Shown in pieces: positions 1 to 64,000 of a stretch of DNA of 64,000 nt; position 1 is the first letter of the stretch; every line of letters starts with the position of its first letter. This DNA is from Cryobacterium adonitolivorans (GTDB taxonomy: Bacteria; Actinomycetota; Actinomycetes; Actinomycetales; Microbacteriaceae), in the NCBI RefSeq assembly GCF_004402695.1, contig NZ_SOFL01000016.1, positions 1 through 64,000 on the forward strand. The letters are read 5' to 3'. The notes under the pieces were generated by a model. The model did no database searches. It had not been told where the DNA came from and saw only the letters and a program-made list of their open reading frames with translations. A program made the position numbers and the translations under genes.

Positions 1-939
1 GCCGCCACCGGTGCCGGCGGGGGTGACGCCGTCCAGGACCAGGTCGGCCATCGCGTCGGCGCAGATCTGGCCGATCGTGCGCCGCTGCTCGACGGGAATC
101 GAGTCGTCCCGCCGCTCCTGGGTTGAGGCGGCCTCGGCGATGCTGGTGAGCCTGTCGTGCGCGGCCTGGGTTTGCTGCGCGGTGCCGTACCAGGTCAGGG
201 TGCCCATGCCATCGGGCCGGCCCTCCCACCACACCCCGCGCTCGGCGATCGCCGCCGTGGAGCGCTTCGTGATGGTCTCCGGGTGCGCTCGTTCCCGCAA
301 CCGCCTGGCCTTGCCGGCGAGCTTGCCCACCGTGAGTTCTTTCGCGGCGGGCAACAGCTGCGCTTCACACGCGTGCAGGTCCTCGAGGGGGATGAAGCTG
401 AGCTGCTCCATGAGCACCTGCCCGTGCCGGTAACTGATGTCACCGGCACTCATCGCCGTGAGGGTGGCGTTCATCGGGCCGGCGAACATCGACGATTCAC
501 CGATCAGGTCCTCCGCCGTGCGATCGGCCAGATGCAACGAGCAGGCGACCTCGCTGGTGACGGTGCGGCGGGCGATCTCCTGGTCCTGCCACGCCGCGAC
601 CTTCCGCGGGCTCGCATCCGCATCGGTGAGCACCGGCCCCCGCGCCAACTCCAGGGCGTAGTCGGGGTTGAGCAGTTTCGCGTTGGCCGGGTCGCTGCTC
701 CACCGCTGCAGATCGGCCAGCGCGACAGCGCGTTCGGCGTTGGCCTTCGCGATCCTGCGGTGGGCTCTCCGCGCCGTCGCGACCTTCCCCGCGAGCGTGG
801 CCTGGACCTGTTCCTGCAGGGTGCGACGACGCCGGTGCGCCTGCCCGCGGGCGCCCGCATCAGCACCGGTGTCCGGGTTGCGGGCGTCGTGACCCGGGTC
901 ATCCGGGTCGGCCGGGAACTGCTCTGCTGGGCTGCTCAT
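1..939 (-). CDS. DUF222 (13E12-type) HNH endonuclease, partial
   Basis: The reading frame starts at ATG 939 and runs off the left edge, so about 313 N-terminal residues are visible and the C-terminus is missing. The visible part is a typical actinobacterial DUF222 module: a charged, Arg/Ala-rich N-terminal segment, then a conserved helical stretch that includes MSAGDISYRHGQVLMEQLS, LPAAKELTVGKLAGKARRLR and QICADAMADLVLDG. In this family the HNH nuclease motif lies after this point, so it should be in the neighbouring window. These proteins occur in many copies per actinobacterial genome. Their substrates are mostly unknown, and a mobile or defensive role is often suspected. I see no frameshift in the visible part. 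Confidence 0.85.
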   Translation of the reverse strand, partial: MSSPAEQFPADPDDPGHDARNPDTGADAGARGQAHRRRRTLQEQVQATLAGKVATARRAHRRIAKANAERAVALADLQRWSSDPANAKLLNPDYALELARGPVLTDADASPRKVAAWQDQEIARRTVTSEVACSLHLADRTAEDLIGESSMFAGPMNATLTAMSAGDISYRHGQVLMEQLSFIPLEDLHACEAQLLPAAKELTVGKLAGKARRLRERAHPETITKRSTAAIAERGVWWEGRPDGMGTLTWYGTAQQTQAAHDRLTSIAEAASTQERRDDSIPVEQRRTIGQICADAMADLVLDGVTPAGTGGG

Positions 940-1064
940 ACCTTGATAATCGCACCGACCACCGACACTCCAGCCCCAGCAAAAGCGGGTGTGGAAAGGT
1001 CTCTGACCAGCCCCTTGTGGAGGAGCGGCGGGCACCAGGCTCGCCGCCCCCACCAGCGAAACGG

Positions 1065-2606
1065 CTAGCTGCCGAAGGCCAGGCTCGCGCCGGAGTAGGT
1101 GGTGCCCACCGCAACAATTTCGGTTCCGCCGTCGGGTGCGGTGTAACGGATGACCGGCTGGGTGCGGACGTCGCCGGTCGCGGGGTTCCACGCCGGCCAG
1201 CCGGGGTCGCCGTCGCTGATGAAGGCCACCGCGGCACCGTGCACCTCGTCGGCCAGCTGTTGGGACGGCGCGGGGCCGGCCAGCGCCGACACCCGCGGGG
1301 CATCGAGCGCGTCGAAGAAGAACGGCAGGTCGAGGCAATGCAGCGCCCCGCCGAAGGTCGGCGAGCGCCACGCGAACGCCCAGAGCCAGGTGGGAGCCAC
1401 ATCCGTTGCGACGCTGGCGGCGGATGCGTCGATCCTCGCCTCGGCGACCCGCAGCATCACGCCGCGGATGGCGCGGTCGGAGGCGAACTGGCCAAGCAGT
1501 TCGGCGGTACCGAGCTGGTCGTGGGCCGCGGCGTACGCCCGCGCCGTGGGCGCGGCGACGCCGAGTCGGCCGAGCATCTCCGCGGCGTCTTCGCCGGCCA
1601 GCTCGTCGGTCAGGTCGATCATGCCGAAGTTGAATTCGTGGTCGGTGCTGCCCAGCATGAGCGGCTTGTCGGCGCCGAGGCCCGCGCGCACGGCGTCGAC
1701 CGTGGCCAGCGGAATCAGGTCTTCGTCGATGACAGGCCCGAACGGGAGACCGGCGACGAGGGCGTTCGCGATCTCGCCCAGCGGCCCGGCGGGCGTGCCT
1801 GCGGCGAAGGCCGTTGCCCGCGGCTGCTCGGTGAGGATCTGATATTCGGTGAGCACCCCGAGTCCTGCGCGGGTGGGCGCAACACCGGCCAGGGCGGCCA
1901 GGCGCCGTCCGGTCTGCTCCGCCTGTGCGGGCATGAGATAGGTGGGCACCCCGGAACTCACGATGGCCCGCGCGAACAGCGATTGCGCCCGCGGCATCGT
2001 GAGAAGGGTGAGCACGGCGCCGCCTCCCGCGGATTGCCCGGCGAGTGTGACCCGGGCCGGGTCGCCACCGAAGAAGCGGATGTTGTCTCGCACCCATTCG
2101 AGCGCCAGCAGCCAGTCGAGCACGCCGCGGTTCAGCGGCGCATCCTCGATCCAGCCGAAGCCGTCGAAGCCGAGCCGGTAGGACACGTTCACGGTGACCA
2201 CACCGTGCCGGTTGAAGCTCGCGCCGTCGTACCAGGGGCTCGCCGCCGAGCCGGAGGTGTAGCCGCCGCCGTGGATGTAGACCAGCACGGGCAGGCCGCC
2301 GCCGGCCGGGTCCGGGTTGGGAGCCGGGTTGGGGTTGGGGGTGAACACGCTCACGTTCAGCGTCGACTCGCCGGGAAAGCTGGGCTCGGGCACCAGAGTC
2401 GTGTCGCCGCCGTCGACGCGTTGCGGGGTGGCGCCGGGGCTGCCGGCATCCCGCACGCCGGCCCAGGCCGGGTGCGGCACCGGGGCCGCAAAACGCAGCT
2501 CCCCCACCGGCGGGGCGGCGTAGGGAATGCCCAGGAACGCGGCCGAACCCGGCCGCTGGACGCCACGGACGACCCCCGCCGTTGTCGTGATCTCGACGGG
2601 ATTCAT
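1065..2606 (-). CDS. Type-B carboxylesterase/lipase
   Basis: This 513-residue protein begins MNPVEITTTAGVVRGV and fits the carboxylesterase type B family in length and layout. Early landmarks are FLGIPYAAPPVGELRF and the oxyanion-hole motif YIHGGGY. The nucleophile elbow is GQSAGGG and a DHEFNFG segment follows. The C-terminal part, with the Ala-rich ALHCLDLPFFFD segment, should hold the catalytic His region. It would hydrolyse ester substrates in the cytoplasm, as no signal peptide is visible. The open frame extends far upstream on this strand, but family similarity begins at the Met at 2606, and the upstream part only mirrors the PfkB gene on the other strand. The natural substrate cannot be read from sequence. 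Confidence 0.88.
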   Translation of the reverse strand: MNPVEITTTAGVVRGVQRPGSAAFLGIPYAAPPVGELRFAAPVPHPAWAGVRDAGSPGATPQRVDGGDTTLVPEPSFPGESTLNVSVFTPNPNPAPNPDPAGGGLPVLVYIHGGGYTSGSAASPWYDGASFNRHGVVTVNVSYRLGFDGFGWIEDAPLNRGVLDWLLALEWVRDNIRFFGGDPARVTLAGQSAGGGAVLTLLTMPRAQSLFARAIVSSGVPTYLMPAQAEQTGRRLAALAGVAPTRAGLGVLTEYQILTEQPRATAFAAGTPAGPLGEIANALVAGLPFGPVIDEDLIPLATVDAVRAGLGADKPLMLGSTDHEFNFGMIDLTDELAGEDAAEMLGRLGVAAPTARAYAAAHDQLGTAELLGQFASDRAIRGVMLRVAEARIDASAASVATDVAPTWLWAFAWRSPTFGGALHCLDLPFFFDALDAPRVSALAGPAPSQQLADEVHGAAVAFISDGDPGWPAWNPATGDVRTQPVIRYTAPDGGTEIVAVGTTYSGASLAFGS

Positions 2607-2738
2607 GGGGGTCGCCCTTTCACTGAGACGGCGTTGGTGCAAGGCGAACAGGTTATCGCGGAAGCGCCGGGCTGCCGGGTCTGGCCCCGGCGGCGGCAAG
2701 GCGAGCAGAATGGAGGCGCCACACTGCGGTGAGCATCT

Positions 2739-3203
2739 CGCCGTGGACCGCTCACCGCGCGAGGAGCACACTATGGCCAACCTGAGCCCGCCGTGATGCG
2801 CGACGACACCGCGATCTGGCAGGCGGCGGAGAAGATCGTCTACTCCAGCACCCTGGCCGAACCGTCCAGCCGGCGCACTCGCATCGAGCGCAGCTTCGAT
2901 CCGGAGGCGGTGCGGGCGCTGGAGGTTTCGGCCTCCGCCAACCTGCCGATCGGCGGTCCGCATCTCTGCAAGCAGGCCTTCGCTGCGGGGCTGGTCGACA
3001 AGGTGCAGCTGTTCGTCTCGCCCGTTGTGGTGGGCGGCGGCACGAAGGTCCTGCCCGACGACCTGCATCTCGTTCTCGAGTTGGAGGACGAGTATGCGTT
3101 CCGGAACGGCGTGGTGATCCTGAGCTACCGCGTGCGCCACTGGCGGCACACGATAATCTGGGGCTGCGCGGGTTCGCCCGGCACCACCAGATTGGACCAG
3201 ACG
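2739..3203 (+). pseudogene. 5'-truncated dihydrofolate-reductase-like (RibD C-terminal family) remnant
   Basis: The frame opens just after a TGA near 2735 and has no good start codon at the family's normal position. It translates as the C-terminal half of a DHFR/RibD-C domain protein: HYGQPEPAVMRDDTAIWQAA, then KIVYSSTLAEPSSRRTRIER, then NLPIGGPHLCKQAFAAGLVD, LFVSPVVVGGGTKVLPDD and NGVVILSYRVR. The usual N-terminal half, with its nucleotide-binding strand and SLDGY-like motif, is absent. After RVR the frame has no stop. It crosses about 80 bases that look like ordinary intergenic DNA and continues into the PfkB kinase downstream. I read this as a decayed gene whose stop was lost, not a real fusion. 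A short protein from ATG 2793 or 2796 is possible. Confidence 0.7.
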
Positions 3204-4160
3204 ATGACGCCTGACCGTGCTCCTGACCGTGCTCCCGACCGCTCGATCGCCCCGACCACCCGGGCCCTCGTGATCGGGGAGGCCCTCATCGACATCGTGC
3301 GGCGCCCCGGCGCCGAGCCGGTGAGCCACGCGGGCGGCAGCCCGATGAACGTGGCGTACGGACTCGGCCGGCTCGGCGTGCCGACCACCCTGGTCACCCA
3401 GATCGGGGCAGACCCGTTCGGGGAGATCATCGCGGAGCACCTGCGCTCGGCCGGCGTCGACCTGCTGCCGGGCTCGGTCACGACCAGCGCCACCTCGAGC
3501 GCCACCGCCATCCTGGATGCGACCGGCGCCGCAACGTACGACTTCGACCTGCGCTGGGAGCTGCCGCCGGTGGCAGTGCCCGCCCCGTGCACCCTGATCC
3601 ACACGGGCTCGATCGCCGCAATCCTGCAGCCGGGCGGCCAGGCCGTGCTGAGCGCGTTCACCAGCGCCCCGGCCGGCACCCTGCTCAGTTACGACCCCAA
3701 TGTGCGGCCCGGTATCATGGGCAATCGCGACGACGTCGTGCTCGCCGTCGAAGAGCTCTCGCGGGCCGCGCACGTGGTGAAGATGAGCGACGAGGATGCC
3801 GCGTGGCTCTACCCGGGGCGCAGCATGGACCAGATCGCCCGGGACTACGTGGCGGCCGGGGTTGCCCTGTTCGCTATCACCAGGGGCGGCGACGGCGCCC
3901 TGCTGCGGGCCGGCGGGGCCACGGCCGAGCTGGCCGCGCATCCGGTGACCGTGGTCGACACCATCGGCGCCGGTGACTCCTTCATGTCGGGGCTGCTCTA
4001 CGCGATCCTCGGGAGCAATGGCACCGAGGCCATTCTGCAGAACGCCCTCGGCGCCGCCGACCTGGGCCGCCTCGGCCAGATCTCCCTGGCGAGCGCGGCG
4101 ATCACGGTGTCGCGCGCGGGCGCCAACCCGCCCACTGTGGCGGAGCTGTTCCCGCACTGA
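3204..4160 (+). CDS. PfkB-family carbohydrate kinase (fructokinase-like)
   Basis: This 318-residue protein has both PfkB signatures. The N-terminal one covers VIGEALIDIVRRPG and GGSPMNVAYGLGRLGVP with IGADPFGE. The C-terminal one is DTIGAGDSFMSGLL, whose Asp is the catalytic base and whose GAGD forms the anion hole. A substrate-lid region precedes DFDLRWELP, and YDPNVRPGIMG sits in the middle as in bacterial fructokinases. It should phosphorylate a sugar with ATP in the cytoplasm. The longer in-frame ORF includes the preceding DHFR-like remnant. I chose ATG 3204 because PfkB homology starts shortly after it and the two preceding repeats (DRAP) look like linker. The gene stands alone, with no transporter next to it. 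Confidence 0.87.
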   Translation: MTPDRAPDRAPDRSIAPTTRALVIGEALIDIVRRPGAEPVSHAGGSPMNVAYGLGRLGVPTTLVTQIGADPFGEIIAEHLRSAGVDLLPGSVTTSATSSATAILDATGAATYDFDLRWELPPVAVPAPCTLIHTGSIAAILQPGGQAVLSAFTSAPAGTLLSYDPNVRPGIMGNRDDVVLAVEELSRAAHVVKMSDEDAAWLYPGRSMDQIARDYVAAGVALFAITRGGDGALLRAGGATAELAAHPVTVVDTIGAGDSFMSGLLYAILGSNGTEAILQNALGAADLGRLGQISLASAAITVSRAGANPPTVAELFPH

Positions 4161-4287
4161 CCGGCGCTACAGACTGCATGGGGCAAGTCAATCCCCTTGA
4201 ACACGGCACCCACCCGGGCTTTACTGTGCGTACGTTGTCCCCATTGAGCGGGTCTCAGGCAACGGGTAACAGGAAGTCTGGTGCGAC

Positions 4288-5247
4288 ATGGCGGTCACAA
4301 CAACCGATACGGCTGTGCAAGTCTCGGTAGAGCTCACTCCCACGGATGGAGTCGTGATCGAGGGCAATTCGCTGGGGGTCACCATCCGGATTACGGCGCT
4401 CCGACCGGCGTTGATCGAGCACGCCGAGCTCACGCTGATCCGCAAGGTCAACTACACCTACGGCCGCGGCAACATCTATGGCGGGGTGTTCCCCGCCCGC
4501 GAACGCACCACCGAGCTGGTCAGCACGGTAACGGTGCCGGCGCCGGGTGCGATCCCTGCCGGCCAGACCCGGGTGTTGTCCGACAGCCTGAGCATTCCCA
4601 CCGACGGCCCGGCCTCGGTGCGCGGAGACCTGATCGATGTGGGCTGGTCGGTGCGCTGCGTCCTGAAGGCGGCCGGCGGCCAGGTCATCAAGCGCGAACG
4701 ACTGATCGACGTGCAGTCCTGGGGCCAGACCAGCGCCGCCGACACCGATCATCCTTCGGTCGGAGAACACCTCGGACAGGTCGCGCTGGAGTTCATTGCA
4801 CTGTCCTCCCGCGTACTCGAACCCGGCACCCCGCTCACGGGCATCCTGCGCGTGCGTCCCCGCGACGAGATCGCGACCAGGGGCGTGAGAGTGCAGCTGG
4901 TGCGCTGCGAGGAAGTCTGGGGAGGTCCCGGCCAGGTCGCCGACCCTGACGCGAGCGAATCCGAGGGCTACCGGCACGCGGAGGCCGTCACGGCCGCCGT
5001 CATGGTGGGACCCGCCGGAATGCTCACCCCCGGCACCGTGGTCGACCTGCCCTTCACGGTTGAAACGCCCCCGGGCCTGCCCGCGCCGTCACTGTCCATC
5101 GGCAATCTGCACGTGCGCTGGGAACTTCGGGCCGTCGTCGACCTGCATCTGCGCCTTGACCCGCGGCTCTCGCTCGACCTGCTCGCCGTCACGGCCAGCC
5201 GGCAGCCCAGTGATTCCAGCCAACCTGGGGCCCTCGACACCGATTGA
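4288..5247 (+). CDS. Arrestin-fold protein (Spo0M-like)
   Basis: This 319-residue protein has no transmembrane or signal segment and is almost all beta-strand-like. It appears to contain two sandwich domains: residues about 10-150 (VSVELTPTDGVVIEGNSLGV, GGVFPARERTTELV, DLIDVGWSVRCVLKA) and about 165-300 (LEPGTPLTGILRVRPRDEIA, LTPGTVVDLPFTVETPPGLP, HVRWELRAVVDLHLRLDP). That arrangement, with the WELRA-type strand late in the second domain, resembles the bacterial Spo0M/arrestin-like family. Function outside Bacillus is unknown, and a scaffolding role is only a guess from the fold. Start ATG 4288 follows AGGAAG-type purine sequence about 16 bases upstream. It is monocistronic between the PfkB kinase and an aldo/keto reductase. 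Confidence 0.55.
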   Translation: MAVTTTDTAVQVSVELTPTDGVVIEGNSLGVTIRITALRPALIEHAELTLIRKVNYTYGRGNIYGGVFPARERTTELVSTVTVPAPGAIPAGQTRVLSDSLSIPTDGPASVRGDLIDVGWSVRCVLKAAGGQVIKRERLIDVQSWGQTSAADTDHPSVGEHLGQVALEFIALSSRVLEPGTPLTGILRVRPRDEIATRGVRVQLVRCEEVWGGPGQVADPDASESEGYRHAEAVTAAVMVGPAGMLTPGTVVDLPFTVETPPGLPAPSLSIGNLHVRWELRAVVDLHLRLDPRLSLDLLAVTASRQPSDSSQPGALDTD

Positions 5248-5318
5248 GAAGCCGGAGTGCTGGATCACATCCGGTTCTCCTGTTGGACAGTGGGCTCCCG
5301 GCGGAGCAGCCTGAGGTT

Positions 5319-6290
5319 ATGGAATACACACACCTCGGCCGTTCCGGCCTGTCAGTTTCGAGCCTGTGCCTCGGCACCATGAACTTCGGGCCCGAGACCG
5401 ACGAGCCCACCTCGTTCGACATCATGGACGCTGCCAGGGCGGCGGGCATCAACTTTTTCGACACTGCCAACGTCTACGGGTCCAAGCTGGGCCGCGGCGC
5501 CACGGAGAGCATCCTGGGCCGCTGGTTCGCGCAGGGCGGCGAGCGCCGCGAGGACACCGTGCTGGCCACCAAGGTCTACGGCACGATGTCCGACCGGCCT
5601 AACGACGGCAAGCTGTCGGCGCTGAACATCCGCCGCTCGCTCGACGAGAGCCTGAAGCGCCTGCAGACCGACTACATCGACCTGTTCCAGTTTCACCACG
5701 TCGACCGCGACACCCCGTGGGACGAGATCTGGCAGGCGATGGAGACCGCCGTTGCGCAGGGCAAGATCCTCTACGCCGGCAGCAGCAACTTCGCCGGTTG
5801 GCACATCGCCACCGGACAGGCCGAGGCCCGCCGCCGCAACTTCACCGGGCTGGTGAGCGAGCAGTCGCTGTACAACCTGCTCAAGCGCGACATCGAGCGC
5901 GAGGTCATCCCCGCCGCACAGGCCAACGGTATGGGCATCCTGCCCTGGTCGCCGCTGGACGGCGGCCTGCTCGGCGGTGTGCTGCGCAAGGAGCGCGACG
6001 GCAGCCGCCGGGTCTCCGGCGCCAACGCCGAGAAGCTCGAGAAGAACCGGGCGGCCATCGGCGCCTACGAGGACTTCGCCGCTGAACTCGGCCACGAGCC
6101 CGGCGACCTGGGCCTGGCCTGGCTGATGCACCAGAGCGCGGTGACCGCGCCGATCATCGGCCCACGCACCATGGAGCAGCTCGAAGCGTCCTTGCGCGCC
6201 GTGGACGTGAAGCTCGACCAGGCGGCGCTGAGGCGGCTGGATGAGATCTTCCCCGGTTACAGGACCGCGCCGGAAGACTACGCCTGGTGA
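5319..6290 (+). CDS. Aldo/keto reductase
   Basis: This 323-residue NAD(P)H-dependent oxidoreductase has the AKR fold and begins MEYTHLGRSGLSVSSLCLGT. The catalytic tetrad can be placed as Asp48 and Tyr53 (FFDTANVYG), Lys85 (LATKVYG) and His126 (FQFHHVD). The C-terminal cofactor-binding part includes PWSPLDGGLLGG and APIIGPRTMEQLE. I used ATG 5319, since the open frame upstream has no homology. Its stop overlaps the start of the next gene by four bases (GTGA), and a second aldo/keto reductase lies two genes downstream, so the three genes are probably one transcript acting on related carbonyl or sugar substrates. Confidence 0.9.
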   Translation: MEYTHLGRSGLSVSSLCLGTMNFGPETDEPTSFDIMDAARAAGINFFDTANVYGSKLGRGATESILGRWFAQGGERREDTVLATKVYGTMSDRPNDGKLSALNIRRSLDESLKRLQTDYIDLFQFHHVDRDTPWDEIWQAMETAVAQGKILYAGSSNFAGWHIATGQAEARRRNFTGLVSEQSLYNLLKRDIEREVIPAAQANGMGILPWSPLDGGLLGGVLRKERDGSRRVSGANAEKLEKNRAAIGAYEDFAAELGHEPGDLGLAWLMHQSAVTAPIIGPRTMEQLEASLRAVDVKLDQAALRRLDEIFPGYRTAPEDYAW

Positions 6291-7285
6291 GCGCCGGGCT
6301 GAGTGTTCTGTTCATCGGCGGCACCGGTGTGATCAGCGCGGCCGCGGCCGAGCTGGCCGTGGCCCGCGGCCACCGGCTCACCGTGCTCAACCGCGGCCAG
6401 TCGGACCAGCGCGCGGTGCCCGCCGCGGTTGAAGTGCTCACCGTGGACGTGCGCGACGCGGACGCGGTGCGTGCGGCGCTCGGCGAACGCCGTTTCGACG
6501 TTGTGGTGGACTTCGTGGCGTTCACCCCGGATCACGTGCGGGCCGACATCGCTCAGTTCGCGGGGCGCACTGGGCAGTACGTGTTCATCAGTTCGGCCTC
6601 GGCGTACCAGAAGCCGCCGGCCGCCCTGCCGGTGCGCGAGTCCACTCCCTTGCACAACCCGTTCTGGGAGTACTCCCGCGACAAGGCCGCCTGCGAAGAC
6701 GTGCTCATGGCGGCCCACCGGGACCGGGGCTTCCCGGTCACCATTATCCGCCCGTCGCACACCTACGACCGCACCCAGATCGCCCTGCTGGGCGGCTGGA
6801 CCGACATCCACCGGATGCGCACCGGGCAACCGGTGGTGGTGCACGGCGACGGCACGTCCCTGTGGACCCTCACCCACGCCACCGACTTCGCCAAGGCGCT
6901 GGTGGGCCTGTTCGGCCGGTCGCAGGCCGTGGGCGACAGCTTTACGATCACCTCGAACGAGTACCTGCCCTGGGACGCCATCTACGCCGAATATGCCCGC
7001 GCCGCCGGCGCCCCCGCACCCCGGATCGTGCACGTGGCCAGCGACACCATGGCGGCCGAGAACCCCGAGTGGAGCGGCCCGTTGCTGGGCGACCGGTCAC
7101 ACTCGGTGATCTTCGACAACACCAAGGTCACCGCTCTCGTGCCCGACTTCGTCTGCACCACCCCGGTCGCCCTCGGCTTCCGCGAGGCGATCGCCTGGTT
7201 CGACGCGCATCCAGAGCAGCAGGTGGTGGATGCGGCGTTGAACGCCACCCTCGACCGGCTCGCAAGCGCGCACTCCACCCTGTAG
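6287..7285 (+). CDS. NAD-dependent epimerase/dehydratase family protein
   Basis: This 332-residue extended-SDR-like protein has the N-terminal Rossmann motif LFIGGTGVISAAAAELAVAR, an acidic DVRDADAV position for the cofactor, FISSASAYQ at the catalytic Ser/Tyr region and PFWEYSRDKAACE, where the YxxxK pair would lie. The closest general type is the CSP41/isoflavone-reductase-like group of atypical epimerases. It starts at GTG 6287, overlapping the preceding aldo/keto reductase stop, which implies translational coupling. An enzyme acting on an activated or free sugar would fit between two aldo/keto reductases, but the substrate is not visible. Confidence 0.8.
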   Translation: MSAGLSVLFIGGTGVISAAAAELAVARGHRLTVLNRGQSDQRAVPAAVEVLTVDVRDADAVRAALGERRFDVVVDFVAFTPDHVRADIAQFAGRTGQYVFISSASAYQKPPAALPVRESTPLHNPFWEYSRDKAACEDVLMAAHRDRGFPVTIIRPSHTYDRTQIALLGGWTDIHRMRTGQPVVVHGDGTSLWTLTHATDFAKALVGLFGRSQAVGDSFTITSNEYLPWDAIYAEYARAAGAPAPRIVHVASDTMAAENPEWSGPLLGDRSHSVIFDNTKVTALVPDFVCTTPVALGFREAIAWFDAHPEQQVVDAALNATLDRLASAHSTL

Positions 7286-7316
7286 AAGACATCCGCAGCA
7301 CTCGATTGGACACCCT

Positions 7317-8186
7317 ATGAAGACCCGACAGATCGGCGACGGCACCGTCAGCTCCATCGGCCTGGGCGGCATGCCCATGTCGATTGAAGGCCGGCCAGAC
7401 GAGGCCCGCTCCATCGCCACTATCCACGCGGCCCTCGAGGTGGGCGTGACCCTGTTCGACACCGCGGATGCGTACCACCTGCATGCCGACGAGGTGGGCC
7501 ACAACGAGTCGCTGATCGCCCGGGCCCTCGCCTCCTGGGGCGGCGACACCTCGCAGGTGATTGTGGCCACCAAGGGCGGGCACCTGCGGCCCGGCGACGG
7601 AACCTGGTACGTCGACGGCCGACCCGAGTACCTCAAGCAGGCTGCCGAAGCCTCGCTCAAGCGCCTCGGCGGCGACGCGATCGACCTCTACCACCACCAC
7701 CGGCCCGACCCTGCCGTGCCGTACGCCGACTCGATCGGCGCCATCCGCGACCTGCTCGACGCCGGCACCATCCGCCTGGCCGGCATCTCCAACGCCAACC
7801 CGACCCAGATCCGCGAGGCCTACGAGATCCTCGGCGGCCGGCTCGCCAGCGTGCAGAACCAGTACTCGCCCGCGTTCCGCAGCAGCCAGCCCGAGCTCGA
7901 CCTCTGCACCGAGCTCGGCATCGCATTCCTGTCCTGGAGCCCGCTCGGCGGCATCAAGTCGGCCGCCGACCTGGGCGCCCGGTTTGCGCCGTTCCAGCAG
8001 GTGGCGGATGCCCACGGCGTGAGTCCGCAGGTCGTCACGCTGGCCTGGCATCTGGCCGCGTCGCCGCAGGTGATCCCCATCCCGGGGGCGAGCCGGCCCG
8101 AGAGCATCCGTGATTCGGCCCGGGCGGCGGAGCTGACGCTGTCGGCGGAGGACCTGTCCGCGCTCTCTGACGTGCTGGCCTACTAG
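7317..8186 (+). CDS. Aldo/keto reductase
   Basis: This 289-residue second member of the AKR family in this cluster has active-site landmarks TLFDTADAYH (Asp and Tyr), VATKGG (Lys) and DLYHHHRPDP (His). The late segments LSWSPLGGIKS and IPIPGASRPESI would bind the nicotinamide cofactor. It starts 31 bases after the dehydrogenase and is probably cotranscribed with it. It is shorter than the first copy and only modestly similar to it, so this is not a recent tandem duplication. The gene ends four bases before the stop of the convergent LysR gene. Confidence 0.88.
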   Translation: MKTRQIGDGTVSSIGLGGMPMSIEGRPDEARSIATIHAALEVGVTLFDTADAYHLHADEVGHNESLIARALASWGGDTSQVIVATKGGHLRPGDGTWYVDGRPEYLKQAAEASLKRLGGDAIDLYHHHRPDPAVPYADSIGAIRDLLDAGTIRLAGISNANPTQIREAYEILGGRLASVQNQYSPAFRSSQPELDLCTELGIAFLSWSPLGGIKSAADLGARFAPFQQVADAHGVSPQVVTLAWHLAASPQVIPIPGASRPESIRDSARAAELTLSAEDLSALSDVLAY

Positions 8187-8190
8187 CCGG

Positions 8191-9126
8191 TCAGGCCGCA
8201 GAGCCGACCGCGTCGACCGGCATGCCGGTCTCGAGCGCGGCGGCCTGGGCGGCCGCGACGTCTTCGAGCAGCTGCGCGAGGAACGCCGACGCGGCCGGGC
8301 TCGGCTCGTCGGCGACCGCCACGGCCACCGCCCACTCGGGCACGGTCGCCGGAAGCGGCACCGCGACGAGGTCGTCGGGCCGCTTCAGTGCGAAGCTGGT
8401 GGGCACGATCGCCACACCCAGGTTGTAGCCCACCAGCTCGAGCAGCGGATGCACATCGTTGACCTCCATGGCTGCCCGGTACTCGAAACCCGCCGCGGCG
8501 AATGCCCGCCGGGCGAGCATGTGGGCGCCCCAGCCGGCCTGGAAACCGATCAGCGGTGCGGTGCGCAGGGTCTCCAGGTCGGCCTCGGCCAGGGCCGCGA
8601 CCGGGTGGTCCGGGTGGCAGAGCACCACCATCTTCTGGCTGCTCAGCCGGTGCAGCCGAACCCCGGGCGGGGTGTCCCCCGTCACCACCACGAGCGCCAC
8701 ATCGGTGGTGCCGCTGGCGACACCCTCGATCAGCTCCACGGAGCCCAGCTGACGCAGCCGCACCTCCACCCCCTGGTTGGCGGTGCGGAAGCGGGCGAGC
8801 TCGGCGGGCAGGTCCACGGAGCCCAGGCACGGCTCCGCGCCCACGGTCAGGCGTCCGCGCATGAGGCCGCGCACCGCGGCGACGGCGTTCTGGGCCGCGG
8901 CGGCGCTGGCCAGCGTGCGGAGCGCATCCGTGAGCAGGGCCTGGCCGGCGGCCGTGAGCTCGACCCGGCGGGTGCTGCGAATGAACAGGGAGGTGCCCAG
9001 CTCGATCTCGAGGGCCCGGATCGACGCGGACAGGCCCGACTGGGAGATGTGCAGCAGCTCGGCCGCTCGGGTGAAGTGACGTTCGTCGGCGACCGTCACG
9101 AAGTGTTCTAGCTGGCGCAGTTCCAT
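8191..9126 (-). CDS. LysR-family transcriptional regulator
   Basis: This 311-residue protein has an N-terminal winged helix-turn-helix, MELRQLEHFVTVADERHFTR then AAELLHISQSGLSASIRALE, followed by a linker helix and the periplasmic-binding-protein-like effector domain (about residues 90-300). Full length fits the family. It is convergent with the aldo/keto reductase cluster and is not divergent from an obvious target, since the next gene upstream is hspR on the same strand about 100 bases away. The regulated genes therefore cannot be inferred. The start at ATG 9126 matches the usual LysR N-terminus. Confidence 0.9.
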   Translation of the reverse strand: MELRQLEHFVTVADERHFTRAAELLHISQSGLSASIRALEIELGTSLFIRSTRRVELTAAGQALLTDALRTLASAAAAQNAVAAVRGLMRGRLTVGAEPCLGSVDLPAELARFRTANQGVEVRLRQLGSVELIEGVASGTTDVALVVVTGDTPPGVRLHRLSSQKMVVLCHPDHPVAALAEADLETLRTAPLIGFQAGWGAHMLARRAFAAAGFEYRAAMEVNDVHPLLELVGYNLGVAIVPTSFALKRPDDLVAVPLPATVPEWAVAVAVADEPSPAASAFLAQLLEDVAAAQAAALETGMPVDAVGSAA

Positions 9127-9228
9127 TGTGCAATTCTACAACTCAATGCCGCGTGGACCAGAAGGCCAACTACTGGTTGGACGAAGCGGCCGGCCGTAGG
9201 CGGGAAACGACCGCTCGCGAGGGTGCGT

Positions 9229-9642
9229 CTACTTATCGAGGGGGCGCCAGATCACGATTTGGTTGGAGCGGCGGGCGCGGGTGCCGGCGCGCATCGAGAT
9301 GACGTCACCGGCCGAGCCGGCCGCGAAGACGCGGCGGCCCGGGCGGTTGAGCAACTCAAGGGCGAGGGCCACTTCGAGATCGGCCACCCGGCTCTGCAGC
9401 GACCGCACGGTGTCTTCCAGCGCGAGAATGCGCCGGATGCCCTCCAGGCTCACGCCCTCGGCACCCAGGTCCGCGATCTCCCGCAGCCGGGCCACGTCAC
9501 GCATGGAGTAGCGGCGCGAACGGCCCGGCGTGCGGCCGGGGCTGACGAGGCCCATCCGGTCGTACTGCCGCAGAGTCTGCGGGTGCATACCCGCCAACTC
9601 TGCGGCCGTACTGATCACGAAGACCCGGGTGTTCTCGTCCAT
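9229..9642 (-). CDS. hspR: HspR, MerR-family heat-shock repressor
   Basis: This 137-residue repressor is the last gene of the dnaK operon. The MerR-type DNA-binding domain is clear: VFVISTAAELAGMHPQTLRQ, YDRMGLVSPGRTPGRSRRYS and DVARLREIADLGAEGVSLEG, followed by the coiled segment ALEDTVRSLQSRVADLEVAL that would dimerise it. HspR binds HAIR inverted repeats, using DnaK as corepressor in other actinobacteria. Two such repeats lie in front of dnaK here. The start is 6 bases after the dnaJ stop. Confidence 0.95.
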   Translation of the reverse strand: MDENTRVFVISTAAELAGMHPQTLRQYDRMGLVSPGRTPGRSRRYSMRDVARLREIADLGAEGVSLEGIRRILALEDTVRSLQSRVADLEVALALELLNRPGRRVFAAGSAGDVISMRAGTRARRSNQIVIWRPLDK

Positions 9643-9648
9643 GGCTGA

Positions 9649-10656
9649 TTAGCCCTTGGCCCTGGCGAGCAGTTCGTCGCGCGGGTTCTCCTTGGGCAGC
9701 GCCTCGTTGAACGCAAGCAGCTTCTCCTCGGCGTCCTTCGACAGGTGCGACGGCACGGCCACCTGAACCTCGGCGAGCAGGTCGCCGGTGCCCTTCGGGG
9801 TGACCACGCCGCGACCCTTGACCCGCAGCACCCGCCCGCTGGGGGTACCGGGGGCCACGCGCAGCTTCACCGGGGGCCCACCCAGGGTGGGCACCTCGAT
9901 GGTGGCGCCGAGGGCGGCCTCGGCGAAGGTCACCGGCACGTTCACGCGCAGGTTGAGGCCGTCGCGTTCGAATACCGGGTGCTTGCGCACGGTGACGGTC
10001 AGCACGATGTCACCGTGCTCGCCGCCGTCCGGGCTGGGTTGCCCCTGCCCGCGCAGCTTGATCTTCTGCCCGTCGGCGACGCCGGCGGGAATCTTGACCT
10101 TGATCGGCCGACCCTCCTGCGTCTGCAGGGTGATCTGGTCGCCGTGGGTGGCGGTGATGAAGTCGACCGTGGTGGACGCGATCACGTCGCGTCCCCTGGT
10201 CGGCCCGCCCGCGCCACGGAAGCCCCCGGTGGGGGTGCCGAACCGGCCACCACCGCCCTGGGCGCCGCGGCCGAACATGCCGCCCAGGATGTCGTCGAAG
10301 CCGGCCTGCTCGTAGGAGTAGCCCTGCTGCTGCCGGGCTCCTCCGCCGAACATGCCACCGAAGACGTCGTCGAAACCACCCTGCTGGCCGCCCTGCCCGG
10401 GGGCGGTGAAGCGAGCTCCACCGCCCATGGCGCGCACGGCGTCGTACTCCTTGCGCTGTTCGGGGTCACCGATGACCGAGTGGGCCTCGCTGATCTCCTT
10501 GAACTTCGCCTCCGCCGCGGGGTTACCCGGGTTGGAGTCGGGGTGGTACTTGCGGGCCAGCTTGCGATACGCCTTCTTCAGATCGGCCGCGGTGACGTCT
10601 TTCGAGACCCCGAGAACCTTGTAGAAGTCCTTGTCGAACCAGTCCTGGCTAGCCAT
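9649..10656 (-). CDS. dnaJ: DnaJ-type co-chaperone without zinc finger
   Basis: This 335-residue Hsp40 has the J domain at residues about 8-75 (YKVLGVSKDVTAADLKKAY, KYHPDSN with the HPD tripeptide), then a long Gly/Phe/Gln-rich region (about 78-150) and two C-terminal substrate-binding barrels (IPAGVADGQKIKLRGQGQP, VTVRKHPVFERDGLNLR, GRVLRVKGRGV). The four CxxCxGxG zinc-finger repeats of classical DnaJ are missing; I see no cysteines there. It is therefore a class II, CbpA-like protein sitting in the dnaJ1 position. It stimulates DnaK ATPase in the cytoplasm. Its start overlaps the end of grpE by 8 bases. Confidence 0.93.
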   Translation of the reverse strand: MASQDWFDKDFYKVLGVSKDVTAADLKKAYRKLARKYHPDSNPGNPAAEAKFKEISEAHSVIGDPEQRKEYDAVRAMGGGARFTAPGQGGQQGGFDDVFGGMFGGGARQQQGYSYEQAGFDDILGGMFGRGAQGGGGRFGTPTGGFRGAGGPTRGRDVIASTTVDFITATHGDQITLQTQEGRPIKVKIPAGVADGQKIKLRGQGQPSPDGGEHGDIVLTVTVRKHPVFERDGLNLRVNVPVTFAEAALGATIEVPTLGGPPVKLRVAPGTPSGRVLRVKGRGVVTPKGTGDLLAEVQVAVPSHLSKDAEEKLLAFNEALPKENPRDELLARAKG

Positions 10657-11286
10657 CGCTCGGTACCTGCACGACGACCTTGGCTACCCGCAACAGCGAG
10701 GATCCGAGGTAGTAGCCGGTCTCGACGACGTCGCCGACGGTTTCCACGTCGATGTCAGGCGTGGGCATCTGGAAAATGGCCTCGTGCACGGTGGGGTCGA
10801 ACACGTCGCCGACCGTGCCGTACGGCTTGAGGCCGATGCGCTCGGTGCTGGCGCGCAGCTTGGCGGCGATGGTCGCGAAGGCGGTGTCGCCCTCGAGGTC
10901 GCCGTGCTTCTCGGCCCGGTACAGGTCGTCGAGCACCGGCAACAGCACCTTGACGACCTCGCCGGTCACGCGCTCGCGCTCGATCTCCCGGTTGGCCTCG
11001 GTGCGCTTGCGGTAGTTGGCGTACTCCGCGGTGACCCGCTTGAGGTCGGCGAGGTGCTCGCTCGAGGGGTCGGATGCTTCGAGGTCGGCCGCGTCCAGGA
11101 TGTCCTGAACGGTCAGCTCGTCTTCCTCGATGCCCTCGGCGTCAGCCGCGTCGACGAACTCGGCCGGGGCGGCCGGGTCGGAGTCCGGCCCGCCCGCCGC
11201 GGGGGCGCCCGATTCGGGCGCTCCCGCAGCGGCAGCAGCGGACTCGTCTTCGGGACGGGATTCGTCCGGACGGTTGGAGTCGCTCA

Positions 11287-11287
<1 letters not shown>
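10649..11287 (-). CDS. grpE: GrpE nucleotide-exchange factor
   Basis: This 212-residue protein has a long acidic and Ala/Pro-rich N-terminal tail (residues about 1-60). The canonical GrpE core follows: DLKRVTAEYANYRKRTEANR, VVKVLLPVLDDLYRAEKHGD, GLKPYGTVGDVFDPTVHEAI and VVETGYYLGSSLLRVAKVVV. It exchanges ADP on DnaK. The dnaK stop and grpE start share one base (TAATG), so translation is coupled. The acidic tail is longer than in many homologues. Confidence 0.96.
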
Positions 11288-13155
<1,868 letters not shown>

Positions 13156-13204
13156 GTGAGAGTATCTCCTTCAAAAGTTTGGGTTCAAGGCCTATTTCAA
13201 CAGA

Positions 13205-13225
13205 CTTGAGTGTTGCTGGCTCAAG
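13205..13225 (-). promoter_or_regulatory. HAIR operator 1 (HspR site)
   Basis: CTTGAGT, a 7-base spacer, then GCTCAAG: the actinobacterial HAIR consensus CTTGAGT-N7-ACTCAAG with one mismatch. On the dnaK strand a possible -35 (TTGACT, 13248-13253) and weak -10 (CACACT, 13224-13229) are 18 bases apart, which would put the transcript start inside this repeat. HspR bound here would block initiation. The promoter boxes are an inference; the repeat is plain in the sequence. Confidence 0.88.
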
Positions 13226-13268
13226 TGTGCCACCGCCCGAAAACCTAAGTCAAGCTGGGGTTCCCAAA

Positions 13269-13289
13269 GTTGAGTCGGAGAGGCTCAAC
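13269..13289 (-). promoter_or_regulatory. HAIR-like operator 2 (HspR site)
   Basis: GTTGAGT, a 7-base spacer, then GCTCAAC. The arms match each other at 6 of 7 positions and keep the TTGAG/CTCAA core and the same 21-base length as operator 1. The site lies just upstream of the proposed -35 box. Centre-to-centre distance to operator 1 is 64 bases, about six helical turns, which would allow two HspR dimers on the same DNA face. Confidence 0.75.
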
Positions 13290-13400
13290 TCTCAGCGTTC
13301 TCACAAGCTCGGCTCACGGATCACCCAGGCGGCAGATGTGAATCGCGCCTGAATGGCCGTTCCATTCGACGGCATGCCGATCGCACTGCGAGAATAACGT

Positions 13401-14180
13401 GTGCTGCCCTCGACCCCTCCCGATCCCGCCGCGGACTCCGTGCGCCGACGGGCCGTGCTGGCGAAGCTCCCGCGGATCTCCCGGCTCGACGGCTCCGCCA
13501 TCCGCGTGTTGCTCGTCGACGACGAGGACACCCTCACCAATCTGGTGAGCCTGGCGCTGAGTTACGAGGGCTGGATCGTCGACGTGGCCCACACCGGACA
13601 GGCCGCTCTGCGGGCCTACCGCGACAACCGGCCCGACGTCGTGATCCTCGACATCATGCTGCCCGACACCGACGGACTGAGCGTGCTGCGCCACCTGCGT
13701 TCGGGGGGCTCCACCACGCCGACCCTCTTCCTCACCGCCAGGGACTCCGTGGACGACCGCATCATCGGCCTGACCGCCGGCGGTGACGACTACATGACCA
13801 AGCCGTTCAGCCTCGAAGAACTGGTGGCCCGGCTGCGCGGGCTGCTGCGCCGCACCGTGCAGGCCGTACCCGACGAGCAGGCCGCGTTGGTGGTGGGCAA
13901 CCTGACCCTGGACGAGACCAGTTACCAGGTGCGTCGCGACGACGCCGATATCATGCTCACCACGACCGAGTTCGACCTGTTGCGCTTCTTCATGCGCAAC
14001 CCGATGCGGGTGCTCAGCCGGGCACAGATCCTCGACGAGGTCTGGAACTACGACTTCGCCGGGCGAGGAAGCATCGTGGACCTCTACGTGTCGTACCTGC
14101 GCAAGAAGATCGATGCCGAGCGCACCCCGATGCTGCACACGGTGCGCGGCGTCGGCTACATGCTGCGGCCCGCGGAGTGA
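13401..14180 (+). CDS. OmpR-family response regulator
   Basis: This 259-residue protein has an N-terminal extension of about 30 residues, then a receiver domain (RVLLVDDEDTLTNLVSLALS, phospho-acceptor Asp in VVILDIMLPDTDG, Thr in LFLTARDS, Lys in YMTKPF). A winged-helix DNA-binding domain follows from about residue 160 (LTTTEFDLLRFFMRNPMRVL, then VDLYVSYLRKKID). It is most like the actinobacterial TrcR/TcrA type. The start used is GTG 13401. The sensor kinase gene follows with a 4-base overlap, so the pair is cotranscribed. No stimulus is evident. Confidence 0.93.
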   Translation: MLPSTPPDPAADSVRRRAVLAKLPRISRLDGSAIRVLLVDDEDTLTNLVSLALSYEGWIVDVAHTGQAALRAYRDNRPDVVILDIMLPDTDGLSVLRHLRSGGSTTPTLFLTARDSVDDRIIGLTAGGDDYMTKPFSLEELVARLRGLLRRTVQAVPDEQAALVVGNLTLDETSYQVRRDDADIMLTTTEFDLLRFFMRNPMRVLSRAQILDEVWNYDFAGRGSIVDLYVSYLRKKIDAERTPMLHTVRGVGYMLRPAE

Positions 14181-15712
14181 GCGCGGTCGATTCGGCGGCT
14201 CCCGCTGAGCGCGGCGCGGCGCCCTGGACGCTCCGCCGCCGGCTCGTGGTGGGAATCGCCGGCGTCGTGGCCGCCGTGCTGCTCGGCACGGGCCTGCTGA
14301 GCATCGCCGTGTTGAGCAGCTCCACGAACACCGTGGCCGACAGCCAGCTCACGGCCTCGCTGTCGGCTCTGAGCCGGTCGGTCGACAAGTTCCGGGGTGC
14401 GCCGGCCGTCGGCGGGCACGGCGGTGGCGTGGCCAAGTCCTTCGTCGACTTCGTCGGGCACGGGCGCGGCACCGTGATCGCTGTCGTGGCGGACGGCGTG
14501 GTCGCCGATTCCGCGCTGTTTTCGGACACCGGCGCCGTCGTGCTCTCCCGCGACGCAACCGAGGCGATCGAACTCGCCCTCGCCGGCCAGGCGGCGGACG
14601 GCGATAACCGCAGCCTGGACCTGGGCGACCTCGGCACCTACCGCGTCGCCACCGTGGTCAACGACGGCGAGCTCCTGGTCGCCGGGGTGCCGCTCGAGGC
14701 CGCGGAGACGGCGTTACTGCGCCAGGCCCTGGCCATCGCCATCGCCACCGTGCTGGCGCTGGCCGGAACCGTGTTGGGCACGATTCTGGTCGTGCGGCTG
14801 GCCCTCCGCCCCCTGGCCCGCGTGGTCGACACCGCCGTCGAGGTGACCGCGCTGCCACTGGCCGTGGGCGACCATGGCATCTCCACCCGCCTCGCGGCCG
14901 CCGACACCGATCCGCGCACCGAGACGGGCAAGGTGGGCGAAGCCCTCAATCAGCTGCTCGACCACGTCGACACCGCCCTCAGCGTGCGGGCCGCCACCGA
15001 CCGGCGCATGCGCCGGTTCGTCACGGATGCCTCCCACGAGCTGCGCACCCCGCTCGCGGCCATTCAGGGCTACGCCGAACTGACCCGCCAGGACAGCTCC
15101 GAGCTGCCCGAGATCACCGAGTACTCGCTGGCCCGCATCGAATCCGAGGCGCGCCGGATGAGCTCGCTGGTGGGCGACCTGCTGCTGCTCGCCCGTCTTG
15201 ACGAGGGCCAGGACCTGCACGTGGAGGACGTGGACCTCGCCGACCTGTTGCTGACCGCGGTGAACGACGCTCGGGCCTCCGCGCCGACGCACAGCTGGCT
15301 CGCAGAGGTGCCCGAAACGGCCGTGGTCGTGCGCGGCGACCGGGAACGCCTGCACCAGCTGGTGGCGAACCTGCTCTCCAACGCCAGGGTGCACACCCCG
15401 CCCGCCAGCACCGTGACCGCCCGGCTGCGGGTGGGCGCGCCCGGCATGCCGGTGCAGCTGAGCGTGCAGGACGACGGGCCGGGCATCTCCGTGGACCTGC
15501 TGCCGGTGATCTTCGAACGCTTCGCGCGCGGCGACGCCTCCAGGACCCAGGAGTCCGGCGGCACCCGCAGCACCGGCCTCGGCCTGGCGATCGCCCTGTC
15601 GATCGCCGAGGCGCACGGCGGCACCATCCGGGTGCAATCCGCCCCGACGGGCACCTCCTTCACGGTCACCCTGCCCACGCCCAGCGCCCCCCTACCGACC
15701 CGCGAGCTGTGA
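14177..15712 (+). CDS. Sensor histidine kinase
   Basis: This 511-residue membrane kinase pairs with the preceding regulator. The first transmembrane helix is about residues 20-45 and the second about 175-200 (AIAIATVLALAGTVLGTILV), enclosing an extracytoplasmic sensor of roughly 130 residues. A HAMP-like segment leads to the H-box FVTDASHELRTPLAAIQGYA. The N-box is LVANLLSNARVHTPP, and the G boxes are QDDGPGIS and STGLGLAIALSIAEAHGG. Its stop codon lies inside the left arm of a long palindrome, so the last residues (TREL) are encoded by the repeat. Confidence 0.94.
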   Translation: MSAVDSAAPAERGAAPWTLRRRLVVGIAGVVAAVLLGTGLLSIAVLSSSTNTVADSQLTASLSALSRSVDKFRGAPAVGGHGGGVAKSFVDFVGHGRGTVIAVVADGVVADSALFSDTGAVVLSRDATEAIELALAGQAADGDNRSLDLGDLGTYRVATVVNDGELLVAGVPLEAAETALLRQALAIAIATVLALAGTVLGTILVVRLALRPLARVVDTAVEVTALPLAVGDHGISTRLAAADTDPRTETGKVGEALNQLLDHVDTALSVRAATDRRMRRFVTDASHELRTPLAAIQGYAELTRQDSSELPEITEYSLARIESEARRMSSLVGDLLLLARLDEGQDLHVEDVDLADLLLTAVNDARASAPTHSWLAEVPETAVVVRGDRERLHQLVANLLSNARVHTPPASTVTARLRVGAPGMPVQLSVQDDGPGISVDLLPVIFERFARGDASRTQESGGTRSTGLGLAIALSIAEAHGGTIRVQSAPTGTSFTVTLPTPSAPLPTREL

Positions 15713-15761
15713 CTTAAGCCCCGAAAACCCGGGGTTTTTGGGGCTTAAGTCACAGCTCGCG
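15701..15761. repeat. 61-base near-perfect palindrome, copy 1 of a repeat family
   Basis: Two 22-base arms (15701-15722 and 15740-15761) are exact reverse complements. The outer part reads CGCGAGCTGTGACTTAAG. The 17 bases between them are themselves self-complementary (AAAACCC then GGGTTTT). The left arm includes the TGA stop of the histidine kinase gene. Transcribed, it would fold into one long hairpin with a U-rich stretch on the loop side, so it could act as a terminator or protect RNA ends. Related copies lie at 16258 and 47697. Confidence 0.9.
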
Positions 15762-15774
15762 TATCGTTTAGCGC

Positions 15775-16269
15775 GTGATTCGCCTGGTGGTTGTGCTCCC
15801 GATGGTGCCGCTGCGGGTGGGCGCCAGCTTCGCCGTGGCCGAGTGGCCCCTGCACGTCACGGTGCTGCCGCCGTTTCTCACGGATGCCGCCCCCGGCGAC
15901 GTCGCCGACGCCATCCGTCGTGCCGCCCTGAACCAGGCGCCCCTCACGGTCATCGCCGGCGAGGACACGTTGTTCGGCCGGCGGCACAACATCCCCGTCA
16001 CGTTGATGCTGCCGCACGTGGAGCTCACCCGGCTGCACCACACCCTGGTGGCCGCCATTCGCCCGTTCGCCGCCGCTCCCGACGAGCCGGCGTTCACCGG
16101 CGACGGCTTTCGCGCCCATGTGACCCACAAACCGCCCGCACGCATCCACCCCGGCCAGCCACTCACCCTCAGCCAGGTCGCCCTGGTGGACATGCTCCCC
16201 CGCACGCACGATGCCGGCCGCACGGTCCTGGCCACCCACAACCTCACCGCGCCACCCCGCGAACCGTGA
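15775..16269 (+). CDS. 2H phosphoesterase / 2'-5' RNA ligase family protein
   Basis: This 164-residue protein has the two His-x-Thr motifs that define the 2H superfamily: LHVTVLPPF near residue 26 and FRAHVTHKPP near residue 115. Such proteins open 2',3'-cyclic phosphates or hydrolyse 2'-5' bonds in RNA. It starts at GTG 15775, only 14 bases after the long palindrome, and its own stop is again inside the next palindrome copy (…REP then TGA). The substrate is unknown. Confidence 0.75.
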   Translation: MIRLVVVLPMVPLRVGASFAVAEWPLHVTVLPPFLTDAAPGDVADAIRRAALNQAPLTVIAGEDTLFGRRHNIPVTLMLPHVELTRLHHTLVAAIRPFAAAPDEPAFTGDGFRAHVTHKPPARIHPGQPLTLSQVALVDMLPRTHDAGRTVLATHNLTAPPREP

Positions 16270-16317
16270 GTTAAGCCCAAAAACCCCGAGTTTTCGGTGC
16301 TTAGGTCACGGCTCGCG
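16258..16317. repeat. 60-base imperfect palindrome, copy 2 of the repeat family
   Basis: The left arm starts CGCGAACCGTGAGTTAAG and the right arm ends CTTAGGTCACGGCTCGCG. They pair with about five mismatches around a loop containing CCCAAAAACCCCGAG. As in copy 1, the TGA in the left arm is the stop codon of the preceding gene, at the same position in the element. The right arm ends 18 bases before the next start codon. Confidence 0.85.
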
Positions 16318-16335
16318 GGCCGGTAATTTGGGGGC

Positions 16336-16866
16336 ATGGACATACGGGAGGCCCGGGAGGGCGACTGGGGTCAGATTTGGCCCTTCTTGCGGGACGTCGT
16401 GGCGGCCGGCGAGACCTACTGCTGGCCGCGGGACACGACCGAGGACGCCGCCAGAGCATGGTGGATGGGCAAGCCAGGCGGCCGCGTCTTCGTGGCCGAC
16501 GACAACGGGCGGGTGCTCGGCACCGCCGAGCTGCACACCAACCAGCCAGCGGCCGGCGGCCACGTGTGCAACGCCGGCTTCATGGTGGCACCGCAGGCGG
16601 CCGGCCGCGGCATCGGCCGGGCCCTGGCCGAGTATGTCCTCGCCCAGGCCGCGAACGCCGGCTTTCGCGCGATGCAGTTCAACGCCGTCGTGGAGACCAA
16701 TCACAACGCCGTGAGCCTCTGGCAGTCGCTGGGTTTCAGCATCCTCACCACGGTGCCCGGCGCCTTCCGGCATCCGGCGCACGGGTTCGTGGGTCTGCAC
16801 GTGATGCACCGGTCCCTGCTTCCCCAACATCCGTCGCCCATTGTTCACCCCACGGCCTTAGGGTGA
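16336..16866 (+). CDS. GNAT-family N-acetyltransferase
   Basis: This 176-residue protein begins MDIREAREGDWGQIWPFL. The acetyl-CoA binding loop is VAPQAAGRGIGRAL (motif A), followed by the motif-B region MQFNAVVETNHNAVSLWQSL. It is full length for a single GNAT domain and has a short Pro-rich tail. The substrate is not predictable, and antibiotic or peptide acetylation are only possibilities. The gene ends 4 bases before the MFS transporter start. Confidence 0.88.
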   Translation: MDIREAREGDWGQIWPFLRDVVAAGETYCWPRDTTEDAARAWWMGKPGGRVFVADDNGRVLGTAELHTNQPAAGGHVCNAGFMVAPQAAGRGIGRALAEYVLAQAANAGFRAMQFNAVVETNHNAVSLWQSLGFSILTTVPGAFRHPAHGFVGLHVMHRSLLPQHPSPIVHPTALG

Positions 16867-16870
16867 ACGC

Positions 16871-18199
16871 ATGACCGAGACACTCGACGGCAACGGCGCC
16901 GCCCACGCCCCAGCGGCCCACACCCCCGCTCGCGCCTCGGTCGTCGCCTGGAGCCTGTGGGACTGGGGCTCGGCCGCGTTCAACGCCGTGGTCACCACGT
17001 TCGTCTTCTCCGTCTACCTGACCGGCTCGTCGTTCGGCGACGAAGGCGACGTCGCCGCGCAACTGGGCTGGGCGCTCGCGATCGCCGGGTTCCTGATCGC
17101 CGTGCTCGCCCCGGTCACCGGCGCCCGCTCGGACTCGTCCGGCCGGCGCAAGTTCTGGCTCGGCGTAAACACCTTCATCGTGGTGGGCCTGACCGCCGGT
17201 ATGTACTTCGTGCTGCCCACCCCCGAGTACCTGCTGCTCGGCCTGGTGCTGCTGGCCGCCGGCAACGTGTTCTTCGAACTCGCCGGGGTCAGCTACAACG
17301 CCATGCTCGCCCAGGTGTCGACGCCGCGCACCATCGGCAAGGTGAGCGGCTTCGGCTGGGGTATGGGCTACATCGGCGGCATTGTGCTGCTGCTGATCGT
17401 GTATTTCGGCTTCATCAGCCCCGAGGTGGGCCTGTTCGGCGTCACCAGCGAAAACGGGCTGGCGGTGCGGGTGACCATGCTCATCGCGGCCGCGTGGTTC
17501 GGCCTGTTCGCGCTGCCGCTGCTGCTGCGGGTGCCCGAATACCGGGCGCCGGATGCCGCGAAGCGCGCCAGGGTGGGCTTCTTCCAGTCCTACGTGGTGC
17601 TCGGCCGCGACGTGGCCAAACTCTGGAAAACCAACCGCCAGGTGGTCTACTTCCTCTTCGCGAGCGCCATCTTCCGCGACGGCCTGGCCGGCGTTTTCAC
17701 CTTCGGCGGGGTTCTCGCGGCCTCGGCGTTCGGCTTCTCCCCCGGCGAGGTGATCATCTTCGCAATCGCCGCGAACGTGGTGGCCGGCGTCGCCACCATC
17801 AGCGTGGGCGTGCTCGACGACAGGCTTGGCGCCAAGCCCGTCATCGTCACCGCCCTGGTGGGCCTCATTGTCAGCGGCAGCCTGGTGTTCCTGCTGCACG
17901 ACGGCGGCCAGATCGTCTTCTGGACCGCGGGCCTGGCCCTGTGCCTGTTCGTCGGCCCAGCCCAGTCGGCCAGCCGCACCTTCCTGGCCAGGATCATCCC
18001 GGCCGGCCGCGAGGGCGAGGTATTCGGCCTGTACGCCACCACCGGTCGCGCCGCCAGCTTCCTGGCCCCCACCGCGTTCGCGCTCACGGTGACGATCTTC
18101 GGCGAAACCTACTGGGGCATCCTGGGCATCGTGCTGGTGCTCGTCGTCGGCCTGCTGTTGCTGCTGCCCGTCAAGGCCCGGCAGAAGCAGATGGGCTGA
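16871..18199 (+). CDS. MFS transporter, UMF1/Atg22-like
   Basis: This 442-residue integral membrane protein has about 12 hydrophobic helices. The first carries the UMF1-type signature SLWDWGSAAFNAVVTTFVFS. A cytoplasmic motif DSSGRRKFW follows helix 3, and a central loop of about 40 residues separates the two six-helix halves. It probably moves amino acids, peptides or other small solutes across the cell membrane. Its last 29 bases overlap the end of the convergent thiD gene. No regulator is adjacent. Confidence 0.88.
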   Translation: MTETLDGNGAAHAPAAHTPARASVVAWSLWDWGSAAFNAVVTTFVFSVYLTGSSFGDEGDVAAQLGWALAIAGFLIAVLAPVTGARSDSSGRRKFWLGVNTFIVVGLTAGMYFVLPTPEYLLLGLVLLAAGNVFFELAGVSYNAMLAQVSTPRTIGKVSGFGWGMGYIGGIVLLLIVYFGFISPEVGLFGVTSENGLAVRVTMLIAAAWFGLFALPLLLRVPEYRAPDAAKRARVGFFQSYVVLGRDVAKLWKTNRQVVYFLFASAIFRDGLAGVFTFGGVLAASAFGFSPGEVIIFAIAANVVAGVATISVGVLDDRLGAKPVIVTALVGLIVSGSLVFLLHDGGQIVFWTAGLALCLFVGPAQSASRTFLARIIPAGREGEVFGLYATTGRAASFLAPTAFALTVTIFGETYWGILGIVLVLVVGLLLLLPVKARQKQMG

Positions 18200-19091
18200 G
18201 CACTCCAGGTGGTGAGGCCGGCGGTGCTCCCGGTGGTGCGGCCGGATGCGTTCCCGCCGCCGCCCAGAGCCAGTGGAAGTGGTTGATCGGGCCGTGTCCG
18301 CCGCCCACCTCGAGCTGGTCGGCGAAGGCCAGGCTGTCGCTGAGCCAGGCCTTCGTCTCGGTCAGCGCGCGCGGCCAGTCCCCGTGCCGGGCCGCCAGGG
18401 TGGCCAGGGCAGACGACATCGAACAGCCGGTGCCGTGGGTGTTTGCGGTGTGGATGCGCGGTGCGGAGACCTGCACGATGCGGGCCTGCCCCGGCACGGT
18501 GCCGGCCGCGTCGACGAGGGCATCCGGGCAGGCCGGACCGGCCAGATGGCCGCCCTTCACCAGCACCAGGGTGCCGGTGGCACGGGAGAGCCGCTCGCCC
18601 TGGTCGAGGGCGTGCGCCCAGTCGGCGGCCTCGGCTTCGTTCACGAGCACGGCCAGCTCGGGCAGGTTCGGGGTGACCAGGTGCACCAGAGGCACCAGGG
18701 CGCGCAGCGCCGCCTCGGCGGATGCGTCGAGCAGCCGGTCGCCGCTGGTGGCGATCATCACCGGGTCGAGCACGATGACCGGCGGCGCCACCCGCGCCAG
18801 CCACGCGGCCACGGCCTCGATGAGGTCGGCCTGGCCGAGCATCCCGATCTTCACCGCATCGATGGAGACGTCGTCGCTGACCGCGTCGAGCTGCTCCAAC
18901 AGGAAGGACACCGGCGGGATGTGCACCGAGCGCACCCCGCGGGTGTTCTGGGCGACGAGCGCGGTGACCACGGCCATGCCGTAGCCGCCGGTCGCGGCGA
19001 TGCTCTTGAGGTCGGCCTGAATCCCGGCGCCCCCGGTGGGGTCGGTGCCGGCGATGCTGAGCACCCGTGGGATGTCCCGCGGCCCGGTCAT
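18171..19091 (-). CDS. thiD: Hydroxymethylpyrimidine (phosphate) kinase
   Basis: This 306-residue ribokinase-fold enzyme begins [20 protein letters not shown]. Characteristic segments are GGAGIQADLKSIAATGGYGM, VVTALVAQNTRGV, VLDPVMIATSGDRLL, VTPNLPELAVL and HGTGCSMSSALA (anion hole and catalytic region). It phosphorylates HMP and HMP-P for thiamine synthesis. It is the third gene of thiM-thiE-thiD, with its start overlapping the thiE stop by 4 bases (ATGA). The Pro/Ala-rich tail (THPAAPPGAPPASPPG) exceeds the usual C-terminus and overlaps the convergent transporter gene. Confidence 0.95.
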   Translation of the reverse strand: MTGPRDIPRVLSIAGTDPTGGAGIQADLKSIAATGGYGMAVVTALVAQNTRGVRSVHIPPVSFLLEQLDAVSDDVSIDAVKIGMLGQADLIEAVAAWLARVAPPVIVLDPVMIATSGDRLLDASAEAALRALVPLVHLVTPNLPELAVLVNEAEAADWAHALDQGERLSRATGTLVLVKGGHLAGPACPDALVDAAGTVPGQARIVQVSAPRIHTANTHGTGCSMSSALATLAARHGDWPRALTETKAWLSDSLAFADQLEVGGGHGPINHFHWLWAAAGTHPAAPPGAPPASPPGVLSPSASAGP

Positions 19092-19729
19092 CGGGTCCAC
19101 TCCCGGTGCAGGGCACGGGCAGCGGCGCGGGCATCCGGCGCGGCGCAGATCGTCGACACCACGGCCACCCCGGCGGCCCCGGCCTGGCGCAACGGCCAGA
19201 CGTCCGCGAGGCCGACACCGCCGATGGCCACGCAGGGCAACACGCTCGTGCTGGCCAGCTTTGCGAAGCCGGGCACCCCGAGCACGGGCGGGTGGTCGGG
19301 TTTGGTAACGGTGGCCCGGATCACGCCAACACCCAGGTAGTCGACGGTGCCGGCGGGCAGCTCGAAGACCCGGGCGAACTCGGCCGGAGTGTTCGCGGTG
19401 ATTCCCACGATCGCGTCGGGGCCGACCCTGTCGCGCACCCGGGCCACGGCTTCGTCGCCCTGGCCCACGTGCAGGCCGTGCACGGCGGCGCCCTCGGCCA
19501 GCGCCCGAAGGTAGACGTCGACCCTGTCGTTGACGACCACCGTGGTGCGGTCCCCGACCGCGCCGGCCACCTGCAGCAATAGGCGCAGCACGGCGTCGTC
19601 CGAACCGGTCTTGTCGCGCACCTGCACCGTGGTGATGCCGCCGACCACGGCGTCGATCACGGTCGCCAGCACGCCGCGGGCACCACACAGTGCGGTGTCG
19701 GTGACGAGGTAGAGCGCGAGATTGCTCAC
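19088..19729 (-). CDS. thiE: Thiamine-phosphate synthase
   Basis: This 213-residue TIM-barrel enzyme joins HMP-PP and thiazole phosphate into thiamine phosphate. Landmarks are [24 protein letters not shown] (substrate-binding Gln/Arg), [21 protein letters not shown] and the phosphate loop [20 protein letters not shown]. It starts at GTG 19729, overlapping the thiM stop by four bases. Length fits the family. Confidence 0.95.
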
Positions 19730-20544
19730 GCCAAGCGCGCTTGGTCGGCCACGGTCGCGGCGTCCAGGGAGTGCAGCCGATCGAGGAAGTGCACCGCGAA
19801 ACTGCCCGGCCCGGCCGCGTCGGCGGCGGCGAGCTCGGCGGCGACGGTGTACACCAGTGTCGCGGCGGCGGTCGCGGCGAGGATGGCGCCGGGATCGTCG
19901 GGGTCGACGAGCGAGAGCACGGCGGCGGTCACCGCGCCGAGCGCGCATCCGCCGCCGGTGACCCGGGTGAGCAGCGCATGCCCGTTGGCCACCCGGATTG
20001 TGTGCGAACCGTCGGTGATGAGGTCGACCACGCCGGAGACGGCCACGCTCGCCCCGGTGCTGCGGGCGAGCAGGGCCGCGGCGTCGGCTGCACTCTCCGG
20101 CGAGTCGGTGGCGTCCACACCACGGCCGCCGGTGCCCAACTGGGCCAGTGCGATGATCTCCGACGGGTTGCCGCGGATGGCCGTGGGCCGGAAGTGCAGC
20201 AGCTCGCGGGCCAGCCCGGTGCGCACCGGCAGCACGCCGACCGCGACGGGGTCGAGCACCCACGGGGTGCCGGCGGCGTGCGCGGCCGCCGCGGCCTCGA
20301 GCATCGCGTTGCGCTGCTCGGCATGCGGGGTGCCCACGTTCACCAGCACCCCGGAGGCTATCCCGGCGAACGGCCCGGCCTCGGTGGGCACGTCCACCAT
20401 GGCGGGCGCGGCGCCGAGGGCCAGCAGGACGTTGGCGGTGAAGTTGGTCACCACCGCGTTCGTGAGGCATTGCACGAGAGGTTGACTCTCGCGCAGACGT
20501 TCAAGCAGGTGGGCAGCATTCTCTGGTGTCAGACGGACGGTCAT
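19726..20544 (-). CDS. thiM: Hydroxyethylthiazole kinase
   Basis: This 272-residue enzyme phosphorylates hydroxyethylthiazole in thiamine salvage. Motifs include [70 protein letters not shown] and [16 protein letters not shown]. With thiE and thiD but no thiC or thiG, this operon is a salvage set. I placed the start at ATG 20544 (MTVRLTPE). The AAGGG ribosome site lies 9 bases upstream, inside the 3' end of the TPP aptamer. An in-frame ATG at 20553 falls within the aptamer's closing helix. Confidence 0.94.
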
Positions 20545-20548
20545 CCGG

Positions 20549-20630
20549 GACATCCCTTCGCTAGTACGAACTAGATCAGGTTCAACGGGTGTTTTCTCAG
20601 CCCCAGCCATCCGGCAGGGCACCCCGTGTC
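20549..20630 (-). promoter_or_regulatory. TPP riboswitch (THI element)
   Basis: Reading the thiM strand, the conserved blocks occur in order: GGGGTGCCC, GGCTGAGA, ACCCGTTGAACCTGATC, CTAGTTCGTACTAG and GCGAAGGGA. The outer helix can pair GACA (20627-20630) with TGTC (20549-20552). The helix base contains the AUG at 20553-20551, and the ribosome site AAGGG lies at the aptamer edge. Ligand binding should therefore hide the ribosome site of thiM, a translational switch; I see no separate terminator hairpin. Confidence 0.95.
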
Positions 20631-20702
20631 ACTACCGAAACCCTAGCGTCCCCCCGCTGGTGGCGAGCAAGCGCGACGCCCCGTGGCGCGGCGCACATCA
20701 GA

Positions 20703-20969
20703 TTAAAAGTCGATGTCGTCGGTGGCGAACCACGGCACCGGCACCGCCGGGTCGAATTCCGCGCGCGGATCCACTTCGTAGGTCTCCAGCACCACGCTGA
20801 CGCCCGGTGACACGAGTACCTCAACGCCGACCTCGCCGACAACGGGCAGGCTGACCATGGCCCCACCCCGCCGGACGGCGGCCGTGAGGGCCGCCGAAAG
20901 GGAGGTCACGTCGCTCGAGGTGCTCAATCGAAACAGGCGCCCGCCGACGGTAACGGTATGTGCCTGCAT
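20703..20969 (-). CDS. Small conserved-looking hypothetical protein
   Basis: This 88-residue protein begins MQAHTVTVGGRLFRLSTSSD and ends VPWFATDDIDF. It has no transmembrane segment, signal peptide or cysteine, and looks like a single small beta-rich domain. An AGGGAG ribosome site 6 bases before ATG 20969 decides this start over the longer frame. I do not recognise the family. It sits alone upstream of the thiM riboswitch on the same strand. Confidence 0.6.
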   Translation of the reverse strand: MQAHTVTVGGRLFRLSTSSDVTSLSAALTAAVRRGGAMVSLPVVGEVGVEVLVSPGVSVVLETYEVDPRAEFDPAVPVPWFATDDIDF

Positions 20970-21334
20970 GAACGTCTCCCTCGTGAACACCACAGGCTAG
21001 GACCAAAGCGACGACGTGGATACACGCTTGACAAGGGACACTCCGACGGTCCGGAGCCGCGCCGGTACGGTGGCGCGATGAGCCTGCGTGGTTTCGCCCC
21101 GGCGACGCGGGGAGTTCTTCTGGGAACTCGCCCGCGGACCCGCCTGCGTGACTCCGAGCCTTGCCGCCACCCGGGCCGACGACGGCCCGGCGGCGACGGC
21201 GGCCTCTTTCCGGGCGATACCGGTTGCCCGGCGAACCCAGCGTTTCGGCCTACAGGGCCGCCGCGCCCAGAATTGGGGCGACATTGTCTGAAACCCACCG
21301 GCCATAGTCCAGGTCCACCGGGCACACTGGATCT
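20970..21334. other. 365-base stretch with no identified gene
   Basis: Several short GC-rich frames cross this stretch on both strands, but none has a ribosome site, a recognisable domain or normal composition. It should hold the promoters of the divergent 88-residue gene and of the lyase-family gene starting at 21335. Confidence 0.5.
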
Positions 21335-22135
21335 ATGACTAGCTCACTCATCCACAAGGCCGAACTCCTCAACGCCCTGCACGTGCCCGGAACGCCGCTC
21401 ATCGTCACGAATGTGTGGGACGCGATCACCGCGAAGATCGTCTCCGAGACCCCGGGCGTGAAAGCCCTGGCGAGTGCGTCGCACTCGGTCTCCAACGTGC
21501 GCGGCCTGCAGGACGGCGAGGGCCTCACCGTCGACGAGGCCATCATCGCCGCCCGCATCATCACCGGAGCGACCGACCTGCCGGTCTCGATCGACTTCGA
21601 GAAGGGGTATGCCGCGGATGCCGCGGGCGTGGCCCGGAATGTGCGCCGCCTGATCGAGGAGGCCGGGGCAGCCGGCATCAACCTCGAAGACTCCGTTGGC
21701 ACAACGAAGGCGCCGCAGTTCGACATCCCTACCGCGGCCGCCCGTGTGGCCGCGGCGCGCGAGGGCGCCGAGGCGGCCGGGGTGCCGCTGGTGATCAACG
21801 CCCGAGTCGACACCCTCGCGGGCGGCGGGGAATGGGCCGAGGCCGTCGAGCGCGCCAACGCCTATCTCGATGCCGGCGCCGACGTGATCTTCTTCCTCGG
21901 CCTCGGCGACGAAGACAAGGTGAAGCGCGCCCTCGACGAGGTGAACGGCCGCATCTCCGTGATCGGGAACCCCGGCGCCGTGCCGCTGGCGCGCCTGGCC
22001 GAACTGGGCGTCTCCCGGGTCAGCTTCGGCCCCGGCACCCTCGGCCTGGCCCTCGCTGCGTTGCAGCGCGCTGCAACGCAGCTCACCGCGCTCGGTGAGT
22101 ACCCCGACGACCTCGGCTTCTCCTTCAAGCTCTAG
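21335..22135 (+). CDS. Isocitrate lyase/PEP mutase superfamily protein
   Basis: This 266-residue TIM-barrel enzyme of the PEP mutase/2-methylisocitrate lyase superfamily starts MTSSLIHKAELLNALHVPGT. Landmarks are VTNVWDAITAKIV, PVSIDFEKGYA (metal-binding Asp region), AAGINLEDSVG (second acidic metal ligand) and VINARVDTL. The KKCGH motif of true isocitrate lyases is not seen. The likely chemistry is C-C or P-C bond cleavage of a 2-oxo or hydroxy acid, with unknown substrate. It is a single gene with no metabolic partners adjacent. Confidence 0.83.
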   Translation: MTSSLIHKAELLNALHVPGTPLIVTNVWDAITAKIVSETPGVKALASASHSVSNVRGLQDGEGLTVDEAIIAARIITGATDLPVSIDFEKGYAADAAGVARNVRRLIEEAGAAGINLEDSVGTTKAPQFDIPTAAARVAAAREGAEAAGVPLVINARVDTLAGGGEWAEAVERANAYLDAGADVIFFLGLGDEDKVKRALDEVNGRISVIGNPGAVPLARLAELGVSRVSFGPGTLGLALAALQRAATQLTALGEYPDDLGFSFKL

Positions 22136-22157
22136 TCCGGCCCTCCGCGAGGCCGGC

Positions 22158-22196
22158 TCGATACGGTGGGTCGATACGGTGGGTCGATACGGTGGG
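22158..22196. repeat. 13-base tandem repeat, three exact copies
   Basis: The unit TCGATACGGTGGG is repeated three times without error and ends three bases before the next ATG. The final GGTGGGG may serve as the ribosome site of that gene, so copy-number change would alter its leader length. Confidence 0.9.
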
Positions 22197-22199
22197 GTC

Positions 22200-23063
22200 A
22201 TGCCCACCTTCGCTTCGCACGATGAGACCACTCTGTACTACGGCGTTGTGACCGTGGCGGGCGCGCGTGAACGCCCGCCGCTGGTCGTGCTGGCCGGCGG
22301 ACCGGCCCGGCATCCGGAATACCTGGGCGATCTGGCCGGGCTCACGCGCCTCCGCACCCTCGTGGTGCTGCACCAGCGCGGCGTTGGAGAGTCATCGCCG
22401 TCGCCGACCGCGGCCGCCGCATCCTGGCCCGCCCTGGCCGACGACGTCGAGGCGCTCCGGCGGCACCTGGGACTGGCCGAGATCGAGCTGCTCGGCCACT
22501 CGGCCGGCACTCGCGTGGCGCTGGCCTATGCCGCCCGCTACCCTCAACACTTGGCAAGCCTGTGCCTGCTCACCCCGCCGGCCCAGTGGCTCGTAAACAC
22601 TCCGGACGACAGCTCGGGCATCATCACCGCGCACCGCGCCGAGCCCTGGTACGCCGACTACCTCGCACACCGGATCGCGGCGACGGCGGCGAAGACCGCC
22701 TCCGACCTCAACCGGCTGTTCCCCTACCTCGCCCCGATCGCCTGGGCGCGGTGGACGGCCCAGGCCCGGGAGCACGAGGCGACCGGCGCCTGGCATCCCG
22801 CAGCACAGGACCTGTTCTTCGCCGGGGCGGACCCGGCCGGCATCGTGGACGGCCTGACGCAGGTGCACTGCCCCGTGCTGGTGGTGGCGGGCGCCGAGGA
22901 CGGCCTCACCGGGCTCGCCCCGGTGCTGGCCATCGCGGACCTGTTCGCGAACGGCCGCGCCGTGACCATCGCCGACGCGGGACATTACCCGTGGGTGGAA
23001 CAGCCGCAGGCGTTCACCGCGGCGCTGACCGACTTCTACCGGCCCCCGGCGATCGCCGCGTAG
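22200..23063 (+). CDS. Alpha/beta hydrolase (proline-iminopeptidase-like)
   Basis: This 287-residue cytoplasmic hydrolase has an oxyanion strand in PLVVLAGGPARHPEYLGDL, an arginine-rich VLHQRGVGESS turn typical of proline iminopeptidase-like enzymes, the nucleophile elbow LLGHSAGTRVALAYA, the Asp region VLVVAGAEDGLTGLAP and the His region ADAGHYPWVEQP. The substrate is unknown. ATG 22200 follows the tandem repeat directly. The longer open frame upstream lies in the previous gene and is not used. Confidence 0.85.
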   Translation: MPTFASHDETTLYYGVVTVAGARERPPLVVLAGGPARHPEYLGDLAGLTRLRTLVVLHQRGVGESSPSPTAAAASWPALADDVEALRRHLGLAEIELLGHSAGTRVALAYAARYPQHLASLCLLTPPAQWLVNTPDDSSGIITAHRAEPWYADYLAHRIAATAAKTASDLNRLFPYLAPIAWARWTAQAREHEATGAWHPAAQDLFFAGADPAGIVDGLTQVHCPVLVVAGAEDGLTGLAPVLAIADLFANGRAVTIADAGHYPWVEQPQAFTAALTDFYRPPAIAA

Positions 23064-23150
23064 AACCCTCGCTGGGGTGTTCCCTGACACGGCCCGCGGT
23101 GACAGGATGCTCCTGTTCGAGTCCGCCGCTCCGGCTACCGAAGGCTGCAC

Positions 23151-24236
23151 ATGGTGACGTTTGGCATCGAGGAAGAGTACTTCCTCGTCGACCCCCGCAC
23201 CCTGCGGCCGGTCAGCCTGGCCGACACCATCCTGGGCGACCTGTCCCCCCTGGCTCGCTCGCGCGGACTCGTCACCCACGAGTTCCTCGCCTCCCAACTG
23301 GAACGGGCCTCGGCGGTGTTCACCGAATTGGCCGAGGCCGAGGCCGACCTGGCCGGTTTTCGAGGCGAATTGGCCGCGGCCGCCCGGGCCCGTGGAGCAC
23401 TGGCGATCGGAACCGGCACCCCTTTCGACGCCCCGGCGGCGCCGACCCTCACCGACGCGGCCCGGTACCACCGGATCGGCTCCGGGGTGCGCGGAGTCGT
23501 GCGCGACCATCAGATCTGCGCCACGCACGTGCACGTCGGTGTGCCCAGCCGGACGGCCGGGGTGCACGCCCTCAATCGCCTGCGGGTGTGGCTACCCACG
23601 TTGCTGGCGCTGACCGGCAATTCGCCGTTCTGGCGTGGCCGGGACGTCGGCTTCGACTCCTGGCGGGCGGTGATCATGCGCCGCTGGGCAACCGCCGGTT
23701 GCCCGCCGACGTTCGCCGACGCGGACGACTACGACCGGCGCATCCGTCGTCTGGTCGGCGTGGGAGCCACGGTGGATACCGCCACCGTGGCCTGGCATGC
23801 GCGGCTGTCCGAGAGGTATCCCACGGTCGAGGTGCGGGTGGCCGACGCCCAACTCGATCTGGCGCCCACGATATTGCTGGCGGCGTTGGCCCGCGCCCTC
23901 GTCATGACCGGCGCGGCCGCGGGCGAGCGCGGTGCGCCGCCGCCCGCGGTGGAGCCCGAACTGCTCGATGCCGCGCTGTGGCATGCCTCCCGCGACGGCA
24001 TCCGGGGCCGGCTCCTCGATCCCACCACCCGTGAGCTGGCGCCGGCCCGGGTGGTCATTGACGGCCTGCTGCGCTCCGTCGTCGACGCGTTGGAGGACGC
24101 CGGCGACCGGCCCCGCGTGGCCGAGCTGATCGAGCAGGTGTGGCGCACGGGAACGGGCTCCCAGCAGCAGCGGCGGGCGTTTCGCACTGGTGGGCTCGCC
24201 GGTTTGCGAACGCTCGTCGAGTCGTCGTTCAGCTGA
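23151..24236 (+). CDS. Carboxylate-amine ligase, YbdK/GCS2 family
   Basis: This 361-residue ATP-dependent ligase of the glutamate-cysteine ligase 2 family opens with FGIEEEYFLVDPRTLRPVSL, the conserved metal-binding Glu-rich strand. It continues with IGTGTPFD, DHQICATHVHVGVPS, ALTGNSPFWRGRDVGFDSWR and YPTVEVRVADAQLDL. It probably forms a gamma-glutamyl amide, and E. coli YbdK has weak glutamate-cysteine ligase activity. The first start codon ATG 23151 gives the expected N-terminus. No mycothiol or ergothioneine genes are adjacent. Confidence 0.88.
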   Translation: MVTFGIEEEYFLVDPRTLRPVSLADTILGDLSPLARSRGLVTHEFLASQLERASAVFTELAEAEADLAGFRGELAAAARARGALAIGTGTPFDAPAAPTLTDAARYHRIGSGVRGVVRDHQICATHVHVGVPSRTAGVHALNRLRVWLPTLLALTGNSPFWRGRDVGFDSWRAVIMRRWATAGCPPTFADADDYDRRIRRLVGVGATVDTATVAWHARLSERYPTVEVRVADAQLDLAPTILLAALARALVMTGAAAGERGAPPPAVEPELLDAALWHASRDGIRGRLLDPTTRELAPARVVIDGLLRSVVDALEDAGDRPRVAELIEQVWRTGTGSQQQRRAFRTGGLAGLRTLVESSFS

Positions 24237-24612
24237 TGCCCTGACCGGCCTGATCGGGGCCGACAAGCGCCGCGATCCACCGGTCGAGGTGGCCCTGCTC
24301 GGCGAGGTGGCGCGCCCAGTGCCCGCGCCCGGCGGATCGCGGTGCGAGCGTCGGCCGGGCATCCCGCCCGCTCGAGCAGCTCGGCCCGCGCCGCCCAGTG
24401 CAGGTGGTACTCGCCGAGCCCGTCAATGCCGTCAAGCCGGGCCAGCCCGGCCAGGGGGCCGTCGGCCATGGCCACGGCGACGGCGTGATTGGGCGCCACC
24501 ACCGGGATTGAGCGCCACCACCGGCGACGACATCATTGCGGCCAGCTGGGCATACGCGTTCACGATGGCGGTCCATGGCGAGCAGGATCGCAAGCCAATT
24601 GATCGTCATGGT
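24229..24612 (-). pseudogene. Remnant of an ECF sigma factor (DUF6596-type C-terminal domain)
   Basis: Pieces of one protein appear in three frames on this strand. AIVNAYAQLAAMMSSPVVAL is followed by NHAVAVAMADGPLAGLARLD and GLGEYHLHWAARAELLERAG, then after another shift by AEQGHLDRWIAAL. This is the helical C-terminal module of YlaC/SigJ-like ECF sigma factors. The first shift is explained by a 19-base tandem duplication at 24487-24505 and 24506-24524 (one mismatch). The whole N-terminal sigma domain is missing. The remnant is non-functional. Confidence 0.7.
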
Positions 24613-24696
24613 GTTCTTTGTCCGGGGCGGCCGGTACCGCCACTCGGAACCATGACGCAGGCCGCGGCCGAGATCGACAGCCCGACAGGACACTTT

Positions 24697-25188
24697 TCAG
24701 CCGGCGGCGAGGACCTCCACGATGAAGCCCGCGGACCTCTCCCGCAGCATGTCGATCCGGTCCCGACGAGCGGCACCGACATCGAATCCGACGTACGCGA
24801 CGGAGGGGAGCTTCCGCACATTGACCGAGCACTGGAACTCCGCACAGATCCAGGTGCCGATGGTGTTGCCGTTGCGGCCCGCCGCACCGGCTCGCTGGGC
24901 GCTGTACAGCACCACGTCGTTGGGTAGCTTCACATCGCGGCACCACGAGCACTGGGCGCGGCGGCGCGGGGATGCATCCGCCTGCCGGAGGACGATGCCG
25001 ACCGGCTCGCCGTCGACGGGGACGACGACGTAGGAACGGCGCTTCATTTTGGGGTCGATCCAGCCGAGGTAGTCCATCTCAGCCCAGTCGAGCTCGGCGA
25101 AGCCGGACGGCAGGGTGATGTCGGACACGACCTTGCGGGAGGCGTTCACGAAGGCGGCCCTGATGGTGGTGGTGCTGAGGGGGAGCAT
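24697..25188 (-). CDS. FBP-domain protein (EF-G-binding-type zinc finger)
   Basis: This 163-residue protein begins MLPLSTTTIRAAFVNASRKV and then LDWAEMDYLGWIDPKMKRRS, which places it in the FBP C-terminal treble-clef family. The zinc ligands are the CSWC pair near residue 85 and a second pair in WICAEFQCS. Relatives bind elongation factor G. Homology starts at ATG 25188. A TTG at 25200 overlaps the preceding tetR stop (TTGA) and is a possible alternative start that would couple translation. It is the second gene of a tetR-FBP pair. Confidence 0.85.
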   Translation of the reverse strand: MLPLSTTTIRAAFVNASRKVVSDITLPSGFAELDWAEMDYLGWIDPKMKRRSYVVVPVDGEPVGIVLRQADASPRRRAQCSWCRDVKLPNDVVLYSAQRAGAAGRNGNTIGTWICAEFQCSVNVRKLPSVAYVGFDVGAARRDRIDMLRERSAGFIVEVLAAG

Positions 25189-25196
25189 GCGAAATC

Positions 25197-25796
25197 TCAA
25201 TCGGTTGAGCGGTCGGGGTGCCGCGCGTCGGCAGTGGGCCAGTTGCGCAGTGAGGTGTCGATGGCGTCGAGGACCCGGGTCCAGCTCACGGTCGCCGGGG
25301 GAACCGAATGGTCGAACCCGCCGCCGGCTTCGAGCGCGACGAAGCCGTTGATGGCGCTGCCGAGCAGCCGCACCGCGTGGACCTCGTCGTCGGGGGTCAG
25401 GCCGTAGCCGCTCATGATGGCCCGCGCCGATCGGGCGATGACCCCGCCCGCGCTTCTGGCGGCGGCCTCCGGCGAGACGCGGCGCTGCGCCGCCTGCCAG
25501 CGGCCGGGGTGGGCGGTGGCGTAGTCGCGGTGGGCATCCGCGAACGCGAACAGGGCGCCGCGGCCGGCCTTGCCGGGCAGCGCCTCGGCCAGGGCATTGG
25601 CGAGTTCCTGTAGCGCGAACGCTGCGGTGAGGTCGAGCAGGTCGTCGAGCCCCCCGAGGTGCGAGTAGATGCTCGCCGGGCGCACGTCGAAGCGGCGGGC
25701 GAGGGCGGAGAGCGTCACCGCTGGTAGCCCGCTTTCGTCGGCCAATTCGGCGGCCGCCTGGACCAGCCGGGCCTCGGTCAATCCGGGACGCTTCAT
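25197..25796 (-). CDS. TetR-family regulator (WHG-type C-terminal domain)
   Basis: This 199-residue repressor has the helix-turn-helix at residues about 8-50 (LVQAAAELADESGLPAVTLS, then ARRFDVRPASIYSHLGGLDD). The C-terminal ligand domain has LLGSAINGFVALEAGGGF, the WHG-type signature. An AGGAAA ribosome site precedes ATG 25796. A palindrome upstream (25814-25829) suggests autoregulation. The FBP gene follows directly and is probably cotranscribed. Confidence 0.9.
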   Translation of the reverse strand: MKRPGLTEARLVQAAAELADESGLPAVTLSALARRFDVRPASIYSHLGGLDDLLDLTAAFALQELANALAEALPGKAGRGALFAFADAHRDYATAHPGRWQAAQRRVSPEAAARSAGGVIARSARAIMSGYGLTPDDEVHAVRLLGSAINGFVALEAGGGFDHSVPPATVSWTRVLDAIDTSLRNWPTADARHPDRSTD

Positions 25797-25813
25797 CAGG
25801 TTTCCTAAATCTC

Positions 25814-25829
25814 GTAGTTTACAAACTAC
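25814..25829. promoter_or_regulatory. Likely operator of the adjacent TetR gene
   Basis: GTAGTTT and AAACTAC are exact reverse complements separated by two bases, 18 bases upstream of the tetR start, in an AT-rich patch that stands out from the flanking GC-rich DNA. Its position over the likely core promoter fits autorepression. Confidence 0.7.
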
Positions 25830-25871
25830 AGCCTATAGGCAATTCGACGTGAATGCATAGGTGAGCCGGGC

Positions 25872-26699
25872 TCAGCCGTCACCGAGGCCCGCGGTATCGG
25901 GTAGCAGCGTGAACTCGGCCCGGGCGTCCACGGCGAGCCGGACCGGTGCGTCGCCGGCGTTGCGGATGTCCACGGTGAAGCCGATCGTGCCACCGAACGC
26001 CACGGTAGCGGCGTCGAGCACCGGGCCGAGCACGTGCACCTCCGCGGGGTGGAATCCCAGCTGTGCCGACGCCTGCGGGTGGCCCTTCTTGACCAGGGTG
26101 CGGAGCGCGTGCCGCACCAGCGAGGCGGTGTTCGCATCGGGTGCGGCCAGCCAGGAGGCGGTGGTGGCGATCGACAGGTCGGGCTGCTGCCGGCTGAGGT
26201 CGTTGAGGTGATTGGCCACCGAGCGGCGCACCACCTCGTCCTCGTCGCGGTAGAGCGCGTGCAGCACCGGCAGGGTCAGCGTGGGGTCGGCCAGGATCGC
26301 CGGCACCCGGATGGCCCAGGGCAGGAACGGCCGGGTGCCCTCGGAGGCCAGCCGGCGCACAGCCGGGTCGGTCGAGCCGGTCCAGCCGAGCACGATCGGC
26401 ATCGCCCGGGCCATATCGTGATTGAGCAGCAGCCGAATGGCGAATTCCGAGGTGAGCCGCGGGGTGAGCGCAGCGAGCATCCGCATGGCGTCGTCGAAAG
26501 CGGCCTCGGTGCCCGCGTCGATGGCCTTGAGGGCGAGGGCGCTGGTGACCGGCCAGATCAGCCAGCCGCCAAACGGCGGGGCGCCCTGCGCGGCGGCGCG
26601 GATGGTTCCGGCGAACGAGTCGTAGTCGCCGGGCAGGTCGGCCAGCAGTGCGTCGCGCAGCAGGTCGCTGCGCTCCCGCAGTGACAGCGGCCCGCACGC
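25872..26699 (-). pseudogene. DNA alkylation repeat protein, 5'-truncated
   Basis: The frame is continuous and strongly protein-like: LRERSDLLRDALLADLPGDY, PPFGGWLIWPVTSALALKAI, MRMLAALTPRLTSEFAIRLL and VRRLASEGTRPFLPWAIRVP, then DEDEVVRRSVANHLNDLSRQ. These are HEAT-like helices of the DNA alkylation repeat family. The family's first 40-50 residues are missing. In frame, a TGA lies at 26727-26729, exactly at the start codon of the opposite DUF2255 gene, and no start codon precedes the homology. The first in-frame ATG (26486) would give 204 residues lacking several helices. It is probably inactive. Confidence 0.68.
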
Positions 26700-26728
26700 C
26701 CTCCCCTCAACACGAACGGAGCTCCCTC

Positions 26729-27109
26729 ATGAGCGATTGGACCGCTGACGAGCTGACCCGCATCGGCAAGGCCGAGGAACTGCAGGTCTCCTCTACCCGA
26801 GCCGACGGCACCCTGCGCCCCTACGTCACCATCTGGGTGGTGCGCGCCGGCGACGACATCTACATCCGCTCCGCCTACGGCGGGGCCAACCCGTGGTTCG
26901 TGCGAGCTACGACGAGCGGCACCGGCCGCATCCGTGCCGGCGGAGTGGAGAAAGACGTCACGTTCGCGGCTGCGCCCTCGGCTGCGCACGGCGCGATCGA
27001 CGCGGCGTACCACGCCAAGTACGACCGTTACGGGCGCGCAATCGTGGGGTCGGTGACCGGCGCGGATGTCGAGGCCACGACGTTCCGGCTGGTGCCCCTC
27101 GACGACTGA
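26729..27109 (+). CDS. DUF2255 family protein
   Basis: This 126-residue protein begins MSDWTADELTRIGKAEELQV and has WVVRAGDDIYIRSAYGGANP, KDVTFAAAPSAAHGAIDAAY and KYDRYGRAIVGSVTGADVEA, the full span of the DUF2255 domain. The fold resembles small FMN-binding split barrels, but no activity is established. ACGGAG lies 8 bases before ATG 26729. The gene's last 82 bases overlap the C-terminal codons of the convergent DMT transporter gene. Confidence 0.85.
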   Translation: MSDWTADELTRIGKAEELQVSSTRADGTLRPYVTIWVVRAGDDIYIRSAYGGANPWFVRATTSGTGRIRAGGVEKDVTFAAAPSAAHGAIDAAYHAKYDRYGRAIVGSVTGADVEATTFRLVPLDD

Positions 27110-28023
27110 CGCCCTGGCGCGATGACCAGCGCAATTGCGCCCGCACCGAGCACGAGCCCCGCGAGGGTGGCGAGCGTGAACGGGTCGGCGAAGAGGATGC
27201 TGCCTGCGACGGCCGTGGTCGGGGCCACCAGGTACAGCAAGGCGTTCAGGGCAGTGATGCCCAGGCGTCGCAGCAGGAACCAATAGAGCGCGTAGGCGAT
27301 GAGGGTGGGAAACACGGCGATCAGCGCGGTAGAGAGCCAGAAGCTCAGGGTGGCCGGCGGGGCCAGCGCCCCGGTGAAGGCGGCCAGCAGCGTCACGGCC
27401 ACCAGCGTGATGGCGGCATGGGTGGCCAGGGTGGCGAAGACGCCGAGCCGGGCCGAGGTGCGCCGCTCCAGGAACGTCGCCGTGACGAGGCTGGCCAGCG
27501 CCACCAGCGGCAGCACATAGGCGGGGGTCGGCGACATCGACGCCGAGGCATCCGCCGCCACGATCAGGACCACCCCGATCGCACCGAGCGTCAGGCCCAG
27601 CCACTGCACCGCCCGCACCCGCAGCCCCAGGAGCGGCCCGACCAGGGTCGCCACGACGAGGGGCTGGATCGCGTCGATGAGGGCCGTGGTCCCGGCCGAG
27701 ACCCCGGCACCGACGGCCAGGTAGATGGGAAGGATGTAGCCGAATTGGGCGAAGAGGCCGATGGTGAGGTGTGGTCGGATGTCGCGCCAGGCCGGGAACG
27801 CGAACCGGCGAGTCCGGAGCCGACGACCTCGGAAGCCGAGTGCCACCATCCCGAGAAGCAGGAGGGCAGCGACGACGAGGTACCGCCAGACCAGCACGGT
27901 CAGGGCCGGGGCCGCATCCGTGCCGATCTTCGCGATGATGAAGCCGGAACTCCACGTCAGTACGAAGGCGGCCGAGGCCCCGACCAGGAGGAACCGTTGG
28001 GGTATACCGATCTGTGTACTCAT
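27028..28023 (-). CDS. EamA/DMT-family transporter
   Basis: This 331-residue membrane protein has about ten hydrophobic helices in two EamA repeats. The first opens with FLLVGASAAFVLTWSSGFII and the second with GVFATLATHAAITLVAVTLL. The C-terminal tail (about 30 residues, Ser/Thr/Arg-rich) overlaps the opposite DUF2255 gene and may be dispensable. It is probably an exporter of amino acids or other metabolites. It is divergent from a TetR gene, with a 20-base inverted repeat between them, so it is the likely target of that regulator. ATG 28023 (MSTQIGIPQR) is chosen as nearest to the first helix. Confidence 0.87.
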   Translation of the reverse strand: MSTQIGIPQRFLLVGASAAFVLTWSSGFIIAKIGTDAAPALTVLVWRYLVVAALLLLGMVALGFRGRRLRTRRFAFPAWRDIRPHLTIGLFAQFGYILPIYLAVGAGVSAGTTALIDAIQPLVVATLVGPLLGLRVRAVQWLGLTLGAIGVVLIVAADASASMSPTPAYVLPLVALASLVTATFLERRTSARLGVFATLATHAAITLVAVTLLAAFTGALAPPATLSFWLSTALIAVFPTLIAYALYWFLLRRLGITALNALLYLVAPTTAVAGSILFADPFTLATLAGLVLGAGAIALVIAPGRQSSRGTSRNVVASTSAPVTDPTIARP

Positions 28024-28030
28024 TCCAACG

Positions 28031-28050
28031 AGTATACAGAGCGGTATAGT
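28031..28050. promoter_or_regulatory. Likely TetR operator between transporter and regulator genes
   Basis: AGTATAC, six bases, then GTATAGT. The arms match at six of seven positions and lie 7 bases from each start codon region, in the only AT-rich part of the 34-base gap between the divergent genes. One dimer here could control both. Confidence 0.65.
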
Positions 28051-28057
28051 TAATGCC

Positions 28058-28654
28058 ATGACCGCTCAGAACTCGCCCGAGGTGATCCCGCACTACACTC
28101 CAGGGGCCGAGCGGCTGCTTGCCGCGGCGTCTGACCTCTTCTACCGGGAGGGTATCCACGCCGTCGGCGTCGACACCATCGCCGCGGCGGCCGGGGTGAC
28201 CAAGAAGACGCTCTACGACCGGTTCGGGTCGAAGGAGGCGCTGGCCGTGGCCTACCTCCGCGGGCGGGACGCGCGGTGGCGGGAGCACCTGGAGCAGGAG
28301 CTCGCGTCGGAAAAGCCCGGCAGCCTGGACCGCATCCTCGCGGTGTTCGACATTTCGGCGCGCTGGGCGGTCGTCAACAGCAACAAGGGCTGCAGCGCCA
28401 TCAACGCGCGCGCCGAGACAGGCGATGCGGCGCATCCGGTGGCCGTCGAAGCCATTCGCCAGAAGAAGTGGATGCGGGACGTCTTCGAGGGGCTCTGCCG
28501 GGACGCCGGCGTCGCCGACGCGGACCGCACGGCCGACATGCTCATGCTGCTCTACGAAGGCGGACTGGTGACCGCAGGAATGGGCACCTTCGCCGACCCC
28601 TTCGCGGCCGGGCGCACGGCCGCGGCCTCCATTCTCAAGACCGCCGTCCGCTAG
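28058..28654 (+). CDS. TetR-family regulator
   Basis: This 198-residue protein has an N-terminal helix-turn-helix in LLAAASDLFYREGIHAVGVD, then AAAAGVTKKTLYDRFGSKEA. The C-terminal domain carries NSNKGCSAINARAETGDAAH and LLYEGGLVTAGMGTFADPFA, seen in regulators that control efflux genes. It is divergent from the DMT exporter gene and very likely represses it. ATG 28058 was chosen over a much longer open frame that runs through the transporter gene's antisense. Confidence 0.9.
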   Translation: MTAQNSPEVIPHYTPGAERLLAAASDLFYREGIHAVGVDTIAAAAGVTKKTLYDRFGSKEALAVAYLRGRDARWREHLEQELASEKPGSLDRILAVFDISARWAVVNSNKGCSAINARAETGDAAHPVAVEAIRQKKWMRDVFEGLCRDAGVADADRTADMLMLLYEGGLVTAGMGTFADPFAAGRTAAASILKTAVR

Positions 28655-28732
28655 GGACGGGCTCAGCGCGCTCGTCCAGCGCCGTCGCGGTTACGGGGCC
28701 CCAGCGCTGATCGGGCCGTTTGCGTCAGCGGG

Positions 28733-30472
28733 TCAGTCGAGGGTTGCCAGCTGCTCCCCCGCCACGATCATGTCGCCGGGCGCGCGGTGACGCTGCAGCG
28801 TGCCCGACCCGGTCGCCACGATCGTGGTCTCCATCTTCATGGCCTCCATCACCACGACGGGGTCGCCCTCGGCGACCTCGGTACCGTCCGCGACCAGCCA
28901 GGTGATGAGAGTTCCGGCCATCGGCGCGACGAGGCCGGCGGGCGCGGGAGTCGCCGCGTCAGCCGCGGTGGCTACCGGCGCCCCGGCGCGCGTGAGGACG
29001 GATGCGGCTGGTAGCGCTCCGGCGTCGGCGGGCATCCGCAGGGTGTGCCGACGGCCGTCGATCTCGATCCAGCTGTTGGTGATCCCGAGCTCCTCGGGTT
29101 CTGGTTGCAGCGCCTCGGCGGGTATCCGTTCGGCGAAGGAGGTCTCGATCCACTGGGTGTGCACCTTGAGAGCCTCGGCTTCGGCGAAGTCGTCGTCGCG
29201 CAGCACCGCCCGGTGGAACGGCAGCACCGAGGGGATGCCCTCGAGCACGAACTCGTCGAGGGCCCGCCGGGCGCGACGGATCGCGATCTGGCGGGTGGGC
29301 CCGGTGACGATGAGCTTGGCCAGCATCGAGTCGAACCGGCCGGAGACGACCGTGCCGGTCTCGACACCCGAGTCGACCCGGATGCCCGGCCCGGTCGGCG
29401 GCTCGAACCGGGTGATTACGCCGGGGGTGGGCAGGAACCCGCGCGCGGCATCCTCGGCATTGATGCGGAACTCGAGGGAGTGGCCAGTGGGCGCCGGGGT
29501 CGCCTGCACTGACAGCGGCAGGCCCTCGGCGATGCGCAGCTGTTCGGCGACGATGTCGACGCCGGTGGTTTCCTCGGTGACCGGGTGCTCAACCTGCAGC
29601 CGGGTGTTCACCTCGAGGAACGAGATGGTGCCGTCCACGCTGAGGAGGTACTCGACGGTCGCGACGCCCCGGTAGTGCGCCGCGGCGCAGATGTCCGCCG
29701 CCGAGCGGTGCAGGCGGTTCCGCTGCTCGTCGGTGAGGAACGGGGCCGGGGCCTCCTCGACGAGCTTCTGGTTGCGGCGCTGCAGCGAGCAGTCCCGGGT
29801 GCCGAGCACCACGACGTTGCCGTGGCTGTCGCTGAGCACCTGCACCTCCACGTGGCGGGGTGCGTCGAGGAACTGCTCGACGAAGCACTCGCCGCGCCCG
29901 AACGCGGTGACGGCCTCGCGCACCGCGGCGTCGAACTGTTCGGCCACCTCGTCCAGGCTGCGGGCCACCCGCATGCCGCGGCCGCCGCCGCCGAAGGCCG
30001 CCTTGATCACGATGGGTAAGCCGTGCGTCTCAGCGAAGGCGACGGCGTCCGCCGCTGAGGCGACCGGATCGGGGGTGCCGGCCACCAGGGGTGCGCCGAC
30101 GCTGGCGGCGAGCTGGCGGGCGGCGATCTTGTCGCCGAGCAGGTCGATGCTCTCCGGGCTCGGGCCGATCCAGGTGAGCCCGGCCGCGATCACCCGGCGG
30201 GCGAAGGGGGCGCTCTCGGAGAGGAACCCGTAGCCGGGGTGCACGGCGTCGGCGCCGCTTCGCACCGCGACGGTGATGAGCTTCTCGGCATCCAGGTATG
30301 TCGCGGCGGGGCTGTCGCCGTCGAGGCCCCAGGCCTCGCCGGCCAGCCGCACGTGGATGGCGTCGGCGTCGCTGTCGGCGTAAACCGCGACGGTGTCCAG
30401 GCCCCGGTCGGCGCAGGCGCGGATGATGCGCACGGCGATCTCGCCCCGGTTGGCGATCAGGACTTTCTTCAT
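28733..30472 (-). CDS. Biotin carboxylase fused to biotin carboxyl carrier domain
   Basis: This 579-residue protein has a biotin carboxylase at residues 1-445: [20 protein letters not shown], the glycine-rich ATP-grasp loop [39 protein letters not shown], and the [18 protein letters not shown] catalytic strand. A linker follows, then a biotinyl domain at about 505-579 with the biotinylated Lys in MEAMKMET. It would carboxylate biotin with ATP and bicarbonate. No acetyl- or propionyl-CoA carboxyltransferase gene is near. Instead the gene overlaps the fused pxpB-pxpC gene by 4 bases, so its partner is probably that protein. Last gene of the operon. Confidence 0.92.
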
Positions 30473-32130
30473 GGTGTTACCTCTGGGTTGTCGGCGAGCG
30501 AGTACGCGGCGAACGGGCCGATGGGACGAAAACGGATGCGCGCACCCGGCGGAAGTTGGCCGGCGAGCGGCAGGTGGTGGGTGGCGACCGCGCCGATCAC
30601 CGGGTAGCCGCCGGTGAGGGGGTGGTCGGCGAGGAAGAGCACGGGCTGGCCGTTCGGCGGGATCTGGATGGCACCGGAGACGGTGCCCTCGCTGGGCAGT
30701 TCGGCGCCGACGACCCGGGTGAGGGGCTCGCCCTCCAGCCGCAGTCCCACCCGGTTGGAGCGGGCGCTGACCAGCCAGCTCTGCCCGGTGAGGGCATCGA
30801 CGGCGTCGGCGGAGAACCAGTCGGTGCGCGGGCCGAGGATCACGTCGAGCACGACCTCGGTCGAGGCGTCGACGGCATCGACGGCGTCGACCGTGGGCGG
30901 GCCGGGCAGCGCGACCGCGCGGATGCCGCTCGCGGGCGTGCAGACCGGCAGCACGGCTCCGGCGGTCACCGGCGCCGGGCCGAGTCCGGCGAGCACGTCG
31001 GTGGACAGGCTGCCGAGCACCGGGTCCAGGGCGAATCCGCCCCGAACGGCGAGGTAGCTGCGAAGCCCGGAGGTCGGGCGACCCAGCACGAGTTCCTCGC
31101 CAGCGCCGAGGGCGAACGGTCCACCGACGGCGACGCTGCGGGTGCGGGCGCTGCCGCCGTCGGCCCCCGCCGGAGTGCTGATGGTCAGCGGCACCGGGGC
31201 CCCGGTGACGGCGAGAACCTGCTCGCCGCGGGCTCGAAGCCGCAGGCGGCCGAAGGTCAGTTCGAGGGCGGCTTCCCGGCTGGGGTTGCCGACCAGCCGG
31301 TTGGCCGCACGCAGCGACACCGGGTCGAGGGCGCCGGAGGTGGAGACGCCCATGCTCGCGTAGCCGGGCCGGCCGAGGTCCTGCAGCAGCGTCAGCATGC
31401 CAGGGTCGAGGATCTCCAGCCCGTGCTCGGCCTCGGCCGTGGGAGTGCCCGCGGGCGCGCTCGACGACTCACCGGCAGAGTCGGAGGCGGCGGAGACCGA
31501 CACGGCGGCCCGGCCGCCGCCGGAAACCTCCACGAACCGCACCCGGTCGCCCGGCAACAGCAGGGCGGGACGCTCGCGCGACAGGTTCCACATCCGTGCC
31601 TCGGTGGTGCCGATGAGCTGCCAGCCGCCGGGGCTCTCGCGCGGGTAGACCCCGCTGAAGGTACCGGCGAGGGCCACGGAGCCGGCGGGGATGCGGGTGC
31701 GCGGGGAGCTGCGGCGCGGCACATCCAGGGCCGGGTGGCCGCCGGAGAGGTAGGCGAAGCCCGGGGCGAAGCCGGTGAAACCCACCGCGTAGTCCTGACC
31801 GGTGTGCAGCCGCACGACCTCGTCGGCGCTGAGGCCGAGCAGGCCGGCCACCTCGCCCAGGTCTTCGCCGTCGTAGGTCACCGGGATCTCGATGAGGGTG
31901 CCCTCCCCGGCGACGCGGCCGTCCAGGTCGCGGGTGCGCACGGCCCGCACGATCTGCTCGGGCGTCACGGCGCTCGGCCTGTAGAACACCAGCAGGGTGC
32001 GGGCACCCGGGATCAGCTCGCCGGTGCCGGTGATGGGGTCGCTGCTGAGCGAGTCGAACAGCGCCAGGGTGGTCGGCAGGTCGTCGAGCTCGATCAGGAG
32101 GGCGTCGTCGCGAACGGGGAGGAAACGCAT
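30469..32130 (-). CDS. Fused 5-oxoprolinase subunits PxpB-PxpC (KipI-KipA)
   Basis: This 553-residue protein has an N-terminal KipI/PxpB domain (about residues 1-215: [67 protein letters not shown]). A Ser/Ala-rich linker follows, then a KipA/PxpC domain (about 245-550: [69 protein letters not shown]). In Bacillus and E. coli these are separate chains of ATP-dependent 5-oxoprolinase; the same two domains form the carboxyltransferase of urea amidolyase. It sits between pxpA (10 bases upstream) and the biotin carboxylase (4-base overlap). Confidence 0.92.
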
Positions 32131-32140
32131 GCGGCCCGCC

Positions 32141-32926
32141 CTAGGAGGTGCGCGTCTCGCCGGCGCGCGGGGCGAAGGCGGCGATGTCGATGGAGGCTGC
32201 GGTGAGGGCGCGCCGCACGTGCGCGGCCATCTCGGTGGCGCCCGGACTGTCGCCGTGCACGCAGATCGACTCCGCCGACACCCGGATGGTGCTGCCGTCG
32301 ATGGCGGTCAGGGTGCCCTCGGTCGCCAGCTGCACCATGCGGGCGGCCACCTGCTCGGCATCGTGCAGCACCGAGCCGGGCTCCCGCCGCGACACCAGGG
32401 TGCCCTCGGGTGTGTAGGCACGGTCGGCGAAGGCTTCGGTCACGCTGCGGAGGCCCGCGGCATCCGCTGCCCGCAGTACCTCGGAGCCCGGCAGGCCCAG
32501 CACGGCCAGGGTCGGGTCGATCTCACGGATCGCGGTCACCACATCCAAGGCCTGGCGGGCGTCGTGCACGATCGTGTTGTACAGGGCGCCGTGCGGCTTG
32601 ACGTAAGTGACCGTGGTGCCGGCGGCCCTGGCGATACCCTGCAGCGCGCCGACCTGGTAGATCACGTCGGCGACGAGCTCGGCGCTGGAGACGTCCATGT
32701 TGCGCCGGCCGAAGCCGGCCAGGTCGCGATATCCCACGTGCGCGCCGATATACACCCCGGCATCCCGGGCGCCGAGCACGGTCTCGCGGATCACCAGCGG
32801 GTCGCCCGCGTGGAAGCCACAGGCGATGTTGGCGCTGGTGACGATGCCGAGCATCGCCGCGTCGTCGCCGAGGGTCCAGCGGCCGAAGCCTTCGCCGAGG
32901 TCGCTGTTGAGGTCGATGGTGCTCAT
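32141..32926 (-). CDS. pxpA: 5-oxoprolinase subunit PxpA (LamB/YcsF family)
   Basis: This 261-residue cytoplasmic protein has the family opening [20 protein letters not shown], the metal-site-like [50 protein letters not shown] and [19 protein letters not shown]. PxpA takes part with PxpBC in ATP-driven opening of 5-oxoproline to glutamate. The gene is 10 bases from pxpBC and 16 bases from the carrier gene, so all four form one transcript. Confidence 0.94.
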
Positions 32927-32942
32927 GAGGTGCCCTTTTCGG

Positions 32943-34223
32943 TTAGACGGTCAGCAGCGAGAAGATCGGGCCGACGGCCATCACGGCCATGTACCAGGTG
33001 AGCAGCGTGGCGGCCGTTCCGATGACCAGCAGCCAGCGCGGGTAGCGATAACCGTTCATCAGGTCGCCGCGGAACCAGCCGATGTACATGAAGATAGTGA
33101 GGCCGATGGGCAGGATCAGGCCGTTGAATCCGCCGACGAACACCATCAGGGTGGCCGGTGCCGTGCCGATGAGCAGGTAGACGGCCAGCGAGACGACGAT
33201 GAAGACGATGGTGGCGAAGTCGGCGCGGCGCCCGACGAACTTCTTCGAGAACACCGGCAGGAACGACACCGAGGTGTAGGCCGCACCGATGATGCTGGTG
33301 ATCGCGGCGATCCAGAAGATCGCGCCGAAGACGCGCAACCCGAATTCGCCGGCCGCCGCCTGGAACGCCTGGGCGGCGGGGTTGGCCGCGCTTCCCGAGG
33401 TGTCGATGGCCACGCCGCCGGCGACGACACCGAGGATCGCGAGGAACAGCACGTAGCGCATGATGCCGGTTACGAGGATGCCGTTGAACGCCGCACGAGA
33501 AACCTCTTTGACGTGCTCGACTCCGGCGGTGCCGCTGGCCAACAGGCGATGTGCGCCGGCGTAGGTGATGTAGCCGCCGACGGTGCCGCCGACGATGGTG
33601 GTGATGGTGGCGAAGTTGACCTCATCGGGCAGTACGGTCTGGCGCAGCGCATCCCCGATGGGCGGCTGGGAGATGAACGCGACGATCACGGTGAGCACGA
33701 TCATGAGCAGCCCGGCGATGACCACGACCCGGTCGACCACCGCTCCCGCCCGCTTCGCCAGGAAAATCGCGATGGCGAACAGGGCGCTGATCAGCCCGCC
33801 GATCTTCGCATCCAGGCCGGTGAGCACATTGAGGCCGAGGCCCGCGCCGGCGATGTTGCCGATGTTGAACACCAGCCCACCGAGGATGACGAGGAAGGCG
33901 AGCACGAATCCGCTGCCCGGGATTGCGAGGTTGGCCAGCTCCGGCGCACGCTTGCCGCTGACCGTGATCATGCGCCAGATGTTCAGCTGCACGGCGAAGT
34001 CGATCAGGATCGAGGCCAGGATACCGAACGCGAACGCCGACCCCATCTGCGCGGTGAAGGTGGCCGTCTGGGTGATGAAGCCGGGGCCGATGGCCGAGGT
34101 GGCCATCAGGAACAGGGCCCCGATCAGCGCAGAGCGGCGGCTCTTGGCGACGGTGCGGACGCTCTGCTGCTCGGCGGGTTCCACGGATGCGGTGGTGGTG
34201 GTGGGATCGGTCAAGGGGCACAT
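32943..34223 (-). CDS. Nramp-superfamily carrier (YcsG-like)
   Basis: This 426-residue membrane protein has about 11 hydrophobic helices after a 40-residue hydrophilic N-terminus. The first helix has [20 protein letters not shown], the position of the DPGN motif in metal-transporting Nramps, here replaced by GPGF. This fits the YcsG-like branch, which sits with pxpA in B. subtilis. Loss of the metal-binding Asp/Asn suggests it carries an organic substrate such as 5-oxoproline, which is an inference from context. It is the first gene of the operon, divergent from the GntR gene. Confidence 0.85.
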
Positions 34224-34296
34224 CCATTTCGTCGGGGGGAAGGACCCATTGGGTGTCCATCAGCTCGAGGGGACCCGAACCCCACGCAAAGAGCCT

Positions 34297-34333
34297 AATT
34301 GGGTGAACGATGCCCATCCAATTGTTGAACAAT
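34297..34333. promoter_or_regulatory. Likely GntR operators between the regulator and the 5-oxoproline operon
   Basis: ATTGTT-G-AACAAT at 34321-34333 is an exact inverted repeat of the kind bound by FadR-type GntR proteins. It abuts a second, looser repeat at 34297-34323, AATTGGGTG with CATCCAATT. The octamer ATTGGGTG also recurs near 34246 and 34378, so the intergenic region carries three direct copies. Together they mark the control region of the divergent genes. Confidence 0.68.
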
Positions 34334-34428
34334 CAATCGCGTAAACACCTTGTTTCGGGCATGTTTCGGTGAACGAGATTGGGTGCCTCTACCCCGCGGG
34401 CCATGGTCGCCTTCGCTAGAGTGGCGAC

Positions 34429-35097
34429 GTGGCGGATCTTGACGAAGCGGACGACGGTAACTCGCGCGCAGACCGGGCCGCTGAGAAGCTCCGCCGGCTG
34501 CTGACCAGCGGCGGCCTCGTGCCCGGCCAGCGCCTGTCAGAGTCCGCCGTCAGCGAGCGCCTCGGCGTCTCACGCAACACCCTGCGCGAAGCCTTCCGAA
34601 TGCTCACGCACGAGCGGCTTCTCGTGCACAAACCGCATGCCGGCGTGTTCGTGGCCGTGCCGTCGCTCGCCTCGATCATCGACATCTACCGGGTGCGCCG
34701 CATGATCGAGTGCCAGGCGCTGCTCTCCGCGCCGGCGCGGCACCCCGCCAGCCGACGGATGCGTGCCGCCGTGGAATCCGCGCAGGCCAGCCGCGACGCC
34801 GACGACTGGATTGCGGTGGGCACCGCGAACATGGAGTTCCACTCCGCGATCGTGGCGTTGGCCGACAGCGACCACCTCGACCGGCTCTACGCGAACATCT
34901 CCGCCGAGCTGCGCCTTGCCTTCTTCCTGCTCGACGACCCGGACTATCTGCACCGCCCGTACGTCGAGCTCAACGTCGCCATGCTGGACCTTTACCTCGC
35001 GGGAGAGGCCGCCGAGGCCGCCGCTGTGCTGGACGACTACCTGTTGAAGTCTGAGCGCACGATCGTCGCCGCCTACGCACGGCAGTTGCCCGCCTGA
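34429..35097 (+). CDS. GntR-family regulator with FCD domain
   Basis: This 222-residue protein has a winged helix at residues about 12-78 (KLRRLLTSGGLVPGQRLSES, VSERLGVSRNTLREAFRMLT, HKPHAGVFV) and an all-helical FCD ligand domain (about 85-215) with RRMIECQALL, NMEFHSAIVALADSDHL and HRPYVELNVAMLDLYLAGEA. The His residues of FHSAI and the later segments fit a metal-assisted carboxylate site, as expected for 5-oxoproline or glutamate sensing. It starts at GTG 34429 and is divergent from the operon it probably represses. Confidence 0.9.
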   Translation: MADLDEADDGNSRADRAAEKLRRLLTSGGLVPGQRLSESAVSERLGVSRNTLREAFRMLTHERLLVHKPHAGVFVAVPSLASIIDIYRVRRMIECQALLSAPARHPASRRMRAAVESAQASRDADDWIAVGTANMEFHSAIVALADSDHLDRLYANISAELRLAFFLLDDPDYLHRPYVELNVAMLDLYLAGEAAEAAAVLDDYLLKSERTIVAAYARQLPA

Positions 35098-35116
35098 CCT
35101 GTCCCCGCGTCACTAC

Positions 35117-35187
35117 AGGCGGAGTAACTCGCGAAACGCCGTCTTTTTCGGGCCGCCCCCGCCGGAGTGTCGCGAAGAACTCCGCCT
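35117..35187. repeat. 71-base palindromic element (second type)
   Basis: The left arm AGGCGGAGT, three bases, TCGCGA pairs with TCGCGA, three bases, ACTCCGCCT on the right, with the two internal spacers in symmetric positions. The loop of about 35 bases has a T5 run and a GC-rich stem. It lies in the gap after the GntR gene and may serve as its terminator. It is unrelated in sequence to the palindromes at 15.7 and 16.3 kb. Confidence 0.75.
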
Positions 35188-35313
35188 TTACGAACGCCCT
35201 GCTGCCGGAGTTGGGGGACCATCGCGGCCCTGCCACTGAACCGGTACCCCTAGCGCTCTGCGCCACCGTGCGTAGCGTGGAACCGGAATCCACCCGAGGA
35301 GAGGACTGCACCG

Positions 35314-35766
35314 ATGAAAGCACCCACCAGCATCCTGCGCGGCATGAGCAACGTGAATTACTGGGCAGAGGATCACGGCGCCGCGACGGCCTGGTACACC
35401 GAATTGCTGGGCATGGAGCCCTACTTCCGCATGCCCGGTTATTGCGAGTGGCGGGTCGGCGACTACGGCCATGAGCTCGGCCTCATCGACGCCCGCTACT
35501 CCCCCACTCCCCGGACGGATGCGCCCGGCGGCGCCGTACTCAACTGGCATGTCGACGACGTGCGGGTAGCCCTCACCCGGCTGCTGGAGCTCGGCGCGAT
35601 GATGCGCGAGGAGATCCGGGAACGCGGGGAGGGCTTCACCACGGCGGCGGTGGTCGACCCGTTCGGCAACGTGCTCGGCGTGATGACCAACCCGCACTAT
35701 TTGCAGGTGCTCGCGGACGCCACACCCGACGGGGAATCCGCCCGGGCGGGGCATCCGGCCGAATGA
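35314..35766 (+). CDS. VOC-superfamily (glyoxalase-like) protein
   Basis: This 150-residue protein has a VOC fold of two beta-alpha-beta-beta-beta units: NVNYWAEDHGAATAWYTELL, GMEPYFRM, GLIDARYSP, then NWHVDDVRVALTRLLELGAM and AAVVDPFGNVLGVMTNPHYL. Usual metal positions are plausible (His/Glu), but the reaction cannot be named. A GAGGAGAGG ribosome site is 9 bases before ATG 35314. It is a single gene, convergent with a hydrolase. Confidence 0.85.
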   Translation: MKAPTSILRGMSNVNYWAEDHGAATAWYTELLGMEPYFRMPGYCEWRVGDYGHELGLIDARYSPTPRTDAPGGAVLNWHVDDVRVALTRLLELGAMMREEIRERGEGFTTAAVVDPFGNVLGVMTNPHYLQVLADATPDGESARAGHPAE

Positions 35767-35772
35767 GTTCTG

Positions 35773-36621
35773 CTACCTCGCGAGGAACGCGAGTACGTGC
35801 CGGTTCCATTCGTCCTTATGGGAAACGGTGAGGCCGTGCGGGGCGTCTTCGATCAGGACGAGTTCGCTACCGGAGATCGCCTCGTGAGTGCGCTTACCAC
35901 TGACCTCGAACGGCACGATGGTGTCGGAGTCGCCGTGTATCACCAGGGTAGGCACGGTGATTTTCGTCAGATCGTCGCGGAAGTCCGTCGTCGCGAATGC
36001 GGTTGTGCAGTCGAGCGTGCCCTTCGGTGACGCCAATTCGGCGATATCGAGGTTGTAAGCAATCTGCTCGGCGCTGACCTTCGGCTTGTTGACCAGCGAG
36101 GGCTTGCCGGCAGTGAAGAACATCTGAAGAAATTCCTTCAGGAATGCCGGTCGGTCTTCCGTCAGGCCGTCGTGGAACCACTGGGCCAGCCCGGCGTCGA
36201 CACCCCCATCGGGGTTGTCATCCGATTTCCAGAGGTACGGCGGCACCGCGCTGGCGAAGACGAGCTTCGCGATGCGATCGGTGCCATAGGTGCTGACGTA
36301 TCGGGCGAGCTCGCCGCCGCCCATCGAGAATCCGATCAGAGTGACGTCCCGCAGGTCCAGCGCGTCCAGGACGGCCTTCAGGTCGGCGGCGAAAGTGTCG
36401 TAGTCGTACCCGTTCCACGGTTGCGATGACTGGCCGAATCCACGGCGGTCGTAGGTGATGACCCTGTGGCCTGCGTCGACCAGTGCGGGAACCTGGCCCT
36501 CCCAGGACCTGCCGCTGAGGGGCCAGCCGTGAATCAGTACGACGGGCTTGCCGGCCCCGGCGTCTTCGTAGTGCAGTTCGACGTCGGGACCGTTCTGGCC
36601 GGGGACGGTGATGAAGGGCAT
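35773..36621 (-). CDS. Alpha/beta hydrolase, non-heme haloperoxidase type
   Basis: This 282-residue protein begins MPFITVPGQNGPDVELHYED. The catalytic triad is readable: Ser in LIGFSMGGGELARYVSTYGT, Asp in TLVIHGDSDTIVPFE and His in IEDAPHGLTVSHKDEW. The oxyanion strand is VVLIHGWPLSGRSWEGQVPA. These are cofactor-free chloroperoxidase-like esterases. AGGAGAG precedes ATG 36621 by 6 bases and sets the start. It ends 6 bases from the convergent VOC gene. Confidence 0.92.
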   Translation of the reverse strand: MPFITVPGQNGPDVELHYEDAGAGKPVVLIHGWPLSGRSWEGQVPALVDAGHRVITYDRRGFGQSSQPWNGYDYDTFAADLKAVLDALDLRDVTLIGFSMGGGELARYVSTYGTDRIAKLVFASAVPPYLWKSDDNPDGGVDAGLAQWFHDGLTEDRPAFLKEFLQMFFTAGKPSLVNKPKVSAEQIAYNLDIAELASPKGTLDCTTAFATTDFRDDLTKITVPTLVIHGDSDTIVPFEVSGKRTHEAISGSELVLIEDAPHGLTVSHKDEWNRHVLAFLAR

Positions 36622-36946
36622 GTTCTCTCCTTGCAATCGGGATGGTTCGCTGGAGGTGATCGAGATGGTGGGATCGAGATGGTGGGATCGAGGTAATCGC
36701 GGTTCGCTGGGAGAACGCTGGATGACGGTCGCCGAGGGATCGCGTCACCCTGCTCAGAGCGCCTCCCACAGAGATCGCCGATCGTCTTGAGCTCCGTCTC
36801 CGACGATGGATCGATTGGTCGGCGCGGTGTCAACGTGCATGCTCTATTTTCAGGACGGCTGCGACCCTACGAGACTCTCAAAGGTGAGCGTTGCTTCGTC
36901 AACGTGAAGAGCCACCGAACGCTCTAGCGGCCGCACCACGCACCGC
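36622..36946. other. Intergenic stretch with a 14-base tandem repeat
   Basis: No gene is seen. At 36658-36692 the unit GATCGAGATGGTGG occurs two and a half times, just upstream of the hydrolase ribosome site. The rest (36700-36946) has lower GC than its surroundings and only short frames without ribosome sites. Confidence 0.6.
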
Positions 36947-37012
36947 ATCGTGACCAGGTCGAGGACCTTGGCGACCACGGCCGGTGAACTGGATCTGAAG
37001 ATCCCGAAGCTA
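36947..37012 (+). pseudogene. Possible IS256-family transposase fragment
   Basis: One frame reads RSRTLATTAGELDLKIPKL and then a stop. This matches the conserved N-terminal strand of IS256-type transposases, which in actinobacteria read like TLxTTAGDLELRIPKLR. Only about 22 codons remain, with no terminal repeats or other transposase parts nearby. It is a scar of an old insertion if real. The match is from memory of the family, not a search. Confidence 0.42.
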
Positions 37013-37038
37013 TGAAAGCTTGCGTTGCCGCCCGCTCG

Positions 37039-37719
37039 CTACGGTCTCAGGAGCGGGAGAAGAACGTCGTCGACGATGGCCTCCACCTCAGCGTCGGGGA
37101 CGGTTCCGCGGTCTAGCGACTCGGCGACGATGAGACGCGGGCCGATGGCAGCGGTGCGGGCCGTGGCGCGCTCGGGAGCAGCCTCGCCTCGGTCCACCGC
37201 CCTGTGCATGCAGTCCAGCAGGACGGCCTGATGGGGCAGGATCACCTCACTCATCACGTGGGTGAAGAGTTCGGGTAGGCGCGGGCGCTGAGTCAGCAGG
37301 GGACGCAACGCTCGCCCGCGAGGCTCGTCCAGCACCCGGGCGAATGTGGTGAGAAGAACGAGCAGGTCGCCTCGCAGTGTGCCGGTGTCTGGCACCAGCG
37401 GCCGTCCGAGGCCGGCATCATAATCTTTCAGTGCATCCAGCACGAGCTCGGCGGTGGTGCCCCATCGACGGTAGAGGACAGATTTCCCTGTGCCCGCCTT
37501 GGGAGCGATCTTCTCGAAACTCAGTTCCTCGAAACTGCTCGCTGCGAGCTCCTCCAGAGCGGCCCGGTAAATCGCCTGATTCAGCTCTGCCCCGCGGCGG
37601 CGCGTGGTGGCGGGCGGCGGTGTGGGAGCTGCGGAGGAGTCGGGCACTTTTTCAGTTATACCTCCCGCCGACGATTCGCGTCCAACTGTGGAAGGGTGTA
37701 TCTTCAAATAAGAAACCAT
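37039..37719 (-). CDS. TetR-family regulator
   Basis: This 226-residue protein has the helix-turn-helix in RGAELNQAIYRAALEELAAS, then KIAPKAGTGKSVLYRRWGTT, after an unusual N-terminal extension of about 55 residues rich in Ser, Thr and Pro. The C-terminal part (RLPELFTHVMSEVILPHQAV) is of the TetR_C_16/AcrR-like kind. AGAGGA lies 4 bases before ATG 37719. GTG 37647 would give a more usual N-terminus and leave room for promoters, since only 27 bases separate ATG 37719 from the divergent SnoaL gene. It probably controls that divergent operon. Confidence 0.85.
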   Translation of the reverse strand: MVSYLKIHPSTVGRESSAGGITEKVPDSSAAPTPPPATTRRRGAELNQAIYRAALEELAASSFEELSFEKIAPKAGTGKSVLYRRWGTTAELVLDALKDYDAGLGRPLVPDTGTLRGDLLVLLTTFARVLDEPRGRALRPLLTQRPRLPELFTHVMSEVILPHQAVLLDCMHRAVDRGEAAPERATARTAAIGPRLIVAESLDRGTVPDAEVEAIVDDVLLPLLRP

Positions 37720-37746
37720 TTCGTCCTCTATTTTAGGAGTCGCACT

Positions 37747-38325
37747 ATGACCGCACGCATCGAGGACCGGGTCGCCATCACTGACCTGATGAACGGCTGG
37801 ATCCACCGCGACCTGAGCGAGTGGGACCAGCTGCGCGAGCTGTTCCACGCCGATGCCACCGTCGAAATCACCTGGTTCGACGGCCTGGCAACCGACTTTG
37901 TCGAGGGCTCAGCCCGCATGGGCGCCTCCGACCTGCGCACCAAGCACTTCGTGGGGAACCCCTCGATCACCTTCAACGGCTACCGTGCCCTGGTGCAGAC
38001 CAACGCGATGGTCTTTGCCGAGAATGTCGCGCTCGACCTGGGGTCGACCACGCACAACCGATTCTGGGATCAGGTGGAGAAGCGTGACGGTGTCTGGCGC
38101 ATCGCCCGGCGACAGAGCATTTACGACATGAGCTACTTCAACTTCCTGGCCAAGGTCCAGGAAGTCGACGAGACGACTGTCCGCCGCCACCCGCGCGAAT
38201 ACGCCGCCCTGGCCTACTTGCTGGACAAGTCCGGATTCCCTATCGTGCGCGAGTTCCCCACCCGCGGCAGTGATCTGGAGACCGAGATCAAGTCCGCCGG
38301 CACCGCCTGGCTGAACCAGTCCTGA
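37747..38325 (+). CDS. SnoaL-like / NTF2-fold protein
   Basis: This 192-residue protein has a SnoaL_4-type cone fold: IEDRVAITDLMNGWIHRDLS, LFHADATVEITWFDG, TKHFVGNPSITFNGYRALVQ and FWDQVEKRDGVWRIARRQSI. The C-terminal extension (about residues 145-192) is longer than the bare fold. Family members are isomerases, cyclases, dehydratases or binding proteins for polyketides and aromatics. TTAGGAG precedes ATG 37747. It is the first of four genes in one direction (SnoaL, hydrolase, XapX, XapX). Confidence 0.83.
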   Translation: MTARIEDRVAITDLMNGWIHRDLSEWDQLRELFHADATVEITWFDGLATDFVEGSARMGASDLRTKHFVGNPSITFNGYRALVQTNAMVFAENVALDLGSTTHNRFWDQVEKRDGVWRIARRQSIYDMSYFNFLAKVQEVDETTVRRHPREYAALAYLLDKSGFPIVREFPTRGSDLETEIKSAGTAWLNQS

Positions 38326-38459
38326 CCCGTCTCGCGATATCCCATACCGACCACCGAGGGCGGCGGTCGGTGACCTCCCATCGCCCCACCACCCCGACAG
38401 ACCCCACCCCGCCGGCCGAGTTGCTTCGCACCGGGCCGAACAATAGAAGGAATCACTCA

Positions 38460-39440
38460 ATGTCCCATTTGGAAGCCGCTGATCGCGCTGACAGTTTCGT
38501 CTCCCACTCCATCGAAGAGCACGTGGTCGACCTCGGCGAGATCAGGATGAACTACGCCACACTGGGAGACCCGTCACTTCCCGCGCTTGTGCTCATCCCC
38601 TCGCAGTCCGAGTCCTGGTGGGGCTACGAGCGAGCCATGCCTCTGCTCGCCGAGCACTTCCAGGTTTTCGCCATCGACCTGCGCGGCCAAGGCCGGTCCA
38701 CGTGGACTCCGGGCCGCTACACAGTGGACACCATGGCCGGCGACGTGGTCCGCTTCATCGATTTGGTCATCGGCCGACCCACCATCGTCAGCGGCATGTC
38801 GTCCGGTGGCGTGATCGCTGCCTGGCTGTCCGCCTACGCAAAGCCCGGCCAGATTCTCGGTGCCGTTTACGAAGACACCCCACTGTTCGCCTCCGAACTC
38901 GTCACAAGCTGCGGCCAACCCGTCAACCAGGGCATGGGCCCCTCCCAGACCATCTGGAACAAGTACCTGGGCGACCAGTGGAGCGTCGGCAACTGGGAGG
39001 GGCTCAAGGCTGCCTTCGCCGGCGAGATCTCCCGCCCCCTGCGCGACGCCCTCGCCGTCATGTTCCCCCCAGTTGAAGGCGAGACGTCCCACGACGGCCG
39101 GCCCCCGCAGAACCTCAAGGAGTACGACCCCGAGTGGGGTCGTTCCTTCTCCAGCGGTTTGGCAACCGCGGGCTGCGACCACGCCACCATGCTCTCCCAC
39201 GTCAAGGTCCCGGTACTCTTCACCCACCACTACCACCAGCAGGACGCGGAGACTGGCATCTACCAAGGCGCGATCTCTGATCCCCAGGCCACCCGCGTCC
39301 GTGAGCTGGTAACCGCGGCCGGTCAAGCATGCACCTACCTGAATTTCCCTGGCATGCCCCACTCGATGCACGGCCACCAGCCCGCGCTTTACACCCGCAC
39401 GGTCTCCGAATGGGCGGCAGGACTTCTCCAGGCCCGCTGA
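38460..39440 (+). CDS. Alpha/beta hydrolase
   Basis: This 326-residue protein begins MSHLEAADRADSFVSHSIEE. The core is LVLIPSQSESWWGYERAMPL (oxyanion turn), FAIDLRGQGRSTWTPGRYTV, and the nucleophile elbow SGMSSGGVIAAWLSAYA. The acid and base are expected in VPVLFTHHYHQQDAETG and FPGMPHSMHGHQP. GAAGGA lies 7 bases before ATG 38460. It follows the SnoaL gene and may act on the same aromatic or lactone substrate, which is an inference. Confidence 0.87.
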   Translation: MSHLEAADRADSFVSHSIEEHVVDLGEIRMNYATLGDPSLPALVLIPSQSESWWGYERAMPLLAEHFQVFAIDLRGQGRSTWTPGRYTVDTMAGDVVRFIDLVIGRPTIVSGMSSGGVIAAWLSAYAKPGQILGAVYEDTPLFASELVTSCGQPVNQGMGPSQTIWNKYLGDQWSVGNWEGLKAAFAGEISRPLRDALAVMFPPVEGETSHDGRPPQNLKEYDPEWGRSFSSGLATAGCDHATMLSHVKVPVLFTHHYHQQDAETGIYQGAISDPQATRVRELVTAAGQACTYLNFPGMPHSMHGHQPALYTRTVSEWAAGLLQAR

Positions 39441-39538
39441 GCCAGAACCAGAGGACGTCGTGGCCGGGACAAGCCGACCCCCGGGCACGACGTACTCATT
39501 GGCCGATGATCGACCACTCACAAAACACAGGAACACAC

Positions 39539-39676
39539 GTGACCACCTACATACATGTACTGGTAGCTGGAACCTTGATCGGGGCGCTGTACGCCCTCCT
39601 CCACATACGATCACCTGCACCACCACCGACCGCCCTGGCAGGCTTGGCCGCCATGCTCATCGGTGCCACGTGGTGA
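39539..39676 (+). CDS. XapX-domain small membrane protein
   Basis: This 45-residue protein reads TYIHVLVAGTLIGALYALLH then IRSPAPPPTALAGLAAMLIG. It has two hydrophobic helices around the RSPAPPPxALxGL signature of the XapX/DUF1427 family. AGGAACAC lies just before GTG 39539. Its stop overlaps the start of a second XapX gene (GTGA), so the two are coupled. XapX proteins often accompany hydrolases and isomerases of small aromatic acids, and their role is unknown. Confidence 0.8.
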   Translation: MTTYIHVLVAGTLIGALYALLHIRSPAPPPTALAGLAAMLIGATW

Positions 39677-39996
39677 AACAGCTTTCCGCAGCGCGCCCCT
39701 ACATCCTCGCGATTCTCGCCGGACTGCTCGCCGGAATCGCGTACCGGCTGCTAGGCGTCACCTCCCCCGCCCCGCCCTGGCTCGGCCTCACGGGGCTTCT
39801 CGGCATCCTCATCGGCGAGTCTTGCACCCGCGCTGGCATCCGCCACATCCCCGCAGCGCTCTCGTCACCCGCCTGTCGGCGCCTGCTTGCGAGGCGTTCG
39901 GCCAAAAACTCGGCAACACGAGGTCCAACGCGATTTGCACGCTATCGCTCGAAAGGTGACCATCGCCGGAGCCTATCCGACACGGGCTCGAAGTGA
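39673..39996 (+). CDS. Second XapX-domain membrane protein with C-terminal extension
   Basis: This 107-residue protein has a XapX domain in residues 1-55: ARPYILAILAGLLAGIAYRL, then VTSPAPPWLGLTGLLGILIG and E. A basic tail of about 50 residues (RLLARRSAKNSATRGPTRFA…) follows; it is not part of the family and may reflect read-through past a lost stop. Start GTG 39673 overlaps the previous gene by 4 bases. With its partner it would put four helices in the membrane. Confidence 0.7.
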   Translation: MKQLSAARPYILAILAGLLAGIAYRLLGVTSPAPPWLGLTGLLGILIGESCTRAGIRHIPAALSSPACRRLLARRSAKNSATRGPTRFARYRSKGDHRRSLSDTGSK

Positions 39997-40045
39997 CGCG
40001 GGGCGGCGGCCATGTGTTGTGCTGATGTCGTTCCGTTTGTCGTCA

Positions 40046-40630
40046 TCACGGTTTCGGCGACAGTTTGCGTGTGAGGCCTCCGAGTGGGTCGGGTTGGTAG
40101 AAGCCGGCGATGACGAACCAGACCACGATGAGCACACCGGCGGGGCCGAGGAGGATGATCGGCAGGGAGGCGCCGAAGAAGCTGAAAAGTGCCAGCCAGA
40201 CGCCGGTGAAGACTCCCAGCACCTTCAAGATGACGGGGCGTGAGAGCAACGACACCGCGATCAGCCAGGTCGCGCCCAACACGTGCCCGCCAAGGCGCAT
40301 CGGCATGTAGATCTCGAAGGGCACGAGGTTGAGCGTCATGATCCCCACTGTGACGTCCAGTGCGAGCCAACCGAACGCAGCCGCTCGCGCCCACTCGGGC
40401 GCGGGGACGCGGCTGACGAAGAACAGTGCGCTGAGGTGGAAGAGGATGCCTAGGGCCGTTCCCCACGATGAGCCCGGAGCGACGATGGCCAGCACCAGCG
40501 TGGGTGAGAACAGCACCGCGGGCAGAATCGCGACAGTGCGGAAGCTGAGCACCGGCATATCGAGCCTCAACCTCCGCTCGGGTTCGAGTGATATCGAACG
40601 CGTATCCGCGCTTCTCGTTGGGTCAGTCAT
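40046..40630 (-). CDS. Six-helix membrane protein of unknown function
   Basis: This 194-residue protein has a hydrophilic N-terminus of about 30 residues and then about six hydrophobic helices: VAILPAVLFSPTLVLAIVA, LGILFHLSALFFVSRV, AAAFGWLALDVTVGIMTLNL, ATWLIAVSLLS, VFTGVWLALFSFF and LIVVWFVIAGFY. I do not recognise the family. It is divergent from a TetR gene, with two matching 21-base operators between them, so it is the likely regulated target. Confidence 0.72.
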   Translation of the reverse strand: MTDPTRSADTRSISLEPERRLRLDMPVLSFRTVAILPAVLFSPTLVLAIVAPGSSWGTALGILFHLSALFFVSRVPAPEWARAAAFGWLALDVTVGIMTLNLVPFEIYMPMRLGGHVLGATWLIAVSLLSRPVILKVLGVFTGVWLALFSFFGASLPIILLGPAGVLIVVWFVIAGFYQPDPLGGLTRKLSPKP

Positions 40631-40680
40631 TGTTGTGAATCTCCTGCTCTAACACGTGCTGAATCGATCATTCGACCAGA

Positions 40681-40701
40681 AACGGATACTTACTATCCGT
40701 T
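40681..40701. promoter_or_regulatory. TetR operator copy 1 (21-base palindrome)
   Basis: AACGGATA, five bases, TATCCGTT: exact 8-base arms. It shares AACGGAT-N7-ATCCGTT with copy 2. Start-to-start spacing is 43 bases, close to four helical turns. It lies 51 bases upstream of the membrane protein gene. Confidence 0.82.
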
Positions 40702-40723
40702 ATGAGATCAGCCTATGAAGATA

Positions 40724-40744
40724 AACGGATCGAGTCAATCCGTT
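40724..40744. promoter_or_regulatory. TetR operator copy 2 (21-base palindrome)
   Basis: AACGGAT, seven bases, ATCCGTT, with exact arms and the same length and core as copy 1. It lies 39 bases before the tetR start, where it would cover that gene's promoter. Confidence 0.82.
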
Positions 40745-40782
40745 GAGCGGGTAATAGGCATCCGCGGTGATAAAGTGCACCA

Positions 40783-41469
40783 ATGGACACCGATGCTGAG
40801 AGTGCTGAGCACTCGGATTCGGTTGCGGCCCGACCAAGACTCAGGCGTGACGTTCAACGCAGCCGTGAACGGCTCATCGCCTCGGCACGCGACGTTTTCG
40901 CAGCTCAAGGACTCGCCGCCGGCCTCAACGAAGTTGCCTCTCACGCCGGCGTCGGTGTCGGCACGGTCTATCGTCACTTTCCCGACAAGCAGGAGCTCAT
41001 CGAGGTCGCCCTGAATGATGCCTTCGAGTCGCTCATTGCGCTTATGGAGCGAAATCTTGAGATCAATTCCCCTTGGCGTGCTCTCGAGAGAGCGCTGCGC
41101 GATTCCGTTGCCATGGCTGTGGCGAATCGTGGGCTTCGAGACCTCACCTTTTTGTCATCACGCGGTCGCGAATCCGTGCAGGTCGAGCGGGCGCGGCTGA
41201 ACCCGCTTATCGAACGGATGCTGCACGCTGCCCGCGTTGAAGGCGAACTGCGGCAGGACGTTGTTGTTGATGATCTCGTGATGATCATGCTCATGGTCTC
41301 AGATTTCGCCTACCGAAGTGAGGCGGTCCGTCCGGGAGCATACCGACGCTACCTGGATATGCTGATCGAGGGCCTTCGGAAACCGCAGCACGGCGACGAA
41401 ATCATCGCGCCGATGAGTCCCGAAGAGGCTGCCGCAGTGGCTAACCGGTGGGCACCACAGGCTCGGTGA
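40783..41469 (+). CDS. TetR-family regulator
   Basis: This 228-residue protein has an N-terminal tail of 20 residues, then the helix-turn-helix RERLIASARDVFAAQGLAAG with NEVASHAGVGVGTVYRHFPD. A helical ligand domain (LEINSPWRALERALRDSVAM, VVVDDLVMIMLMVSDFAYRS) completes it. Two identical-core 21-base palindromes upstream should be its binding sites for autoregulation and control of the divergent membrane protein. Confidence 0.9.
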   Translation: MDTDAESAEHSDSVAARPRLRRDVQRSRERLIASARDVFAAQGLAAGLNEVASHAGVGVGTVYRHFPDKQELIEVALNDAFESLIALMERNLEINSPWRALERALRDSVAMAVANRGLRDLTFLSSRGRESVQVERARLNPLIERMLHAARVEGELRQDVVVDDLVMIMLMVSDFAYRSEAVRPGAYRRYLDMLIEGLRKPQHGDEIIAPMSPEEAAAVANRWAPQAR

Positions 41470-41646
41470 AGTACGGCTCCCCGGTAGAACAGCTGCTCGA
41501 GTCTCGCCCCCGTTTAGGCTCTTATCGCCGTAACTTTCGTGCCAGTTTGGAGAGCAGCGAACTGGGCGGTTGCTGCTTGCGCTACATCGCCGTTTACCGC
41601 GGCAACACTCACGCCGCACAGGGTTGCGGTTCGCAGACTTTGATTC

Positions 41647-41895
41647 GCCGGTCGGCTTGGTTGAGTCGAATCGCCAGCGTCTGATCGCGCCGCGCGCCGT
41701 CGATGTGGCGGGAACTTCTTTTACAAGGTCGAACCGAACAGCGGAGGTGGCGAGGTGGCGTCGGACCATGTCTCCAGGTGCGTCGTCTCCGACTTCGGCG
41801 ATCAGGTCGGTCTCGACACCGAGGCTCGCGAGGCCGACTGCAACATTGAGCAGGCCGCCTCCGGGGATGGACCGCTCAGCAGTCACAACTGAGCG
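41647..41895 (-). pseudogene. PfkB-kinase remnant, truncated at both ends
   Basis: About 80 codons read as the N-terminal third of a PfkB kinase: SIPGGGLLNVAVGLASLGVE, TDLIAEVGDDAPGDMVRRHL, and FDLVKEVPATSTARGAI. The first strand of the domain is missing, replaced by unrelated sequence, and homology stops after TARGAI. The catalytic DTxGAGD region is absent. It is neither part of, nor a copy of, the intact PfkB gene at 3.2 kb. Confidence 0.68.
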
Positions 41896-41922
41896 GGCTT
41901 GGGCGGCAGGCGCGCCAAACAA

Positions 41923-42513
41923 CTACTTCGTAAAAATACTTCCGGAGATCGACACGCTCGGTGGCCCCCAAGGTCAATGGCTACATCAGTAACTACCTGC
42001 ACCTAGGTACCCCCTTCGAGCTGTCAGAAGGGCAGAGCCTGTGCGGCGGACGACAGTGCCGACAGTGTGGGTCTGCAGACTGACTCACTTGTAAATGAAG
42101 TGGCCTCGCGATGGGCTCGAGGCATCGAGGCAAGCTTGAACGATCTGGAACACGAACTCCTCGAGGGGCGATACAGAACGGAACTCATGGACTCATTCGT
42201 TTCCGACAAAGGTGGCGCGATAGGGATAGGAATCCTATACGCAGGCGTGGAAGCACTTGTGCCGGCGGCGGTATCCGCCACTCGTCCTTTCGTTCGTTCG
42301 CGCTCTAAATGAGACGCGCAAGACAAAACAGGAAGCTTCCCGAGTAGTGGAGAGTCGCAAGACTCAGTGCTGGACGCGGTTCCAGGGTGGATGCTGAGAT
42401 TCGGCTTTGAGAGTGGCTGAACAATCGAAATCTGACCCTGTCTTGACGCACCTGAACAACCGGGATGTTATCGCTGTAATCGCTTTGAGCGACTTGCTCA
42501 TTGCGAGCCGGCT
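41923..42513. other. Scar-like stretch of lower GC, no firm gene
   Basis: Composition is visibly less GC-rich than neighbours (for example 42090-42260 and 42400-42500). One short frame at 42067-42312 is described separately. Otherwise only short frames without ribosome sites are seen. It lies between a gene remnant and the end of nrdG and is a likely site of past insertion and deletion. Confidence 0.5.
42067..42312 (+). CDS. Uncertain small ORF
   Basis: This 81-codon frame from GTG 42067 reads LQTDSLVNEVASRWARGIEA, NDLEHELLEGRYRTELMDSF and GGAIGIGILYAGVEALVPAA. The first part is amphipathic and helical and the last could cross a membrane. No ribosome site or family is recognised, and codon use is atypical for the window. 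It may be the tail of a larger lost gene or a small protein acquired by transfer. Confidence 0.3.
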   Translation: MGLQTDSLVNEVASRWARGIEASLNDLEHELLEGRYRTELMDSFVSDKGGAIGIGILYAGVEALVPAAVSATRPFVRSRSK

Positions 42514-43116
42514 CTAAATCAGCGCCTGCTTCTCAAGCTGCTCATAGCTCTGCGCGGCGTCGAGCAGGTCTGCCCAGAGCACGGCGTGCCCGGCGGCCAG
42601 CGACTTCTTGACGTCGATGATGCGCTGGTTGCTGCTGCCCCGGAACTGCAGCTTGAAGTCCTTCTTCGCGAGGTCGAACCGTCCGTCCACGAGCACGTCG
42701 ACCAGGCCGAGCAGTTCCAGCTTGTCGTCGGTGTCGAGTAGCAGTTCTTCATAGGTGTAGCCGGTCCATGACCAGATGTCCTTGCCGTCGCCGAACTCCG
42801 TCCGCACCCGGCGGGCCAGTTCGAGGCACACCCCGGTGTTGAGGAACGGTTCGCCGCCGAGCAGGGTGAGGCCCTGCACGTAGGGCTGGCGGAGATCGGC
42901 GAAGATCCGCTCTTCGAGCTCGGCCGTATACGGGCTGCCGTAACGGAAGTTCCAGGTCGCCTGGTTGAAGCAGCCCTCGCACGCGAACAGGCATCCGCTC
43001 ACATACAGGCTGCAGCGCACGCCCTCGCCGTCGACGAACATGAATGGTTTGTAGTCGCCGACATACCGTTGGGTGAGCTTGTCCGAGCGCCATTCGCCGG
43101 GTTTCGGATTGCGCAT
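42514..43116 (-). CDS. nrdG: Anaerobic ribonucleotide reductase activating protein
   Basis: This 200-residue radical-SAM activase has the cluster-binding motif CLFACEGCFN (CxxxCxxC, with the third Cys in EGC) near residue 41. After it come LTLLGGEPFLNTGVCLELAR and DIWSWTGYTYEELL, both typical of NrdG. It makes the glycyl radical on NrdD under anoxia. The gene starts 7 bases after the nrdD stop. Its C-terminal part is a little longer than in enteric NrdG. Confidence 0.94.
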   Translation of the reverse strand: MRNPKPGEWRSDKLTQRYVGDYKPFMFVDGEGVRCSLYVSGCLFACEGCFNQATWNFRYGSPYTAELEERIFADLRQPYVQGLTLLGGEPFLNTGVCLELARRVRTEFGDGKDIWSWTGYTYEELLLDTDDKLELLGLVDVLVDGRFDLAKKDFKLQFRGSSNQRIIDVKKSLAAGHAVLWADLLDAAQSYEQLEKQALI

Positions 43117-43123
43117 AGCCGGG

Positions 43124-45373
43124 TTAGAGCGAGCCGCTGCTGCCGGTGGCCCCGGCCATGTGCTTGACCCGGGAAACGATCTCCTGGTGGCGGCCGTGCA
43201 CCATCGGGCGGGCCTGCGGATTGCCGAGGTAGCCGCAGGTGCGCTTGACGACGTCGCAACTGGCCGGGTCGTTGTTTCCGCAGTCCGGGCACTGGAACCC
43301 GCGGTCGGTGGGAGTGAAGTCGCCGGAGAAGTCGCACTTGTAGCAACGGTCGATGGGGGTGTTGGTGCCCAGGTAGCCGACCCGGTCGTAGGCGTAGTCC
43401 CAGACCGCTTCCAACGCCTTGGGGTTCTGCTGCAGCACGGGGTACTCGCAATAGTGGATGAACCCGCCGGAGGAGAAGACCGGGTAGTCCTTCTCGAAGT
43501 CGAGCTTCTCGAACGGAGTCGGGTTCTTGCGCACGTCGTAGTGGAAGCTGTTCGTGTAGTAATCCTTGTCGGTGATGTTCTCCACCGACCCGAACTTGAC
43601 CTTGTCGAGGCGGGAGAACCGGTCGGTCAGGCTCTCGCTCGGGGTCGAGTACACGCTGAACTGGTAGCCGTACTCGCGGCTCCACGCCTTGGTGTGTGCG
43701 TCGAGAGCCTTGAGGATGTCGAGGGTGAAGAGCTTCGCCTCGGCGTTGCCTTCCCAGGCGCCGCCGAAGAACGCCGCGGCTACCTCGTAGAGGCCGATGT
43801 AACCCAGCGAGACCGTGGAGCGCCCGTCCTTGAAGAGAGTGTCGACCGAGTCGGTGCGGGCCAGCTGCTGGCCGAACGCGCCGTAGACGTAGAGGATCGG
43901 CGCGTTTGCGGGGGTCGCCTGCTTGCACCGTTCGATGCGGTAGACCAGGGCGTCGCGGGTGATCAACAGGCGCTCCTCCAGGAGGCTCCAGAACTTCGCC
44001 TGGTCGCCGGCGGCCTCCAATGCGATGCGCGGCAGGTTCACCGTCACCACGCCGAGGTTCATCCTGCCCTCGGAAACGTCGTTGCCGTCGGCATCGGTCC
44101 AGCCTTGCAGGAAGGAGCGGCAGCCCATCGGCACCTTGAAGCTGCCGGTGATCTCGATGAGCTTGTCGTAGCTGAGCACGTCCGGGTACATCCGCTTGGT
44201 GGAGCACTCCAGCGCGAGCTGCTTGATGTCGTAGTTCGGGTCGCCCTCGGCGAGGTTGAGGTCACGCTTGAGGGTGAAGATCAGTTTGGGGAAGATCGCG
44301 GTGCGCCTTTCGCTGCCGAGCCCGTCGATGCGGATCTGCAGGATCGCCCGCTGGATCTCCCGTTCGAACCAGTCAGTTCCCAGGCCGAAGCCGAGTGAGA
44401 CGAACGGGGTCTGCCCGTTCGAGGTGAACAGGGTGTTGATCTCGTACTCGAGGCTCTGCATCGCGTCATAGATGTCTTTGCGCGTCTTCTCCTCCGCGTA
44501 GGCGCGGTGCTGGGTCTCGTCGCCGATCCACCGTTGGGCGTCGGCGAGGTGCTTGGCGAAATTGGCCCTGGCGTAGGGGGCCAGGAGTTCGTCGGTGCGG
44601 TTGGCGGAGCATCCGCCATACTGGCTGGACGCCACGTTGGCGATGATCTGCGAGATCTGCGCGGTGGCGGTCTGGATGGAGCGGGGCGGCTCCACGTCGG
44701 CGTTGCCGATGCGGAAACCGCGGCTGAGCATGCCGGCGAAGTCGATCAGGCAGCAGTTCGTCATCGGCGCATAGGGGCTGTAGTCCAGGTCGTGAAAGTG
44801 GATGTCGCCCTTCTGGTGCGCGTTGGACACGTGCGGAGGCAGCATCTTGTGGCCGATGGCCTTGCCCACCGCGCCGGCGGTGAGGTCTCGCTGGGTGTTG
44901 AAGACGTCGCTGTCTTTGTTGGCGTTCTCGTTCACCACGGTGGAGTCGCGGCTCAGCAGGTTGATGATCGAGTGGTTGATGTCGGTGGACTTGCTGCGAG
45001 CGAAGTCGCGCTGGGTGCGGTAGCCGATGTACTTCTCGGCGAGGTCGTACTCGTGGCTTTCGAGCAGCGCGTGCTCCACGATGTTCTGCACCTCGTAGAT
45101 CTTGATGTCGGTGTTGAAGCGGCCCGCGATCTCCCGGTTCACGGCGGCGACGATGTCGACGATCGCCCGGTGCACCAGCGGGGTCATCTCCCGGCGGATC
45201 TCCACCGCCGCCTTGACCAGCGCCTCGTAGACCTTGGTGTCGTCGAAGTCCACCCGGCGGCCGTCGCGTTTGACGACTTTGATGGCATGCAGCGCCGGCG
45301 TCGGCGCCGACTGGTCGACGTTTCCGTCGCGGGTGGCAGGGGTCTGGGCCGGGGCGCTGATGCTTGGATTCAC
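43124..45373 (-). CDS. nrdD: Anaerobic ribonucleoside-triphosphate reductase
   Basis: This 749-residue class III reductase has an ATP-cone at residues about 27-120 (IKVVKRDGRRVDFDDTKVYE). The catalytic barrel includes DLDYSPYAPMTNCCLIDFAG, VASSQYGGCSANRTDELLAP and SLGYIGLYEVAAAFFGGAWE. A zinc ribbon of four Cys (CYKCDFSG…CPDCG) and the glycyl-radical loop RTCGYLGN are near the C-terminus. I chose GTG 45373 (NPSISAPAQ) because everything upstream lies in the regulatory region. Two NrdR-like boxes precede it. It allows dNTP synthesis without oxygen. Confidence 0.95.
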   Translation of the reverse strand: MNPSISAPAQTPATRDGNVDQSAPTPALHAIKVVKRDGRRVDFDDTKVYEALVKAAVEIRREMTPLVHRAIVDIVAAVNREIAGRFNTDIKIYEVQNIVEHALLESHEYDLAEKYIGYRTQRDFARSKSTDINHSIINLLSRDSTVVNENANKDSDVFNTQRDLTAGAVGKAIGHKMLPPHVSNAHQKGDIHFHDLDYSPYAPMTNCCLIDFAGMLSRGFRIGNADVEPPRSIQTATAQISQIIANVASSQYGGCSANRTDELLAPYARANFAKHLADAQRWIGDETQHRAYAEEKTRKDIYDAMQSLEYEINTLFTSNGQTPFVSLGFGLGTDWFEREIQRAILQIRIDGLGSERRTAIFPKLIFTLKRDLNLAEGDPNYDIKQLALECSTKRMYPDVLSYDKLIEITGSFKVPMGCRSFLQGWTDADGNDVSEGRMNLGVVTVNLPRIALEAAGDQAKFWSLLEERLLITRDALVYRIERCKQATPANAPILYVYGAFGQQLARTDSVDTLFKDGRSTVSLGYIGLYEVAAAFFGGAWEGNAEAKLFTLDILKALDAHTKAWSREYGYQFSVYSTPSESLTDRFSRLDKVKFGSVENITDKDYYTNSFHYDVRKNPTPFEKLDFEKDYPVFSSGGFIHYCEYPVLQQNPKALEAVWDYAYDRVGYLGTNTPIDRCYKCDFSGDFTPTDRGFQCPDCGNNDPASCDVVKRTCGYLGNPQARPMVHGRHQEIVSRVKHMAGATGSSGSL

Positions 45374-45406
45374 GCCTTCAGCATAGGGAGACCAGGACGG
45401 CGAGAT

Positions 45407-45453
45407 CACTACATTTGGGTGTCCTTGGTCCCTGGCGCCGCTACATGTAGTGG
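45407..45453 (-). promoter_or_regulatory. Pair of NrdR-like boxes upstream of nrdD
   Basis: Two related 15-base motifs, CACTACATTTGGGTG (45407-45421) and CGCTACATGTAGTGG (45439-45453), share the CTACATnT core. The second is palindromic over CTACATGTAG. Centres are 32 bases apart, about three helical turns, as for known NrdR box pairs. They lie 35-80 bases upstream of the nrdD start. NrdR, encoded elsewhere, would repress the operon when dATP is high. Confidence 0.72.
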
Positions 45454-45574
45454 TCGGGTCGCGCAAAGGGCCGGAAACACGCCACCCGATCCCGCCCCGC
45501 GATCGGCTGCACATCTGTGCACCCGAGAACCTGTCGGCGTGTCTCACTGGGGGTCACTGCGAGCCGCCCAGCGG

Positions 45575-45970
45575 TCAGGCCGAGCTGGACCTCGCGCGAA
45601 CGCGGCCGGCGCGCACCCGGCGCAGGATGCGGGTGGCCTTCGATCCCAGCCCCGACCCGAGCCGGCGGCGCAGGTCGGCGGCGCAGGTCGGCGATCGCCG
45701 CGTTCCAGAGGCCGTCGCTGTGGGTGGGGTAGGCGTGGGTGGTGCCGGCGATGTCGCCGGTGGTGAGCCGGTTCTTCACCGCCAGTGTGATCTCGCCGAG
45801 GGTCTCCCCCGCCCGGGGCCCCACCACGGTTCCGCCCAGCAGCCGGCCGCGCCCGTCCACGACCAGCTGGGTGTACCCGCCGGTCTGCGCCTCGGTCACG
45901 GCCCGGTCGACGAGCTCGTGCTCGACGGTCACGATACGCAGGCCCCGGCGCAGTGCCTCTCGGGCTCCCG
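45575..45970 (-). pseudogene. C-terminal remnant of a pyridine nucleotide-disulfide oxidoreductase
   Basis: The frame reads the dimerisation domain of a mercuric-reductase-like flavoprotein: EALRRGLRIVTVEHELVDRA, GYTQLVVDGRGRLLGGTVVG, and RAGETLGEITLAVKNRLTTG with HAYPTHSDGLWNAAIADL. The FAD and NAD domains are gone. Near the end, a 13-base unit is duplicated (45664-45676 and 45677-45689), shifting the frame. The alternative frame then gives the normal-looking tail RRLGSGLGSKATRILRRVRA to a TGA at 45575. Truncated and frameshifted. Confidence 0.75.
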
Positions 45971-45974
45971 GCGA

Positions 45975-46291
45975 CTGCGGCCGGGCAAGTGCACGCCGTT
46001 TTCTCCAGCTATGCAATGAGCGTCTTCGACGACTGGCAGCCGGCCTGGGACCGGATGCGCGTGCTGCTGCGCCCAGGCGGGCGCGCGGGTATCGTCGACA
46101 TGCAGCTGCCCCTGGGCACGTACCGGATCTTCGCGCCGCTCGTGAGGTTCGCCGCCACGGTCGGCGGCGCAGACCTCGCCGCGCGCCCCTGGGCCGTGCT
46201 CGAGCGGGAGGGCTGCCAGGTGCGCTCCGCGACCCTGCGCGGCGGTCACATCCGCGTGGTCACGGCCACGATCCCCAGTCGCACTGACTAA
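45975..46291 (+). pseudogene. C-terminal remnant of a SAM-dependent methyltransferase
   Basis: The frame gives the last third of a class I methyltransferase: VHAVFSSYAMSVFDDWQPAW, RMRVLLRPGGRAGIVDMQLP, and LEREGCQVRSATLRGGHIRV. The SAM-binding GxGxG part is absent. The start of homology abuts the truncated oxidoreductase on the other strand, so both genes lost their facing 5' ends, probably in one deletion. Confidence 0.68.
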
Positions 46292-46388
46292 CGCACCGGC
46301 CCCCGCGGCGAAGCAGCCAGGAACATACAATCGCCAGAAGAACTGCGTTACCGAGGTCGGCTCAGCCGACCGGAAAGGATCCGAGTCC

Positions 46389-47090
46389 ATGAACATCAAT
46401 ACCCCGTCCGTGATCGTTTTCGACGTGAACGAGACCCTCTCGGACATGGCGGCCATGCCGGCCCGGTTTGTTCAGGTCGGCGCCCCGGCGCACCTCGCGC
46501 CGGCCTGGTTCGCCGCGCTGCTGCGGGACGGCTTCGCCCTCGCCGCCGCCGGAAGCGCGGGGAAATTCTCTCTCATCGGATCGGAGCTGCTGCGCGGGAT
46601 GCTCCGCGATATGCCCCTGACCCGCAGCCTCGATGAGGCCGTGGACCACATCATGGCCGGCTTCGCCGAGCTGAGCTTGCACCCGGACGTCGCGGATGGC
46701 ATCCGGTCGCTGAAAAGAGCGGGGATACGCCTGGTGACCCTGTCCAACGGGTCGGCGCAGGTCGCCCAGACCCTCCTGACCGCGGAGGGGCTCCGGAGCG
46801 AATTCGAGGCCCTGCTCAGTGTCGAGGACGCCGGGGCGTGGAAGCCGGTACGGTCGGCATACGACTATGCGGCCCAGGCCTGCGAGGTGCTCCCAGCCGA
46901 CCTGCTACTGGTGGCCGTGCACCCCTGGGATATCCACGGAGCCGCCCAGGCAGGCCTGCGCACCGCATGGGTGAACCGCAGCGCCGAGACCTACCCCGGC
47001 CACTTCGCGGCACCGGACTACACCGTGACCCGGCTGGCCGACCTGGCCGCCCGGTTGACGGGTTCGCCGACAACGACGACCCTCACCTGA
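46389..47090 (+). CDS. Haloacid dehalogenase type II (HAD superfamily)
   Basis: This 233-residue protein has HAD motif I VIVFDVNETLSDM (nucleophile Asp), motif II VTLSNGSAQ, the Lys of motif III in AGAWKPVRSAYDYAA and the AVHPWDIHGAAQAG motif seen in L-2-haloacid dehalogenases and their relatives. The cap domain lies between about residues 15 and 95. Substrates may include 2-haloacids or small phosphoesters. It has its own leader with a GGAAAGGA ribosome site 8 bases before ATG 46389. Confidence 0.88.
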   Translation: MNINTPSVIVFDVNETLSDMAAMPARFVQVGAPAHLAPAWFAALLRDGFALAAAGSAGKFSLIGSELLRGMLRDMPLTRSLDEAVDHIMAGFAELSLHPDVADGIRSLKRAGIRLVTLSNGSAQVAQTLLTAEGLRSEFEALLSVEDAGAWKPVRSAYDYAAQACEVLPADLLLVAVHPWDIHGAAQAGLRTAWVNRSAETYPGHFAAPDYTVTRLADLAARLTGSPTTTTLT

Positions 47091-47129
47091 GCTCACGCGC
47101 ACACTGCTGAGCAGCGGCTGCCCGGCGGG

Positions 47130-47651
47130 TCAGTGCACCCGCACGGCCTCGTTGTGCTCCACAAGGTGCCAGGTGGTGCCCTCGTCGTCGCTCACCCAAC
47201 CCTCCCAGGTGTAGCCGTCCTCGGTGATCGAGGTGAAATTCCAGCGCACCGGACGACCGTCGGTGCCGGTGCCGTCCTGACGCAGGCCGTTGCGGTACGG
47301 GGTGGCGATCAGGTGGCAGTATTCGCCGATCGTCGGGGCGAAGGAGCTCACCCGCCAGGCGCCGGCCAACTGGTCATAGACCCGCACGGCGGTGGCAACC
47401 GTCTCGAAGCCCGACGGATGCGTGGTGCTGGCCTCGACCTCCACGTCTTGCACCGCGCGCCCGTCGAGGATGAATTGCATGATCCAGGTGAACTCGCGTT
47501 CGACCCACTCCCCCGTGGCCTCGTCGAGCCGGCTGCCGTGCGCCGCCCAGGTTCCCACGAGCTGGCCGAATCGGCGCATGCGCCCGGGATACTCCGGGGT
47601 GGGACCGTCGGCGATCAGCGCCTCGGCAAATCGGGACTCTGAAGTGGTCAT
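47130..47651 (-). CDS. Calycin-like hypothetical protein (DUF1579-like)
   Basis: This 173-residue protein begins MTTSESRFAEALIADG. The core repeats beta-strand patterns around GQLVGTWAAHGSRLDE, REFTWIMQFILDGRAVQDVE, VRVYDQLAGAWRVSSFAP and TEDGYTWEGWVSDDEGTTWH, typical of small lipocalin-like domains that bind hydrophobic ligands. No signal peptide. GAGGG precedes ATG 47651 closely. Function unknown. Confidence 0.65.
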   Translation of the reverse strand: MTTSESRFAEALIADGPTPEYPGRMRRFGQLVGTWAAHGSRLDEATGEWVEREFTWIMQFILDGRAVQDVEVEASTTHPSGFETVATAVRVYDQLAGAWRVSSFAPTIGEYCHLIATPYRNGLRQDGTGTDGRPVRWNFTSITEDGYTWEGWVSDDEGTTWHLVEHNEAVRVH

Positions 47652-47696
47652 ACCCTCGATTTTACCGGGCGCACGTAACGCGCGTGTTCCAGGTCC

Positions 47697-47759
47697 CGCG
47701 AACCGTGACTTAAGCACCCAAAAACGCTCCGGGGAGGGGCTTTTCTCTCAGCTGGCGAG
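47697..47759. repeat. Degenerate copy 3 of the palindromic repeat family
   Basis: The left half CGCGAACCGTGACTTAAG followed by CACCCAAAAAC is nearly identical to copies at 15.7 and 16.3 kb. The right half (GGGGCTTTTCTCTCAGCT…) can be aligned to the expected arm but has several changes and no longer pairs well. It lies just downstream of the dcd gene's end, in the dcd-to-calycin gap. Confidence 0.72.
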
Positions 47760-47763
47760 CCGA

Positions 47764-48369
47764 TCAGCCGCCGAGGCTGCCGGCATCCGTGGTGCCCACG
47801 TCAGTGCGGTGAAAGCCGAGGTGTGAGCGTGAGGCGGTGGGGCCGCGCTGGCCCTGGTAGCGGGAGCTGTAGGAGGCCGAGCCGTAGGGATTTTCGGACG
47901 GCGAGCTGAGCTGGAAGAAGCACAGCTGGCCGATTTTCATGCCCGGCCAGAGCTTGATCGGCAGGGTCGCTACGTTGCTGAGCTCCAGGGTGACGTGCCC
48001 GGTGAAGCCCGGGTCGATGAACCCGGCGGTGGAGTGGGTGAGCAGGCCGAGGCGGCCCAGCGAGCTCTTGCCCTCGAGGCGGGCGGCCACGTCGTCGGGC
48101 AGGGTGACGGCCTCGAAGGTGGCGCCGAGCACGAACTCGCCCGGGTGCAGGATGAACGGCTCGTCACCCTTGGCCTCGATCAGCCGGGTGAGTTCGGGCT
48201 GGTCAACGGCCGGGTCGATGAACGGATACTTGTGGTTGTCGAACAGCCGGAAGAAACGATCCAGCCGCACGTCGATGCTCGACGGCTGGATCATCTCCGG
48301 GTCGTAGGGTGCGAGCGCGATTCGTTCCGCGTCGATCTGGGCCTTGATGTCACGATCCGAGAGAAGCAC
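47764..48369 (-). CDS. dcd: dCTP deaminase
   Basis: This 201-residue trimeric enzyme of pyrimidine deoxynucleotide synthesis starts [20 protein letters not shown]. Family motifs follow: [51 protein letters not shown] and [20 protein letters not shown], whose Glu is catalytic. The AGF sequence where enteric enzymes have AHR resembles bifunctional dCTP deaminase/dUTPase types known from mycobacteria, so dUMP may be made directly. It is divergent from the tRNA-Gly gene. Confidence 0.94.
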
Positions 48370-48415
48370 GGTGCCAGCCTATCGGCGGAGGGTTGATAGG
48401 ATGGCACGGTTCCAG

Positions 48416-48448
48416 TGCAGCTTCGGCGGCCTGGACGCGCGGATGTAG
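48416..48448. repeat. Direct repeat, tRNA-side copy
   Basis: This 33-base sequence covers the 22 bases before tRNA-Gly and the first 10 bases of the tRNA. A copy with one substitution and one missing base lies at 50018-50049. The two enclose the zwf-type gene. Confidence 0.85.
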
Positions 48449-48509
48449 TTCAATGGTAGAACTTCAGCTTCCCAAGCTGATAGCGCGGGTTCGATTCCCG
48501 TCATCCGCT
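48439..48509 (+). tRNA. tRNA-Gly (anticodon CCC)
   Basis: The 71-base cloverleaf can be drawn fully: acceptor GCGGATG pairs with CATCCGC, and the D-loop contains TAGTTCAATGG. The anticodon stem TCAGC/GCTGA encloses the loop TTCCCAA (anticodon CCC). The T-arm is CGGGTTCGATTCCCG. The discriminator base is T, followed by an encoded CCA (48510-48512). Confidence 0.97.
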
Positions 48510-48588
48510 CCATAACTGAGTCGACAGCCTCGATGATCCCCCACGGCGGATGACCGGCCGACCAACCTCAGCTGGGCAAGACGCGTCG

Positions 48589-49956
48589 TCAGCGCCAGCT
48601 GGCTGGGCCCGCGCTGCCTGCCGGGTACTCGTCGAGCGGCACAACACCCTCTTTCCACGCCTTGAGTATCGGGGTGATGATCCGCCAGCATTCCTCGGCG
48701 ACATCCGCTCTCACTGATATCGACGGGTCGCTGGTAAGAATTCCCGCGAGGACCTCGCCGTAGGCGTCCAGCTGTCCGGCACCGAGATCTGTCTCGAGTG
48801 AAACTGTTTCGAGGGTAAAAGGATCGCCCTCGCCATTGACGTTGATGTCGAGCTTCATCCCGTTGGGGTCGAGCGCGATATGCAGCCGCGTGGGTGCAGT
48901 GGGGCCGGTGAGCCCGATGGGCAGGTGGGGCACGGGTCTGAAGGTGACCACAATGTCCTTGCGGGTGTCATCAAGGGCCTTTCCCGAGCGCAACACGATA
49001 GGCACCCCGGCCCACCGCCAATTGTCAACGGCGAGGGTGATCTCCGCGAGCGTCTCGGTCTTGAGCGCCGGGTTGACGCCCTTCTCGTCCGCGTACGAGG
49101 GCAGGTCGCGTCCGTCAACCGTGCCGGCCGTGTAGCGCGCACGGCGAGCGACCAGGTGGCGCTCGCCTGGCCACAGGTGGGTCGCACGCAGCGCTTGTGC
49201 CATCGCCCCGCGCAGATCGTCGGAGTCGAGGGTCGACGGCGGTTCCATAGTGGTGAGGGCAAGCACCAGCAGGAGGTGGCTTTGGATCATGTCGACGAGC
49301 GCTCCCGCCTTGTCGTAGTAACCGGCGCGACTCTCGAGGCCGAGTTTTTCGTCGTAGTGGATCTCGATTTTCTCGACGTTTTCTGCGTTCCAGTTCTGCT
49401 CGAAGATACGGTTCGCGAAGCGAAGGCCGAGCAGGTTCAGCACCGTGGACTTGCCGAGGAAGTGGTCCACGCGGTGCACCCTCGACTCAGGCACGAGGCG
49501 CGAGACGAGGCGGTTGAGCGAAACCGCGCTTGCCAGGTCGGTGCCGAAAGGCTTTTCCAAGGCGAGCGAGGTGCCCTCAGGGAGCTCGATTGTGTCGAGC
49601 GCCCGGCAACTGGCCTCGGTCACGGCCGGCGGAAGCGCGAAGTACAGGGCGGGCGGGGTCGCACATTCGCCGAGGATTCGGCGCAGATCGTCTGCGTCGG
49701 TGGCATCGGCGACAAAGTAGCGGCTGCGGGCAACGACCGGTTCGGTGGCATCCGGCTCGGCCCCGCCCTTCGCGAAGGCGGTGCGAAGCATGTCTTGCCA
49801 CGCTTCCGTGGAGACCTTCGCGTTGCTGGCTCCAATCAGCTCGAGCTCGATGTCGCGGTCAGCCGCGAGTAGCTGACCGAGCCCGGGAAGAAGCAAGCGG
49901 GTGCTCAGGTCTCCACCTGCGCCAAAAATTACCAGGGTCTTACGGTATGCGGCCAT
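48589..49956 (-). CDS. zwf: Glucose-6-phosphate dehydrogenase family protein
   Basis: This 455-residue protein has the N-terminal Rossmann segment TLVIFGAGGDLSTRLLLPGL (usually GASGDL in the family), EKPFGTDLASAVSLNRLV, and RVHRVDHFLGKSTVLNLLGL, which carries the substrate-binding His and Lys of RIDHYLGKE. Later parts include ANRIFEQNWNAENVEKIEIH, YYDKAGALVDMIQSHLLLVL and RSGKALDDTRKDIVVTFRPV. It oxidises glucose 6-phosphate to the lactone. No opcA, tal or gnd gene is adjacent, and the protein is shorter and more diverged than the usual actinobacterial Zwf, so it may be a second paralogue. It sits between the two copies of the tRNA-flank repeat. Confidence 0.88.
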   Translation of the reverse strand: MAAYRKTLVIFGAGGDLSTRLLLPGLGQLLAADRDIELELIGASNAKVSTEAWQDMLRTAFAKGGAEPDATEPVVARSRYFVADATDADDLRRILGECATPPALYFALPPAVTEASCRALDTIELPEGTSLALEKPFGTDLASAVSLNRLVSRLVPESRVHRVDHFLGKSTVLNLLGLRFANRIFEQNWNAENVEKIEIHYDEKLGLESRAGYYDKAGALVDMIQSHLLLVLALTTMEPPSTLDSDDLRGAMAQALRATHLWPGERHLVARRARYTAGTVDGRDLPSYADEKGVNPALKTETLAEITLAVDNWRWAGVPIVLRSGKALDDTRKDIVVTFRPVPHLPIGLTGPTAPTRLHIALDPNGMKLDINVNGEGDPFTLETVSLETDLGAGQLDAYGEVLAGILTSDPSISVRADVAEECWRIITPILKAWKEGVVPLDEYPAGSAGPASWR

Positions 49957-50017
49957 TGTCCGAACCTAGTCGCACCTGGAAGCCATAACGCGAACGCCGT
50001 GGGTATCTTCAGCAAGC

Positions 50018-50049
50018 TGCAGCTTCAGCGGCCGGACGCGCGGATGTAG
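50018..50049. repeat. Direct repeat, distal copy of the tRNA-Gly flank
   Basis: Matches 48416-48448 except for one substitution and one deleted base, and includes GCGGATGTAG, the first 10 bases of the tRNA. The rest of a tRNA does not follow: the sequence goes straight into a 13-base tandem repeat. Confidence 0.85.
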
Positions 50050-50056
50050 CCCGGCA

Positions 50057-50093
50057 GCGGAGTCAGACCGCGGAGTCAGACTGCGGAGTCAGG
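50057..50093. repeat. 13-base tandem repeat
   Basis: The unit GCGGAGTCAGACC/T occurs nearly three times (50057-50069, 50070-50082, then a partial copy). It overlaps the end of the open fragment on the minus strand. Confidence 0.8.
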
Positions 50094-50236
50094 CCGGTGG
50101 CGATGTAGAGCGCCCTCGGGGCACCGCGGGCGGTGGTAGCCACCTCGCGTTCACGTTCGAACACGAGATCGGGTACAGTGCACCCCTGCGCGTCCCGTAC
50201 GATGTCGAAATAGCCCGAGATCTCGGCAGCTTTCCG
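50063..50236 (-). pseudogene. Protein-like C-terminal fragment, family not recognised
   Basis: The frame ends at TGA 50063 and reads SHRKAAEISGYFDIVRDAQG, then PDLVFEREREVATTARGAPR and ALYIATGLTPQSDSAV. Composition is that of a real protein, but no start precedes it and the preceding codons look like noise. It lies directly against the kinase gene's start on the other strand. It may be the tail of the same gene whose front part is at 51.66-51.91 kb. Confidence 0.4.
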
Positions 50237-50265
50237 ATGTGAGACATAACAGCAAGGCGAGCAGC

Positions 50266-51657
<1,392 letters not shown>

Positions 51658-51659
51658 CC

Positions 51660-51915
51660 CCGCGCGCGACCACTGCGTCGGCCCGTCGGCGCTTGCCTCG
51701 CTGATACGCACGGGCCGTTCGGTGCCAGCGGAAAGGCGCAGCACATAGCAGTCCGCGAGAAACCTGATTCCCAGGTCCTCCAACAGCTCCTCGGCCTCCA
51801 GCCAGGCCGTCGCGGATCGCTTCGGCCCGGTAGAACTCGTCTTCGACGATCAGCACGCGCTTGCCCTCATCGTAGGCAGCAACACAGCGTGTGAGGGCGT
51901 GACCGGCCGAAGTCC
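51660..51915 (-). pseudogene. Frameshifted protein fragment, family not recognised
   Basis: Two frames join into a plausible sequence: ALTRCVAAYDEGKRVLIVED, EFYRAEAIRDG, then after a shift LEAEELLEDLGIRFLADCYV and LRLSAGTERPVRISEASADG. There is no start codon at its front. It is on the strand opposite to the kinase gene, immediately beyond that gene's stop. Despite VLIVEDE it does not continue as a receiver domain. Confidence 0.4.
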
Positions 51916-51928
51916 GGCGGCGGACGGG

Positions 51929-53110
51929 TCAGCCTCGAATGGTCGGGGAAGGTGAGCCGGCGGCCTGCCATTCCTGCAGGGTCACGGGGCGGTTCATGGC
52001 GGGGCCGGCGTACCAAACCGTGGAGTTGCCCCGATAGGAGTAGAACGTGTCCCCGGGCATCCGCTGCACCGACTTGGGTGTCGGGAAGGCCTCTGCCTGC
52101 CATTCGTCGTAGCCCAGGGGCCGGCCGGCCCCGGTATTCAGGTCGAGCATGCGAGCGAATTCGGGGGCCCAGGACAGCTTGAGGTACCCCTCATTGCTGC
52201 GCTGAACCTGGGTGCGGAAGCCGGAGTCGGCCCACTCCGGGTAGCTGAGCTTGTGGTTGACGCCATCGACGCCTTCCACGAAGATCTCCGCGGAGGTTCC
52301 CCACTGGTAGTAGTAGCTGCCCTTGATCCAGCCGGCGTTAGCCGAGCTGGGCTGCCCGGCGGTCAGCCACTGGTGGAACGACAGCGGCGTCCACATCCAG
52401 TTGCTTTCGCCACCCGGCCAGAAGGTGACGGCGTACACCGTGGGAGACCACGGGTACTTCACGAAGTCGGTCGATGCCGGTTCAGGGGCCCGGAGTTTGT
52501 ACACGTCACGCCACTTCGCATAACTCAACGGAACGGCCGTCTGGCTATTGTTCGAGCCGACGACGATCTCGAAGATTGTCGAGTCGTAGGCGATCTTGTA
52601 CAGCTTGACGGCGTTTACGGCGGCGTCATCGACCGGAGCAGGAGCCACGGCAGTGCGGTCGGCCGGGTAGCCCGCAAAGATCTGAACCCAGAGTTTCTGG
52701 GCGGGGTTGTAGCCCACTCCGATGCGGGTGTTCTGCACGTTCATGATGTTTCTGTAGTGGCCGCTGGACGCGATCCAGACCGCCACCACCTGGTTCGCGT
52801 CAGGGTAGCCCTGGGCGATGTTCTCACCGTGGGTGTCCCAGCCCGGCGACATGCGGTCGGAGCGCCAGGTGGAGTCACTGTGCCGGTAGCCGGTTGCGGC
52901 CATTTCGTCAGCCCAGGCCTGAGCTACCGTGTTGAGTTCGTCGCTCTCAATGAGCGGGATGCCGCCTTCACGGGTGCGTGCCTCGTTGGTGAGGCTCACC
53001 ACAGCGGAACGTTCGTCGGCGGGGGCTGCGTTCGCGATTCCCGCTGCACCGAGAATCACGGACAGGGCGACGAGGCCGGCGCCGAGCTTCACCTTGAGAC
53101 TGGTGCGCAT
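51929..53110 (-). CDS. Secreted CAP-domain protein with five C-terminal repeats
   Basis: This 393-residue protein has a Sec signal peptide (LKVKLGAGLVALSVILGAAG then IANAA, cut near residue 28). The CAP/SCP domain (about 33-150) carries LTNEARTREGGIPLIESDEL, AQAWADEMAATGYRHSDSTW, and HGENIAQGYPDANQVVAVWI with SSGHYRNIMN, including the paired His and Glu. From about residue 165, five units of 40-48 residues follow, each rich in aromatic residues and ending in a Leu-x-x-x-x-W motif (PLSYAKWRD, PLSFHQWLT, KLSYPEWAD, PLGYDEWQA, TLQEWQA). It is probably exported and binds the cell surface. GGGAGA lies 5 bases before ATG 53110. Confidence 0.88.
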   Translation of the reverse strand: MRTSLKVKLGAGLVALSVILGAAGIANAAPADERSAVVSLTNEARTREGGIPLIESDELNTVAQAWADEMAATGYRHSDSTWRSDRMSPGWDTHGENIAQGYPDANQVVAVWIASSGHYRNIMNVQNTRIGVGYNPAQKLWVQIFAGYPADRTAVAPAPVDDAAVNAVKLYKIAYDSTIFEIVVGSNNSQTAVPLSYAKWRDVYKLRAPEPASTDFVKYPWSPTVYAVTFWPGGESNWMWTPLSFHQWLTAGQPSSANAGWIKGSYYYQWGTSAEIFVEGVDGVNHKLSYPEWADSGFRTQVQRSNEGYLKLSWAPEFARMLDLNTGAGRPLGYDEWQAEAFPTPKSVQRMPGDTFYSYRGNSTVWYAGPAMNRPVTLQEWQAAGSPSPTIRG

Positions 53111-53268
53111 GATTCTCCCAGGGCAATGCTTGAGGTATGGCTGCCATCGTGGCACCGGACGCTTCCGAGCATGACACAGCACGGCCACGCACTGCGGATT
53201 TTCCTGCGCGGATGCGGAGCACCGTGAGGCACAATGGACCCCACGAGTTCCTGCGAGCGGAGGACAGC

Positions 53269-53508
53269 ATGACCGGCGACACCCAGGACGAACCGATTCA
53301 GGCCCAGCACGACACGACCGAAGACGACAAGGTGGCGGGCATTCTGCTACAACAGGAAGCGGACCTGGCCGGCCACGACGAGGCCCAGGTCTTGGTCGCG
53401 TTGCGCCAGCGCTTCGCCGATGGCGGTCACCAGATGAGCGACGCAGACCTGCAGGACCACGCACGACGCATCGCGGACCTCGAGCCGAACGACTTCTCGC
53501 AGGGGTAG
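53269..53508 (+). CDS. Small acidic hypothetical protein
   Basis: This 79-residue protein has a charged N-terminus, then a helical core HDEAQVLVALRQRFADGGHQ followed by MSDADLQDHARRIADLEPND. A CGGAGGA ribosome site lies 6 bases before ATG 53269. No membrane segment. I do not recognise the family, though such small acidic proteins are common in Microbacteriaceae. It is divergent from the CAP gene. Confidence 0.6.
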   Translation: MTGDTQDEPIQAQHDTTEDDKVAGILLQQEADLAGHDEAQVLVALRQRFADGGHQMSDADLQDHARRIADLEPNDFSQG

Positions 53509-53531
53509 GCGCGTCCTGGCCCCGCGAGTTG

Positions 53532-53581
53532 CCCCCCCCCCCTCCGGACGAGTTGCCCCGGCGCAGCGGCGCAACTCGTCC
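53532..53581. repeat. C10 tract followed by a 12-base-pair hairpin
   Basis: A run of ten C (53532-53541) is followed after two bases by CGGACGAGTTGC and, after a 14-base loop, its exact complement GCAACTCGTCCG (ends at 53581). It lies between the small acidic gene and the convergent PfkB gene, where it can serve as a two-way terminator. Confidence 0.75.
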
Positions 53582-53619
53582 GAATGAGGGCAAGCCGACG
53601 GACACACAGTTTTCGCGAG

Positions 53620-54504
53620 CTAGGGAAGCATCTCCTCGAGTGCCGGGTGCAGATGCTTCGTGCCCAGAGCAACGGCGGCCTGGTCGGCAGCAGCGGCGAG
53701 CGCCGCCGTCGTGGAGGCGCCGGTCAGGGTGGCGTGGAGGAAGCCCGCGAAGAACGCATCACCGGCACCGTTGGTGTCCCGAACCTCCACCGGTACGGCT
53801 GCCACCCGGTGCTGCCCCTCGGCGTCGAATGCCATGGCGCCGGCGGCGCCGAGGGTGCACACGACCGCCGTGGCACCGGCCTCCACCCGGGCACGCATGA
53901 ATGCCGACGGGTCGCTCATCCCGTCGGCGTTCATGAAAATGTAGTCGGCCGCCTGGATGAATGGCTCGTGAAACTCGGACCGGCCGTCGTAGTCATGGAC
54001 GTCGGTCCAGATGGGAACGCCGGCAGCACTGGCCCTGGGGAGCAATGCTCGGGACGTTTCCGAGAGGTCCATCACCAGGGCCGCGGCGCCCCGGGTCAGC
54101 GCGGTGAACTGGGCGCCGTCGGGTTCGATGAACGACGGCACCGAGAGGTACACGGACACCCTTTCCCCCGCACGGGTCATGAGATTCAGGTGCCGTTCGC
54201 CGGCGCCGGGGACAACCGGCGCAGTCACCTGGATCCCCGCCTGCTCGAGCACGGAGCGCACCCGGCCTGACGCGACATCGTCGCCGAGCAGCGTCTGGCA
54301 CGCGACCGCGCGGCCGAGCCCGGCCAGGTGCAGCGCTTTTCCCGCGGAGGTGCCGCCCACGGTCTCGAAATCCTCCAGGGCGAACGCGACGTGCGGGCGC
54401 GGCTCCGGCAGCTGATCGAGGTAGACGAGGATGTTCCACGACACCGGTCCGCACACCAAAATATGTTCCACGCCCGTATTGCCCTCCGCCGAGACTCTGA
54501 TCAC
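53620..54504 (-). CDS. PfkB-family carbohydrate kinase
   Basis: This 294-residue ribokinase-like protein opens VEHILVCGPVSWNILVYLDQ, continues with ETVGGTSAGKALHLAGLGRA, and ends with the C-terminal signature VEVRDTNGAGDAFFAGFLHA (catalytic Asp and GAGD anion hole). The start is GTG 54504. The aromatic-rich N-terminus differs from sugar kinases such as the one at 3.2 kb, so the two are distant paralogues. Substrate unknown. Confidence 0.87.
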   Translation of the reverse strand: MIRVSAEGNTGVEHILVCGPVSWNILVYLDQLPEPRPHVAFALEDFETVGGTSAGKALHLAGLGRAVACQTLLGDDVASGRVRSVLEQAGIQVTAPVVPGAGERHLNLMTRAGERVSVYLSVPSFIEPDGAQFTALTRGAAALVMDLSETSRALLPRASAAGVPIWTDVHDYDGRSEFHEPFIQAADYIFMNADGMSDPSAFMRARVEAGATAVVCTLGAAGAMAFDAEGQHRVAAVPVEVRDTNGAGDAFFAGFLHATLTGASTTAALAAAADQAAVALGTKHLHPALEEMLP

Positions 54505-54525
54505 CCGCTCAGGCTATGGGACGCA

Positions 54526-55027
54526 TCACCGATAGGGGCGGAAGAACTCGCGCAGCTCCTGGGCGTAGAGCTCGGGCTCTTCGAACAGGGCGAAATGCCC
54601 ACCGCGTGCGCATCGAGGAGCCGATCGTGCCGGTCAGCCAGTAGATGGTGAGGTTGGTGAGGATCTCGTCCGTGCTGAAGGCGCTCTCGAGGTTGCCGGC
54701 GCAGTCACTCCAGGCCCGCAGCTTCTCGACGATCCAGGCGGCGAGCCCCGCCGGCGAATCGGTGAGCCCGACCGCCGCCGTCTGTGGCTTGCTGCGGTGC
54801 ATCGCCGCGTAGGCGCCCTCGGCCGCTCCCCAGGCCGCGCCGGATCGCAACCAGGCACCTTCCTCCAGGGCGAGGTCGGCGGGATCGCCCCAGAAGAGAG
54901 GCAGGCCCGCATCCGTGCGGTGCACCGCCACGACCCGGTCGGGATGATCCAGTGCGAGATAGCGGCTCACGTGACTGCCCAGGTCGCCGCCCGCCGCACC
55001 GAATCTGGCGTCGCCGAGTCCGGTCAT
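54526..55027 (-). pseudogene. Epoxide-hydrolase-type alpha/beta hydrolase remnant
   Basis: The frame begins inside the family's nucleophile region (FGAAGGDLGSHVSRYLALDH, then PDRVVAVHRTDAGLPLFWGD) and runs through MHRSKPQTAAVGLTDSPAGL to ILTNLTIYWLTGTIGSSMR. After that, a different frame supplies only the extreme C-terminus GGHFALFEEPELYAQELREF and FRPYR. The first ~150 residues and an internal block of perhaps 80 are missing. Non-functional. Confidence 0.75.
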
Positions 55028-55036
55028 CAGCTCGGC

Positions 55037-55364
55037 CTACAGGCCGGCGACGTCGATCTCGACGTCTGCCGACGAGGTCACGGCGGCGAGGAGTTCTAGA
55101 GCGCCCGGAAGCGGCCGGAGGCGCTCGGTCGACGGCAGGTAGAACTCCCTCCCCGACCGCGTCGGCGACGTCGTCGCCGAGCAGGTGTTGCAGCAACATG
55201 CCGGAGTCCATGCCGATGGCACGGTGGATGCGCCATACCTCCACCGGATGCCCGACGGCGACGAAGGCTCGATCCCAGGCGTCGATGTGGAGTTAGTTCG
55301 ATTCGACGAGGGTTCCGTCGATGTCGAGGAGTACCGCGGACCGGGGCTTCGTCGAGGAGTTCAC
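55037..55364 (-). pseudogene. HAD-hydrolase remnant with in-frame stop
   Basis: The sequence reads AVLLDIDGTLVESN, then a TAA stop where relatives have Tyr, then LHIDAWDRAFVAVGHPVEVW and RIHRAIGMDSGMLLQHLLGD. After a frameshift it continues REFYLPSTERLRPLPGALEL, and ends ASADVEIDVAGL-like before TAG 55037. Motif I of the HAD family is intact, but the middle and the C-terminal motifs are deleted. It adjoins the epoxide-hydrolase remnant, so both decayed together. Confidence 0.75.
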
Positions 55365-55417
55365 ACCCCTAGCCAACCCCGGTACCACTCACATTGGCAA
55401 TGGCACCGGCTGCTTAG

Positions 55418-55452
55418 CCCGCTCGAGCGTGCGCTGGGCACGCTCGAGCGGG
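55418..55452. terminator. Perfect 15-base-pair hairpin after the ABC transporter operon
   Basis: CCCGCTCGAGCGTGC and its exact complement flank a 5-base loop. It lies 11 bases past the permease stop codon on the minus strand. There is no T-run, but the stem is very stable and the position fits a terminator or RNA-end stabiliser for the operon ending here. Confidence 0.7.
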
Positions 55453-55462
55453 CGGCGGGGCC

Positions 55463-56302
55463 TTAGGGGCGCACCGACTTGCGCTCGTAGATGACCATCG
55501 ACCAGACGTAGCCGATGACCGTGATCACGACGCACCAGGCGACCGCGAGCACTGCGTTCCAGCCGAGCGGGGTGCCGAGCAGCAAGCCGCGGAAGGTCTC
55601 GACGATGGGGGTGAACGGCTGGTACTCCGCGAACCATTGCAGACCCGCTGGCATCGAGTCGGTCGGCACGAAGCCACTGCCGAGGAACGGCAGTAGGACC
55701 AGCAGGAGAGGCAAATTGCTCGCCGTCTCCACCGACTTGGCCTGCATCCCCATCCCCACGGCAATCCAGGTGATGGCACATGCGATGAGCGCGATCAGGC
55801 CGAAGGTAGCGAGCCATTCGATGGGGGTCGCGGTCGGCCGGAAACCGATCAGCACACCCACGCCGAGCACCAGCGCCACGGCGATGATCGCCTGGATGGT
55901 GTTGCCGAGCACGTGCCCGGCGAGTACCGCCGCGCGAGAGATCGCCATGGTTCGGAACCTCGCGGTGATTCCCTCGGTCATGTCCATCGAGACCGTCGTG
56001 GCGGTGCCACCGGCGGTGCCGGCGATGGTGATCGCCAGGATGCCCGGCATCACGTAGGCGAGGTACGCCTCGCGGCCGCCGGCCGGGTCCACGCCCGGCA
56101 GGCCGGCCCCGAGGGTGCCGCCGAAGACGAAGACGAACATCAGCAGGATCACCACAGGACCCACGATGGTGAACACCGACAGGCCGGGGTAACGGATCAT
56201 GTGCAGCAGGTTGCGACGCAGCATCGTGATCGCGTCGGTGACGACGTAGGACTGATGATGGGTGCCCTGCATGGGCGGGCGCTGGGCTGTGATGGTGGTC
56301 AT
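55463..56302 (-). CDS. ABC-2 type transporter permease (DrrB-like)
   Basis: This 279-residue membrane protein has six hydrophobic helices, including VFTIVGPVVILLMFVFVFGG, AYVMPGILAITIAGTAGGTA, GLIALIACAITWIAVGMGMQ and AVLAVAWCVVITVIGYVWSM. It carries the DrrB-type segment FTPIVETFRGLLLGTPLGWN. It overlaps the ATPase gene by four bases and forms the exporter's channel. Confidence 0.9.
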   Translation of the reverse strand: MTTITAQRPPMQGTHHQSYVVTDAITMLRRNLLHMIRYPGLSVFTIVGPVVILLMFVFVFGGTLGAGLPGVDPAGGREAYLAYVMPGILAITIAGTAGGTATTVSMDMTEGITARFRTMAISRAAVLAGHVLGNTIQAIIAVALVLGVGVLIGFRPTATPIEWLATFGLIALIACAITWIAVGMGMQAKSVETASNLPLLLVLLPFLGSGFVPTDSMPAGLQWFAEYQPFTPIVETFRGLLLGTPLGWNAVLAVAWCVVITVIGYVWSMVIYERKSVRP

Positions 56303-57306
56303 GACTCTGTTCCTTTCGTGTCGACCCCGCCGGATTGATCCTTCGTGCCGGTCAGCGCGAAGAACACGTCGTCGAGATCCGGGGTGTGGATGCTGACGTC
56401 GTCGACCTCGAGATGAGCCGCATCGAGGCGGTCCAGGACGCTGCGCAGCGCGCCGACACCGCCGGCGCTTGGCACGGTGAGCGTGAGCCCGGCGTTGTCT
56501 CGAGCAGAGCCGTCACGAGCAGAGCCGTCACGAGCAGAGCCGTCACGAGCTGAGCCGTCAAGCAGGCCGGCGGCGGCGTCGAGCGCCGCGGCATCCGCGA
56601 ACCGGAGCCGGATGTGACCGCCCGGAACGAGCCTCTTGAGTTCGTCTGGCGTGCCGTCGGCGACGATGCGGCCGCCGTCGAGCACCGCGATGTGGTCCGC
56701 GAGCTGGTCCGCCTCCTCGAGGTGCTGGGTCGTGAGCAGCACCGTGGTGCCCTCTAGCACCAGGCCGCGCACGATGTCCCACATCGTGTGCCGACTGCGC
56801 GGATCCAGGCCCGTGGTTGGCTCGTCGAGGAAGATCACGCTCGGTGTCGCGACGAGGGTCATCGCGAGGTCGAGGCGGCGGCGCATACCGCCGGAGTAGG
56901 TCGCGAGCGGCTTGCGCGCGGCCTCGACAAGGTCGAATTGCTCGAGCAGCTCGGCCACCCGGGTCTTCGAGCGCTTCGCGCCGAGGTGGCGCAGCCGAGC
57001 CATCAGCAGGAGGTTTTCCTCGCCGGTGAGCAGGCCGTCGACCGCGGAGAATTGGCCGGTGAGGCCGATTGCGGCGCGCACGCCGTCGGGGTCGCGCACG
57101 ACGTCGCATCCCGCGACAGTGAGGGTGCCGGCATCCGGGCGCACGAGCGTGGAGAGGATGTGCACGGTGGTGGTCTTGCCGGCGCCGTTCGGGCCGAGCA
57201 GCGCGGTCACGGTGCCCGCGTTCACGGTGAGGTCGACGTCGTCGAGCACGGTCTTGGTGCCGTAGGACTTGCGCAGTCCCTGCACGGCGATTGCGGTGGT
57301 GGTCAT
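56299..57306 (-). CDS. ABC transporter ATP-binding protein (DrrA-like)
   Basis: This 335-residue protein has Walker A LLGPNGAGKTTTVHIL, the signature LATYSGGMRRRLDLAMTLVA, Walker B VIFLDEPTTGLDPRSRHTMW and the H-loop LLTTQHLEEADQL. A C-terminal regulatory domain typical of DrrA follows (LTLTVPSAGGVGALRSVLDR). Between the two is an in-frame repeat encoding four DGSAR units. It drives export by the permease encoded next. It is the third gene of the RHH-DUF4097-ATPase-permease operon. Confidence 0.92.
   Translation of the reverse strand: MTTTAIAVQGLRKSYGTKTVLDDVDLTVNAGTVTALLGPNGAGKTTTVHILSTLVRPDAGTLTVAGCDVVRDPDGVRAAIGLTGQFSAVDGLLTGEENLLLMARLRHLGAKRSKTRVAELLEQFDLVEAARKPLATYSGGMRRRLDLAMTLVATPSVIFLDEPTTGLDPRSRHTMWDIVRGLVLEGTTVLLTTQHLEEADQLADHIAVLDGGRIVADGTPDELKRLVPGGHIRLRFADAAALDAAAGLLDGSARDGSARDGSARDGSARDNAGLTLTVPSAGGVGALRSVLDRLDAAHLEVDDVSIHTPDLDDVFFALTGTKDQSGGVDTKGTES
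56501..56560. repeat. 15-base in-frame tandem repeat inside the ABC ATPase gene
   Basis: Four units of CGAGCAGAGCCGTCA; the fourth has one change (CAG to CTG). On the coding strand each gives Asp-Gly-Ser-Ala-Arg, so unit gain or loss keeps the frame and only changes linker length. Confidence 0.9.
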
Positions 57307-57335
57307 GATGTTCTTCCCTTCACTCGGGTGCGCGC

Positions 57336-58181
57336 TCAGCGCGCGCGGTGGATGCTGATATCGCCGAACGCTGTGCGCGCACGCACCGCGACGGTCTGCT
57401 CGGACGGGCCGGGGACGCTGTCGCCGGCGAGTTCGTTGCGCAAGCGTCCGTTTTTGGAGGCCAGGTCGAGCCAGGCGGGAACGCCCTCGCGCACGCCGAT
57501 GTTGATCTGGCCGAAGCCGCTCTCTACCTGCACCGCCCCGCTGGAGATCTCCCCCAACTGGATGCTGCCGTAGGCGGTCTTCGCCGACACGGCGGCGAGC
57601 GCCCGGGTGATCTCGAGGTCACCGTAGGAGAGCTTCGCGTCGAGGTCGCCGCCGGATTCTCCAATGGTGATGTTGCCGTGCGACGCCTTGAGGATGGCGT
57701 TGCCGGTGACAGTGCCGATCCGGAGCTGACCGTGGTCGGCCGTGATCTCGATGTCTCCCTCTGCGGCACCGAGGGTGGCGTTGCCGTTGCCGGCGCGCAG
57801 CCACAGGTCGCCGGTGGTGTCGACCTCGGCCGCACCGTTCGAGCACTTGATCCGGGTGGCGCCGAGGCGTCCGGTTGCGCGCACATTGCCCGACGAAACC
57901 TCGGCTGTGAGCCGCGATCCCGTGGGCAGCTCGATGAGCATGTCCACCGACTCGCTGGGGCCGATGATGCTGAAGCGGGGCTTCGGAGCGGTGATCGTGA
58001 GCCGCTGGCCGTCGAAGTCCACCGTGGTCTCCTCGGCACCGCGGCGGTCGACCGCCTTGGTCGGGCTGGTGGGTGAGACCGTCACGACGGTGTCGGTTCG
58101 GTCGCTGGCGATGACCTCGATCGCACCGACCGGTAGGTGGATGGCGAGATCGATGGGGGTGGGGGTGTTGTAGGTGGGCAT
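57336..58181 (-). CDS. DUF4097-family beta-repeat protein
   Basis: This 281-residue protein begins MPTYNTPTPIDLAIHLPVGA. It is made of a regular run of short beta strands (SGNVRATGRLGATRIKCSNG, AEVDTTGDLWLRAGNGNATL, ADHGQLRIGTVTGNAILKAS, HGNITIGESGGDLDAKLSYG), as in the DUF4097 right-handed solenoid. No signal peptide. Proteins of this type often accompany small ABC exporters and a regulator, as here. Role unknown. It lies 29 bases upstream of the ATPase gene. Confidence 0.85.
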   Translation of the reverse strand: MPTYNTPTPIDLAIHLPVGAIEVIASDRTDTVVTVSPTSPTKAVDRRGAEETTVDFDGQRLTITAPKPRFSIIGPSESVDMLIELPTGSRLTAEVSSGNVRATGRLGATRIKCSNGAAEVDTTGDLWLRAGNGNATLGAAEGDIEITADHGQLRIGTVTGNAILKASHGNITIGESGGDLDAKLSYGDLEITRALAAVSAKTAYGSIQLGEISSGAVQVESGFGQINIGVREGVPAWLDLASKNGRLRNELAGDSVPGPSEQTVAVRARTAFGDISIHRAR

Positions 58182-58292
58182 GCTGATGCGTCCCTCTCTG
58201 TGGCTAGGCAATTCTGTGGGCTGGGCGAATTTGGGTACAACGGACCGACCCCGCGAGTGCGCGTGGCTGGAGTTTCTGGCGGGATGGGCGGG

Positions 58293-58781
58293 CTAGCGCG
58301 CCCAGCCCGCGAAATTGTCGCCGGTGCGCAGGGTGCGCTGCGCAGATCGACGTTGCTTGGGTTGCAGGGCGGCCGCCGTCGCGCGCACCAGCCAGGAGTT
58401 CACCGACAGGCCGTCAGCCGCCGCGGCTTCGTCCACCCGCGCCTTGAGGGCGTCCGGCAGGCGGAGCGTGGTGCGCGAGGTGCTCGCGTCGTCGAGGGCG
58501 ACGGATGTGTCGGCCCGCTCGTCGCTGTCCGGCTCGCTGTTCGGCGCGGTCACGACGAACTCGATCTCGCGGCCGCGCAGCCGCAGGTCGACCGATCCGG
58601 GTGCGAGGTCGCGGGTGATTTCGCCGACAGCGGCCGAGAGAACGTCGAGGAGCACGAGCCGCGCCGCGGCGTCGAGTCCGGCGGCGAGTCGCTCGGCCAC
58701 GGCACGAGTGTCCTCCGCGCCGTTCTCCGCGGCATCCACCAGCTGGCGCTGAAGGTCGTTGACGTACGGTCCAAGTTCCAT
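58293..58781 (-). CDS. HicB-like ribbon-helix-helix regulator
   Basis: This 162-residue protein has an N-terminal domain of about 100 residues with LQRQLVDAAENGAEDTRAVA and LRLRGREIEFVVTAP. A C-terminal Arc/HicB-type ribbon-helix-helix follows (about 105-140: RTTLRLPDALKARVDEAAAA, then GLSVNSWLVRATAAAL). No toxin partner is adjacent, so it probably serves as transcription factor of this operon. Palindromic TGGTGTCA half-sites lie just upstream. Confidence 0.82.
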   Translation of the reverse strand: MELGPYVNDLQRQLVDAAENGAEDTRAVAERLAAGLDAAARLVLLDVLSAAVGEITRDLAPGSVDLRLRGREIEFVVTAPNSEPDSDERADTSVALDDASTSRTTLRLPDALKARVDEAAAADGLSVNSWLVRATAAALQPKQRRSAQRTLRTGDNFAGWAR

Positions 58782-58791
58782 GTCACCATCC

Positions 58792-58832
58792 TGACACCAT
58801 GGGTGGTGTCATGTCAAGCATCGATGGTGTCA
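58792..58832. promoter_or_regulatory. Operator with three TGGTGTCA half-sites
   Basis: TGACACCA (58792-58799) and TGGTGTCA (58804-58811) form an exact inverted repeat. A third TGGTGTCA at 58825-58832 is 21 bases (two turns) from the second. The array starts 10 bases upstream of the RHH regulator's start codon and is the likely site where it controls its own operon. Confidence 0.8.
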
Positions 58833-58841
58833 GAGTTGACG

Positions 58842-59558
58842 TCAGGCCCGGGCGGCCTGCTCCACCGCGGCGACCGCCGCCGCAACGCCGCCGTTCCATG
58901 GAGTGCCGTGTCCGGGCAGCACCCAGGTGGCACCCGTGGGGAGGAGCGCGCGGAGCGAAGCGATCGCCAGCTCCGGCTCATCCGTGAACGGTGCGGGCTG
59001 AGGCCCCATCTGACCGGTGAGTACGTGGCGGGTCGTGAGGCCGTCACCCACGAAGACGGCGTCGGCCATCGGCACATGGATGGCAATGCTGCCCGCGGAA
59101 TGCCCGGGCAGACCGATGATGCGGGGTGAACCGGGCAGGTCGAGCGTCTCCCCGTCCTGCGCGTCCACGGTCTCGGTCAAGTAGGTGGTGCGCATGCCCC
59201 CCTTGCGCAGGGAGTAGGCCGCGAAGCCCAGGGTGGCGCCCACCTTCATCGTTTGGCGGGCATTCGCCGGCTTGTCGCCGCCCTGGGCCCGGGCCGCATC
59301 GGCCGGATGAACGTAGACCGGCACGCCGTGATCGCGTCGCAGTCGTTCGGCGAAGCCCAGGTGATCGCTGTCACCGTGCGTGAGAACGACGCCCTTCACC
59401 TCCTCGAGGGTGCAATCCATGCTGGTCAGCTCGGCGAGGAGCTCCCGCCACTGGCCGGCTAGGCCGGCATCGATCACGGTCACCCCGTCGGGAGTGTCGA
59501 CGAGGTAGACGGCCACGATGTCGTTGCCGACGCGGCTAAGGTGCGGTCCCAGTCTCAT
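58842..59558 (-). CDS. MBL-fold metallo-hydrolase
   Basis: This 238-residue protein opens MRLGPHLSRVGNDIVAVYLV. Metal motifs are VVLTHGDSDHLGFAERL (HxxxDH), IIGLPGHSAGSIAIHVP (third His), VFVGDGLTT (bridging Asp) and WVLPGHGTPW (last His). The layout fits the glyoxalase II-like/lactonase branch with two zinc ions. Substrate unknown. It ends 9 bases before the third RHH half-site and may be cotranscribed into, or separate from, the next operon. Confidence 0.9.
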   Translation of the reverse strand: MRLGPHLSRVGNDIVAVYLVDTPDGVTVIDAGLAGQWRELLAELTSMDCTLEEVKGVVLTHGDSDHLGFAERLRRDHGVPVYVHPADAARAQGGDKPANARQTMKVGATLGFAAYSLRKGGMRTTYLTETVDAQDGETLDLPGSPRIIGLPGHSAGSIAIHVPMADAVFVGDGLTTRHVLTGQMGPQPAPFTDEPELAIASLRALLPTGATWVLPGHGTPWNGGVAAAVAAVEQAARA

Positions 59559-59606
59559 GATGGCTCGACCATATCGCTCTTGTTGCCATCGTGCTCGTGT
59601 CCCGTC

Positions 59607-60107
59607 CTACGCCGAACGACGGATGGCGCGCGGCACCACAATCCAGAGCACCACGACCACGACGAGGATGAAGACCGCGAAAGCCACGCCCCAGGCCCTG
59701 CCGAGTACCAGGTCGAAGATGAGCAGCCCGATGCCGGCGACCGTGATGGCGACCCCCGCGAGAGTGGCCTGCACGAAATAGTCGGTGTACCGAATGATCC
59801 GGCCCTTCGCATGTTTGCGGAACAGCACTCGATGCAGGCTCACCGGCGCCAGGCCCACCAACGTCGTCAGGACCGAGGTGACCACTAGGACCAGATACAT
59901 GTTGCGCTGAAACGCATCGAGGTCTTCGAACCGGGACTGGAAGACCGCGGCCAGCAGGAATCCGGTGAGAATCTGGGTGCCCGTTTGGATGACCCTGAGC
60001 TCCTGGAGCAGCTCATTCCAGTTTCGATCCAGGCGCTCATCCTGCGTTTCCCCGCGACCATCGTGGGCTGCGCCGGGTACTTCCGGAACCGGAGAGGCCT
60101 GAGACAT
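59607..60107 (-). CDS. DUF6328-family membrane protein
   Basis: This 166-residue protein has an acidic, soluble N-terminus of about 40 residues. It then has the family signature RLDRNWNELLQELRVIQTGT with QILTGFLLAAVFQSRF, and four helices (about 55-75, 85-105, 125-145, 145-165). The start MSQASPVPEV at 60107 is chosen as the first Met near the homology. Role unknown. Confidence 0.82.
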   Translation of the reverse strand: MSQASPVPEVPGAAHDGRGETQDERLDRNWNELLQELRVIQTGTQILTGFLLAAVFQSRFEDLDAFQRNMYLVLVVTSVLTTLVGLAPVSLHRVLFRKHAKGRIIRYTDYFVQATLAGVAITVAGIGLLIFDLVLGRAWGVAFAVFILVVVVVLWIVVPRAIRRSA

Positions 60108-60302
60108 TGGATGAACCTTCCGTGAGGGGGGCGGCACCATCGGCCACTGCGGGTCGAGAGTACTGAGGGTACCGCCGGGCATTCGTTGTCGCAGCCGGTA
60201 GGACTGGTCGACCGACGCCAGACAGGACTAACGTTGAGTTAGGTTTGGATTCGTTACGATGACACGTGCCCTTTTTGATAGTGACTATGGACACGGCTGG
60301 CG

Positions 60303-60974
60303 GTGCTGATGAGTGAAGTCTCGGGGACACCCCGAATGACGGGCGGGCAGCTGGCCTCCCCGTTTCTGGAGCTATTGCCGATCACCGGTGCGGCCATTTC
60401 GGTGATGGATCAGGACCGCCGTGCCTCGCTGATCCACGCCACCGACCCCACGGCCGCCCGGTTGGAGGAAATGCAATTCGACCTGGGTGAAGGCCCATCG
60501 TTCGATGCGTTCAGGACCGCGCTGCTCGTTTCGGTTCCCGACCTCGCCCTGGCCGACCGGTGGCCGGCATTCCTGCGGAGCACGGCCGAGCTCACCGTGG
60601 GCGCCATCTTCACCTTTCCCCTCATGCTGGGTGCAGCCTGCACCGGCACGGTCACCTGTTACCGCACCACCGCCGGGGCCCTCGATGATCAGGCTGCCAA
60701 GCTCGGCGCATCCTTGTGCAGCGCCATCGCCGGGCCCGCCTTCCGCCGCGCGATCGTCCTGGCCGAGCACGAATCGCAAGACGGCGAGGCACCGATCGAA
60801 TCGCGGCGGGAGATTCACCAGGCGACCGGGATGGTTCTTGGTCAGCTGGATATCAGCGCAACGGATGCTTTCTCACGAATACGGGCCTACGCTTTTTCTA
60901 GCGGATACACCGTCCAAGATATTTCCCACGCCGTCGTCAGCCGGCGCCTCAATTTCGCAGAACTCCCGGAGTAG
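60303..60974 (+). CDS. GAF-ANTAR RNA-binding regulator
   Basis: This 223-residue protein has a GAF-like sensor at residues about 18-150 (LPITGAAISVMDQDRRASLI, LGEGPSFDAFRTALLVSVPD). An ANTAR domain follows at about 165-220 (IESRREIHQATGMVLGQLDI, ISATDAFSRIRAYAFSSGY). ANTAR proteins bind paired hairpins in mRNA and stop termination. Start GTG 60303 or ATG 60309. It sits 6 bases before a second protein of the same build. Confidence 0.88.
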   Translation: MLMSEVSGTPRMTGGQLASPFLELLPITGAAISVMDQDRRASLIHATDPTAARLEEMQFDLGEGPSFDAFRTALLVSVPDLALADRWPAFLRSTAELTVGAIFTFPLMLGAACTGTVTCYRTTAGALDDQAAKLGASLCSAIAGPAFRRAIVLAEHESQDGEAPIESRREIHQATGMVLGQLDISATDAFSRIRAYAFSSGYTVQDISHAVVSRRLNFAELPE

Positions 60975-60980
60975 GTAGAC

Positions 60981-61736
60981 ATGCACGTCATAAGCCACGC
61001 GGCTGACAACACCCGTGAAGAGAGAATCAACGATGCCTTTGTGCGCGTGGCCGGCTCCCTGGTCGCCGACTACGACGTTGTAGATCTGCTGTCGACCCTC
61101 GTATACACCTGCACCCAGCTTCTCGACGTACAGGCGGGCGGCATCCTCCTGGCCGATGGTTCAGGGATGCTCGAACTGGTGGCCTCGACCAGCGAAGAGG
61201 CCGAAATCGTCGAGGTCATGATCGTCGCCGCCGGCGCCGGCCCGTGCATCGACTCCTACAAGACCGGTTCGGTGGTGAGCGTTCCCGAAATCGACGCGGA
61301 CGCCCGCGACTGGCCGCGGTTTCGCCGCACAGCCCTCGACCAGGGGTTTCGGGCGGCCCACGCCACCCCGCTCCGGCTGCACGGCGAGGTCATCGGCGCG
61401 ATGAACCTGTTGAGCACGGAGGCCGGCGCCCTCAGCGAGCGCGATGCGCAGCTCGCCCAGGCCCTGGCGGATGTCGCGACAGTCGGCATCCTGCACGAGC
61501 GCAGTTTTCGCCAGCCCGAGCTCGTGGCCGCCCAGCTCCACCTCGCGTTGGACACCCGAATTCTCGTGGAGCAGGCCAAAGGCGTTCTCGCCCAGGTGCG
61601 CTCCTGCACCATGAGCGAGGCCTTCGACGCCCTCCGCGAGTACGCCCGCACGCACGAGGTCAGCCTGCGAGCGGCGGCCGAGGGCGTGGTGAACCGCAGC
61701 ATCTCCGCTGAGGCCCTGGTGGCCCAGCCCCACTAG
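60981..61736 (+). CDS. GAF-ANTAR RNA-binding regulator (second of a tandem pair)
   Basis: This 251-residue protein has a GAF domain at about 25-170 (VYTCTQLLDVQAGGILLADG, AGAGPCIDSYKTGSVVSVPE, GFRAAHATPLRLHGEVIGAM). An ANTAR domain follows at about 185-245 (HLALDTRILVEQAKGVLAQV, TMSEAFDALREYARTHEVSL). It is only loosely similar to its neighbour, so the pair is old. Its stop codon lies within a 17-base tandem repeat. Confidence 0.9.
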   Translation: MHVISHAADNTREERINDAFVRVAGSLVADYDVVDLLSTLVYTCTQLLDVQAGGILLADGSGMLELVASTSEEAEIVEVMIVAAGAGPCIDSYKTGSVVSVPEIDADARDWPRFRRTALDQGFRAAHATPLRLHGEVIGAMNLLSTEAGALSERDAQLAQALADVATVGILHERSFRQPELVAAQLHLALDTRILVEQAKGVLAQVRSCTMSEAFDALREYARTHEVSLRAAAEGVVNRSISAEALVAQPH

Positions 61737-61776
61737 CGGCCCAGCACTACTAGCGGCCCGGCCCCACTAGCGGCCA
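61721..61776. repeat. 17-base tandem repeat spanning a stop codon
   Basis: Two full units (61733-61749, 61750-61766) of CTAGCGGCCC(A/G)GC(A/C)C(T/C)A are flanked by partial units on both sides. The TAG of the ANTAR gene is the first of three in-register TAGs, so translation always stops at the first copy. Confidence 0.82.
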
Positions 61777-61819
61777 GCCGTCCCCTGCGCCGGCTCCCTA
61801 GGTGTGGCAAGATGCGGCC

Positions 61820-62764
61820 GTGACCACTCAACCCGAGCGCCGGATGCTCCTCGACACCGCCTCCCTGTATTTCCGCGCGTTCTACGGCGTGCCGGACTCG
61901 GTGCGCGCCCCCACCGGGGAGCCGGTGAACGCCGTGCGCGGGCTGCTCGACATGATCGCCCGGCTCGCCACCGAGTTCCAGCCCACCGAGATCGTGGCCT
62001 GCTGGGACGACGACTGGCGGCCGCAGTGGCGGGTCGACCTCATTCCCACCTACAAAACCCACCGGGTCACCGCGGAGCCTTCGGTGGATGCCGACCCCGC
62101 GATCGAGGTCGTGCCCGACCTGCTCACCCCGCAAGTGCCGATCATCCGCGAGGTTCTCACGGCGCTGGGCATCCCGATCATCGGCGCCGCCCACCACGAG
62201 GCCGACGACGTGATCGGCACCCTCGCCTCACACGCGTCGATCCCGGTGGACATCATCACCGGCGACAGGGACCTCTTCCAGCTCGTCGACGACTCCCGCG
62301 ACGTGCGGGTGATCTACACCGGCCGCGGCATGGCCCGGCTGGAGCTTCTGACCGACGCGACCCTGACGGCCAAGACCGGCGTCACCCCGGCGCAGTACGC
62401 CGACTTTGCCGCGATGCGCGGCGACGCTTCCGACGGCCTGCCCGGCGTGGCCGGGGTGGGCGAGAAGACCGCGGCCGCGCTGCTGGCCGAGTACGGCGAC
62501 CTCGATGGGATCGTGGCGGCGGCGGCCGACCCGGGTACCCCGCTGGGCGCGGCCGCGCGCACGAAGATCCTCGCCGCCGCGGACTACCTCACGGTGGCCC
62601 CGGCGGTGGTGAATGTCGTTCGCGACCTGAAGCTGCCGGACTTTGACGCCCGCATCCGCCCGACCACGCCCGAGCAGGCTGCCGAGCTGGAGCGCTTGTC
62701 GGACAGGTGGGGGCTCAGTTCGTCGATGCAACGCGCCCGGGAGGCCCTGGCTGCGTTGGTCTGA
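61820..62764 (+). CDS. 5'-3' exonuclease (PolA N-terminal type)
   Basis: This 314-residue FEN-like nuclease begins MLLDTASLYFRAFYGVPDS after a short leader. The metal ligands and DNA-binding parts are visible: EIVACWDDDWRPQWRVDLIP, AAHHEADDVIGTLASH, IITGDRDLFQLVD, and MRGDASDGLPGVAGVGEKTA with the helix-hairpin-helix. It lacks the polymerase domain, so it is a stand-alone flap/RNA-primer exonuclease in addition to PolA. A TGGCAAGAT-like -10 lies close to GTG 61820, so the transcript may be nearly leaderless. Confidence 0.93.
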   Translation: MTTQPERRMLLDTASLYFRAFYGVPDSVRAPTGEPVNAVRGLLDMIARLATEFQPTEIVACWDDDWRPQWRVDLIPTYKTHRVTAEPSVDADPAIEVVPDLLTPQVPIIREVLTALGIPIIGAAHHEADDVIGTLASHASIPVDIITGDRDLFQLVDDSRDVRVIYTGRGMARLELLTDATLTAKTGVTPAQYADFAAMRGDASDGLPGVAGVGEKTAAALLAEYGDLDGIVAAAADPGTPLGAAARTKILAAADYLTVAPAVVNVVRDLKLPDFDARIRPTTPEQAAELERLSDRWGLSSSMQRAREALAALV

Positions 62765-62771
62765 GCCCGGT

Positions 62772-63752
62772 CTAGGCCGGTCCGGCAATGCGCAGCACGA
62801 CACTGCCCCGCTTGTGGCCGGCGTCGACGAAACGGTGCGCGGCCACAATCTCGGAGAGGTCATAGCTGCGGTCGATGACCGGCCGCAGGCCGCCCTGCTC
62901 CGCGAGGCCCACGAGAAACCGAAGGTCTTCCGTCCGGCAGTCCACGCCGCTGGCGCTGACCAGCTTTCCGCTCGTGCGAGTGCGGGACTTCGCGCGCAGG
63001 AGACCGTTGAGATCGGTGATGACGGCCAACAGGGCTCCGCCGGGGGTGATCAGCTGCTGCACCCTGTCGAAGGACGCGTTGCCGACGCAGTCCATGATGA
63101 CGTCGTAGGTGTCGGGTTCGGTCGTGAAGTCCGAGCTTTCGTAGTCGATCACCCTGTCGGCGCCTAAGGCGGTGACCAGGCCGGCGTTCCGCGCCGCGCA
63201 GACCGCGGTCACGTGCGCACCGAGGTCCGTGGCCAGTTGCACCGCCGCGGTGCCGACCGCTCCTGATGCCCCGTTGACCAGCACCCGCGTGCCGGGATGG
63301 ATGTCGGTACGGTTCAGGAACGCCCGCGCCGTGATGCCGCCGAAGACGAGCGCGACGGACTCGGCGAAACCCAGGTTGGCCGGCTTGGCCGTGATCGGTC
63401 CGTCCCGCCCGATCCGGGCGAACTCGGCGTGACCGCCGAACTTCGCGCCGAGCATCGCGATGACCTCGTCGCCGGGGGTGAACCTGGTGATCTTCTCCCC
63501 CACGGCTTCGACAACCCCGGCGGCGTCCATGCCGAGCACTCGCCGGCGAGGCTGGAAGAACCCCAGCCCGACCCCGGCCAGGAGACCGAGCCCCTTCGGT
63601 ATGTCATGGGAGCGGGCCCGGTGGTCGGCGGCGCTCACCGTGCTCGCGAGCACCCGGATGAGCACCTCCTCCGGACCGGGTTTCGGGGTCGGGATCTCCT
63701 CGACCGAGACCACGTCGGCTGAGCCGAACCGCCGGTACACCGCGGCCCTCAT
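62772..63752 (-). CDS. NAD(P)-dependent alcohol dehydrogenase / quinone oxidoreductase family
   Basis: This 326-residue medium-chain reductase opens MRAAVYRRFGSADVVSVEEI. The GroES-like part has VLGMDAAGVVEAVGEKITRF and GDEVIAMLG, and the Rossmann part has VLVNGASGAVGTAAVQLATD and LGADRVIDYESSDFTTEPDT. The structural-zinc cysteines are absent, as in quinone oxidoreductases. It should reduce enones or quinones with NADPH. It overlaps the preceding membrane protein gene by four bases. Confidence 0.92.
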   Translation of the reverse strand: MRAAVYRRFGSADVVSVEEIPTPKPGPEEVLIRVLASTVSAADHRARSHDIPKGLGLLAGVGLGFFQPRRRVLGMDAAGVVEAVGEKITRFTPGDEVIAMLGAKFGGHAEFARIGRDGPITAKPANLGFAESVALVFGGITARAFLNRTDIHPGTRVLVNGASGAVGTAAVQLATDLGAHVTAVCAARNAGLVTALGADRVIDYESSDFTTEPDTYDVIMDCVGNASFDRVQQLITPGGALLAVITDLNGLLRAKSRTRTSGKLVSASGVDCRTEDLRFLVGLAEQGGLRPVIDRSYDLSEIVAAHRFVDAGHKRGSVVLRIAGPA

Positions 63753-64000
63753 GGGGTCACCTCCACGTGATCGGCGCCCACGCGTGCCATCCACTCGAGC
63801 GCGGCGGTGTTGAAGCCCTTGAGGACGAGCCACAGCGCGAGCGACACCTCCCAGGCGAACACGGGCAGCGCCACGAGCAGCCCGATCGGGGAGAACTGGC
63901 CGTACAGGCCGAAGATCACCAGCACCGTCGAGAGGGTGATGATCGCCCCGCCGGCCAGGCCAAGCACCGCGATGACGCGAGGCACCAGGCGGGAGGCGTA
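63749..64000 (-). CDS. DUF4386-type membrane protein, partial
   Basis: The 83 C-terminal residues are visible, and the gene runs off the right edge. They contain two helices (VIAVLGLAGGAIITLSTVLV and FSPIGLLVALPVFAWEVSLA) with SRLVPRV before and LKGFN after, the pattern of DUF4386 proteins. The stop overlaps the start of the dehydrogenase gene (four bases), so the two are cotranscribed. Confidence 0.7.
   Translation of the reverse strand, partial: YASRLVPRVIAVLGLAGGAIITLSTVLVIFGLYGQFSPIGLLVALPVFAWEVSLALWLVLKGFNTAALEWMARVGADHVEVTP

Follow-up and report, generated by a model that had tools for sequence, protein, structure and literature searches.

A Cryobacterium operon probably devoted to 5-oxoproline: its uptake, sensing and biotin-dependent ring opening

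The window analysed here, a 64,000-nucleotide stretch of Cryobacterium adonitolivorans DNA (contig NZ_SOFL01000016.1), contains a minus-strand operon of four tightly packed genes, encoding an Nramp-family carrier, PxpA, a PxpB-PxpC fusion and a protein that joins a biotin carboxylase (BC) to BCCP, together with a divergent GntR gene (Table 1). The four open reading frames lie where an earlier, sequence-only reading of this DNA had put them, and the four-base overlap, ATGA, that joins the PxpB-PxpC and BC-BCCP genes is confirmed. The gene arrangement is kept in five Cryobacterium loci (L006-L010), and fused PxpBC occurs with BC in one locus in 60 of 80 loci fetched by a PxpBC query; the arrangement is conserved across loci and does not arise by chance. 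The divergent GntR/FCD gene and the operator-like palindrome had not featured in that reading.

Table 1. Genes and operator of the C. adonitolivorans operon, in window coordinates.
Feature	Position	Strand	Assignment
BC-BCCP, 579 aa	28733..30472	-	Pfam Biotin_carb_N / CPSase_L_D2 / Biotin_carb_C / Biotin_lipoyl
PxpB-PxpC fusion, 553 aa	30469..32130	-	Pfam CT_C_D + CT_A_B
PxpA, LamB/YcsF family, 261 aa	32141..32926	-	LamB_YcsF 342.5 bits; NF003814 378 bits
Nramp-family carrier, PxpT/YcsG/MumT-like, 426 aa	32943..34223	-	Pfam Nramp 63.5 bits
Palindrome ATTGTTGAACAAT	34321..34333	.	Exact 13-nt core of C. glutamicum PxpR operator
GntR/FCD regulator, likely PxpR, 222 aa	34429..35097	+	Pfam GntR + FCD; divergent as pxpR

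The palindrome ATTGTTGAACAAT, in the gap between the carrier and regulator genes, is an exact copy of the PxpR operator core, and the locus has both marks of the PxpR regulon, a divergent GntR regulator and, upstream of the gene for the carrier, the operator ATTGTTnAACAAT. The core occurs once in the window (0 matches in 100 shuffles) and at this single site in the 3.67-Mb genome, where the reversed pattern does not occur. The 165 fetched loci (2.66 Mb) contain 42 exact copies, all of them no more than 500 bp from a GntR, Nramp or PxpA frame. Of the PxpABC loci, 35 of the 87 with a linked BC gene have such a copy, the other 52 being without the exact operator, as do seven of the 65 others, as against 0 matches in five rounds of randomised loci. 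In Corynebacterium glutamicum this operator governs pxpTABC, and PxpR, the 5-oxoproline sensor of that organism, is reported to bind 5-oxoproline with a KD of 726 nM (PMC13274462). The C. glutamicum cluster shares with the window its gene families, their order (carrier, A, B, C), the divergent GntR regulator and the identical operator core, but in the window PxpB and PxpC are fused, a BC-BCCP gene overlaps them, and the mechanism published for the C. glutamicum system does without biotin. The divergent GntR gene is also conserved in relatives, and its product is likely to be PxpR. Because the operator and, probably, the regulator are those of a 5-oxoproline sensor, the assignment of the operon to a 5-oxoproline pathway is supported.

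The carrier reads SAIGPGF where metal Nramps carry DPGN, a substitution that the sequence-only reading had pointed out. It belongs to the wider Nramp family (Pfam cut-off 29.8 bits) and falls outside the metal-Nramp equivalog NF037982 (26.1 bits, cut-off 50); its position and order match those of C. glutamicum pxpTABC, in which the homologous PxpT is reported to be required for growth on 5-oxoproline (PMC13274462). The suggestion that the carrier brings in the substrate gains from PxpT, but its relatives YcsG (PMC10448178) and MumT (PMC5050338) have been reported as manganese importers. By analogy with PxpT, a role in 5-oxoproline import is plausible.

PxpA, PxpB and PxpC are all found in the one locus. 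PxpA, for which solved homologues exist, scores above its subfamily cut-off (NF003814, 226 bits) and may be the hydrolase of an activated lactam. The predicted fold of the PxpB-PxpC protein (pLDDT 85.1) resembles Thermus TTHA0988, M. smegmatis MSMEG_0435-0436, E. coli YbgJK and the K. lactis urea amidolyase/urea carboxylase. Pfam finds two carboxyltransferase (CT) domains and no ATP-binding domain in it. TIGR00724 is exceeded (246.3 bits, cut-off 230.2), and both halves fall below their NCBIfam equivalog cut-offs (PxpC 182.8 against 500 bits, PxpB 141.1 against 145.55). As the sequence-only reading had observed, BC-BCCP and PxpBC together have the domain list of urea carboxylase and urea amidolyase (BC, BCCP, CT), and the CT fold as modelled fits the K. 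lactis enzyme. They differ from urea carboxylase in that the domains are split over two proteins and PxpA replaces allophanate hydrolase, and also in their CT C/D motifs, the GFxPG of PxpB not being conserved in three aligned urea carboxylases. We regard PxpB-PxpC as a putative carboxyltransferase of the urea carboxylase type that would act on 5-oxoproline.

The catalytic residues of BC-BCCP are intact, with identity to E. coli AccC at 13 of 14 compared positions (K115, K157, E199, H207, K236, E274, E287, N289, R291, Q293, V294, E295 and R336), the one difference being H236 to N234. It carries the motif EAMKM, with Lys546, the biotinylation motif of BCCP being AMKM, and would be the ATP-using, biotin-bearing subunit. 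By sequence, its closest solved structures are mycobacterial AccA3 and the acetyl-CoA carboxylase 5mlk. The genome has three BC genes: a pyruvate-carboxylase-sized frame, the operon BC-BCCP, and another BC-BCCP (domain match at C51:62514-62849) that lies about 6 kb from AccD; the BC tree places the operon copy apart from the housekeeping one. A PF01039 profile search of the genome found no AccD-type carboxyltransferase near the operon BC-BCCP, and the claim that no other carboxyltransferase is nearby thus holds: the only PF01039 gene, AccD itself (C51:54339-55817), is on a different contig. Pairing with a CoA carboxyltransferase encoded elsewhere, which the sequence-only reading had named as the outcome that would count against it, is not what the genome suggests, as the sole AccD lies near the other BC-BCCP. 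PxpBC, in contrast, carries CT_A_B and CT_C_D and its gene overlaps that of BC-BCCP, which makes it the candidate partner. A structure deposited as the M. smegmatis long-chain acyl-CoA carboxylase complex with MSMEG_0435-0436 bound (PDB 9YX5) has, by its title and chains, homologues of PxpB and PxpC (chain W 43-45% identical) together with AccA3, which among solved structures is nearest to the operon BC-BCCP; the complex differs from the window in using housekeeping AccA3, and is a physical precedent for binding, not for carboxyl transfer. Because the single AccD lies near another BC, BC linkage is recurrent and 9YX5 provides this precedent, the partner of BC-BCCP is most likely PxpBC and not a CoA carboxyltransferase.

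In an Actinomycetota sample, 10 of 29 PxpABC loci have a BC gene no more than 4 kb from pxpBC, as do 13 of 37 in a Pseudomonadota sample (23/66 pooled) and 60 of the 79 loci retrieved by PxpBC similarity, a biased set. Counting against a biotin-dependent reading, 37 of 60 loci in the two phylum samples that are not cut by a contig end are without an adjacent BC, and L116 and L180 have fused PxpBC and PxpA with no BC beside them. Co-occurrence at the genome level (32/34 and 44/44) is uninformative because BC genes are almost ubiquitous (present in 139 of 149 Actinomycetota genomes). BC linkage needs seven changes on the PxpC tree, six of them forced, and seven on the BC tree, five of them forced; BCs of different ancestry have therefore been recruited, and recruitment beside pxpBC has, on these trees, occurred several times independently. 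The window PxpC belongs to a clade of 29 rows, all BC-linked and separate from the unlinked PxpC of many Actinomycetota. BC and BCCP genes also lie within the six-gene S. aureus operon (pxpB, pxpC, pxpA, accB, accC; PMC11315280) and inside the pxp operons of L088, L092, L094, L102 and L179, but in the listed loci BC and BCCP are separate and PxpB and PxpC unfused, and four of the BCs (L088, L092, L094, L102) belong to a different lineage. Within 6 kb, 40 of 87 BC-linked loci and 11 of 65 others have a homologue of the L176 D-glutamate cyclase (PF07286), which the window operon lacks as a neighbour; a PF01470 pyroglutamyl peptidase neighbours one BC-linked locus (L178; 1/87) and none of the 65 others. 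PxpA, fused PxpBC and BC-BCCP are also borne on a Pseudomonas aeruginosa plasmid.

We consider it probable that the operon serves to import and sense 5-oxoproline and to open its ring in a biotin-dependent way. Judging from its intact domains, BC-BCCP would carboxylate its own biotin using ATP and bicarbonate; PxpBC would transfer this carboxyl to the nitrogen in the 5-oxoproline ring, much as urea carboxylase does to urea, a step suggested by homology and by the genomic and physical pairing; PxpA, in the place of allophanate hydrolase in urea breakdown, would hydrolyse the activated N-carboxy lactam; and loss of CO2 from the carbamate product would yield glutamate. A PxpR-like GntR protein would sit on the exactly matching operator and be freed by 5-oxoproline, its presumed ligand. 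The net reaction would be that of an ATP-dependent 5-oxoprolinase, with one ATP per ring, and BC would be the site of ATP use. The proposal of biotin-dependent lactam opening thus gains from the PxpBC pairing and the 5-oxoproline operator, but need not be set, as it originally was, against an ATP-driven 5-oxoprolinase. This type of operon is already known; the biotin mechanism would be new. Where pxpBC has no adjoining BC gene, PxpBC would make use of the housekeeping biotin subunit instead. Against the model, plasmid-borne C. glutamicum pxpABC is reported to have restored growth with no BC gene added (PMC13274462), though the host has a BC of its own.

It is also conceivable, if improbable, that PxpABC works in the classical manner, an ATP-binding PxpBC phosphorylating 5-oxoproline before PxpA opens it, with BC-BCCP being only an operon companion, an extra acyl-CoA carboxylase subunit that might, for instance, provide malonyl-CoA on glutamate carbon. 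Phosphorylation by PxpBC is the published model, given there as an assumption (PMC13274462), an ATPase activity of co-purified PxpBC has been cited (PMC8453981), and an adjacent BC is missing from many pxpABC loci. However, the domain content and urea carboxylase-like CT fold of PxpBC, the repeated recruitment of BC genes, the PxpB-PxpC homologues bound in the AccA3 complex and the proximity of the sole AccD to the other BC-BCCP all argue against it. That the enzyme is a biotin-dependent carboxylase for some other lactam or cyclic amide, with 5-oxoproline merely the inducer, would accord with the sub-cut-off PxpB and PxpC scores and the wholly BC-linked PxpC clade, but appears very unlikely given the PxpA score and the operator, D-glutamate cyclase neighbours and single pyroglutamyl peptidase neighbour, which point to 5-oxoproline.

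Also very unlikely is a urea carboxylase operon with manganese import, as published for the homologous A. baumannii mumTLUHC (PMC5050338). In that species (locus L177) the genes for carrier, PxpA, fused PxpBC and BC-BCCP likewise follow one another, but mumTLUHC differs in its extra gene mumU, a place taken by D-glutamate cyclase in a Klebsiella locus, and in its LysR rather than GntR regulator. In favour, MumT is reported to raise manganese, the mumC mutant cannot use urea, growth with urea as nitrogen source being abolished in A. baumannii when the BC-BCCP gene is deleted (PMC5050338), and the domain list agrees. Against it, the mumH mutant still grew on urea (PMC5050338), as it should not if urea carboxylation depended on that CT; in the Klebsiella homologue the fused protein carries CT and not amidase domains; the operon BC does not group with three full-length urea carboxylases in the tree; and the operator belongs to a 5-oxoproline sensor. 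No single polypeptide exceeds the TIGR02712 cut-off (1303.85 bits; the two operon proteins score 506.6 and 150.7), and urea is an unlikely substrate here because the genome searches found neither a urease alpha subunit nor an allophanate hydrolase above the TIGR02713 cut-off (best of four matches 151.3 against 511.05 bits, none extending past profile position 424 of 563).

If biotin-dependent opening is correct for this operon, the reading could be widened, and we do so only tentatively, to the whole PxpABC class, whose fourth component would be a BC with its carrier, a dedicated one in operons like that of the window and, in other cases, one lent by fatty-acid synthesis. PxpABC is described as the commonest prokaryotic 5-oxoprolinase type (PMC13274462), but the step in which it uses ATP is no more than assumed, and subunits B and C are CT domains that have no carboxyl donor; carboxylation would account for ATP use in a widespread and mechanistically unsettled bacterial enzyme. 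Were the donor a biotin carboxylase, one mechanism, carboxylation of a nitrogen followed by hydrolysis, would span urea and lactams, subunits named allophanate hydrolase or Kinase A inhibitor would acquire a consistent function, the mum operon of A. baumannii would have to be reinterpreted and glutamate recycling would become tied to biotin status. On this view a BC-BCCP/PxpBC/PxpA complex would make up the classical 5-oxoprolinase of Pseudomonas putida. Its component A is reported as a hexamer of dimers of 64 and 51 kDa (PMC8453981), sizes that fit BC-BCCP and fused PxpBC (medians 61.6 and 55.9 kDa) far better than PxpB and PxpC (23.5 and 33.0 kDa), and the 82-kDa component B is of the size expected for three PxpA chains (26.6 kDa each).

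The operon, in a genome of 3.67 Mb, runs from right to left as carrier, PxpA, fused PxpB-PxpC (PxpBC) and a biotin carboxylase joined to a biotin carboxyl carrier domain (BC-BCCP), spaced by 16, 10 and -4 bases; the last value confirms the four-base overlap described in the sequence-only reading of this DNA. A regulator gene lies divergently upstream of the carrier. BC-BCCP has a complete biotin carboxylase (BC) with intact active-site residues and a carrier domain with the biotinylation motif, and is identical to E. coli AccC at 13 of the 14 positions compared. The homology of PxpB and PxpC to carboxyltransferase (CT) domains, also proposed earlier, is upheld: domain searches find both halves of a urea-carboxylase-type CT in the fusion, and its predicted structure (mean pLDDT 85.1, from 21 sequences) matches the fused Thermus protein TTHA0988 (Z 38.0, 476 residues), M. 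smegmatis MSMEG_0435-0436 and E. coli YbgJK, as well as K. lactis urea amidolyase (Z 34.0 over 307 residues) and urea carboxylase (Z 25.5 over 298 residues). The nearest PxpBC relatives are from Cryobacterium, at 78-88% identity.

Positions of the operon, its operator and other genes discussed
Feature	Position	Strand	Remark
Carrier	32943-34223	minus	Nramp-like
PxpA	32141-32926	minus	ordinary LamB/YcsF protein
PxpBC	30469-32130	minus	
BC-BCCP	28733-30472	minus	
Regulator			GntR/FCD type
Operator core	34321-34333		ATTGTTsAACAAT, zero mismatches, between regulator and carrier
Ligase-like gene	23151-24236	plus	resembles carboxylate-amine ligase of glutamate-cysteine ligase type (judged by eye)
Comamonadaceae plasmid operon	L178:2751-10365		
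Second BC-like gene, Klebsiella plasmid	L176:935-2338		

The regulatory site provides insight into the substrate. In C. glutamicum, growth on 5-oxoproline is reported to proceed via pxpTABC, and the GntR-type repressor PxpR to bind 5-oxoproline; repression of the promoter is lost when the operator 5'-agattgttcaacaatct-3' is mutated or deleted (PMC13274462). The core of this operator is present exactly at our operon, with no second copy in the rest of the genome, and 42 exact copies were found in 165 fetched loci (2.66 Mb, window excluded), every one with a GntR, Nramp or PxpA frame no more than 500 bp away, although as the loci are related these are not independent events. The exact operator is found in 35 of the 87 loci in which a BC lies within 4 kb of pxpBC (BC-linked loci) and is absent in that form from 52; where a GntR gene is recognisable the fraction is 33/56, and among other pxp loci it is 7/65. 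The two kinds of operon share one operator, and this connects BC-linked operons with 5-oxoproline. Certain neighbours point the same way. The 'putative hydro-lyase' of a Klebsiella locus is a D-glutamate cyclase by Pfam (PF07286), a type of enzyme that yields 5-oxo-D-proline; homologues occur within 6 kb of 40/87 BC-linked loci as against 11/65 others, and a gene for pyroglutamyl peptidase stands ahead of pxpA in one of the 87 (a Comamonadaceae plasmid) and in none of the 65. Both genes were looked for beside the window operon, and neither was found. The Comamonadaceae operon itself comprises DUF969/DUF979 genes (a putative carrier), pyroglutamyl peptidase, PxpA, fused PxpBC and BC-BCCP, and an exact PxpR-type operator adjoins its GntR gene.

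We favour 5-oxoproline as the cargo of the window carrier, with manganese as the alternative. PxpT is reported to be needed for growth of C. glutamicum on 5-oxoproline (PMC13274462), and YcsG of B. subtilis (PMC10448178) and MumT (PMC5050338) are reported manganese importers. The window carrier scores 26.1 bits against the metal-Nramp equivalog, for which the cut-off is 50, and the GPGF motif noted earlier is indeed where it had been placed.

Three BC genes were found in the genome: a 1,163-aa frame, which is the size of pyruvate carboxylase, the operon BC-BCCP, and a 593-aa frame; it is the last of these, and not the operon gene, that has the sole AccD-type (acyl-CoA carboxylase CT) gene ~6 kb away. 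In a tree of 82 rows, chosen from 127 full-length BC frames by removing 35 close relatives and 10 duplicates, the operon BC stands apart from the housekeeping copy. It falls in a well-supported 23-row clade whose members all come from pxp operons, in Cryobacterium, Rhizobiales and Paracoccaceae. Pxp-linked rows number 39, L127, L142 and L143 included since their own loci have Pxp frames, and this label needs 7 changes on the tree, at least 5 of them forced. Two rhizobial genomes, G149 (L011, L142/L183) and G150 (L021, L127, L143), hold two and three pxp-linked BCs, respectively, of different lineages.

BC linkage is widespread. In an evenly drawn Actinomycetota sample, the PxpC-type profile PF02626 was found in 35 of 149 genomes; of 39 loci fetched, 10 had no PxpA within 8 kb and were excluded (including 3 urea carboxylases), and a BC lies within 4 kb in 10 of the remaining 29, with 14 lacking one and 5 cut by a contig end. 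For Pseudomonadota (45/150 genomes), 63 rows less 20 with frames >1,100 aa, taken as urea carboxylases, and a duplicate of L011 gave 42 loci, 5 of them excluded for want of PxpA; 13/37 are linked, 23 are not, and 1 is cut. The proportion is 60/79 (14 without, 5 cut, 1 of 80 excluded) in the set fetched by PxpBC similarity, which is biased, and 4/7 for named loci (none excluded), or 87/152 with all sets pooled; chance linkage would be ~1% per locus by our estimate, taking roughly three BC genes in a genome of 4 Mb. The linkage takes several forms: fused PxpBC with BC-BCCP, as here; pxpB-pxpC-BCCP-BC with pxpA further on (L088, L092, L094, L102, L179); and a BC divergent from pxpB (L089, L093, L096, L104). 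A PxpC tree with 104 rows was built by a quick method with SH-aLRT support only; of the 80 query-fetched loci it includes 30. Here BC linkage requires 7 changes, and well-supported branches force at least 6 of them. Since changes may be gains or losses, recruitments are fewer than such totals. The BCs of linked loci occupy different regions of the BC tree, and repeated recruitment of different BCs to the same CT is hard to explain unless the two cooperate.

The strict co-occurrence of BC-BCCP with fused PxpBC that the sequence-only reading had proposed surveying seemed complete among the 80 query-fetched loci: 60 have fused PxpBC with a BC, 15 are unfused without one, the 2 that are fused without a BC are both cut by contig ends, and 3 could not be assigned. 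Fused loci without BC, however, are L116 and L180 (Deinococcus gobiensis), in which PxpA and fused PxpBC have no adjoining biotin carboxylase, and unfused loci with one are L193, L100 and the f16 and f24 loci. Fusion was rejected as an independent predictor of linkage, as only 4 independent pairs on the PxpC tree differ and the sign test is void. Genome-level co-occurrence was likewise uninformative as a test of dependence, a BC being present in 139/149 Actinomycetota genomes; the two PF02626 genomes without one are not clean counter-examples, since G064 has a completeness of 62% and no PxpA is seen in the G103 locus (L112). In Natrialba magadii (L181), the gene after PxpB-PxpC, of 78 aa and annotated acetyl-CoA carboxylase, may encode a BCCP on its own; PxpA lies 5.6 kb downstream.

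The simplest reading is a urea carboxylase/allophanate hydrolase scheme with 5-oxoproline replacing urea. ATP and bicarbonate would charge biotin on BC-BCCP, PxpBC would place the carboxyl group on the lactam nitrogen, PxpA would hydrolyse the activated ring, and the carbamate would give glutamate and CO2, so that the ATP which the known reaction consumes could be accounted for without a kinase. A possible physical precedent is PDB 9YX5 (released 2025-11-26), 'Structure of the long chain acyl-CoA carboxylase complex from Mycobacterium smegmatis with MSMEG_0435-MSMEG_0436 bound', whose title and chain list, with AccA3 and the PxpC and PxpB homologues, suggest that PxpBC is able to bind a housekeeping biotin subunit. 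Of the CT A/B positions conserved in PxpC, most are shared by three urea carboxylases, which supports retention of the CT core in sequence, but this conservation does not separate BC-linked from unlinked PxpC and so is no test of pairing. A Lys1605 mutant of K. lactis urea amidolyase is reported to lose one of two activities (PMC5770610); we give no weight to the match of this residue to invariant Arg139 of PxpB, made by eye in a single gappy alignment.

Urea itself has been proposed for a related operon, A. baumannii mumTLUHC, published in 2016 as manganese import plus urea carboxylase, with MumC named urea carboxylase and MumH allophanate hydrolase (PMC5050338). From the gene order in the A. 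baumannii locus L177 and a Klebsiella homologue, which has CT domains and no amidase domain, we infer that MumH is fused PxpBC, and the published urea scheme would therefore be without a real allophanate hydrolase. The reported phenotypes, in which the mumC mutant lost urea use and the mumH mutant kept it (PMC5050338), match neither scheme neatly. The window's genome gave no match to the urease alpha subunit and nothing above cut-off for allophanate hydrolase.

P. putida 5-oxoprolinase is described as a component A, a hexamer of 64 + 51 kDa dimers with 5-oxoproline-dependent ATPase activity, and an 82-kDa component B required for hydrolysis (PMC8453981). Median masses are 61.6 kDa for BC-BCCP (n=71), 55.9 for fused PxpBC (n=78, among them a few frames with misplaced starts and a few CT fusions that lack PxpA), 23.5 for PxpB, 33.0 for PxpC and 26.6 for PxpA, so by size, and on second-hand numbers, component A looks more like BC-BCCP + PxpBC than PxpB + PxpC. 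A phosphorylated intermediate, reported in a title from the same laboratory, would contradict this assignment if valid for the bacterial enzyme. A P. aeruginosa plasmid holds the PxpA, fused PxpBC and BC-BCCP gene set.

The gene set itself is known: it has been annotated, the mum operon was described in 2016, and PMC11315280 mentions a pxp operon with a BC in S. aureus. In the literature covered by our search we found no proposal of biotin-dependent carboxylation as the PxpABC mechanism; some PxpC proteins are publicly annotated 'biotin-dependent carboxyltransferase family protein', so the idea is already near the surface.

No relative was found in the viral collection. A plasmid collection holds 744 records with a PxpBC relative (urea carboxylases counted), 100 of them from Klebsiella. 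The K. pneumoniae plasmid pKpN06-SIL (L176) has D-glutamate cyclase and BC-BCCP, and near its operon, with an IS1 transposase gene and the GntR gene in between, lies a second biotin-carboxylase-like gene, annotated 'biotin/lipoyl-containing protein', of ~53 kDa.
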